NCBI GenBank assembly: GCA_028279865.1
Contig: JANQMV010000007.1
Coordinates: 1 to 38,565, forward strand
Length of the DNA stretch: 38,565 nt
Reading direction: 5' to 3'
Source: Candidatus Altimarinota bacterium
GTDB taxonomy: Bacteria; Patescibacteriota; Gracilibacteria; JANQMV01
The position numbers and the translations under genes are program-made. The notes beneath the pieces were generated by a model that was given only the letters and a program-made list of their open reading frames with translations, made no database searches and was not told where the DNA came from. Positions 1 through 38,565 of this stretch are shown here, in pieces; position 1 is the stretch's first letter; every line of letters begins with the position of its first letter.

Positions 1-2220
1 TCTTGTATTTATACTTGTAACTACCGTCATGCTTTCTGGCAAACAATTTGTCAGAGATTTGAATGTTTTTACACAGGAAATCAGAATAGTTTTGAAACAA
101 GCATTGATAACAATGAATATGCGGGTGTAGGTCAAGTTTTCAGTATGGAATCAGAAGACATGTATTGGAAGAAAGTTTTTAAATTGGATTTGAGCCATGA
201 AGCAATTGCAAAAATTGACCGCTTCAAGTTTTCTTTGAATTACTGTCACGGCGGAACACGTCTAAGTACTTGGTGGCTTAGAGGTCGCTGTAGTAACAGA
301 GGCTACCATTTAAATGGTATTTTTGATGGAGACCAAAATGTTGAAATTTTTAATTACGCTGAAAACAGTTGGGATGCTATCAGCAAGCTTGAAACCAATA
401 GCAGAAACAACAAAGAAATTTATGCCGAATTTGAGCATTCCTTAAATTTGAGAAATTACATCAATTCTAACAAGGAAGTAACCGCGAGGTTAAAGTTTAA
501 AGCCAGTGGTGCTCCATGGGGCGACCACCAGCGTTGGTATTTCTTGGCTCCTGCTCGATATTTATTCTTGGATTATTTTAATCTGGAGACACACGTACAA
601 GCCCTTTCTGTCTGCGGTGATGGAATAAGAGAGATGGATGAACAATGTGATGATGGTTCTCATTGTAGTGATGGTACTGACTGTACGGATTTTGGTGATT
701 GTAAGTGCGTCGGTATTGGAGATGGCAAGTGTAAACCTCGCAGTTATATTGGTGCAAATTGTAATGCTGAGTGTTTAAATGAAAATTCTGTTTGCGGTAA
801 TGGTCTCATTGAAGAAAATGAAGAGTGTGACGATGGCAATACTGTCAGTGGAGATGGTTGTGATTTTACTTGTAAAGCAGAAACATGTGGGAACGGCATG
901 ATTGAAGGTAGTGAAGAGTGTGATCCCGGAACACGTTGTGACCTAAACGGACCATATTGTACCCTCAATGCAGAATGTGCCGGACGAGGAGACGAGCTCT
1001 GTTTGATGCGTGATGGCGACGATGATCAATGTAGTCAATTTTGCTTGGCGGAAATTTGTGGCAATAACCGTCTGGAAGCCAGTGAAGAATGTGACGACGG
1101 TAATTTAATCGATGGAGATGGTTGTAATAGTATCTGTAAAATTGAAGAATGTCTCAACGGAATCAAAGACGAAGGAGAAGAGTGCGATGACGGCAATACT
1201 TTCGATGATGACAATTGTAACAACGTTTGTGAGATTCAAGAATGTGGTGATGGGATCAAAAATAGACAAGTAGAAGAATGTGACAATGGTAAACAGTGTG
1301 GAGACGCTGCAAATACTCCTTGTAATACAGATGCGGAATGCGCAGGTATTGGAGATAATCTCTGTAAAGTCAGGGCTGGCGACGGTTGTGATATCAATTG
1401 TTTAATTGAAGTTCCTGTTTGTGGTAACGGAACACTTGAACTAGGAGAAGAATGTGATGATTCAAACCTAAACCCCGGCGATGGTTGTAGCCATACTTGT
1501 ATGAACGAATACACTGCAACTTACAATATTAATGAACCAGAGCATAAAGCTTACATTGTAGTTGCTAAAAAACAACCGCGTAAAATTCACCTGGATGATT
1601 TTAACGATTTCCAAGAACCTCAAACTTATCTTTCAAACAAAGCATATCAATTGGAATTTGATGAGCTCGATACAATGATTTCTCAAGCCCTTGGGACAAG
1701 TTATCAAAAAATTCAAACATTGGACGGTCTGGAATTTGTTGCACAATCTCTAACTCCTTGGCTCAGCTATCTTAAAATTGTGCCTCAAGCTTTTGCTGGT
1801 TACGGATATATTTTTGCTCAAGGAGACAAATACTTGAATCATAAATTTAGTTTCAAACTCCAAGAAAACGAATACAACTCAAGCGAAGCTTCTCCACGTA
1901 GAATTAATTATATTCAAATGACTTGGAAAGGCTATCCTCAGAGGACATATTATAATTTCTACGCAGATCGTTTTGCGAAATTATATGTTTGGAAAAATAA
2001 TAATTGGAAGAGGCTCGATACTGAGCGTTGGAATAGATGGTGGGACGAAAATACAAAAACTTTAACTTTTAAGATTAATCATAATATTGAACAATATATT
2101 GATAGCGAAAAGATGATCCACTTCTTGGTTGAACCAAGTGAAAAAGCTTACAACACGCTTGCAACTGATTTTGTAGATCTTGAAGTTAAAGCTTATGGAT
2201 ACAGAGAAGGTTTCGAGTAA
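1..2220 (+). CDS. Large cysteine-rich surface protein, 5' end outside window (tandem paralogue of the next gene)
   Basis: The frame is open from base 1, so the gene begins upstream; the ATG at 145 is internal, because codons 1-48 align with residues about 253-300 of the next protein. In order one sees a probable beta-rich domain (to about residue 200 of the visible 739), seven cysteine repeats of the DUF4215/Myxococcus disulfide-repeat type (pattern CGNG..E..EECDDGN...GDGC...C, bases about 613-1500), and a C-terminal beta-rich domain shared with the paralogue. It ends in TAA. DUF4215 repeats are known from extracellular proteins and probably form disulfides. By analogy with its neighbour it may also start with a pilin-type N-terminus, but that part is not in view. 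It probably acts outside the cell, for example as a pilus-borne adhesin; this is inference. There are no in-frame TGA codons. Confidence 0.85.
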   Translation, partial: SCIYTCNYRHAFWQTICQRFECFYTGNQNSFETSIDNNEYAGVGQVFSMESEDMYWKKVFKLDLSHEAIAKIDRFKFSLNYCHGGTRLSTWWLRGRCSNRGYHLNGIFDGDQNVEIFNYAENSWDAISKLETNSRNNKEIYAEFEHSLNLRNYINSNKEVTARLKFKASGAPWGDHQRWYFLAPARYLFLDYFNLETHVQALSVCGDGIREMDEQCDDGSHCSDGTDCTDFGDCKCVGIGDGKCKPRSYIGANCNAECLNENSVCGNGLIEENEECDDGNTVSGDGCDFTCKAETCGNGMIEGSEECDPGTRCDLNGPYCTLNAECAGRGDELCLMRDGDDDQCSQFCLAEICGNNRLEASEECDDGNLIDGDGCNSICKIEECLNGIKDEGEECDDGNTFDDDNCNNVCEIQECGDGIKNRQVEECDNGKQCGDAANTPCNTDAECAGIGDNLCKVRAGDGCDINCLIEVPVCGNGTLELGEECDDSNLNPGDGCSHTCMNEYTATYNINEPEHKAYIVVAKKQPRKIHLDDFNDFQEPQTYLSNKAYQLEFDELDTMISQALGTSYQKIQTLDGLEFVAQSLTPWLSYLKIVPQAFAGYGYIFAQGDKYLNHKFSFKLQENEYNSSEASPRRINYIQMTWKGYPQRTYYNFYADRFAKLYVWKNNNWKRLDTERWNRWWDENTKTLTFKINHNIEQYIDSEKMIHFLVEPSEKAYNTLATDFVDLEVKAYGYREGFE

Positions 2221-2240
2221 ACTAAAAAAAGATAATAAAA

Positions 2241-5159
2241 ATGAAAAATAAAAACAAAAACAAAGGCTTCACTTTAGTTGAAATAATCATTTACATTGCA
2301 ATAATTGGTGTAATTATAACGATTGTTACAAATTTCAGTCTGGATTCTTTGCAAGAAAAAAACAGCCAGCAGAGTAAACAAATTGTCGAGCAAGACGCTA
2401 ATTTTATTTTAGATCGAATCGTACATGAAATTGAAAGTGCAACAAAAATAAATCGTTTTGAATCAATTTTTGGTAACACAATTCCTGCAGGAAAAATTGT
2501 TTTGAACAAGCAAAATGGTAGTGTAGTCACCATTAGCCTGAGTGGAAGCAAGGTTTATTATCAGGAAGATTTAAATTCTCCCGAGATTATTTCAACACCC
2601 GGGACGGAAATTGATACATTAAATTTTCTGGCTAATACCGAAGGCGGCAATGTGCCGACAGAAGTTCAGGTTAAGCTAAATGCAAAAACAACAGACAAAA
2701 GCTTGCCAAAACAATACGAGGAAGATTTTCAAATTAGCGTTGTGCCAAAAAATGCGGATACGGATGGGGATGGCTGTCTAGACATTGTTGATCAGTATCC
2801 TTTAGATCCCAATTGTTGCAATGATACCGATGGGGATGGCTTTTGTGATAATCAAGATAATTGTCCCTTAATCCACAACATGGATCAACGCGATGATGAT
2901 TCAGATGGAATTGGCTTTGCTTGTGATGATGAAGTAGACACGGGCGGTGGTGGAGGAGAAATTGTCGGAGGCTCCTGGAGTGGAGATAGCACTGTTGATT
3001 CTTGTATCTATACTTGCAACTATTCCCATAGTTTTTGGCAAGAAATTTGTAAAATGTTTGAATGTTTTTACACTGGAGATAGTTTTGAAACAGATCAGGA
3101 TAATGATGAATACGCTGGAGTTGGGCAAGTCTTTAGTATGAATGCGGAAAATATGTATTGGAAAAAAACCTTTACCCTCACAGAGCTTAGTGCCGAAAGT
3201 ATTCCAAAAATTGATCGTTTAAAAATTTCTTTGAATTATTGTCATAGCGGAAGTCGTCTTGATACTTGGTGGTTACGCGCACGCTGTAAAGGAAACGGGC
3301 ATCATTTGAATGGCTACTTCATTGGTGATCAAGACGTAGATTTATTCAATTATACGACGGGAGCGTGGGATACAATTGGTCTACTTGAAGCACATTTAAC
3401 AAATAATGATGAAATTTATGCGGAGTATCAGTACTCTCAATTCATCAGTAATTATATTAACCAAAATAAAGAAGTTATTGTTCGTCTTAAATTTAAATCA
3501 GACGGAGCAGCTTGGGGAGATCCTCAGCGTTGGTACTTTTTAGCACCATCACGCTATCTTTTAATTGATAAGTTTGACTTAGAGGCACATGTTCAGAATG
3601 TTGCTACGTGTGGAGATAAAGTCATCGAAATGGATGAACAGTGTGATGATGGTTCCTTTTGTAGCGATGGCACAGAGTGTACAGGCATAGGATCAAGTGT
3701 TTGTGTCAGTATTGGAGACGAAGAATGTAAGCCGCGCGATGGTATTGGAGATAATTGCAGTGCATCGTGTTTAAACGAGAACGCAATTTGTGGAAACAAT
3801 TTAATTGAAGTTGGCGAAGAATGTGATGACGGTAACCTTGTGGATGGGGATGGTTGTAATGCATCTTGCAAAAATGAAACATGCGGTAATGCTCTTTTGG
3901 AGGCACCTGAAGAGTGTGACACAGGAACTCGCTGTGATTTAAATGGTATATATTGTTCAGACCACTCGGATTGTCTAGGTATTGGTGATGAAAAATGTCT
4001 TATGCGTAGTGGTGACGATGATAAGTGTAGTGAATTTTGTTTAAATGAAATTTGCGGTAATAATCGCTTAGACTATGGCGAAGAGTGTGATGATGGCAAC
4101 CTCTTGGATGGAGATGGCTGCAACAGCATCTGTCGTCTAGAATGGTGTCCCAACGGTATTCTCGATATAGGAGAGGAGTGTGATGATGGCAATAGCATTG
4201 ATGATGATGACTGTAATAATAGCTGCCGAATTCAAGAATGTGGTGATGGAATTAAGAATCGCTCAGTTGAAGAATGTGACGACGGCAAGCAATGCGGTGA
4301 CGATGAAAAAACTTCGTGTACGACAGATGCCGATTGTACTGGTATTGGTGATAACACCTGTAAAACAAGATCTTTAGATGGTTGTGATAGTAATTGCAAA
4401 ATTGAATTTGCAGTTTGTGGAAATAATATCTTGGAAGCCGGAGAACAGTGTGATGACAATAATCTCAATGACGGAGATGGTTGTAGCCATACCTGTATGC
4501 TCGAATATACCGCTAGTTATGACTTCACAAATTCTTCCTTGAACGGAATTGGCAAAAGTCGCACAGCATGGACTGTTTCTTCTAATGAAAAAATACCTGT
4601 AGCAGGTCCTCATTTCACAATTGCCAATGAATATAACCTTAGCCGACCTTTTCAAGTTGAATTTAACCAAATTGCAGCCTTGGACAGTCAGGTTACAAAT
4701 GTTTATTACGACAAAGTAAAAGCAGAGGATAATAGTCGTTTTGTTTTAAACACAAATCAATCAACATATGTTTTACATAAGTTTGAATTTGAAGTACAGG
4801 AAGACGAATACCGTACAGATGAAACTTCTCCAAAAAGAATTCAGTCAATTGAAATCAACTGGGAGGGTTATCCTGAACTCACTGGCTTTCTAGGATTATC
4901 AAATCGCAATGTGACTATTTATGCATGGAAAAATAATACTTGGGAAGCTTTAATCTCCAGAAAATGGAATGGTGCCGGTTGGGATAAAGCCGACAGACTA
5001 ATGACAGCGGTTCTTACAGATAGTATTGGTAATTATATTGATGTAGATCGTAAAATTCATATTATGGTTGGAGTTGATAAAAAAGGAGAAGAAATGCTCA
5101 ACACGGACCTGTTAGAGTTAAAAATAAAAGCATATCCTTATCGCGCTGGTTATGAATAG
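2241..5159 (+). CDS. Giant pseudopilin: type IV pilin N-terminus, thrombospondin-3 repeats, DUF4215 cysteine repeats
   Basis: This 972-residue protein starts with a prepilin signal: KGFTLVE, with cleavage expected after Gly9, Glu5 of the mature protein at residue 14, and a hydrophobic helix to about residue 30. A pseudopilin-like globular part follows (about 31-170). Next come Asp-rich thrombospondin type 3-like calcium-binding repeats (171-231, DTDGDG twice), a Gly5 linker (235-239), a beta-rich domain (about 250-455), seven DUF4215-type cysteine repeats (457-752) and a C-terminal beta-rich domain. Normal minor pilins have 150-250 residues, so this is an outsized one. The gene lies 20 bp after its paralogue and overlaps the next minor pilin gene by 8 bp, so the genes are probably cotranscribed. 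A role as a tip-located, calcium- and disulfide-stabilised adhesin fits, but is inference. It has no in-frame TGA and ends in TAG. Confidence 0.9.
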
Positions 5160-5586
5160 AAAAAGTCTGAAACCAAAGGGATTTATGGCTCTAATGAATG
5201 TTTTAGTTGTTTCATCGGTCGCACTGGTTATCCTAACAACTCTTAGTACCACTATTGTCTGAGAAAATCAGGTAGCGATTGAATCTGTTAATGCGGATGA
5301 AGCATTTTATTTAGCACATGCCTGCGCTGAAGAAGGTTTACTACGCGTGCGCAGAGACATAACCTACAACGGAGGAACTCTTTCTCTCGATACAGACAAT
5401 GAATGTTCCGTGAATATTAGTAATGTTGGTGTAAACTACACCCTTACTGCCGATGGTAGAAGTTATAATCAAAATCAATCCATTCAAATTAAATTTACAC
5501 TTGATACTGAAATCGACCTTAGAGATGATGCCAATGATGTGTACAATCGCCACAATTTAAGTATCAGCTCTTGGGAAAAAATATAA
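5152..5586 (+). CDS. PilX-like minor pilin/pilus assembly protein containing one UGA (Gly) codon
   Basis: The ATG at 5152 overlaps the end of the giant pseudopilin gene by 8 bp. The reading frame gives 144 residues if the TGA at 5260-5262 (codon 37) is read as glycine; under the standard code only the part after it would be called. The N-terminus has a short basic stretch ([11 protein letters not shown]), a hydrophobic helix (about 12-36), then the region ESVNADEAFYLAHACAEEGL, which resembles the PilX-type 'DEAFYLAEACAEEAL' region found in Patescibacteria pilus loci. The frame before and after the TGA is the same, and there is no TAA or TAG until 5584. Its role is likely that of a minor pilin acting in pilus initiation. 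The family assignment comes from motif recall and is moderately sure; the UGA reading agrees with PilT in this window. Confidence 0.75.
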
Positions 5587-5645
5587 AAAACATCTTTCAT
5601 TATTAATTCGAAAAATATAAACTTATCTAAAAAGCAAAACAAGAA

Positions 5646-7838
5646 ATGTCCTACAAAAAAATACATGCATTCGGGTTAGATATCAGTGATTATTCACTGG
5701 AAATTGTTTCTTTGAATAAAAAAAGAAAAGTTGAGTTGTTTTTGCGTGAAAAAATTCCTTTTGGAGTTGTGGTAAATGGGAAAATTAAGGATAAGCAAGC
5801 TTTAAGCGAGATCTTAATCAAATTGAAAGAAAAAGCCGGAAAATCTCTCGATACGGATAATGTAATTTTATCCTTGCCTGAAAATAAAATCTTCGCACAT
5901 GTTTTTAGCGTGCCAAAGTCTTTAGTAAATGATCCGAAGGTTATTTTAAAACTTGCTCAGGAACACATTCCTTTGGATATCAATGAATCAATTTTTGATT
6001 ATAAGGTAATTAAAGATAAGGAATTACCAAAAAAAGAAAAAAGAATCTATTTTGTAGCGGTCGAAGAAAAGCTTGTTTTTGATTATTTAGAAGTTCTCTC
6101 GCTTGCGAAGTTAAAACCGGTTGCCATTGATGTTGAGCCAAGCAGTATTGCAAGAGCCCTAGAAGATCCGAAGAAAAAAGCTCTTCAAAATAAGTTGGTA
6201 AAAAAAATTAAAGCAAGACTTGCAAAAGATGAAAAACAAAAAAAGAAAAAAAAGAAAAATCCAGACAAAAAAGACGCAGAAGTAAAAGAAGCTGAAGCAA
6301 AGGAAATTGAAGAAATGATAAAAAGCACGCGACCGTTAGCGGAGCTCGCTTTAGACATTGGAGCAAAGCATAGTGTCGCAACAGTCTTTTACAATGCAAA
6401 TGCTTTCCCATCTATTAGTATCCCTATCGGAGGACATAATTTCAGTCAAATTATTCAAGAAAAACTAAAAACCAAAAATTTTGAAGAAGCTCAGAAAATT
6501 AAGACGAAGCTGACTTTAAAGTCTGAAAAATACAAAAAAATTCAAGGACCTTTTGAGGCAGAACAAGATAAAATTATCAAAGAAGTTAAAGGTCTGATTA
6601 ATTATTTTGAAAAAAATAACGACGTTATTGTCAAAACCCTTTACGTCAGTGGTGGATCTGCTAAATTAGTTGGATTTTTAGAATATATAAAATCCAATCT
6701 CGGCATTGAGGTAAAAAAAGCAGTACCTCATATAGAAAAAAAAGAGCGTTTTGATCCTGAATTGTATGTCAATGCTGTTGGTCTGGCATTAAGAGGCATC
6801 AGCAAAGACCCTGTAACCGCTGAAATAAATTTATTACCCGCACATCAAAAACGCCTTTTGGTTGAACAACAAGCCAAAAGTGCCATTATTTATTCCTCTT
6901 TGGTTGTTTTATTTGTCTCTAGTTTATTAATTGCTTCATTTAATATCGTTCTTTCAAATCTTTATTTTGATTTGGAAGGTTTAGAAAAAGCTAATACTTC
7001 TTTCCAGAAAATCGTGGAAGGAACGCGTTACCAAGAAATTGAAGAACATATCCAGGAATTAAATAACAGCGCCCAGCTCGCCAAGCAAACTCTGGCAGAA
7101 ACATATTCAATTGAATCAATTTATAAGCATTTCTACGCAAACGTTCCCCATGCAATTGTAATTAACCAGTTCAACTACAACAATAAAGAGGGCAAACATC
7201 AAATTGAAATAAATGGATTTGCCCTGGAAAGAGAGCAAGTACTTGCTCTTCAGGAAAAAATTAAAGCATCCACCTTCTACGCAAACCTTGTCGCCCCTCT
7301 TTCAAACTTGTTGAAACAAAAAGACATATATTTTGCTTTTAACTTTGAGATAGATCTTATTAAATTCCAAGAATACCTTGCCGAAGAGAAGCAAAAAGCA
7401 GAAGAAGAAGAAGCGCAAAGATTAAAGGAAGAAACTTTAAACGGAACAGGTGGAAACTTACTGCACGGCACAAGTCCGAATAATCAAAACCAAAAACAAG
7501 GTGTATCTGCTTTTAAAACAGGTGATGGTAGTAATTCGAACAATAGCGACATAAAAGCTTTTCAAGAAGGAGATTCTAACCAAAAACCAAGCATTATCCC
7601 TTTACAAGAGAATCTCATTGAAACAGAAGATTTAGCGGATTTGGGTAATGATATTGGTCAAATTTCTGACAGCATTGAAGAAATAGAAAATATTGAAGAT
7701 CAGCAAATTGAAGAAATCTTGAAAAATAGTAATCAAGAATATCCTTTTCAAGAAAAGATTCACGAAAAAGTAGGTGATATCTTTATCATCGAACAAGAAT
7801 TCAGGCCAGGAGACCAGACAAATCAAAATACCAATTAA
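5646..7838 (+). CDS. pilM: PilM-PilN fusion, type IV pilus inner-membrane assembly platform
   Basis: This 730-residue protein has an actin-like PilM half (about 1-390: FGLDISDYSLEI near the start; the phosphate-binding-like VSGGSAKL near residue 335) followed directly by a PilN half. The junction has the PilN signature INLLP (394-398), which in separate PilN proteins is the segment that docks into PilM. One transmembrane helix follows (about 413-436), then a coiled-coil/ferredoxin-like periplasmic part to about 590. The last 140 residues are a low-complexity tail rich in Asn, Gln and Glu. A lysine-rich insertion (about 183-230, including a run of six Lys) interrupts the PilM half. PilM and PilN are normally separate cytoplasmic and membrane proteins, so the fusion makes the complex covalent. 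PilO follows 9 bp downstream. No TGA codons; ends in TAA. Confidence 0.88.
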   Translation: MSYKKIHAFGLDISDYSLEIVSLNKKRKVELFLREKIPFGVVVNGKIKDKQALSEILIKLKEKAGKSLDTDNVILSLPENKIFAHVFSVPKSLVNDPKVILKLAQEHIPLDINESIFDYKVIKDKELPKKEKRIYFVAVEEKLVFDYLEVLSLAKLKPVAIDVEPSSIARALEDPKKKALQNKLVKKIKARLAKDEKQKKKKKKNPDKKDAEVKEAEAKEIEEMIKSTRPLAELALDIGAKHSVATVFYNANAFPSISIPIGGHNFSQIIQEKLKTKNFEEAQKIKTKLTLKSEKYKKIQGPFEAEQDKIIKEVKGLINYFEKNNDVIVKTLYVSGGSAKLVGFLEYIKSNLGIEVKKAVPHIEKKERFDPELYVNAVGLALRGISKDPVTAEINLLPAHQKRLLVEQQAKSAIIYSSLVVLFVSSLLIASFNIVLSNLYFDLEGLEKANTSFQKIVEGTRYQEIEEHIQELNNSAQLAKQTLAETYSIESIYKHFYANVPHAIVINQFNYNNKEGKHQIEINGFALEREQVLALQEKIKASTFYANLVAPLSNLLKQKDIYFAFNFEIDLIKFQEYLAEEKQKAEEEEAQRLKEETLNGTGGNLLHGTSPNNQNQKQGVSAFKTGDGSNSNNSDIKAFQEGDSNQKPSIIPLQENLIETEDLADLGNDIGQISDSIEEIENIEDQQIEEILKNSNQEYPFQEKIHEKVGDIFIIEQEFRPGDQTNQNTN

Positions 7839-7847
7839 AAATAAAAA

Positions 7848-8444
7848 ATGATTCTCAAAGTTCTCAAAACAAACAAACTCGCCAGAATTACGGCATTAAT
7901 TACTTCTTTTACAATAATTGTGTGTATTGTTGTGGGATTTATGATTATGCGTCTGAGTAACAAAATTCAGGAAACGAAAGTCAGCATTAAACAAAACTCT
8001 ATCAATGCTTATAAAATCGAAGAATTGCTGGAACAATATCAACAAGTTGAATTTAGCTCTTTGGATACAATTGAAGCTAATAAAAACATCTTAGAAAAAG
8101 AAAATATCGTCGCTTTAATCGAAATTATGGAGAAAACCGCATTGCAAAACAAAATTATTCCCTATGTGAATATTGAAGGTGGCGGTGATTTAAGCAATTT
8201 ATCCAATGAACTCATCTATAATATAAACTTCCAAACCAAAGAATCCAGAATGCTAGCCTATTTAAAAGATTTAGAGCAGCTGCCTTATGTTAGCCAGATT
8301 ACCCAGTTTCATTCAAACTTCAGTATGAATAATAATGAGCTACATAAGCTTCCCAGTGAAACAGAAGTGCACAATGCGATTCAGACAAAACGTGAGGAAG
8401 TAGATCAAACTTACGCCTTACGTTTGAAAGTCTTTTTGCAATAA
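7848..8444 (+). CDS. pilO: PilO-like type IV pilus inner-membrane protein
   Basis: The protein has 198 residues, with a short cytoplasmic N-terminus, one transmembrane helix (about 14-35), a coiled-coil stretch (about 36-95) and a small C-terminal alpha/beta domain. This is the usual PilO layout and length. Its position 9 bp after the PilM-PilN fusion matches the pilMNO order. PilO pairs with PilN in the periplasm and aligns the assembly platform. The sequence itself is weakly conserved in this family, so the call rests on topology, length and neighbourhood. ATG start with no Shine-Dalgarno; ends in TAA. Confidence 0.75.
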   Translation: MILKVLKTNKLARITALITSFTIIVCIVVGFMIMRLSNKIQETKVSIKQNSINAYKIEELLEQYQQVEFSSLDTIEANKNILEKENIVALIEIMEKTALQNKIIPYVNIEGGGDLSNLSNELIYNINFQTKESRMLAYLKDLEQLPYVSQITQFHSNFSMNNNELHKLPSETEVHNAIQTKREEVDQTYALRLKVFLQ

Positions 8445-8445
8445 T

Positions 8446-8475
8446 TTGCTAAACATATTTTTTTTTTGATAAAAT
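8446..8475 (+). promoter_or_regulatory. Sigma70-type promoter for the first pilin gene
   Basis: A -35 box TTGCTA (8446-8451), an 18-bp spacer and a -10 box TAAAAT (8470-8475) lie just after the PilO stop codon, about 30 bp before the pilin ATG. The same box types recur upstream of several other genes in the window. Confidence 0.65.
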
Positions 8476-8506
8476 CAAGCTGGGTTTTTTAATTAAAATC
8501 AATGCC

Positions 8507-8977
8507 ATGTTTCAGAAATATTCTAGAAAAAAAGGATTTACTTTACTTGAGTTATTGATCGTAATCGGAATAATTGCGATTTTAGCGGGAATCGTGATTG
8601 TTGCAGTTAACCCTGCGAGGCAATTTGCTCAAGCAAACAATGCGGAAAGGAAGGTTGAAATCAAAAAAATGCTTGATGCAATCACTCATTATTCTGTTGA
8701 TTACCGCGGAGATATGACAGGCTTACTTCCTGTCGGCTATGTTCGAGGAACAGTTGCCAATATTGTTGCGGGGCCTTCTGCAAACGCTTTGGAAATTGAC
8801 TTAACCCCGTTAGTTCCTCTATATATGACACCTGATGTTCCACGTGACGCCAGTGTCTCAGAAACAGATCACGACACTGGTTATGATTTTGTTTTGGGGA
8901 ATGATGGAATGATCACTATTTCTGCTCCCTTGGTTGAATTAGGTGCCAGTCTTTCCATAGAAGCCAGAGGTTCATAG
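8507..8977 (+). CDS. Type IV pilin-like protein (prepilin) 1
   Basis: This is a 156-residue prepilin with a class III signal: RKKGFTLLE, cleavage expected after Gly10, Glu5 of the mature protein at residue 15, followed by the long hydrophobic helix to about residue 35. The first 60 residues closely match the second pilin at 9354 (shared core LIVIGIIAILAGIVI, then AVNP.(R/K)QFA). The C-terminal globular parts differ, and this one has no cysteines, unlike the second. The -10 box is about 31 bp before the ATG, so it is expressed separately from the upstream assembly genes. It could be a major pilin or a variant subunit. Ends in TAG. Confidence 0.9.
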   Translation: MFQKYSRKKGFTLLELLIVIGIIAILAGIVIVAVNPARQFAQANNAERKVEIKKMLDAITHYSVDYRGDMTGLLPVGYVRGTVANIVAGPSANALEIDLTPLVPLYMTPDVPRDASVSETDHDTGYDFVLGNDGMITISAPLVELGASLSIEARGS

Positions 8978-8984
8978 TAAAAAC

Positions 8985-9014
8985 TTGCTTTTATAGAATA
9001 TTTTGTATTAAAAT
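8985..9014 (+). promoter_or_regulatory. Possible promoter upstream of the small membrane protein and second pilin
   Basis: TTGCTT (8985-8990), an 18-bp spacer and TAAAAT (9009-9014). It lies just downstream of pilin 1, about 60 bp before a better promoter. It could drive a longer transcript covering the same two genes. Confidence 0.45.
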
Positions 9015-9075
9015 AGCGATGCTTGCTGTCAAAAGATAACTAAAAAAACTAATCAAGAGTTTGAAAAACAAGATG

Positions 9076-9104
9076 TTGACACTGTGATTTTTTTATTGTA
9101 AAAT
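9076..9104 (+). promoter_or_regulatory. Strong sigma70-type promoter for the small membrane protein and second pilin
   Basis: TTGACA (9076-9081, exact consensus -35), a 17-bp spacer (optimal) and TAAAAT (9099-9104). It is one of only two exact TTGACA promoters I noted, the other serving rpoB. This suggests high expression of the downstream pair, which ends with a pilin that has a full-length Shine-Dalgarno. Confidence 0.75.
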
Positions 9105-9138
9105 AAATTAAAACAACCTCAAACAAAAAATAAAATAA

Positions 9139-9375
9139 ATGCTACATCTCTCTGAAAAATCAAATTTAATTTATGGGTTTGTCTTGCTCGCAATAGTTGT
9201 GATATTGCTGGCTTTTTTGATGTTGTATTTTTTGTATTATCAAACGAAAAAGGTAGAAAGCGTACCAACGAGGAAAGTACAGTCAACTATTATTGAACTT
9301 AATCAAGAAATTTTATCCCCTAATTCAGAAAACATGAAAGGAGGTGAAGAAACATGAAAAAAGGTTTTACACTAA
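9139..9375 (+). CDS. Small single-span membrane protein overlapping the pilin gene
   Basis: Under the standard code the gene would end at the TGA at 9355-9357, giving 72 residues. With UGA as glycine it continues through G-K-K-V-L-H to the TAA at 9373, giving 78 residues. It has one long hydrophobic helix (about 11-34, ending in LYFLYYQ) and a short polar C-terminal tail. I do not recognise a family. The 3' end contains the Shine-Dalgarno and the first codons of the pilin gene at 9354, so the two overlap by 22 bp in different frames. The strong promoter upstream and the overlap imply coexpression with the pilin, perhaps as an accessory pilus membrane protein. The actual C-terminus depends on the recoding. 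Confidence 0.7.
9337..9347 (+). promoter_or_regulatory. Full-length Shine-Dalgarno of the second pilin gene
   Basis: AAAGGAGGTGA, complementary to the usual full 3' end of bacterial 16S rRNA, six bases before the pilin ATG at 9354. Most other starts in the window have only A/T-rich leaders. It supports the ATG at 9354 as the start and suggests a very high translation rate. Confidence 0.85.
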
Positions 9376-9821
9376 TTGAACTTTTGATCGTGATTGGTAT
9401 CATCGCTATCTTGGCTGGTATCGTAATTATTGCGGTTAATCCATCAAAGCAATTTGCTGAAGCTAATGACGCACAACGTCAAAGTGACATCAATGCTATC
9501 TTAAACGCTGTAAGTCAATACGCTGTTGATAACAGAGGAACAACTCCTGCTTTTGTTGATGATGGTTTAGAGAGAATAGTTAGTACTGCTGCTGATATTG
9601 GTACCTTCTGTGCTGATCTAGTTCCCGAATATATTTCTGCACTACCAGTTGATCCAACTGATTCTGCTGCTACTTTCACAAATTGTGCAAGTGCTTTTGA
9701 CACTGGTTATGAAATCGGACTTTCTAGTACTGGTTCACGTATCACAGTGAGAGCTCCTAGTACAGAAGCAAATGATCCAGATGGTGATGGTACAATTGAC
9801 CCGATCACTATCACTCGCTAA
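9354..9821 (+). CDS. pilA: Type IV pilin (prepilin) 2, probable major pilin
   Basis: This is a 155-residue prepilin with a very short leader: MKKGFTLIE, cleavage expected after Gly4, Glu5 of the mature protein at residue 9, and a hydrophobic helix to about residue 30. Two cysteines near residues 84 and 103 (GTFCADL and TNCASAF) could form the usual C-terminal disulfide loop. The C-terminus has an Asp-rich DPDGDGTID stretch like a calcium-binding loop. A consensus promoter, a full Shine-Dalgarno and a strong terminator directly downstream all point to high expression, so it is the best candidate for the main filament subunit. Its N-terminal half is paralogous to the pilin at 8507. Ends in TAA. 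Confidence 0.9.
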   Translation: MKKGFTLIELLIVIGIIAILAGIVIIAVNPSKQFAEANDAQRQSDINAILNAVSQYAVDNRGTTPAFVDDGLERIVSTAADIGTFCADLVPEYISALPVDPTDSAATFTNCASAFDTGYEIGLSSTGSRITVRAPSTEANDPDGDGTIDPITITR

Positions 9822-9845
9822 TAGCTTTGTTTTAAAAACAAAAAT

Positions 9846-9873
9846 AAAAAGAGCAATTTAACTTGCTCTTTTT
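9846..9873. terminator. Bidirectional intrinsic terminator between the pilin and nnr genes
   Basis: A perfect 11-bp inverted repeat, AAAAAGAGCAA / TTGCTCTTTTT, with a 6-base loop. A-tracts on one side and T-tracts on the other let it work in both directions. It lies between the ends of two convergent genes. Confidence 0.85.
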
Positions 9874-9897
9874 GTTTATTTAAGATTTTTCCTTTTT

Positions 9898-11256
9898 TTA
9901 AGTTGCGAAACTCTCGCACCATTTAATCACCAATGGAATCTCCCTAATCAAATCCGAAGCACTAAAATAACTCCCCACTCTTTCCTGCAATTGATCCCCA
10001 GCCAGACCACTGACAAAAACACCCGCAGAAGCAGCTAAAAACAAATCGTTTTTACAAGCCAGTCCCGCGATCAAACCAGCCAGAACATCGCCTGTTCCTC
10101 CTTTTGTCATACCTGCATTACCTGTTTGGTTAATTTTAATCTCATTAGGAGAAGCAATATAATCTTCTACTCCCTTCAAAACAATAATGCAACCATATTC
10201 CCGCGCAGCTTTATAAACATTTTCCTTTGTCGGCTTTACATCAAACAAAACTTCAAACTCCTTCTTGTGCGGTGTTAAAATCACATTTTTCGTTAATAAT
10301 TTCTTATCCAAGTATTTAAACGCATCCGCATCTAAAATATATTTTTTATCCGGATATTTTTTTAATAAAACATTTACAAAATCTCCCAATGAGTTCTCAT
10401 TATCAATTCCCGGACCGATTAAGACAGCCTCAAATTCCTGAACTTTAGACTCAATTTCCGATTTTTTTAAAACAACAAACTCTGCTAACTCACTTTTCGT
10501 TTTTTTTACTAACTCATTATTCTCAGGCACAGAAGCAAAATAAACCAAGTCTACAACCTTACTTGCCATTTTCGCCGCTAAAAGAGGTGCGCCGTGATAT
10601 TTTTCACTACCGCCAATAATTAATAATTTTCCATTTTCACCTTTATGAGATCCTTGACTCGGCTTATGTAGAACTTTAACTTCTCCCACACCTGTTTTTT
10701 CTTTAATTTCATCAGGAAAGTCAATGTCTACAGCTACTGCTCCCGGAGCCTTGGGAAACATCATGGAGATCACAAAATCTGTTTTGAAACCCGGAGTAGG
10801 CAAATCAATTGTCACTTTTTTACCTTTTAGTTTATTTATTCTTTGAACTACACTTTTGTATGGTTCTCTCAATTCACCGGCGATACCCGTACCAAAAAGA
10901 CAATCCACAATCACATCAAAATCATCGGGAATATCTCCGGCAAGCACATTCTCTCTTTTTTTACCTCGGAAAAGCTTCCAGTTCTTTTGTGATTCAGGCG
11001 TTCTGATTTTCTCTGCAGGTTCTAAAAAAAAGACTTCTGCATCCGCCTTCCCTTCTAAATAACGAGCAGCAGCAAAACCATCTCCTCCATTGTTTCCCGG
11101 ACCACAAAAAAAAGCAATCCGCTTTCCTTCTCCGTATTTTTTAATTAATTCTGCGGCAATTCCCTCGCCAGCCTTTTCCATTAATTTTTCAATCGGATAA
11201 CCATAATAAATGGCATTTTGGTCGTATAGAATGGTTTTTTGGACAGGCGTAAGCAT
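9898..11256 (-). CDS. nnr: Bifunctional NAD(P)H-hydrate repair enzyme (epimerase + ADP-dependent dehydratase)
   Basis: The 452-residue protein has the usual two-domain layout. The N-terminal YjeF_N epimerase domain (about 1-205) shows FCGPGNNGGDGFAAARYL and DCLFGTG. The C-terminal ribokinase-like dehydratase domain (about 210-452) shows IIGGSEKYHGAP, ILTPHKKEF and the nucleotide-binding/catalytic GNAGMTKGGTGDVLAGLIAG. Together they repair damaged NADHX and NADPHX in the cytoplasm. The gene begins 21 bp after the end of the nitroreductase gene, so the two are probably one operon; both concern flavin or nicotinamide redox chemistry. No in-frame TGA; ends in TAA at the convergent terminator. The family call is very sure. 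Confidence 0.95.
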   Translation of the reverse strand: MLTPVQKTILYDQNAIYYGYPIEKLMEKAGEGIAAELIKKYGEGKRIAFFCGPGNNGGDGFAAARYLEGKADAEVFFLEPAEKIRTPESQKNWKLFRGKKRENVLAGDIPDDFDVIVDCLFGTGIAGELREPYKSVVQRINKLKGKKVTIDLPTPGFKTDFVISMMFPKAPGAVAVDIDFPDEIKEKTGVGEVKVLHKPSQGSHKGENGKLLIIGGSEKYHGAPLLAAKMASKVVDLVYFASVPENNELVKKTKSELAEFVVLKKSEIESKVQEFEAVLIGPGIDNENSLGDFVNVLLKKYPDKKYILDADAFKYLDKKLLTKNVILTPHKKEFEVLFDVKPTKENVYKAAREYGCIIVLKGVEDYIASPNEIKINQTGNAGMTKGGTGDVLAGLIAGLACKNDLFLAASAGVFVSGLAGDQLQERVGSYFSASDLIREIPLVIKWCESFAT

Positions 11257-11277
11257 AGAAATTTTTAGTTTTTGATT

Positions 11278-11889
11278 TTAAGTAGTAGAGGCGTAATGTA
11301 ATACTCCTCATTGGCGAAAGCTTCCCTCCATCACAATTTCATTTAAACTTTTTCTCTCACTTGGCATTTCCATTTTCTGTAAATTTTCCGGCAAGTCTTC
11401 TTTTTTGCCCGGTTTACCAACAGCAATCATCATTTCTACAGAGTAATTCTCCGGAATGCTCAATTCATTCTTTGCTTTTTCATAATCAAAACCCTGCATA
11501 CCGTGTACGACTAAACCGGAAAAAACTCCCTGTAATGCTACGTTTTCCCATGCAGCTCCTGTGTCAAAACTATGTGTTAAAGATGGTTTTTCGTTATGAT
11601 CAAAGGTGTTTTTGGAAACAGCGACAATTAAAGCTGCTGCATTTTTACACCAAACCTGATTTGGTTCGGCAAGTAAATTAAAAAACTTCTCCCAATTTCC
11701 CTCTTCGCGCTTAGCATAAACAAAACGCCAAGATTGGTTATTGTAAGATGAAGGTGCCCAGCGAGCCGCTTCAAAGAGGATCATCAACTCTTCGTCAGTA
11801 ATTGTTGCTCCACTCATCGAACGAGGAGACCAACGTTTTGGAAAAAGTTCATGACAAGAATATTCAAGTTCTCGATTGTTAACTTTCAT
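11278..11889 (-). CDS. Nitroreductase family protein, extended past a TGA codon
   Basis: This is an FMN-dependent nitroreductase-type protein. It has PKRWSPRSMSG near the N-terminus, then EAARWAPSSYNNQSWRFVYA (the FMN/NAD(P)H-binding region), a middle helix (SFDTGAAWENVALQ) and AVGKPGKK near the C-terminus. Under the standard code it would end at the TGA at 11308-11310 with 193 residues. With UGA as Gly it gains ten more residues to the TAA at 11278 (203 residues). Family members usually end close to the SERKSLNEIV.EG stretch seen here, so the extension is either tolerated or this TGA is an old stop site. The substrate cannot be told from sequence. It is first in an operon with nnr, from a promoter at 11917-11945. 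Confidence 0.88.
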
Positions 11890-11916
11890 AGGATTTGAAT
11901 TAAAGGTTGCCGATAC

Positions 11917-11945
11917 ATTCTAAACAAAAAATAAAAAAAGAGCAA
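11917..11945 (-). promoter_or_regulatory. Promoter of the nitroreductase-nnr operon
   Basis: On the minus strand: TTGCTC (11940-11945), a 17-bp spacer and TAGAAT (11917-11922), about 28 bp before the nitroreductase ATG. It stands back to back with the plus-strand promoter at 11968-11995. Confidence 0.65.
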
Positions 11946-11967
11946 AAACACAAAAACAGCAAAATAT

Positions 11968-11995
11968 TTGCTTTTCCAATTCAAAACTGTAGAAT
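11968..11995 (+). promoter_or_regulatory. Promoter of the small membrane protein gene at 12020
   Basis: TTGCTT (11968-11973), a 16-bp spacer and TAGAAT (11990-11995), ending 24 bp before the ATG. It is divergent from the nitroreductase promoter. Confidence 0.6.
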
Positions 11996-12019
11996 TAAAC
12001 TGTAATAAAAACAAAAAAA

Positions 12020-12244
12020 ATGACAACTACACTTACAACACTGGACGTTTTATATTTATCATTGGCAATTGGATTTGGAGCAATTGCAATTTTTGTGTGC
12101 GTCCTGCTTTTACGCTTAAGTAAAACAATCGGACATGTGAATAAAATCACTGAAAAAATAGCCAACATTACTGAGACCTTAGAAGAGTATATCTGGCAGC
12201 CCATTCATTTTGTGCAAGATACATTAAAGAAGATGAAAAAATAG
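12020..12244 (+). CDS. Small membrane-anchored protein of unknown function
   Basis: A 74-residue protein with a single N-terminal transmembrane helix (about 8-32) followed by an amphipathic, probably coiled-coil segment (HVNKITEKIANITETLEEYI) and a basic end (KKMKK). The layout resembles small DUF948-like proteins, but I cannot name a family. It has its own promoter and terminator and so is a single-gene transcription unit. Ends in TAG. The function is unknown. Confidence 0.7.
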   Translation: MTTTLTTLDVLYLSLAIGFGAIAIFVCVLLLRLSKTIGHVNKITEKIANITETLEEYIWQPIHFVQDTLKKMKK

Positions 12245-12263
12245 AAGTTAAATTAATATATGG

Positions 12264-12291
12264 AAGAGTGCTTTTGTGTACTCTTTTTTTA
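12264..12291 (+). terminator. Intrinsic terminator after the small membrane protein gene
   Basis: An 8-bp stem with one G-U pair (12264-12271 with 12278-12285), a 6-base loop and a run of eight T. It begins 20 bp after the TAG stop. Confidence 0.75.
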
Positions 12292-12492
12292 TTTTTTCAA
12301 TAATTCTTTTAGTGGTTTTAGTGCATGTACTATACTACCCCCTTTGTCACTAATTCCAACCGACTGTTTCAAGCCAATAGGTATTTATTTGAGAATAAGC
12401 TTTTTGGCTTTAATCTGATGATCAATTTTTGTGTTTATAGCCTCTGCGTCTTCAATGTGTCATAAAGATTCTCCAGCCATTTTTCTAAAAAA
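12292..12492 (-). other. Gap with a possible 31-residue ORF or decayed 3' end of the next gene
   Basis: No confident gene. On the minus strand the frame of the 292-residue protein (12493-13371) continues past its TAA. An ATG at 12480 opens a 31-codon ORF (12385-12480, with one TGA as Gly; sequence begins MAGESLG) that ends in TAA. The same frame then stays open for another 31 codons before a further TAA near 12293. These pieces look protein-like, but they are short and may be a decayed end or chance. I see no repeat or RNA gene here. Confidence 0.25.
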
Positions 12493-13371
12493 TTACCTTA
12501 AATATTCCAATAACTTTTTCACATTTCGCTCCATGCTTCGGACCTGAATACCGTGCCAAGAATTGAAATTTACAGAGTAGTCTTTTGCATTTTTTATAGA
12601 AGAATTCGAAACAAATAGCATTAATTTATCCGGAGAAAAGTTCCCCATTAAACAAATAGGTGCACCTGCTTGGTTTCTAAAAACAATATATTGGGCAAAA
12701 TCTTCTTGTGAAAGCTTGAGATCCTTTAAGTTTATTTTTTTGATTATCTCATTGGTCAGAGATTGAATTTCCGGCGTTGTTTCAACAAAATTTAAATTGC
12801 GTAAATATTTGCCGGCAAGGGTTTCAATTTCTAAATTTGCCAATTGTAAATGTAGAACATTTTTTTCAATCTCCAGAGATTGAACAGTTTGCTCAAGCTC
12901 CTTAACTTTTTTATTAACATTGAGAACATCAATTCCCCTGATTTTTGAAATTGTGTCTACGCTTGACTCAACCACAACTTTTGGTCCCTTCTTGAAGACT
13001 CTCTTGATGAAATTACCGCAATAATTTGCCTTTTTCTTAATATAATTCCATGAACCACCAACTGTAATATGGTTTTTTACTAAATCGGAAACCAAAGGCA
13101 TTTCATAATATTCTCACATATTGGCATTAATAAATCCGGCAATCATACCCGCAACAGTAAAAACGTTTAAGTAATGAAATTTGGGAATAGGAATAACATA
13201 AATAATAATCGAAAGAATAAACAGCATTACAGCTTGTCGTGCATGGAACTGAACAAACTGGCTATCACGCCTTGTCCACATAATTATGACACTAAAAATC
13301 CAAATATAGCTAAAAGCTGCTATATCCTTATTTGTTTGGATGTCATCTTTTTGTATTTCTGTAAGTTGCAT
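12493..13371 (-). CDS. DUF4870-like membrane protein with coiled-coil extension, one UGA (Gly) codon
   Basis: Two adjoining reading frames, 13114-13371 and 12493-13101, are in the same frame and separated only by a TGA at 13114-13116. Read as glycine, they form one 292-residue protein. The N-terminal about 105 residues resemble the DUF4870/Tic20-like family (FSYIWIFSVIIMWTRR, then FVQFHARQAV, two or three hydrophobic helices). The UGA falls in NANM-G-EYYEMPLV, matching the family's usual '..A..GK.Y.LPL.G' ending, which supports Gly. A coiled coil follows (about 150-185), then a C-terminal domain I do not recognise. It is downstream of the pilT pair on the same strand, but 76 bp away with a repeat element between. 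The function is unknown. Confidence 0.75.
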
Positions 13372-13404
13372 GATCTAGATATTAGTTGATAGATGTTAAA
13401 GGCG

Positions 13405-13426
13405 TGCCATGCTGAATTTGTCGAAG
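13405..13426. repeat. Single arm of a dispersed repeat related to the one at 28415-28488
   Basis: TGCCATGCTGAATTTGTCGAAG resembles the left arm of the inverted repeat at 28415-28437 (shared TG.CAT, CTGA and TTTGTCGAAG). On the minus strand its TCGACA lies 18 bp before a weak -10-like TTTAAC and about 50 bp before the ATG at 13371, mirroring the position of the rpsL copy. Confidence 0.55.
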
Positions 13427-13447
13427 TATAGACACTGCCTTTTTAAT

Positions 13448-14308
13448 TTAAAAATTATATTGTAATTTTCTTTTTTCATACATTTCTCTTGCTTTTTCAT
13501 CTCTAATTTTTCTTGATCTTTCGATCGCCGCTCTGGATTGACCTGCCACAGATTCAAGTAATTTGAGATGAGCCTCTGTGTAATCTCTTTCTTCCTGAGC
13601 ACGCGCAAGCAAAACAAAACCGATATTGCCCATACGTGCCAATAAGATTTTTTGTCGATCTAATCAGTACTTTTTAACATCCCCAAGATCATTTACAATT
13701 GACGAAGATAGAGTCCCTAATTCTCCGACCTTCACACCGTCAAAATCTCAAACCTTACCAATAATTTCTTTTTTATTTGTTAAATGATCTTTAATAACCA
13801 TCAGAGCACTTTTTGAATGTGTCACCTCTCTGAGTTGTTCCAATATTTTTTGCACGAGTGTTGTTAAATCATCCAAATGCAAACCAATTAAACGTCATAC
13901 TTCATACAAGACAATTAATTCCTCATTTGCAAATTTTAAACGCTTGTAAGTTGTCTCGAGAACCTGAAAAATAAAATCCAGCGCAGTTTCAGGATCCCTT
14001 TTTAAGAGATCGTAAAATTTATCGCGAGGTAAAATCATCAAATGTGCATCTTCTATAACCAAAGCATTCGCTGGTCTGACATGATTTGTTTCATCTTGCG
14101 AAAGAGCGCCTTCTCCTAAGAATTCCCCACTCTTCAGGGTGGCAATGGATTTTATCTTACCTGTTTGTGTGGTTTGGTTAATTTCCACCTTGCCCGAAGA
14201 AATAATGTAAAAACACATATCTCTATCTCATTCCTTAAAAATATACTCTCACTTTAAAACAGTCCTGTCTTCCATTAATTCGATAATTTTTTGGATAGAT
14301 TTAAACAT
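13448..14308 (-). CDS. Cyclic-nucleotide-binding domain + GAF domain protein coupled to pilT, five UGA (Gly) codons
   Basis: Reading TGA as glycine joins what would otherwise be several fragments into one 286-residue protein. The N-terminal cNMP-binding domain (about 1-130) has LKGEYIFKEGDRDMCFYIIS, then SGKVEI and SGEFLGEGAL, as in the CAP/PKA regulatory fold. Both the KGE and EGD glycines are UGA (codons 20 and 27), where the family has conserved Gly. A GAF-like domain follows (about 140-265), with UGA at codons 138, 187 and 215, and a basic helical tail. No DNA-binding domain is visible. The ATG overlaps the pilT stop by one base (TAATG), so translation is coupled. It may sense a nucleotide or other small ligand and control twitching; that is inference. 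Ends in TAA. Confidence 0.88.
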
Positions 14309-15369
14309 TATTCTTCAATTTTATTAAGAATTTCAACAGGGTCAGACGATTTTGAAATCACAGAATCTTTGCCAATTTTACCTTCTTTGTAGAGTTCAAC
14401 CAAAGAGTCATCAAGTAAGCGCATTCCTTGGCTTTTTCCGATCTCAATCATAGAATAAATTTGATGTGTTTCTCATTTCATTATACAATTTCTAATTCCG
14501 TCGTTGTTAATCATGATTTCGCGCGCTGCAACTCTTCCCACACCTTCTTTGAGAGGTACAAGCGTTTGAGAAACAACGGCTTTTAAAGACATTGCAAGTT
14601 GCATTCGGATTTGCTGTTGCTGATATGGAGGAAAGACATCAATCACACGATCAACAGTTTGCGCCGCATCAACGGTATGCAGTGATGAAAGCACTAAATG
14701 CCCCGTCTCTGCCAAAGTGACAGCGGCAGAAATTGTTTCCAAATCACGCATTTCTCCGACCAAAACTACATCGGGATCTTGTCTTAAAGCTGACTTAATT
14801 GCCTTTGCGAAAGAGGTCGTATGGCTATTAATTTCACGTTGAGTCACCATGCTTTTTTTGTGGTGATAAATAAACTCAATCGGATCTTCAATCGTAATGA
14901 TATGACACTGTCGTTGGTAATTAATATAATCTAAAATTGCCGCCAAAGTTGTAGACTTACCACTACCCGTTGGTCATGTCACCAAAACAAGACCTCGAGG
15001 AAGCTTGGCAATTTCTTCACCGACAGGTCCTAGGCCAATTTCTGCAAAAGAAGGAATTATATAAGGAATGACTCGAAAGGCGATTGCCGGTCAATTTTTC
15101 TCCTGATAGAGATTTACACGAAAGCGTCAAACTCCTTTGATACCGTAAGAAAAATCGACTTCATTTTCTTTATGAAAAGTTTCCTTACGATGAGGAGAAG
15201 CAATTTCGTCAATAATTAAATCAATGTCCGCTTTTTTTAAAGAAGGCAATTTTTCAACCGGATAAAGTAAACCATCTTTTAAGCGTAAAATAGGTGGTTT
15301 TCAAACTGTAAGATGTAAATCCGAAGATTCACTTTTTACCACCTCTGATAACACATAATTTAAATCCAT
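14308..15369 (-). CDS. pilT: PilT-family pilus retraction ATPase, five UGA (Gly) codons
   Basis: The 353-residue protein is the normal PilT length. It has the N-terminal SDLHLTVGKPPILR segment, the Walker A VTGPTGSGKSTTLA (Gly132 encoded by TGA), the Asp box after IEDPIEF, the Walker B region DPDVVLVGEMRD, the His box (HLVLSSLHT) and the PilT-type IRNCIMKGETHQIYSMI near residue 292. TGA occurs at codons 23, 81, 93, 132 and 299, each at a position that is Gly in PilT relatives. PilT is a cytoplasmic hexameric ATPase that depolymerises the pilus. The gene is first in an operon with the cNMP/GAF gene. The main pilus genes (1-9821) lie on the other strand and have almost no TGA, so this cluster has a different history or different selection. 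Ends in TAA. Confidence 0.96.
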
Positions 15370-15407
15370 CAGCTTAATATAAGTTAGTGTATTATTCTTA
15401 TCTTCTA

Positions 15408-15436
15408 ATTCTAGCAAAAATTTACATATTTTGCAA
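15408..15436 (-). promoter_or_regulatory. Promoter of the pilT operon
   Basis: On the minus strand: TTGCAA (15431-15436), a 17-bp spacer and TAGAAT (15408-15413), about 38 bp before the pilT ATG at 15369. Confidence 0.65.
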
Positions 15437-15516
15437 GAGTTTTCGTTTGATTTATCTTAAAATTAAGCTTGCATAATAGTAGCTAAAAAGCTAGAGTGTT
15501 TTGCGCTTGCTGACTT

Positions 15517-15592
15517 GCCATCATAGCTCAGTAGGTAGAGCGCATCCATGGTAAGGATGAGGTCTCGGGTTCAAATCCCGATGATGGCTCCA
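15517..15592 (+). tRNA. tRNA-Thr (anticodon GGT)
   Basis: A 76-base cloverleaf. The acceptor stem GCCATCA pairs perfectly with TGATGGC. There is a GCTC/GAGC D-stem, an anticodon stem CATCC/GGATG with the seven-base loop ATGGTAA (anticodon GGT, reading ACC), and a T-arm TCGGG/CCCGA with loop TTCAAAT. The discriminator is T and CCA is encoded. Ribosomal protein L33 follows 48 bp downstream, a pairing seen in many bacteria. A short 4-bp hairpin (GACC/GGTC) directly follows the tRNA and could be a processing signal. Confidence 0.97.
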
Positions 15593-15640
15593 AGACCATT
15601 TGGTCATTTTATAATTTTAAATTTTTAATTCCACAAAGAT

Positions 15641-15817
15641 ATGCCGAGAGGAGTAAAATCAACAGTAGTTGTCTTTCGTTGTACAACAGACGGCTGTAAC
15701 CGTGCAGTGCAAACCATTCATACAAACAAAAAAAAGAACCCCAAACCAACGCGGGCAAAATTTTGTAACGGTTGCCGTAAGGTCGTTCCGCTCAAGCCTA
15801 AAGATGAAGTAAAATAA
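15641..15817 (+). CDS. rpmG: Ribosomal protein L33 (bL33)
   Basis: A 58-residue basic protein beginning MPRGVKSTVVVFRC. The bL33 layout is visible: a beta strand, CX4C (Cys14, Cys19), a TIHTNKKKNPKPTRAKF segment matching the L33 'YTT.KNK.N.P.RLELKKY' region, then CNGC (Cys42, Cys45) and a Lys-rich end. The four cysteines make it the zinc-ribbon type. It is slightly longer than the usual 49-55 residues. It is probably cotranscribed with the upstream tRNA-Thr and ends just before a hairpin. Ends in TAA. The sequence is divergent but the context agrees. Confidence 0.8.
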   Translation: MPRGVKSTVVVFRCTTDGCNRAVQTIHTNKKKNPKPTRAKFCNGCRKVVPLKPKDEVK

Positions 15818-15865
15818 AGTAATTTAAAAGAACGCAGGAAAACTTTTTTTAAGGGTTTTGCTTCT

Positions 15866-15893
15866 TTGCTTTCCTGATTAAGTTTGTTACAAT
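15866..15893 (+). promoter_or_regulatory. Possible promoter for the lipoprotein gene at 15946
   Basis: TTGCTT (15866-15871), a 16-bp spacer and TACAAT (15888-15893). The predicted start site would lie inside the hairpin at 15891-15923, so either the promoter or the terminator reading may be wrong. Confidence 0.45.
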
Positions 15894-15928
15894 CCAAGAG
15901 GAGTTTTTATCTCCGCTTGGATTTTTAA
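15891..15928 (+). terminator. Hairpin with T-tract after rpmG, probable terminator
   Basis: AATCCAAG (15891-15898) pairs with CTTGGATT (15916-15923), and inside it GGAG pairs with CTCC, with one mismatch between the two stems. A short T-run follows. It sits about 75 bp after rpmG and 20 bp before the next ATG, so it could also act as a leader hairpin of the lipoprotein gene. Confidence 0.55.
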
Positions 15929-15945
15929 AATTAAAAAATAATACA

Positions 15946-17682
15946 ATGAAAAAAATCATTTCCATCTTTGCTTTTACAATTCTCTTGTTCAGTGGATGTA
16001 GCCTTTCATTAGAAAAAAACAAAAGCCTTTCTCCTGAAGATCACGCACAAATTGGTGAAGCTTTATTGCCCCAAGACATACTTTTCTTGGTAAAGTTTGA
16101 AACAACTGATGAAAATGAGTACCAAAATTTTCAGGCATTGCAAGACATCCTGATACCTCAAGAATCAAAAACAAAAGCAGATTTTTTTTCTAACCTTGAA
16201 GCGGAATTAATTTCCTATGATCTGGATTATAATAATGACATCAAGCCTCTTTTTGGAGAAAGAACTCAAACCATCATTGCTCTGGGAGGCGATCTGGAAA
16301 AACAAATAAAAAATCAAGCTGCAAATGCTTACTTGATACAAAGTATTGATAATTTGTCAAAATACAAAGAAATTACTGACAAGCTACTTCTAAAAGAAGT
16401 AATCACTCCCGTTGAAAACGGCTACCAATTTATCTCTTTTTCTGCAGGAGAAGATGCCTTCTTCGGACAAAAAAATGGCTACATCGTCCTAAGCAATAAT
16501 TTGGAGGAATTTAATCGCATGATGGGAATAAACGTTATTAACAGCCTTGTCTACAGTGAACATTACGCAAAAGTAAGAGAAAACTTACCTGAGACTTTCT
16601 TAGGCTTAACATATTTTAATCTAAATTTGTTAATAAGCTCAATTCAAGAATATGCAAAAAATCATCCGGATGACTTCGAAGAGAATTTGCTTGCTCTTTT
16701 CCAAAACCCCATCATAAATGTCGTTAATAGTCTTGGTGTCAGTATTAATGCAGAACCGGAAGGAATAAAAATATTGGGATATACGCATGGCAATAAGCAG
16801 GCTCTTGACGAAGTTGACCTGAAGTTCAATGAAATTCCCAATAGAGCTTCTTATTTAAATAAATCTTTACCTGGCAAAGGGCTTTACCTTTATGCGGAAG
16901 GATTTGATTTAAGGGAAAAATTCAGGCAGTTTGAAGAAAATCTCGCAACAAACGACCCTGATTTTTTTGAACTATATGAAGAACAAAAAAAACAAATTAA
17001 GAATATTATTGGACTTGATCTGGAAAAAGATATTTTAACTTGGCTTGATAACTCCGTTAATTTAACTATTCAAAACACTGACAAAGTTCTCCCGGGAATT
17101 ACCTTTGCAGCTGATGTTCGTAGCAATCCGGAAGGAGCAGGCAAACTGCTTGATACGCTTGATAGTTTTCTCGCTATTGCCATGCTTTCACTCCAAGAGT
17201 ACTCAGCAGCAATTAATAAGGAAGAAATTGAGATTGGTCAAAGCACATTTAAGCAAATCACTCTTTTGCCTGAAAATCTGCCTTTGGAAATTCAAGAAAA
17301 AGGAGATCTGGTTGTCTCAATTTTGTCTGACTTAAAAATTTCTTACGGTATTACTGATAATAATATTCTGATTTTTACAACTTACCCGGATTTTGTAGAA
17401 GATTTTGAAAATGACATTGTTTCTGAGAATATAGCCTATAAGCAAGTTAAAAACAAAATCGAGAAAAAAGGACAAGGAGTTTTCTACTTTTCGCCGGAAA
17501 CCTTCCTGCAGCATCTAAATGCCATTCTGAACCTAACGGGAGAACTCGCATTAATGTCTCCTTCGGATAGAGAAGGTTTTGAAATTGTTAGTAATTTTTT
17601 CAAACATTTTGAAGCATTTATTTTTACAACAGTTGCGCATGAATATGATTATGAATTACAAGGATATTTGAAGATTCACTAG
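15946..17682 (+). CDS. Lipoprotein resembling the DUF3352 family
   Basis: A 578-residue protein with a lipoprotein signal: MKK, a hydrophobic stretch and the lipobox LFSGC with Cys18 as the lipidated residue. The mature part starts with a region (EALLPQDILFLVKFET) typical of DUF3352-like proteins, which are common in Patescibacteria and cyanobacteria, and continues as a long alpha/beta protein with repeated 'aggregate' units (ITFAADVRSNPEGAGKLLDT). It has no catalytic motif that I can see. DUF3352 has no established function. It heads a run of plus-strand genes encoding envelope proteins. No in-frame TGA; ends in TAG. The lipoprotein call is sure, the family call moderate. Confidence 0.75.
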   Translation: MKKIISIFAFTILLFSGCSLSLEKNKSLSPEDHAQIGEALLPQDILFLVKFETTDENEYQNFQALQDILIPQESKTKADFFSNLEAELISYDLDYNNDIKPLFGERTQTIIALGGDLEKQIKNQAANAYLIQSIDNLSKYKEITDKLLLKEVITPVENGYQFISFSAGEDAFFGQKNGYIVLSNNLEEFNRMMGINVINSLVYSEHYAKVRENLPETFLGLTYFNLNLLISSIQEYAKNHPDDFEENLLALFQNPIINVVNSLGVSINAEPEGIKILGYTHGNKQALDEVDLKFNEIPNRASYLNKSLPGKGLYLYAEGFDLREKFRQFEENLATNDPDFFELYEEQKKQIKNIIGLDLEKDILTWLDNSVNLTIQNTDKVLPGITFAADVRSNPEGAGKLLDTLDSFLAIAMLSLQEYSAAINKEEIEIGQSTFKQITLLPENLPLEIQEKGDLVVSILSDLKISYGITDNNILIFTTYPDFVEDFENDIVSENIAYKQVKNKIEKKGQGVFYFSPETFLQHLNAILNLTGELALMSPSDREGFEIVSNFFKHFEAFIFTTVAHEYDYELQGYLKIH

Positions 17683-17702
17683 TTTTAATAAATTTAAGCA
17701 AT

Positions 17703-18665
17703 ATGGAAAAAATTTTGGTAACAGGAGGTGCGGGATTCATTGGTTCAAATTTCTGCAACTTAAACAAAGAACAATACCAAATAACAGCACTTGATAACCT
17801 ATTTTTAGGTGATGTTGATAACCTTGAAGAGGAGATTAATTTTGTCGAAGGAAATGCCTGCCAGAAGTCTGACTTGAATAAAATTGGAAAAGTCGACTAT
17901 GTTTTACATTTAGCAGGAACTTCATCTGCACCAATGTTTATGGATGATGGATTTGTTGATGGGTATGTAAACTCCATACAATCTTTTGTCACTGTTTTAG
18001 ATTGGGCGCGTAAAAACGGAGTTAAAAAAGTTCTCTATGCTTCAACATCCTCTTTATACGGTAATAACCCTCCTCCACTGGTGGAAACACAGCATGTAAT
18101 TCCGCCTAATCACTATGCCGTCACTAAAGAAGTATACGAACATTGCTCTGCTTGTTACAATAAAGTTTATCCTGAAATGGACATCATCGGCTTTCGTTTC
18201 ATGAGTGTCTATGGCAAAAATGAAGAAGCAAAAGGGATTTATGCGAACCTGATTTCACAATTTTGTTGGGATATTGGCAGAGATTTAGCGCCGGTTGTTT
18301 ATGGAGACGGAGAACAAACACGTGATTTTACAAATGTCCGTGATGTAGTCGCAGCCATAACTTTGGCAATAAAAACAGAAAAAAAGTTAGGTGCAGATGT
18401 TTTTAATATTGGAACAGGTAGAACAACCTCACTTAATCAAATTATCGCTGCGATTAATAAAAGTTTTGGCAAAAGTATCCAGCCTCAATACATTGAAAAT
18501 CCTGTTAAAGAAGGTTATGTAGAAACACAACATGCGGATATTTCAAAAATAACAAATAAATTAGGCTATAAACCCAAAATACAATTAGAGGATGGTATTG
18601 ACGAGCAGGTCAAAAATTTACGCATGGATAAAATCAGACAAAGCAGTTCGGACAATTTTCGCTAA
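17703..18665 (+). CDS. NAD-dependent sugar-nucleotide epimerase/dehydratase (extended SDR)
   Basis: The 320-residue protein has the extended short-chain dehydrogenase fold. The NAD-binding VTGGAGFIGSN is at residues 5-15, then DNL and LHLAGTSS, the catalytic Ser in YASTSSLYG, the YAVTK (YxxxK) catalytic pair, GFRFMSVYGKN, the QTRDFTNVRDV segment and FNIGTG. This matches UDP-glucose 4-epimerase and related UDP/dTDP-sugar enzymes, which feed surface polysaccharide or glycan synthesis. The exact substrate cannot be told. It lies 20 bp after the lipoprotein gene and 33 bp before the exported cassette, so it may supply sugars for surface glycans. No TGA; ends in TAA. Confidence 0.92.
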   Translation: MEKILVTGGAGFIGSNFCNLNKEQYQITALDNLFLGDVDNLEEEINFVEGNACQKSDLNKIGKVDYVLHLAGTSSAPMFMDDGFVDGYVNSIQSFVTVLDWARKNGVKKVLYASTSSLYGNNPPPLVETQHVIPPNHYAVTKEVYEHCSACYNKVYPEMDIIGFRFMSVYGKNEEAKGIYANLISQFCWDIGRDLAPVVYGDGEQTRDFTNVRDVVAAITLAIKTEKKLGADVFNIGTGRTTSLNQIIAAINKSFGKSIQPQYIENPVKEGYVETQHADISKITNKLGYKPKIQLEDGIDEQVKNLRMDKIRQSSSDNFR

Positions 18666-18698
18666 AATAATTAAAAAGTAAAATTGTAAAAAACAAAA

Positions 18699-19346
18699 AT
18701 GTATCAAAAAAAAATTATAATATTGTTGGCTTTTGTCCTGCTAAATCCTAGATTTGTTTTTTCTGCAGAGCAAAAAGAGGAAGTACATCCTTGTATGACT
18801 GCTTGGAATAATAAAATGCAAGAAGTTGATGAAGAATATATTGTAGGTCTAAATAACCTGCTTTTTCAGGATGTGACGACTAGTGCGATTTTAGAATCTG
18901 AAGCATTGAGTTATAACATTCGTAGTCATCACTGTAAAATGTTTCAAATTTGTGAGTTGGTTGAATTAAGTCATGCCAATCGAGCAGAAGAGGACACCGA
19001 ACAATTTGTAATTGGCAAATTAATGCGTTGCCAGCAAACACCTATCAGCGAGTTTGGTGGTTTTTTCGAGCAATGCAGCAGTGAAAACATTCAACTTCAA
19101 ATTGATACAAATTCGCTTTGGTCAAAATGCAACGAACAAGCTGAAGAACGTATTGAAAATATTGAAATTGTGACAGAAACAGAAGTGATAAAAAGCAACA
19201 CAGCAAAAACAACTAGTAACCTTGTGGGATATTTAATCAAGCTCAATGCAAAATTAGACAAACTTGCTATTGATGTGGGTGATATGATTGGAACACTTTT
19301 TGACGTTACAAGAAAAATGACTTGCGTACAAAAGAGCTGCCATTAA
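18699..19346 (+). CDS. Exported cysteine-containing protein of unknown function (cassette gene 1)
   Basis: A 215-residue protein with a clear signal peptide (MYQKKIIILLAFVLLNPRFVFSA, cleavage expected after Ala23). The mature part is mostly helical, with several cysteines (among them HPCMTAW, HHCKMFQIC, MRCQQT, FEQCSS, SKCNEQ, MTCVQKSC), likely paired outside the membrane. I recognise no family. It is the first of four consecutive exported proteins of similar style (signal peptide, helical, scattered Cys) with spacings of 6-24 bp, so they are probably one operon and one complex. No TGA codons; ends in TAA. Confidence 0.75.
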   Translation: MYQKKIIILLAFVLLNPRFVFSAEQKEEVHPCMTAWNNKMQEVDEEYIVGLNNLLFQDVTTSAILESEALSYNIRSHHCKMFQICELVELSHANRAEEDTEQFVIGKLMRCQQTPISEFGGFFEQCSSENIQLQIDTNSLWSKCNEQAEERIENIEIVTETEVIKSNTAKTTSNLVGYLIKLNAKLDKLAIDVGDMIGTLFDVTRKMTCVQKSCH

Positions 19347-19357
19347 AAAAAGAACTT

Positions 19358-20095
19358 ATGAAAATGCATGTAGATCTTCACAAAACAAAAAAAACAGCTG
19401 TCTGGATACTCGTTTTTTGCCTTTTTTTAAATTCAATTGGATTTATTAAGGCAGGTAATGCAGAAGTGGAAAAATATTGTACAAGGCAGCTTGGAACAAG
19501 TTGGAGAAGTTTTGAATATGAGCCGAGAGCGATTGAATATGAGAACAAAAGGTATTCTCAACTGAATGAAGAGTATCATCAAGATATTAATGACCTTTTT
19601 GCCGATTCAATTCAAAAAATTCTGCGCGCTGTTGAATCAGAGACGTCTTTGAATCAAGTTTGTACTGACAGGTTAATTACTAAAAAAGTTCGTGAAACAA
19701 TTACAACTCATGAAATTTCACAAAAAGCCATTTGTCGCTATGCCCGTTACAAAAAAACTCTTAACGCAAAGCTGAATTACATTGCGACCCAAGATATAAA
19801 TGACCCTGATGTGAAGGAATTGATACAAGATTCTGAAAGTAACTTACAGCTCAACACATTTCAAGCACTTCAACTCTTTCGTGAACAAATTGAAACAGAA
19901 ATTAAGATTGCCAGAGTCAGTATTGACAAAACACTTGCTGCTTATGATGAAATGATGATTATGTATCCTTTGCATTTACGTTTTCGCTGTATTATTTCTG
20001 ACTTACTCACACTGCGAACTCACATTGCAAAATTGGTGAATATTTTTTTCTGTTTAGATCGATATATCAACGCAGCATCAGATAAACTTGATTAG
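19358..20095 (+). CDS. Exported helical protein of unknown function (cassette gene 2)
   Basis: I chose the ATG at 19358 (245 residues). An in-frame TTG at 19322 would overlap the previous gene and put twelve extra residues before the signal sequence. From the ATG there is a basic start, then a hydrophobic signal (VWILVFCLFLNSIGFIKAG). The mature part is helical with Cys in EKYCTRQL, NQVCTDR, AICRYAR, RFRCIIS and FFCLDRY. Its closing part (LTLRTHIAKLVNIFF) looks like a helical interaction segment. No family is recognised. It ends in TAG, 5 bp before the start of cassette gene 3. Confidence 0.72.
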   Translation: MKMHVDLHKTKKTAVWILVFCLFLNSIGFIKAGNAEVEKYCTRQLGTSWRSFEYEPRAIEYENKRYSQLNEEYHQDINDLFADSIQKILRAVESETSLNQVCTDRLITKKVRETITTHEISQKAICRYARYKKTLNAKLNYIATQDINDPDVKELIQDSESNLQLNTFQALQLFREQIETEIKIARVSIDKTLAAYDEMMIMYPLHLRFRCIISDLLTLRTHIAKLVNIFFCLDRYINAASDKLD

Positions 20096-20100
20096 CTGAT

Positions 20101-21633
20101 TTGAATTCTAAAAATTTAGATAACTTAAAACAAAATTTGAATTTATTTAAAAAAATAATTGGTATATCCTTTTTTGTCTTCCTAATCGGTAGTCCTGTCT
20201 TTGCTGAGGAATTAAATGTAACTATTGATGAAAGGACTCATGATGCAGAGGATATTTATAAGCAAATTACTCCGGGTAGAGATCCCCGAGATATGTATTT
20301 GTCAATCTATGAGTCAACTAAAAAAGATATTGATCAAAAAACGTTAGAGCGAGTCTCTAAGCAAAGCAATTTTAGCCAAGAAGAGCTGGAATCAATTTTA
20401 GGAGGAGTTTTTACAGAAGGCTTTCGTAGCAAGTGTGAGTCTCTTTTTCAATCACAGACATCACAAAGCTTGTACAGTTGTATGGCGATTTTAAAAGATA
20501 ATTACGAATACGAAAAACACTTAATTACTCTCGAAACAAGTTTAAAAGGAGATTCTGATGCGAGCGAAATTTGGAGCGACGGAGATTTGAGTAATAGTTT
20601 TTTTGACTTAATCGTTGATTTAAATATTATTGAAATTATACTTTTTGGAGAAAACACTTACCAGTACCCCTTTGGGGATTCTTATAATTTTGACTTGTTT
20701 GGAGAGCATAATGATGGAAATTCCGGGAGTGATCAAAGTGATGAAGTCGATGATGGAGTCGATGGTAGTGAAAAAAACAAAGATGACTCAGTAGATGATT
20801 CAAAAATTTGTATTGATCCGGACGAAATTATTTTTGAAAAAACCATTTGGACAACAAATAATAATTTAATTTCAGGCAGTTTTTCATCTAGTGATAACCC
20901 TTATCTAGGAAGTAGGTTTCAATTCCCAGAAAGTGGCGACAATTGCTCTGGAGAAAGCCTGTTTCAAGGTTTGCTTTGTCTCGAATCTTGGCCGTGTGAC
21001 AATTTTTTCTGTGTTAAAATTTCTGCAGCGCCACAAGCGATAGGTGGAGGATCAGCAAAGGCCACTTTCATTCAAGAACTTATTACTGTTGGCCTTGAGC
21101 AATTAAACTACTTAAAAGGGCACACTCTAACAGTACAAAAAAATTCTAATGAAAGATTCATCATTAGTGTTGGTAAATTTTTTGATAGACCAATTAGCCT
21201 TGATGTAATCACACAAGGAATTCCAATCAAATTAGTGCCAAAAGAAACGGCTTTTGACAAAGAACAAGGTATTTTAGCAAAACTTCAGACAGAGCTTTGC
21301 AAAGAGCTTGGTTTTTGGTGTCCTGAAAATAATAACACTGTCAGTAATCATCTTAGTAAAACAATTAATATGCAAACAGAGGAAGGAGATTTACAACAGA
21401 CAACTTATCGTAATATTTTACTCAATGAGGAAAAATTAGACTTAAAATTTAAAGAAATTCAAGAAAACTTTAAACAAGCTCAAAAAATCAAACATAAGCA
21501 AAGTTTTTGGGAAGAAACAAAGAAAAACTTCAATATCATGGGGCTTTACTTTGATTCTATTAAAAATGCTTTTATGCAGCTAAATACAACCGGAATGGAC
21601 ATTCTCTATAAAACAGGAAATAGTTGTAATTAG
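20101..21633 (+). CDS. Exported two-part protein with acidic linker, unknown function (cassette gene 3)
   Basis: A 510-residue protein from a TTG start at 20101; no upstream ATG is available in frame after the TAA at 20083. The TTG gives a good signal peptide (KKIIGISFFVFLIGSPVFAEE). The N-terminal helical domain (to about 200) is followed by an Asp/Ser-rich linker (about 205-235). A cysteine-rich core comes next (LFQGLLCLESWPCDNFFCV, about 285-303) with a beta-rich stretch after it, then a long C-terminal coiled coil ending in NSC. I do not recognise the family. Being the longest and most complex of the four, it may be the scaffold of the presumed complex. Ends in TAG. Confidence 0.72.
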   Translation: MNSKNLDNLKQNLNLFKKIIGISFFVFLIGSPVFAEELNVTIDERTHDAEDIYKQITPGRDPRDMYLSIYESTKKDIDQKTLERVSKQSNFSQEELESILGGVFTEGFRSKCESLFQSQTSQSLYSCMAILKDNYEYEKHLITLETSLKGDSDASEIWSDGDLSNSFFDLIVDLNIIEIILFGENTYQYPFGDSYNFDLFGEHNDGNSGSDQSDEVDDGVDGSEKNKDDSVDDSKICIDPDEIIFEKTIWTTNNNLISGSFSSSDNPYLGSRFQFPESGDNCSGESLFQGLLCLESWPCDNFFCVKISAAPQAIGGGSAKATFIQELITVGLEQLNYLKGHTLTVQKNSNERFIISVGKFFDRPISLDVITQGIPIKLVPKETAFDKEQGILAKLQTELCKELGFWCPENNNTVSNHLSKTINMQTEEGDLQQTTYRNILLNEEKLDLKFKEIQENFKQAQKIKHKQSFWEETKKNFNIMGLYFDSIKNAFMQLNTTGMDILYKTGNSCN

Positions 21634-21657
21634 ATAAATTATTCAATCTGAACTTTA

Positions 21658-22830
21658 ATGCGAATAAAACTAAAAAAAATCGGCATAGCTACTTTTTTTA
21701 TCACACTTTTTAGTGTTCAGCCTGCTTTTGCGAAAGTATATAACCCTCTTGTCACACAGTGGTTGGATGAAGTGGATCAAATTCTCGAAGAAGTCCAGTT
21801 AAATTCAACAAAAGAAGAATCCGAAGATCAAAAATGTTCTAAAAAAGAATGGTCATCTTTTGCCAAATCTTTTTTGTCTTATGGTAATTTTACAGGAGAA
21901 TGGGGTGATTTAATGCGCAATGACTGTTTGCGTGAAGATCTCTGGCAGTTAGAAGACAAAGTTAGTGAAATCAGCCAATTTGGTTTGCTAGAAGCGAAAA
22001 AATGTGAAGAAAATTTAGTTTTACTCAAAAATGCATACGAAAATTTAACTCACCACATTGATGGATTACGCCTTTATGGAGAAGATAGTGAGTTAGAAAA
22101 AAATGAATCTACAAATTGTCCAAGCTGTAAAAAGGCGGAAATTGTCGGAGAAGAAAATACCTACACTCAATATTATTCTAAAATCTACACAGAAAAAGGG
22201 TGTGAACTAACGCGTGAAAAATCAAAAAAATGGAAAGAAGAATTCGAAAAATTAAAAGAGAGTTTTAATCTTTTTAAAAACATCAAAGCCCTCTGGGAAA
22301 ATGGGATAAGTGACCATTCTTGGGAAATCACAAGCGCAGATTATGCCGCAGCACAAAAATCAGCTGACGGCTGGTGGGGTAGAACTTGGAATGCGTTTTA
22401 TAGCTACAATGGTCGCCAACTTAATTTTAGACACTTACGGGATGGTGAGGATAGCTTGATCGGAGCAACCCGTATGGGAGAACTAGCTAAAAATGCAGGT
22501 CAGGCAATGGCGGAAGTTCTCCTGCCTCCTACTGTGGCAGATTTAGTCGAAATTTATCCGCAACAATTAGAAGTGTATCAAGCTCTTAGTTATCACAAAG
22601 AACAAGTCATTCTGGATGAAGATTTGGCTGAATGGAAAAGTAAACTTGACTTAAAATACGGTGTAAGCAATAGCACTGAAGACGATCTTGAAAACTATTT
22701 AATCAGCTTAAATAATTCAATCAAAATTCTGATTGATACAAAAAATCCGATTATTGAAAGATATTATAAAAAATTAAAAAATGTTGCTGAAAATCATTGT
22801 CGCAATTTGTATGGCGCATGTAAGGAGTAA
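21658..22830 (+). CDS. Exported helical protein of unknown function (cassette gene 4)
   Basis: A 390-residue protein with a signal peptide (MRIKLKKIGIATFFITLFSV, then QPAFAK, cleavage expected after Ala25). The mature part is predominantly helical and charged. It has a CPSCKK pair near residue 155, other scattered cysteines (including the C-terminal HCRNLYGAC) and a Trp/Gly-rich segment (SADGWWGRTWNAFYSYNG). No family is recognised. It ends the cassette of four; aspS follows after about 80 bp with its own likely promoter. No TGA; ends in TAA. Confidence 0.75.
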   Translation: MRIKLKKIGIATFFITLFSVQPAFAKVYNPLVTQWLDEVDQILEEVQLNSTKEESEDQKCSKKEWSSFAKSFLSYGNFTGEWGDLMRNDCLREDLWQLEDKVSEISQFGLLEAKKCEENLVLLKNAYENLTHHIDGLRLYGEDSELEKNESTNCPSCKKAEIVGEENTYTQYYSKIYTEKGCELTREKSKKWKEEFEKLKESFNLFKNIKALWENGISDHSWEITSADYAAAQKSADGWWGRTWNAFYSYNGRQLNFRHLRDGEDSLIGATRMGELAKNAGQAMAEVLLPPTVADLVEIYPQQLEVYQALSYHKEQVILDEDLAEWKSKLDLKYGVSNSTEDDLENYLISLNNSIKILIDTKNPIIERYYKKLKNVAENHCRNLYGACKE

Positions 22831-22848
22831 GATATCTTGATTTTTGAT

Positions 22849-22878
22849 TTGTAATATATAAGATATTAAAGCTAAAAT
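22849..22878 (+). promoter_or_regulatory. Possible promoter for aspS
   Basis: TTGTAA (22849-22854), an 18-bp spacer and TAAAAT (22873-22878), 31 bp before the aspS ATG. The -35 box is weaker than in the other promoters listed. Confidence 0.4.
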
Positions 22879-22909
22879 TTTGAATTTATAATTTTTAATT
22901 CTCAAAAGG

Positions 22910-24679
22910 ATGTATCGAACACACAACTGCAATCAATTAAACTTAAAAAATAAGGGAGAAAATGTGACTTTGTCCGGTTGGGTACATAGACGTCGCGACC
23001 ATGGAGGTTTAATTTTTATTGATTTGAGAGATCGTTATGGCCTTACTCAAATTGTTTTTGATCCGACAGATTTTCAAAATGCTCATCAAATTGCGGAAGG
23101 AGTACGTTCGGAATATGTTTTAAAAGTACAAGGAACTGTACGCTCCAGATTAGCCGGCGCAGAAAACAAAGAACTCGCGACCGGTGAAATCGAAATTTTA
23201 GTTGAAGACATTGAAATACTCAACACAGCACTAACGCCTCCTTTTGAAATTGATCAGGACAAAAAGGTAAGCGAAGAAGTGCGCCTAAGCTATCGTTATC
23301 TTGATCTCAGACGAGAAAGGATGAAAAATAATATCTTAATGCGCCATAAAATTATCAAAATGATTCGGGATTTTATGGTTGAAAAAGATTTCGTAGAAGT
23401 AGAAACACCTATTTTAATAAAAGGTACGCCGGAAGGCAGCCGTGAATATCTTGTCCCAAGTCGTTTGTATACAGGAGATTTTTACGTACTACCGCAAAGC
23501 CCCCAACAGCTTAAACAACTTCTGATGGTTGCAGGTATGGATAAGTATTTTCAAATTGCGCGATGTTTTCGTGACGAAGATCAACGAGGCGATAGACAAC
23601 CGGAATTTACTCAACTTGATGTAGAAATGAGTTTTGTAGAGCAAGAAGATGTGATTGAATGGACCGATCAATTGTTAAAAAAGATTATCGCAGAATTATA
23701 CCCTCATAAAAAAATGAAGTTCAACGATTTTCCTCGGATGACTTACCTTGAGGCAATGAACAAATATGGAAGTGACAAGCCGGATGTACGTTTTGGTTTA
23801 GAATTTATTGATGTGTCTGAAATTGGAGAAAAATCGAGTTTTCAAGTTTTTCAAAAAGCCGTAGAAAATGGAGGTGTTATAAAAGCAATTCGTGTACCAA
23901 ATGGTGCTGATTTCAGTCGTAAAGACATTGATGAATTAACGCGAATTGCGACTGATAATGGTGCAAAAGGCTTAGCTTATATCACAATGACGGATGAAGG
24001 ACCAAAATCACCGATTTTAAAATTTTTAAGCGAAGAGGAAATCAAAATAATTTTAGAAAAAACTAAGGCACAAAAAAGTGATATTATTTTCTTTGGTGCC
24101 GATAGTTTTCAAACAGTTTGTGAAAGTTTGGACAAGGTCAGACTTGCCTTGAGAGATAAATTAGAATTAGTTGATGATGATGAACTTGCTTTTCTCTGGA
24201 TTACTGATTTTCCAATGTTTGAAATTTCTAAAGAAACAGGAGAATTAAGCGCCTGCCATCATCCTTTCACTAGGCCGAAAAGTGAAGATATTGAGTTGCT
24301 AAAAACCAACCCTGTCAAGGCTCGTTCGGTTGCATATGATATTGTTTGTAATGGTTCGGAAATTGGTGGCGGATCTATGAGAATTCATGAAAAGGAATTG
24401 CAGGCACAGGTTTTTGATGCCTTGAATATTACCAAAGAAGATGCAGAGCAAAGATTTGGTCATATGTTAAAAGCTTTTGAATATGGGGCACCTCCACATG
24501 GAGGAATTGCTTGGGGACTTGACCGTCTTGTGATGATTCTGCAAAACGAATTAAATATCCGTGAAGTAATTCCCTTCCCGAAGGATCAAAAAGCCAAAGA
24601 CCTCATGTTGGGAGCACCAAGCCCAATGCCAACCGAACAAGTAGAGGAGCTTGGTATTAAAATTATTGAGGAGGACTAA
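22910..24679 (+). CDS. aspS: Aspartyl-tRNA synthetase
   Basis: The 589-residue class II synthetase is of the bacterial type. The N-terminal OB-fold anticodon domain (about 1-110) starts with SGWVHRRRDHGGLIFIDLRD. Motif 1 lies around EVETPIL, motif 2 is CFRDEDQRGDRQPEFTQLD, and the bacterial GAD insert runs from about 290 to 400. Next come HHPFTRP and motif 3 (GIAWGLDRLVM). It charges tRNA-Asp in the cytoplasm; whether it also charges tRNA-Asn depends on the presence of asnS elsewhere. All these motifs are intact and there are no TGA codons. It heads a short operon with two small genes. Ends in TAA. Confidence 0.97.
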   Translation: MYRTHNCNQLNLKNKGENVTLSGWVHRRRDHGGLIFIDLRDRYGLTQIVFDPTDFQNAHQIAEGVRSEYVLKVQGTVRSRLAGAENKELATGEIEILVEDIEILNTALTPPFEIDQDKKVSEEVRLSYRYLDLRRERMKNNILMRHKIIKMIRDFMVEKDFVEVETPILIKGTPEGSREYLVPSRLYTGDFYVLPQSPQQLKQLLMVAGMDKYFQIARCFRDEDQRGDRQPEFTQLDVEMSFVEQEDVIEWTDQLLKKIIAELYPHKKMKFNDFPRMTYLEAMNKYGSDKPDVRFGLEFIDVSEIGEKSSFQVFQKAVENGGVIKAIRVPNGADFSRKDIDELTRIATDNGAKGLAYITMTDEGPKSPILKFLSEEEIKIILEKTKAQKSDIIFFGADSFQTVCESLDKVRLALRDKLELVDDDELAFLWITDFPMFEISKETGELSACHHPFTRPKSEDIELLKTNPVKARSVAYDIVCNGSEIGGGSMRIHEKELQAQVFDALNITKEDAEQRFGHMLKAFEYGAPPHGGIAWGLDRLVMILQNELNIREVIPFPKDQKAKDLMLGAPSPMPTEQVEELGIKIIEED

Positions 24680-24694
24680 TCAACCATTTAAAAA

Positions 24695-24880
24695 ATGGAA
24701 TTAACTCAAATTAATCAAAAGCTCGATAAAATTATTGAGTATCAAGAAAAGCAAATACAATATGCCAAAATCCGTTTTTGGCTAAATTTTGTCTTTATTT
24801 TAATTTTCATTATTTTACCCTTAGCTTTACTTCCTTTTTTTGTTAACAGAGTTTTTGAAGTTTATGGAAAAATTATCTAA
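24695..24880 (+). CDS. Small membrane protein of unknown function
   Basis: A 61-residue protein: an N-terminal charged, helical half (about 1-30, IIEYQEKQIQYAK) and one hydrophobic helix (about 31-51). It lies 15 bp after aspS and 8 bp before the DUF721 gene, so it is cotranscribed with them. No family is recognised. The start is an ATG without a Shine-Dalgarno. Ends in TAA. Confidence 0.6.
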   Translation: MELTQINQKLDKIIEYQEKQIQYAKIRFWLNFVFILIFIILPLALLPFFVNRVFEVYGKII

Positions 24881-24888
24881 CAAATAGA

Positions 24889-25176
24889 ATGGACAAATTA
24901 TCCGATTTAACATCAAAAATTGCCAAGAGTCATGATCTCAAAGGAGAAATGGACGCAGCTTTTGTTCTGGAGAAAATGAAAAAATTAATCAAATCTCAAT
25001 GGGGAGAAAAAGGTCTCAAAAACCTCAAACCACAAAAGATCATTTTCAATAAAATTTATATTAAAGCAAGTAATTCGGCTTGGGCTCAAGAAATACAGCT
25101 GCATAAGCATGAAATAATTACTCAATTAAATGAAGAAAAAATTAGGAGAATCTTAGAAGTAAAAGTTATTTTATAA
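24889..25176 (+). CDS. DUF721 (DciA-like) protein
   Basis: A 95-residue protein. The C-terminal half (KIYIKASNSAWAQEIQLHKH, then EIITQLNEE) matches the DUF721 pattern of a beta strand, 'S.AWAQEL' and 'I...LN'. DUF721 includes DciA, which helps load the replicative helicase in bacteria that lack DnaC/DnaI; the short version here is of the Patescibacteria kind. Whether it loads helicase in this organism is inference. It is the third gene of the aspS run, upstream of the rel promoter. Ends in TAA. Confidence 0.7.
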   Translation: MDKLSDLTSKIAKSHDLKGEMDAAFVLEKMKKLIKSQWGEKGLKNLKPQKIIFNKIYIKASNSAWAQEIQLHKHEIITQLNEEKIRRILEVKVIL

Positions 25177-25184
25177 AATATTTT

Positions 25185-25212
25185 TTGCATTTTACCAAAA
25201 AACTGATAAAAT
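25185..25212 (+). promoter_or_regulatory. Promoter of the rel gene
   Basis: TTGCAT (25185-25190), a 16-bp spacer and TAAAAT (25207-25212), the same box types as at the pilin and nitroreductase promoters. The predicted start site is about 25219, which puts a hairpin at the very 5' end of the mRNA. Confidence 0.6.
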
Positions 25213-25216
25213 GTTT

Positions 25217-25231
25217 CATCGTGGGACGATG
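25217..25231 (+). promoter_or_regulatory. Hairpin at the start of the rel leader
   Basis: CATCGT-GGG-ACGATG, a perfect 6-bp stem with a 3-base loop, followed by TTTTATTTT and lying 32 bp before the rel ATG. It could stabilise the mRNA 5' end, act as a small attenuator, or end the aspS-DUF721 transcript. Confidence 0.45.
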
Positions 25232-25263
25232 TTTTATTTTATAGCTTTTTCATACGTTTTTTG

Positions 25264-27411
25264 ATGCCTGTTACAATTCAACACATAATTGCCAAAGCTC
25301 AAGAAATCATACCTGAATTAGACGAAGCAAGAATTTTAGATGCCTTTGAATTTGCTCAAAAATCACATAAAGATCAAAAGCGTAAATCAGGAGAACCTTA
25401 CATTATCCATCCTTTAGCTGTTGCTTATAACCTGCTTTCACTCAGCCCTGACGAAGACACGATTATTGCAGCATTACTGCACGATGTACTGGAAGATACT
25501 GATGTCACACCAAAAGAAATTGAAAAAAAGTTTGGGGCAACAGTGCTTAAGCTTGCCCAAGGTGTTGAAAAGATCAGTAAAATTCAACTGCAAGGTAAAG
25601 ATCGCCAAATCGGCAGCTTGCGTAAAATGTTTTTAGCAATGGCTGAAGATTTGAGGGTTATTTTCATAAAACTCGCAGATCGCCTACACAATATGAGTAC
25701 TCTTGATAGTATGCCTCCGGAGAAACAAAAGCGTATGTCTCAGGAAACAATTAATATCTATGCACCAATTGCGGGTAGATTGGGTATTTATCATTTTAAA
25801 ACACCTTTAGAAGACCTCGCATTTAAATATCTTTATCCCAAGGATTATCAATGGCTAAAAAAAGAAATTGGCAAATTGGAATCAAAACGCGAAAAAAAAA
25901 TAGTTAAAATTGCAAATTTATTGAAACTAAAACTTAAAAATAGTGACCTTGAGTTTGAAATATCAGGCAGGGTCAAACATTTTTACAGCATCTATAAAAA
26001 AATGCAAAACCAAAACAAAGAAAGCCTGGAACAAATTTATGATATTTTTGCATTGAGGATAATTGTGAATACAACAGGAGAATGTTATGCCGTGCTTGGC
26101 GATATTCACAAACATTGGACGCCGCTTTCCTATCGCTTTAAGGATTACATTGCCGTGCCAAAACCAAATGGTTACCAGAGCCTGCATACAACTATTATTG
26201 GTGTTTTAGGCGATAAAAAAGCACAACCGGTTGAAATTCAAATCAGGACTAAAAAAATGCATAAGGAATCCGAATACGGTATAGCATCACACTGGGCATA
26301 TAAAGAGCAAACATCAAAAGAGAGGACTAGATGGGTTCAGGGACTTGTAGACCTTGAACAGTCGCTACAAGACAATATTGAGTTTGAAGAGAATTTAAAA
26401 AATGATACTTTTGGCGATCGTATTTTTGTTTTAACTCCCGGTGGCGATATCAAAGATTTGCCGAATGGAGCAACTCCTGTTGATTTTGCTTATTCTATTC
26501 ATACCGAAGTTGGTCATCGCTGTATTGGAGCAAAGGTAAATGAAAAAATTGTTTCCCTAGACTATCCTTTGAGTAACGGTGACGTAACAGAAATTTTGAC
26601 AAATAAAAATGGCAAACCAAATCAATTTTGGTTAAATTTTGCTATAACCTCACATGCAAAACAGCGAATTAAAGCTTGGTTCAGAAATCAAGATATTGAT
26701 AAGGTTATTAAAGCAGGTAAAGATTTGCTTAATAAGCAATTAAAACGACTTGGTCATAGTGAACTTGATCCACATTTATTGATTTTAAAAAATTATGAAG
26801 GCAAAAAACTAACATTCAAAGAAAGAGAACATCTCCTAGAAAAGATGGGAAATGGCTCTTTAAGTTCAATGATTGTTGTCAAAAAACTTTTTCCTAAAGA
26901 TAGCCTGCTTTCTCCTAAGAAAGAAGAAAAAGCAAATTTAAAGTCTGATCTTCAAAGCATACAGCCCAAAGTAATTGTTTCTGGCGAAGATTTTTACAAA
27001 ACAAAATTAGCTGCTTGTTGCAAACCGACTGATCGAGATAGTATTATTGGCTATGTAACACGTGGTAACTATATTTCAGTACATAATAAAAAATGTCGCA
27101 CAATCCAAAGATTAAGACATAAAGAACGCCTCATAGATGTCAACTGGTCAAATGAGAAACCCAAACATCGTGTCAATCTAATCATTAAAATCGTAGATCG
27201 AGTTGGTTTAATCAGAGATATTGCGCATGTTTTTGCTTTACACAATGTAAATATCATTTCTATGGAATCTGGTGATCCCAAACTATCCAAAGGTTTGCAT
27301 AAAATGAAGTTTGCTATTCAAATAGAGGATGTCGATAGGCTAAACCATATTTTCAATCGACTCGAAAGTGTTGAAGGTGTTACGAGTGTAAAAAGAATCG
27401 TGACAAATTAA
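25264..27411 (+). CDS. rel: Bifunctional (p)ppGpp synthetase/hydrolase (Rel/SpoT type)
   Basis: I chose the ATG at 25264 (715 residues) over the TTG one codon earlier. The N-terminal HD hydrolase keeps its key residues: RKSGEPYIIHP, HDVLEDT (about 73-79) and KLADRLHNM. The synthetase domain has GRVKHFYSIYKKM, DIFALR, YRFKDYIAVPKPNGYQSLHT and VEIQIRT. A TGS domain (RIFVLTPGGDIKDLPNGATP), a cysteine-containing zinc-finger region (LAACCKP) and a C-terminal ACT domain follow. With both catalytic halves intact it should make and degrade (p)ppGpp, coupling growth to starvation. No TGA codons. Convergent with rpsG, with a shared terminator. Ends in TAA. Confidence 0.95.
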   Translation: MPVTIQHIIAKAQEIIPELDEARILDAFEFAQKSHKDQKRKSGEPYIIHPLAVAYNLLSLSPDEDTIIAALLHDVLEDTDVTPKEIEKKFGATVLKLAQGVEKISKIQLQGKDRQIGSLRKMFLAMAEDLRVIFIKLADRLHNMSTLDSMPPEKQKRMSQETINIYAPIAGRLGIYHFKTPLEDLAFKYLYPKDYQWLKKEIGKLESKREKKIVKIANLLKLKLKNSDLEFEISGRVKHFYSIYKKMQNQNKESLEQIYDIFALRIIVNTTGECYAVLGDIHKHWTPLSYRFKDYIAVPKPNGYQSLHTTIIGVLGDKKAQPVEIQIRTKKMHKESEYGIASHWAYKEQTSKERTRWVQGLVDLEQSLQDNIEFEENLKNDTFGDRIFVLTPGGDIKDLPNGATPVDFAYSIHTEVGHRCIGAKVNEKIVSLDYPLSNGDVTEILTNKNGKPNQFWLNFAITSHAKQRIKAWFRNQDIDKVIKAGKDLLNKQLKRLGHSELDPHLLILKNYEGKKLTFKEREHLLEKMGNGSLSSMIVVKKLFPKDSLLSPKKEEKANLKSDLQSIQPKVIVSGEDFYKTKLAACCKPTDRDSIIGYVTRGNYISVHNKKCRTIQRLRHKERLIDVNWSNEKPKHRVNLIIKIVDRVGLIRDIAHVFALHNVNIISMESGDPKLSKGLHKMKFAIQIEDVDRLNHIFNRLESVEGVTSVKRIVTN

Positions 27412-27415
27412 AAAT

Positions 27416-27449
27416 AAAAAACACTCCGCTAATCAATGAAGTGTTTTTT
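27416..27449. terminator. Bidirectional terminator between rel and rpsG
   Basis: AAAAAACACT (27416-27425) and AGTGTTTTTT (27440-27449) form a perfect 10-bp stem with a 14-base loop. A-tract and T-tract flanks suit both directions. It lies between the convergent rel and rpsG genes. Confidence 0.75.
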
Positions 27450-27474
27450 TGTCTTTAAAACTTTTTAACCGTTT

Positions 27475-27927
27475 TTAATAGCGCGCAAAATGAGCAAATG
27501 CCTTGTTTGCTTCAGCCATCCTTTGTACATCCATTTTCTTTTTAATTGCTCCGCCCATTTCAGAAGCAGCATCACTAAATTCTTGAGCTAACTTTTGTGG
27601 CATTGCAGTATTTTTTCTTTTGCGACATTCTGCCAAAATCCAGCGAATACTCAACGTAAGCTGTCTTTTTGGCTTTACTTCGACAGGGACTTGGTAAACG
27701 GCACCTCCGACTCTTTTTGGCTTAACTTCAACTCGAGGCATAACATTATGAATCGCCTTTTCAAAAACCTGGTCAGGTTTCTTATTTTGTTTTCTCAGAA
27801 TTTCGAATGCATCCTGCATAATTTTTCTCGCAACAGACTTTTTACCGTCTAGCATCAGCTGGTTAATAAATTTTTCAAGTAATGCATTTGAACTGTCGGG
27901 GATATAATTTGCTTTCTTTTGTGCCAT
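27475..27927 (-). CDS. rpsG: Ribosomal protein S7 (uS7)
   Basis: A 150-residue protein of normal length, with KFINQLMLDGKKSVARKI near the start, the conserved NVMPRVEVKPKRVGGAVYQV and PVEVKPKRQ, RWI, and the C-terminal KKKMDVQRMAEANKAFAHF. S7 binds the 3' major domain of 16S rRNA in the head of the small subunit. It follows rpsL by 31 bp as in the str operon, but fusA and tuf do not follow: the next gene is the convergent rel. No TGA; ends in TAA. Confidence 0.97.
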   Translation of the reverse strand: MAQKKANYIPDSSNALLEKFINQLMLDGKKSVARKIMQDAFEILRKQNKKPDQVFEKAIHNVMPRVEVKPKRVGGAVYQVPVEVKPKRQLTLSIRWILAECRKRKNTAMPQKLAQEFSDAASEMGGAIKKKMDVQRMAEANKAFAHFARY

Positions 27928-27958
27928 GTTATTAAATTATTGATATGAATTTATAAAA

Positions 27959-28372
27959 TTAACTTTTCTTTGCTCCATACTTTGAACGACCGCGTTTACG
28001 ATCTTTAACTCCCTGAGTATCAAGGCTACCACGCACAACATGATAACGTACACCGGGAAGATCTTTTACTCTTCCGCCGCGGATGGTCACCACACTATGT
28101 TCTTGGAGATTGTGTCCTTCTCCGCCAATATAAGCATTAACCTCTGTTCCATTTGTAAGACGTACACGCGCAATTTTACGCAAAGCAGAATTCGGTTTTT
28201 TTGGTGTCATTGTAGTCACTTTAACACAAACTCCTCTTTTTTGAGGCGCACCTCTCTTTAATTTGGATGGTTGAGATTTTAGCGTGTTAAAAGTATTTTG
28301 CATCGCAGGCGATTTACTCTTCTTCGCTGTTGTTTTTCTTGATTTACGAATCAACTGATTAATTGTTGGCAT
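27959..28372 (-). CDS. rpsL: Ribosomal protein S12 (uS12)
   Basis: A 137-residue protein starting [10 protein letters not shown], with [37 protein letters not shown] and the basic C-terminus RKRGRSKYG. It is the longer S12 form, with about 12 extra residues before PQKRGV, as in Firmicutes. Lys in TPKKPNS and in RVKDLPG are the residues found in streptomycin-sensitive S12. It has a likely promoter of its own (28406-28435) inside a repeat-bearing gap after rpoC. Ends in TAA. Confidence 0.97.
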
Positions 28373-28405
28373 GATTTAGACTTTAGAATATTAAGTTTAG
28401 AAATT

Positions 28406-28435
28406 ATTATAGCGTGTCATCCCTGATTTTGTCGA
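28406..28435 (-). promoter_or_regulatory. Promoter of rpsL-rpsG with its -35 box in a repeat arm
   Basis: On the minus strand: TCGACA (28430-28435), an 18-bp spacer and TATAAT (28406-28411, exact consensus), 33 bp before the rpsL ATG. The -35 part lies within the left arm of the inverted repeat at 28415-28488. Confidence 0.6.
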
Positions 28436-28488
28436 AGGGTGTGCACACTCCTTATAAATGTCTCTCTTCGACCAAGCTCAGAATGACA
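28415..28488. repeat. Imperfect inverted repeat of a dispersed intergenic element
   Basis: Left arm TGTCATCCCTGA...GTCGAAG (28415-28437), right arm CTTCGACCAAGCTCAG...TGACA (28466-28488), with 28 bases between them including the palindrome GTGTGCACAC (28439-28448). The arm type (TGTCATTCTGAGCTTGGTCGAAG) is a motif I recall as an intergenic repeat in many bacteria. A single arm also occurs at 13405-13426. Confidence 0.7.
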
Positions 28489-28561
28489 TTTTCATATTTT
28501 GGTTAATTATTATCTTTTGCAACAGTGCAACTTACTCCCACCCCTCTCAGATGACAAGCTT

Positions 28562-31500
28562 TTATGCTGCCGCTGCCTCTTCTTTAGCTTGATATTTTCT
28601 ACGGTAATTTTCTCCAGCGGGGATCAATTTACCAATAATAACATTCTCTTTCAAGCCATTTAAGCGATCAACATTCTTTGTGGTGGCTGCTTCCACAAGA
28701 ACACGGATTGTTTCCTGGAAAGAAGCTGCTGAAAGCCACGAGTGTGTTGAAAGGGAAATACGGGTTAAACCTAGTAATAAGCGCTCTACAATCGCAGGAT
28801 TCTTACCTTCTGCTTCCATTTGAGCATTAATACGATTTACCTTAATAATATCCTCAACTTCACCCGGCAATAAATCTGTTCCTCCTGACGCTACAATTTT
28901 CACCTTTGAAAACATTTGCTTCGCAATAATTTCAATATGCTTATCATTGATTGTTTGACCTTGTGAGGCATAAATGTGTTGTACTTCACTCACAATGTAT
29001 TTTTGAACATTGTAAACATTCGTCATATTCAAAAGCGAAGACAAATTCAAATGTCCGGCGTTGAGAGGTTGACCAACTTCCACATACTCACCGTTACTCA
29101 CCTTAAGCGAGTCACCGGCTGGCAAAGTGTATTTAATGATTTGTTTTTCCGAGTGCTTGATTGTGATTGATTCTTTGGTGATTTTCTCAACCGTGCCGGC
29201 AATCTTAGCCTTTATTGTGCCTTTATCAACTGTTGATTTGGCAATAATTTGTTTTTCTTTAACAGAATCACCTTTCTTTACAACTGGTTCGTAAATGTTG
29301 ATCAAATTATAAGCATCTATTCCTTTTTCTTTAGCTTTAATCGTAACTTCGGTTTCACTGTCAACCTGTTTAACTTTCACTACTCCGGCAATTTCGGAAA
29401 GTAGAGCTGGAGTTTTTGGAGAACGTGCCTCAAAAAGCTCTTCCACACGGGTTAAACCTTGAGTAATATCGGCACCTTCAGCCACACCACCCATATGAAA
29501 AGTACGCATAGTCAACTGAGTTCCCGGTTCACCAATTGATTGAGCTGCAATAATTCCTACAGCTGTACCAATTTCAACTGTTTTGTTTGTTCCGAGATTA
29601 CGTCCGTAACATTTTTGACAAATACCATTTTCGGTTAAGCATGTGATAATGGAACGTACCCTAACATTGTCTAAATTTAACTCTTCAATTTTACGGTTGA
29701 TTTCATTACCGATTTCTTGACCTTTTTTCGCAACTACTTTTTTTGTCTTTGGATTCTTCAAATTTTCTGCCAAAGTACGTCCAAAGATTCTATTTTCAAA
29801 TTTTTCTCCGATTTTCTCACTTTCTTCTCGTGTAATCACGTGTGAATCTACAGAGCCACAATCTTTTTCGCGAATAATGATATCTTGCACAGCATCAACC
29901 AAACGACGGGTTAAGTAACCAGCTTCAGCGGTTTTTAAGGCTGTGTCTGACTTACCTTTACGTCCTCCGTGAGTCGCAATAAAATATTCCAGAATTGTAA
30001 AACCTTCTTTAAGGTTAGATTTAATGGGTAACTCAATTGTCTTACCGCTTGGATTGGCAACAAGTCCTTTCATACCACATAGCTGAGTGATTTGTCCCCA
30101 GTTACCCCTCGCCCCGGAATCAATCATATAGTGAACGTGGTTTTCCGGATTCTTTTTAAAATTAGAGATCATTTTATTCGTTACGTCAGACTTGGTATTT
30201 GACCAAATTTTTATCGAGTGGTTATAGCGTTCATCTTCGGTAATGAGACCTTTCCAATATTGATTATTAATTTTGCGAATTAATTCATTGGAATCTTCAA
30301 TAATTTTTTCTTTTTCATTTGGTATTTGTACATCTGAAGCAGCGATTGAAAGTCCTGATTTTGTTGCAAATTTAAAGCCAATTCTTTTAATTTTATCAGC
30401 AACTTGGCTTGTTGTTTGAACATCAGTCTTGTCATAAATCACCCCAATCAGATTCTCGATGTCATTTTTACGCATTACTTTGTTAATGAACCCGACTTCT
30501 TCCGGTAAGAAAGAGTTCAGGATAATTCTACCAACAGATGTCTCTACAATTTCTCCCGCACGACGAACTTTAATTTTAGCCTGCAAATCACAGTATTTCA
30601 TGCGATATGCGTTAATTGCCTCAGAATCTGAGGCGAAAGCCATACCTTCTCCTTCTTTTCCATCAAAAACTTGCGTAAGAAAATAACATCCCAAAACCAT
30701 ATCTTGCGTTGGTGTAATCACCGGCTTACCGGCAGATGGTTTGAGTAAGTTTTTATCTGAAGCCATAATATTTTTTGCTTCAGCTTGAGCCTGAGCAGAA
30801 AGGGGTACATGTACCGCCATTTGGTCACCATCAAAATCCGCATTAAAGGCTGCACAGACAAGCGGATGAATCTGTATGGCTTTTCCTTCCACAATTACCG
30901 GCTGAAAAGCTTGAATTCCCAAACGATGCAATGTAGGAGCCCTGTTCAAAAGAACATAACGACCTTGAATGACTCTTTCCAAAATATCCCAAACAAGTTT
31001 TTTACCTTGTATTAAAAGTTTTTCTGCTCCTTTGACGTTATAGGCATATTCGCCACGAATCAGTTCACCAATCACAAAAGGTTTGAACAGTTTCATCAAC
31101 ATTTCTTTTGGTAAACCGCATTGGTGAAGCTCAAGATGAGGCCCCACCACAATCACCGAACGACCGGAATAGTCAACACGTTTTCCTAATAAATTTTGAC
31201 GGAAGCGACCTTGCTTACCTTTGAGCATGTCAGAAAGTGAGCGTAGTTTGCGTCTGTCACCAGCGGTGAAAACGGCTTTACCCGCCCTAGCACTGTTATT
31301 GAGTAAAGTATCAACTGCTTCTTGAAGCATCCTTTTTTCATTACGACAAATCACTTCCGGCGCTCCAATTGACATCAAACGTTTGAGACGGTTATTACGA
31401 TTAATCACGCGACGATACAAGTCATTTAAATCCGAAGCCGCAAAGCGTCCTCCATCAAGCTGTACCATCGGTCTTAAATCCGGTGGAATGACAGGTAATC

Positions 31501-32416
31501 TTTTGATAATCATCCACTTTGTTTCAATGTTGGCTTTTAACATTGAGCCCACAAATTTAATCCTTTTTACCAGTTTCTTTTGTTTTTGTCCGGAGCTCTT
31601 TGCTCTTTCAGCTTGCAATCTTTCCAACTCATCCTTTAAGTCAATATTTTCAATAATTTCACGAATTGATTCAGCGCCCGTTCCTGCGACAAAAACATGT
31701 CCAAATTTCATGCTTAATTCGCGATATTCAACTTCTGTTAGGATTTTACCGACTTCCAAGGCTTTAAGTGCATCAATTGCTTTTGAGTGGGCGAGATCCA
31801 AATCCTCAATTTTTTGAGCTTGATCAGAATCAAATTTCTCAATTGCTTTGTCAGAAAGTCCTCCTTTTTTCTTCTCAAGTTTTAAGGTTTTTAATCCTTC
31901 TTTTGCCTCCTCTTGAATTTGCTTTTTGTAGTTCTTGTATTCTTCATCAAGTTGATCTTGGGCAGCTGTTTTTGCCTCTTGGTCAACACTAATCACAATA
32001 TAAGAAGCAAAATAAACTACTTGTTCAATCTGTTTGACCGGTAAATCAAGAAGTAAACCAATTCGGCTTGGTGTTGATCTAAGAAACCAAATATGAGTCA
32101 GAGGTACCGCTAAATCAATATGCCCCATCCTTTCCCTGCGTACAACAGAGCGGGTTACTTCTACTCCACATTTTTCACAAACAATACCTTTGTAGCGAAT
32201 TCTTTTATATTTTCCACAGTAACATTCCCAATTTTTGGTAGGTCCAAAAATTTTCTCACAAAAAAGTCCGTCACGTTCCGGTTTTTGCGTACGATAATTG
32301 ATTGTTTCCGGTTTGGTAACTTCACCGCGAGACCAAGATAAGACTTGATCAGGAGAAGCAACCGATAATGCAATTGCATCAAAATCATTAGCTTTTTTGG
32401 TGTTTCCTCTATTCAT
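28562..32416 (-). CDS. rpoC: RNA polymerase beta' subunit
   Basis: The 1284-residue protein starts with the beta' N-terminus. A zinc ribbon has Cys65, 67, 80 and 83, and [16 protein letters not shown] and [18 protein letters not shown] follow. The catalytic magnesium loop NADFDGDQM is at about residue 527. Further on come the bridge-helix/trigger-loop segment ([19 protein letters not shown]), a second zinc site ([18 protein letters not shown]) and [18 protein letters not shown]. It forms the active centre of RNA polymerase with RpoB. No TGA codon occurs although it contains several dozen glycines. It is separated from rpoB by ssb and two gaps, unlike the usual direct rpoBC pair. Ends in TAA. 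Confidence 0.98.
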
Positions 32417-32653
32417 AAGTTAGAACTTAGATTTTAGAATATTAGATCTTAGAGTATTAGTTCCCTCTCCTTTTCAGGAGAGGCTAGGCGGGATAGGCAT
32501 TACTTATACTTCACCCTACTTAATGCTTAATTTAGTTCTTTTCAACTTTATTATTCTGAACCTTTTTGCTTAACCCAACCTAAGTAAATATAATGGTCGG
32601 AATAAAACTTTTGGTATCAACCTGCAGGGTTGAACCAACTACTGATTTAAAAT
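32417..32653. other. Gap between ssb and rpoC: hairpin and repeat-like remnants
   Basis: No gene seen. It holds a 7-bp hairpin, CCTCTCC-TTTTCA-GGAGAGG (32464-32483), in a setting (CTAGGCGGGATAGG, then TTCACCCT) that resembles a common bacterial intergenic repeat, and a second small hairpin, TCAACC-TGCA-GGGTTGA (about 32618-32634). Close to the rpoC start is an A/T-rich stretch with TTTAGAATATTA (32433-32444), which also occurs before rpsL (28382-28393). Confidence 0.5.
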
Positions 32654-33151
32654 TTAAAAATTCAAATCATCACCCTCCATCGTGCTATCATCTTTCTTTT
32701 TTTCTTCTACCTTCTCTTCCTTTTTATCTGTAGAATCTTCTGATCCTTCGTCATCATAATTAGCATCTTCATCGTAATCTGTATCGTCATAATCCATATC
32801 ATCTTCCACTTCCGATCTTTTGTTTAGCATGATCATATCTTGCACAACAACTTCTGTGCGAAACATCTTCACACCTTCAGAGCTTTCCCAAGAGCGAGTT
32901 TTAAGATAGCCTTCAACGTAAATAAGTTTGCCCTTTTTCAAATATTTCTGACAAATTTCCGCTAACTTACCCCATACCGCAATGTTATGGTATTCAGCCA
33001 GAGAACGTTTTTCGCTTGTTTTTGTGGTCCACTCTCGGTTGGTTGCCAGTCCAAAAGTCACAACAGGTTGACCGCTACTTGTTTCTTTAATTTGCGGATC
33101 ACGTGTCACATTTCCGACAAGAATAACTTTGTTCACACTTTTCATACTCAT
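32654..33151 (-). CDS. ssb: Single-stranded DNA-binding protein
   Basis: A 165-residue SSB. The OB-fold domain (about 5-112) has NKVILVGNVTRDPQIKETSS, FGLATNREW, EYHNIAVWGKLAEICQKYL, KGKLIYVEGYLKTRSWE and FRTEVVVQDMIML. An Asp/Glu-rich tail follows, ending in DDLNF, a variant of the usual D-D-I-P-F tip that recruits repair and replication partners. The start is Met1 at 33151; Met3 is also possible. It lies between rpoB (91 bp upstream) and rpoC (237 bp downstream) on the same strand, an unusual place: ssb is normally next to rpsF/rpsR. No TGA; ends in TAA. Confidence 0.95.
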   Translation of the reverse strand: MSMKSVNKVILVGNVTRDPQIKETSSGQPVVTFGLATNREWTTKTSEKRSLAEYHNIAVWGKLAEICQKYLKKGKLIYVEGYLKTRSWESSEGVKMFRTEVVVQDMIMLNKRSEVEDDMDYDDTDYDEDANYDDEGSEDSTDKKEEKVEEKKKDDSTMEGDDLNF

Positions 33152-33242
33152 TTTATTTAGGTAATAAAATATTCATGACTTTTTATTTTTAAGATCAAAT
33201 CGTTTTAAATTTTCATAAGATAAATTTAAACGTCTGCTTAAG

Positions 33243-36200
33243 TTAACTCTCTGACTTTTCCTTTTCTTCCAAGGCTTCTTCCATTTCTGTTACAGCATCA
33301 GCACCTCCTGTGTTTTTACCGGCTAATTCTTCTAGGACTTCCGAGTCTGTTTCTTCTTCTTCAACTGCGATATCAAGTTCAGCGATTTTATCATCTTCAG
33401 AAACAATCTCTTTTTTCTCTTCCATTTCTTCATCTGTTTCCAATTCCACATGTTGTTCCTCCCCTTCTCTGGTATATTCCATTAAGTCAACGTGTAGACA
33501 AAGACTTTGTAATTCTTTAACAAGTACATTGAAACTTTCCGGTATATTGGGAGCCTTGATTTGCTCTCCTTTCACAATAGATTCATAAGCTTTGGCTCTA
33601 CCTAAGACATCATCAGATTTAATTGTGAGCATTTCTTGTAAAATATGACTTGCACCGTAAGCTTCCAACGCCCAAACTTCCATTTCTCCAAACCTCTGTC
33701 CTCCATGCTGAGCTTTACCTCCCAAAGGCTGTTGGGTAACAAGCGAATATGGACCGACTGAACGAGCATGTAATTTGTCTTCAACCAAGTGGGAAAGTTT
33801 AAGAATGTAGTTGATTCCCACAGTCGTTTCATAGTGAAAAGGTTCTCCTGTCATGCCATCGTATAGCTGTATTTTTCCTCCATCGGGCAAGTCCGCTTCT
33901 TGCATGATTTCTGAAATCATGTCTGTTTTAATTCCGTTAAGGGCTGGTGTAGCAATTTTGATCCCAATTTTCTTAGCAGCCCAACCCAAATGTGTTTCCA
34001 AAATCTGTCCAATGTTCATACGAGACGATACTCCCAGTGGATTGAGGATAATGTCTACAGGAGTTCCGTCTGGCAAAAATGGCATATCTTCTTCAGGGAC
34101 AATTTTTGAAATTACACCTTTGTTACCATGACGCCCCGCCATTTTGTCACCAATTTGAATGCGGCGAGTTTGTGCAACAAACACTCTAATTTGCTTAATG
34201 ACTCCCATAGGTAACTCATCCCCCTGATCTCTTGTAAACATTTGTACGTCTACAACCTTCCCCCCTGCACCTCCTCCTAATTTGAGAGAAGTATCTTTCA
34301 CATCTTTTGCTTTATCACCAAAAATTGCCTGCAATAAACGCTCTTCTGCAGACAGCTCTGTTTCACCTTTTGGTGTAATTTTTCCTACCAAAATATCTCC
34401 TTCATTAACTGTTGCACCGATACGTACGATTCCGTCTTCATCCAAATCTTTTAATTTCACCTCTCCCACATTTGGAATGTCACGCGTGATAATTTCCGGC
34501 CCAAGCTGAGTATCACGTACATCAAGTGTAAATACTTCAATGTGAATTGAGTCATAAAGTCCGTTTTTAACAACCCTGTTTGAAATAATAATCGCATCCT
34601 CATAGTTGTAACCATTCCATGGCATGTAGGCAACAAGTAGATTTTGCCCCAAAGCAAGTTCTCCTTGCTCAATAGAGGCTCCATCCGCTAAGACTGTTCC
34701 GGTTTTTACTTTATCACCTTTGTAAACAATCGGTCTGGCGTGCATACAAGTCGCTTGGTTAGAGCGTACAAAATTTTCAATTTCGTAAGATTTTTTCTTA
34801 CCATTGTCATAAAGAACCGTCACTTTATTTGCCTCTACTTCAACAACCTCCCCCTTACCTTCTGCAACAATTGTTTGCCCTGAACTACGCGCGATCAAAC
34901 CTTCCATACCTGTTCCGACATAAGGTGCCTCTGGAGAAACCAACGAAACAGACTGCCTTTGCATGTTTGAACCCATTGATGCACGCGTATTATCATCGTG
35001 CTCCAAAAATGGAATTAAAGCCGTTGTTTCAGAAATAATCTGTTTCGGTGAAACATCAATATGTGTCACATCTCTCACATGAGCCAAAATCGGTTCGGCA
35101 TTTTTACGACCAGAAACACGTGTTGAACTGAACTGACCTCTTGAATCCAAGGCTGAATTTGCTTCTGCAATCAGCAAACTCTTTTCCTCATCTGAATCAA
35201 AGTAGCTAATTTTGTCTGTGATATAAGTCCTCACCTTAGCTTCTTTTTCCTTTTGCTTTGCTTTGAATTTAATAATTGATTCTGCTAATTTTTTGTCAAT
35301 TTCAATACCGTGTTCAACTAACTTGCTTTTCGTTAGTTGTATGTCTTCATCCAAAATACGACCGACTAAATCTTTTTGAGTAAGTTTTGCTGTATGTGCG
35401 ACCTCTCTAAAAGGAGTTTCAATAAAACCATAATCATTCACTTTGGCATAAGTTGCCAAATGTACCACTAAACCAATATTTGGGCCTTCCGGAGTAGCAA
35501 TAGGACAAATCCGACCATAATGAGAAGTATGTACATCACGTACATCAAATGAGGCTCGTTCTCTAGAAAGACCTCCGGGACCCATTGCAGACAAGCGGCG
35601 CTTATGTGCCAGCTCAGCAAGAGGGTTGGTTTGATCCATAAATTGAGATAACTGAGAGCTTGCAAAGAATTCACGCATTGCGGCTGTAATCGGACGACAG
35701 TTAATCAACTGAGTAGGAGTAACCGTTTCTGTTTCCATAATAGTCATACGATCTTTTGCAATTCGATCTGAGCGAAGCAAACCTACGCGGAATTTATTTT
35801 GCACTAATTCACCTACACTTCGAATCCGACGATTTGAAAGGTGGTCGATGTCATCTCCAGTTCCTTCTCCGTTGTTTAATTTAACCAGATGTCTGACAAT
35901 ATTAACCAGATCTTCAATCTGGAAAACACGATTTTTAACAGTGTCTTTAATTTTTGTACCAAAGCGTTTATTTAGCTTATAGCGGGCAATTGGCCCCATA
36001 TCATAACGCTTGAAATCAAAGAACATTGCGTCAATAAGCTGTTTTGCGTTTTCCGGAGTAGCATAATCTCCAGGTCTAATTTTTTTATAAATGCTCTGGT
36101 AAGCTTCTTCTGGAGTTTTAGCTGTATCTTTTTCAAGAGTATTAAGAATAAAATCGTTTTTTACATTCACTGACAGATCGTCAAATAAGCCCAAAATATC

Positions 36201-36869
36201 CTTATCCTTTGGATAACCAAAAACTCTAAACAATTGAGTTGCCGGCATCTTACGTTTACGATCAATTTTCACATAAATTACACCCTTTTTATCTGTCTCT
36301 ATTTCTAGCCAAGCCCCACGTTTCGGAATAATTTTCGCATTGTAATATTGAGGAAAAAGAGGATTGGTAGAATAAAACACGCCAGGAGAACGTACCAATT
36401 GATTAACCACCACTCTTTCTACTCCGTTAACAATAAAAGTACCTTTTTCTGTCATCAGAGGAATCGCTCCGAGAAAAACTTCCTGTTCTTTAATTTCACC
36501 GGTTTCTTTATTGATTAGCTGAACGTGAACCTTGAGGTTAGCCTCAAATGAAATATTTTTTCGTTTTGCTGTTTGCGCATCATATTTCGGCTTATCAATA
36601 ACGTGCTTTTTTAGTACCAATTCCAGTTTTTTTCCTGAGAAATCGGTTATAGGTGAAACTTCATTTAAAAGCTCTTTAATTCCTTTATCCAAAAACCATT
36701 GATAAGAATTGAGCTGTACTTCTATCAAATTCGGTAGCTCAAAATCATCCATTGTTTCTGTGAAGTAATGGCGATTATCGATGATTTTTGTTGGATTCTG
36801 GGAAATTAGCGCTTTTTTCTTGGTAGACTTAGAAATTTTCTTGGTCTTACTTTTTACTGCAGTAGGCAT
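33243..36869 (-). CDS. rpoB: RNA polymerase beta subunit
   Basis: The 1208-residue protein has the bacterial beta layout. The rifampicin region [20 protein letters not shown], then [11 protein letters not shown], keeps the Asp, His and Ser found in sensitive enzymes. Also present are [27 protein letters not shown]-like [27 protein letters not shown] and the C-terminal [24 protein letters not shown]. An N-terminal Lys-rich extension (about 1-22) and a long acidic C-terminal tail (about 1140-1208) are added. A consensus promoter lies about 140 bp upstream. rplJ and rplL are not upstream; the region there is divergent. No TGA; ends in TAA. Confidence 0.98.
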   Translation of the reverse strand: [1208 protein letters not shown]

Positions 36870-36883
36870 AAGCAGATAAAAAA

Positions 36884-36955
36884 TTATGATTTAATATTAT
36901 TTTGAACGAAAAGAAAGCAAATCAAAAGCCGGAACTTTCTCTGGTGGAAGTCCAT
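36884..36955 (-). other. Possible 23-residue leader ORF of rpoB
   Basis: On the minus strand an ATG at 36955 opens a 23-codon frame ending in TAA at 36884, inside the rpoB mRNA leader. It has no Shine-Dalgarno and no sign of conservation that can be judged here; it may be chance. Confidence 0.15.
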
Positions 36956-37006
36956 TTTTCCGTAAATGTAAACTTGCTCAAAGGTTATCTTTACACAAGT
37001 AAAAGT

Positions 37007-37034
37007 ATTTTAGTTAAAAAATATAATTTGTCAA
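37007..37034 (-). promoter_or_regulatory. Consensus promoter of rpoB
   Basis: On the minus strand: TTGACA (37029-37034), a 16-bp spacer and TAAAAT (37007-37012). The predicted start is near 37000, giving a leader of about 130 bases before the rpoB ATG. It is divergent from the promoter at 37054-37082, with the two -35 boxes 19 bp apart. Confidence 0.7.
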
Positions 37035-37053
37035 AATTTTAAGGCAAATTATA

Positions 37054-37082
37054 TTGCAAAAAAGTATTTTTTATGTTAAAAT
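37054..37082 (+). promoter_or_regulatory. Promoter of the secreted protein gene at the right edge
   Basis: TTGCAA (37054-37059), a 17-bp spacer and TAAAAT (37077-37082). The predicted start near 37089 gives a leader of about 37 bases to the ATG at 37127; an in-frame ATG at 37091 would make it nearly leaderless. Confidence 0.65.
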
Positions 37083-37126
37083 ATGCAAAAATGAGATTTT
37101 TATTAATTATTATTAAGATTGGTGCC

Positions 37127-38565
37127 ATGCACAGATTTTTTTCTAAGAAATATTGCTGAATTTGCTTAAGCATGACATTGACCTTTTGATTGTTGGGTTG
37201 AATTAATTTTGCTCAAATCAAGCAAGCAAAAGCAACTGCAAAGTTATCCAGCGAATTACAAGTGTGAGATGCAATATGGATAGAGTATAAATCTGACACA
37301 TGGGGAAAAGCGTACTATGCAGGCAATGAAAAATCAATTTTAGAAAGCCAGATCGCTCAAGATCAATGGGGTACTTCAAATACACAAATTAGTTGGACCA
37401 ATAGTCAAGCCAAATCCATATTAGATCAGGGTACGCTAGGTTACGACAGTAACTATTTGAGCGGTGTTGCTTTACCAAACAGATGTGACTACGCTCCTAT
37501 TATTAATGCTAGAACCTGAAATATCAATAGCCAACTTTGAGATGTTTTTTTGTTTAACCACAATATTTATGATTGGATTGATTTTTGGGCGTCCAGTACA
37601 TACTACGCTGGTTCATATCAGCAAAGAGTCGTATGGGCAAACTCTGATTTAAATAATGTCTATTTGTCTGGTCAGTGTACGGTTAACTCCGGAGGAAATG
37701 CCATAATTACTGCAACACATGGCATAAGACCGACATTTAGTTTAGTTCCTGATGCGCAATGGCAATGGAATGAAACACAAGGCTATTATGAGCCTTACTT
37801 CCCAAATAAAAAAACAAACGAGCTCTCTTTAGGAGATAAGGTTTACCTAGGTAATAAACAAAACAATAATATAACCTGGGCAATAATTATATGACAAGGA
37901 TTAAACACCATAGCCTTAAATAAAAGTCAGTATATGACTGGCACACAAACCAATGACAACATTGGCAGAGATTTTTCTGTTTATTATAATGATGAAAATG
38001 AAGGACTAAACACCTCTCTAGCAACTGCACGCAACATACTTGCTTTAAGTGATTATTCTCATCTGCCAAATTGAAAATGGCACGAACTTGAATGGAATTT
38101 TTTAGATACAGATTGGAGTTCAACATATTGGTGATTTCAGCAATGATACCATTCTTGGCAAGCAAAAACATTAACAAATAATACAAGTTTTTTAGATCAC
38201 AGACACCATTATGATAACAGATGAATACGTCCAGTGTTCAATTTAAATTCCGATGTTACATGGCAATACAATTCCAGTGAAAAATACTATGAGATAAACT
38301 TAAATACAGTCCCCAACGATCCGCTAATCAACAACTACAATGACGGTGCTTCCACTACCGACAACACACCCACCCTCAACTTCAGCTTGTCTGATCCGGA
38401 TCAAAACGAGGAAGGAGATCTGATCAAGTACCACATCCAGATCGATAACAACTCCGACTTCAGCTTACCCGAAGTCGACTTCATTGAAGCTAGCTTTCTA
38501 CCTGCTCCACGACCGGGCGTAGAGTTCACCACTCCCCCTCTCGCTTCAGGAGGATACTACTGGAG
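37127..38565 (+). CDS. Large secreted protein with repeated GIRP units, 11 UGA (Gly) codons, 3' end outside window
   Basis: Read with UGA as glycine, the frame is open from the ATG at 37127 to the window end (479 residues visible). UGA is at codons 11, 21, 25, 47, 131, 138, 256, 316, 336, 340 and 366. The start gives a signal peptide (about 1-36, ending AKA); an in-frame ATG at 37091 would add 12 residues. Two similar units follow, each opening with a GD segment (ELQVGDAIWIE; ELSLGDKVYLG) and closing with HGIRPTFSLVPD or NRGIRPVFNLNSD, like DUF6273/SUMF1-like surface domains. From about residue 393 there is a fibronectin/Ig-like part (LSDPDQNEEGDLIKYHIQID) written in much GC-richer codons. 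It probably acts as a surface adhesin; that is inference. Confidence 0.8.

Follow-up and report, generated by a model that had tools for sequence, protein, structure and literature searches.

Few bacterial gene pairs are as stable as rpoB-rpoC, and rpsF-ssb-rpsR counts as a classic cluster. In Bacillus subtilis, SsbB is a competence SSB with a reduced tail. According to PMC8509808, ssbA of Bacillus and Staphylococcus lies in the rpsF-ssb-rpsR cluster, while in Klebsiella and E. coli the gene found between rpsF and rpsR is priB; PMC12143593 and PMC8509808 describe the SSB tip as the docking end for replication and repair partners. In the lineage studied here, it appears that a core gene left the rpsF-rpsR cluster for the rpoB-rpoC junction and was kept there across many families. 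Our literature search on Peregrinibacteria, Patescibacteria and the candidate phyla radiation returned no earlier description of an ssb embedded between rpoB and rpoC, and within that literature the gene move is apparently undescribed so far.

The window analyzed here is an entire contig (C43; 38,565 bp) of a 1.48-Mb draft genome of 59 contigs, designated G000. It carries complete open reading frames for rpoB, ssb and rpoC, all on the minus strand, such that a single gene is interposed within an rpoBC pair that otherwise retains its common strand (Table 1). The open reading frames and family scores bear out what a sequence-only reading of this DNA had reported, namely that ssb separates rpoB from rpoC on a shared strand and is set off from them by gaps of 91 and 237 bp, respectively. 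The same reading held that rplJ and rplL do not precede rpoB. This stands for the visible 1.7 kb, where no rplJ/rplL-like or other ribosomal protein open reading frame was seen, but it goes no further, because the window is the whole contig and the view upstream of rpoB stops there. In G009, a member of the family nearest to G000 (f10), rpoB is preceded by a gene for a penicillin-binding protein. The closest RpoB matches to G000 among named genomes are from Patescibacteria, at 59%, and G000 is the only member of its taxonomic order.

Table 1. Features of the rpoB-ssb-rpoC locus in the window, and the three genomic copies of the 24-nt element
Feature	Position	Strand	Evidence or remark
rpoB, RNA polymerase beta subunit, 1208 aa	33243-36869	-	TIGR02013, 1540 bits; Pfam Rpb2 domains
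rpoB-ssb spacer, 91 bp	33152-33242	-	coordinates; promoter/terminator scan
ssb, second type without Pro-Phe tip, 165 aa, C-terminus EGDDLNF	32654-33151	-	PF00436, 124.5 bits; TIGR00621, 142 bits; clade B
ssb-rpoC spacer, 237 bp	32417-32653	-	contains hairpin and 24-nt element
rpoC, RNA polymerase beta' subunit, 1284 aa	28562-32416	-	TIGR02386, 1574 bits
rpsL (S12), downstream of rpoC	27959-28372	-	TIGR00981, 212 bits
rpsG (S7), downstream of rpsL	27475-27927	-	TIGR01029, 175 bits
Best promoter-like site 5' of rpoB, putative operon promoter	37007-37034	-	11/12 consensus matches, consensus scan alone
24-nt element, copy 1	window 32423-32446		just upstream of rpoC start codon
24-nt element, copy 2	G000 C22:6190-6213		just upstream of start codon of ABC-permease-like gene
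24-nt element, copy 3	G000 C33:12093-12116		just upstream of rpsR start codon

The sequence-only reading had taken this placement to be out of the ordinary, but it is frequent among related genomes. A first sample of 60 genomes from the class contained 15, G000 among them, with ssb inside the rpoB-rpoC pair, and five more with ssb behind rpoB, where rpoC was elsewhere or the contig ended. The second sample of 145 genomes, mostly drafts and inclusive of the first, contained 133 in which both rpoB and rpoC domains were typed, and in 94 of these the two genes were side by side on one strand (G027 and G008, judged side by side in the first sample, fall outside the 94). An ssb was inside the pair in 38 of the 94, on the coding strand every time; these comprise the original 15 and 23 new cases, each of which was tested. 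They come from families f1, f2, f4, f10, f15, f18, f20 (one of two genomes), f96 and f98, and include every sampled genome of f10 (15) and f18 (8) with both flanks listed. Because 38 of 94 genomes share the order, it is common in this lineage, which is the result that the sequence-only reading had itself named as refuting its observation; the placement is real and, for the lineage, ordinary. An error of assembly, which the fragmented state of the draft might suggest, was rejected and is vanishingly improbable, given that the same order recurs in 37 other genomes from eight other families.

The remaining 56 of the 94 genomes lack an embedded ssb, and the gap exceeds 600 bp in three of them. In G015 (f16) it holds a Na/Ca exchanger gene (L134:4378-5325), as recognized by Pfam, and G202, from the same family, has a similar-looking open reading frame (only that of G015 was Pfam-scanned); in G241 (L302), the two domains are about 1 kb apart, and no recognizable SSB was found in that interval. 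At the junction of G008 lies a dCTP deaminase gene (L135:210-797). Among genomes with both domains, rpoB and rpoC were separated, either by a long distance or by lying on different contigs, in 20 of 20 from f5 and 16 of 16 from f7 (loci L128-L133 and L275-L288 for f5; L139, L144 and L150 for f7). Within the stretches read, ssb still followed rpoB in nine of the 20 f5 genomes and was not seen next to it in 11, nor was it seen beside rpoB in f7, for which some stretches were short. Three loci, L130 (G045), L285 (G255) and L286 (G261), have two tandem ssb genes behind rpoB, one of them strongly diverged. Further, in G049 (L136:1425-6645) ssb precedes rpoB instead of following it, standing between the elongation factor Ts gene and an rpoB-rpoC pair; its family, f11, is TGA-recoding. 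Many in-frame TGA codons occur in rpoB and rpoC of some families of the class, which fits Gracilibacteria in the broad sense.

Outside the class, the statement that rpoB and rpoC are almost always adjacent proved to be the rule. A phylum sample of 145 genomes, 10 of them from the class of G000, provided 121 genomes outside the class with both genes on one contig and strand, and none of the 121 has an embedded ssb. The median distance between the Pfam end domains of the two genes was 178 bp in these genomes, and the only one above 500 bp, G080, has a YdjM-family gene in the gap (L152:4019-4582), not an ssb. Likewise, among 80 named loci from other bacteria, the 74 that could be measured showed no SSB match in the rpoB-rpoC gap and distances of at most 635 bp.

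The embedded ssb encodes a second SSB type that lacks the canonical tip. The embedded protein of G000 scores above the cut-offs of the bacterial SSB models PF00436 (124.5 bits; cut-off 26) and TIGR00621 (142 bits; cut-off 53.95), and only 23 bits against the PriB model TIGR04418 (cut-off 72). In an SSB tree of the class, built on 110 alignment columns, two clades, A and B, lie on the two sides of one branch (SH-aLRT 95 each), and all embedded SSBs in the tree belong to clade B, without the Pro-Phe tip. Specifically, none of the 38 embedded proteins ends in Pro-Phe, versus 43 of 46 clade A proteins. The embedded SSB of G000, with its tail DDLNF, also lacks an acidic tip ending in Pro-Phe and is the only one of the 38 with a final Phe. 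Twelve of the 38, all from f18, f96 and f98, share a DLGL tail (loci L250, L251, L255, L263, L264, L266, L269-L272, L118 and L121), possibly a changed docking tip, and outside this group the C-termini are very varied. The positions aligned with W41, Y54, W60 and W88 of the G000 protein, which we take to be the ssDNA-stacking aromatic positions of the OB fold, are aromatic in 34, 38, 38 and 38 of the 38 embedded proteins, respectively.

The canonical tip of G000 is found on a different protein, encoded on contig C49 (L171:3631-4473), with 280 aa, two OB domains and the ending EDLPF. Clade A SSBs are two-OB proteins with this ending in f1, f2, f5, f10 and f15, and their best PDB likeness is to the SSBs of Deinococcus and Thermus (1se8, 2fxq). 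In G022 (f17), the two OB domains occur as two neighboring open reading frames. Judging from what PMC12143593 and PMC8509808 say of the tip, the tip-bearing SSB would do the replicative work. In three f10 genomes (G009, G040 and G056), however, the embedded SSB was the only one found, such that it may be their sole SSB, or the other is absent from the draft; these genomes speak against a simple division of labor between the two types.

The free clade B copies point to where the embedded gene may have come from. Such copies lie between rpsF and rpsR in f3, f4, f6, f8, f13, f16 and f18. Of the 12 treated as rpsF-rpsR copies, nine are flanked by both S6 and S18, two are at a sequence end (L204, L196), and one has S6 alone recognized (L209); eight of the 12 keep a final Phe. 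An S6 search of 28 genomes, successful in 27, located an ssb between rpsF and rpsR in three, G003 (f4) and G025 and G035 (f18), each of which also has an embedded copy. The site lacks ssb in the other 24, which comprise all 12 embedded genomes of f1, f2, f10 and f15, the five with ssb behind rpoB and seven others. In G000, rpsF and rpsR are adjacent on C33 with no ssb between them, so the classic rpsF-ssb-rpsR arrangement is absent. In the G000 group, ssb thus seems to occupy one site or the other, whereas the coexistence of both copies in G003, G025 and G035 looks like duplication in f4 and f18. The two groups with an embedded ssb are apart in the RpoB tree, on which the trait changes at least six times, and at least four changes are needed on the SSB tree. 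A single origin was not rejected by the AU test (p 0.09 and 0.13), and the SSB tree and this test leave both a single move and several moves standing.

We consider co-transcription of rpoB, ssb and rpoC in G000 likely from the arrangement of the sequence, in line with the earlier suggestion that the three genes may share a message, although the support is indirect. The genes are on one strand in all 38 embedded genomes, and their spacing is tight in the relatives: the first sample has 14 embedded genomes besides G000, with -1 to 145 bp from rpoB to ssb and 19 to 129 bp from ssb to rpoC, except in G024, where an SLH-domain gene occupies an ssb-rpoC gap of 1127 bp. Given these short gaps, the 237-bp gap appears to be an expanded spacer peculiar to G000. 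A consensus scan of the coding strand returned no promoter- or terminator-like site in either spacer of G000. The longer spacer contains an 8-bp hairpin with a GAAA loop (about 32464-32483), which was rejected as a terminator because no T run follows it and the scan gives none there; the fold z-score of the spacer (-1.57) is not exceptional, and the operon gives no match to known RNA elements in Rfam. The 24-nt element has three copies in the G000 genome, with 0-2 mismatches, each immediately 5' of a start codon, and its rpsR copy lies in the very gap that ssb occupies in other families. It is a candidate for a shared regulatory leader of rpoC, rpsR and the permease gene, a reading weakened by there being just three copies in G000. 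The supposed tie of SSB supply to RNA polymerase synthesis is conjectural and would not concern the canonical-tip SSB.

Taken together, these results make it reasonably probable that a second-type ssb of the rpsF-ssb-rpsR cluster was relocated or copied into the rpoB-rpoC junction, where it would still be co-transcribed and have no special function linking SSB to the polymerase. The rpsF-ssb-rpsR gene of the class encodes an SSB without the Pro-Phe interaction tip, and this gene would have moved into the junction in the G000 group and been copied there in the other. A single message, rpoB-ssb-rpoC, perhaps extended by rpsL-rpsG, would then start upstream of rpoB. The rpsF-rpsR and rpoBC operons are presumably equally strong. 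Since the old and new sites would both be growth-linked, highly expressed operons, the move would leave expression much as before, without any special SSB-polymerase function. The embedded SSB would presumably coat ssDNA through its OB fold but bring in few DLPF-docking partners; their recruitment would stay with the tip-bearing SSB, which in G000 is the two-OB protein on C49.

The position itself could instead be functional, with the tip-less SSB working alongside RNA polymerase, through co-translational assembly or on ssDNA at R-loops or transcription bubbles. Retention of ssb between rpoB and rpoC across nine families, its persistence behind rpoB in the nine f5 genomes with split genes, the conserved aromatic positions and the DLGL ending would all fit. 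However, ssb was not seen beside rpoB in the 11 other f5 genomes, and the dCTP deaminase, Na/Ca exchanger and YdjM-family genes at the same junction suggest that it tolerates inserts; we therefore think this functional placement unlikely. It is also very doubtful that the tip-less SSB became a polymerase-linked ssDNA-binding factor, marked by DLGL in one group, while in the other a new two-OB SSB ending in DLPF took over replication. A tolerant junction could also host a redundant, drifting paralog, with neither its location nor the lost tip being of functional significance, as the varied C-termini outside the DLGL group, the long branches of f15, f2 and f5 in the SSB tree, the f5 genomes with no ssb seen next to rpoB and the other inserts might indicate. 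The occurrence of the gene throughout f10 and f18, the preservation of the key aromatics and the tight spacing to both neighbors argue against drift, and we regard it as rather unlikely. Finally, a tip-less SSB relative from the rpsF-rpsR site might act in replication restart as PriB does, here after a move to rpoBC; the division would be the same, with a tip-less OB protein at rpsF-rpsR and a tip-bearing SSB elsewhere. The gap between the SSB and PriB model scores, and the final Phe in most rpsF-rpsR copies, make this highly improbable. We thus favor the relocated or copied second-type ssb. Because the move accompanies a split into tip-less and tip-bearing SSBs, the latter partly with two OB domains, the class is a natural setting in which to test the purpose of SSB tails and of operon context.

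Relative to known systems, the closest parallels are each partial. B. subtilis SsbB is likewise a second paralog of SSB whose tail is reduced, but at a different locus. The SSBs of Deinococcus and Thermus (1se8, 2fxq) have two OB domains per chain, like the other SSB of G000 and unlike the embedded one, the two-OB protein being encoded on C49. Enterobacterial priB, as described in PMC8509808, is similar in being a tip-less OB-fold SSB relative at rpsF-rpsR with a tip-bearing SSB elsewhere, whereas the embedded SSB of G000 is not PriB by model score and is also relocated. The rpsF-ssb-rpsR cluster shares with this locus a homologous SSB in a growth-linked operon and is where the free B-type SSBs of the class are located; in G000, in contrast, ssb is missing from that cluster and is found inside the rpoB-rpoC pair.
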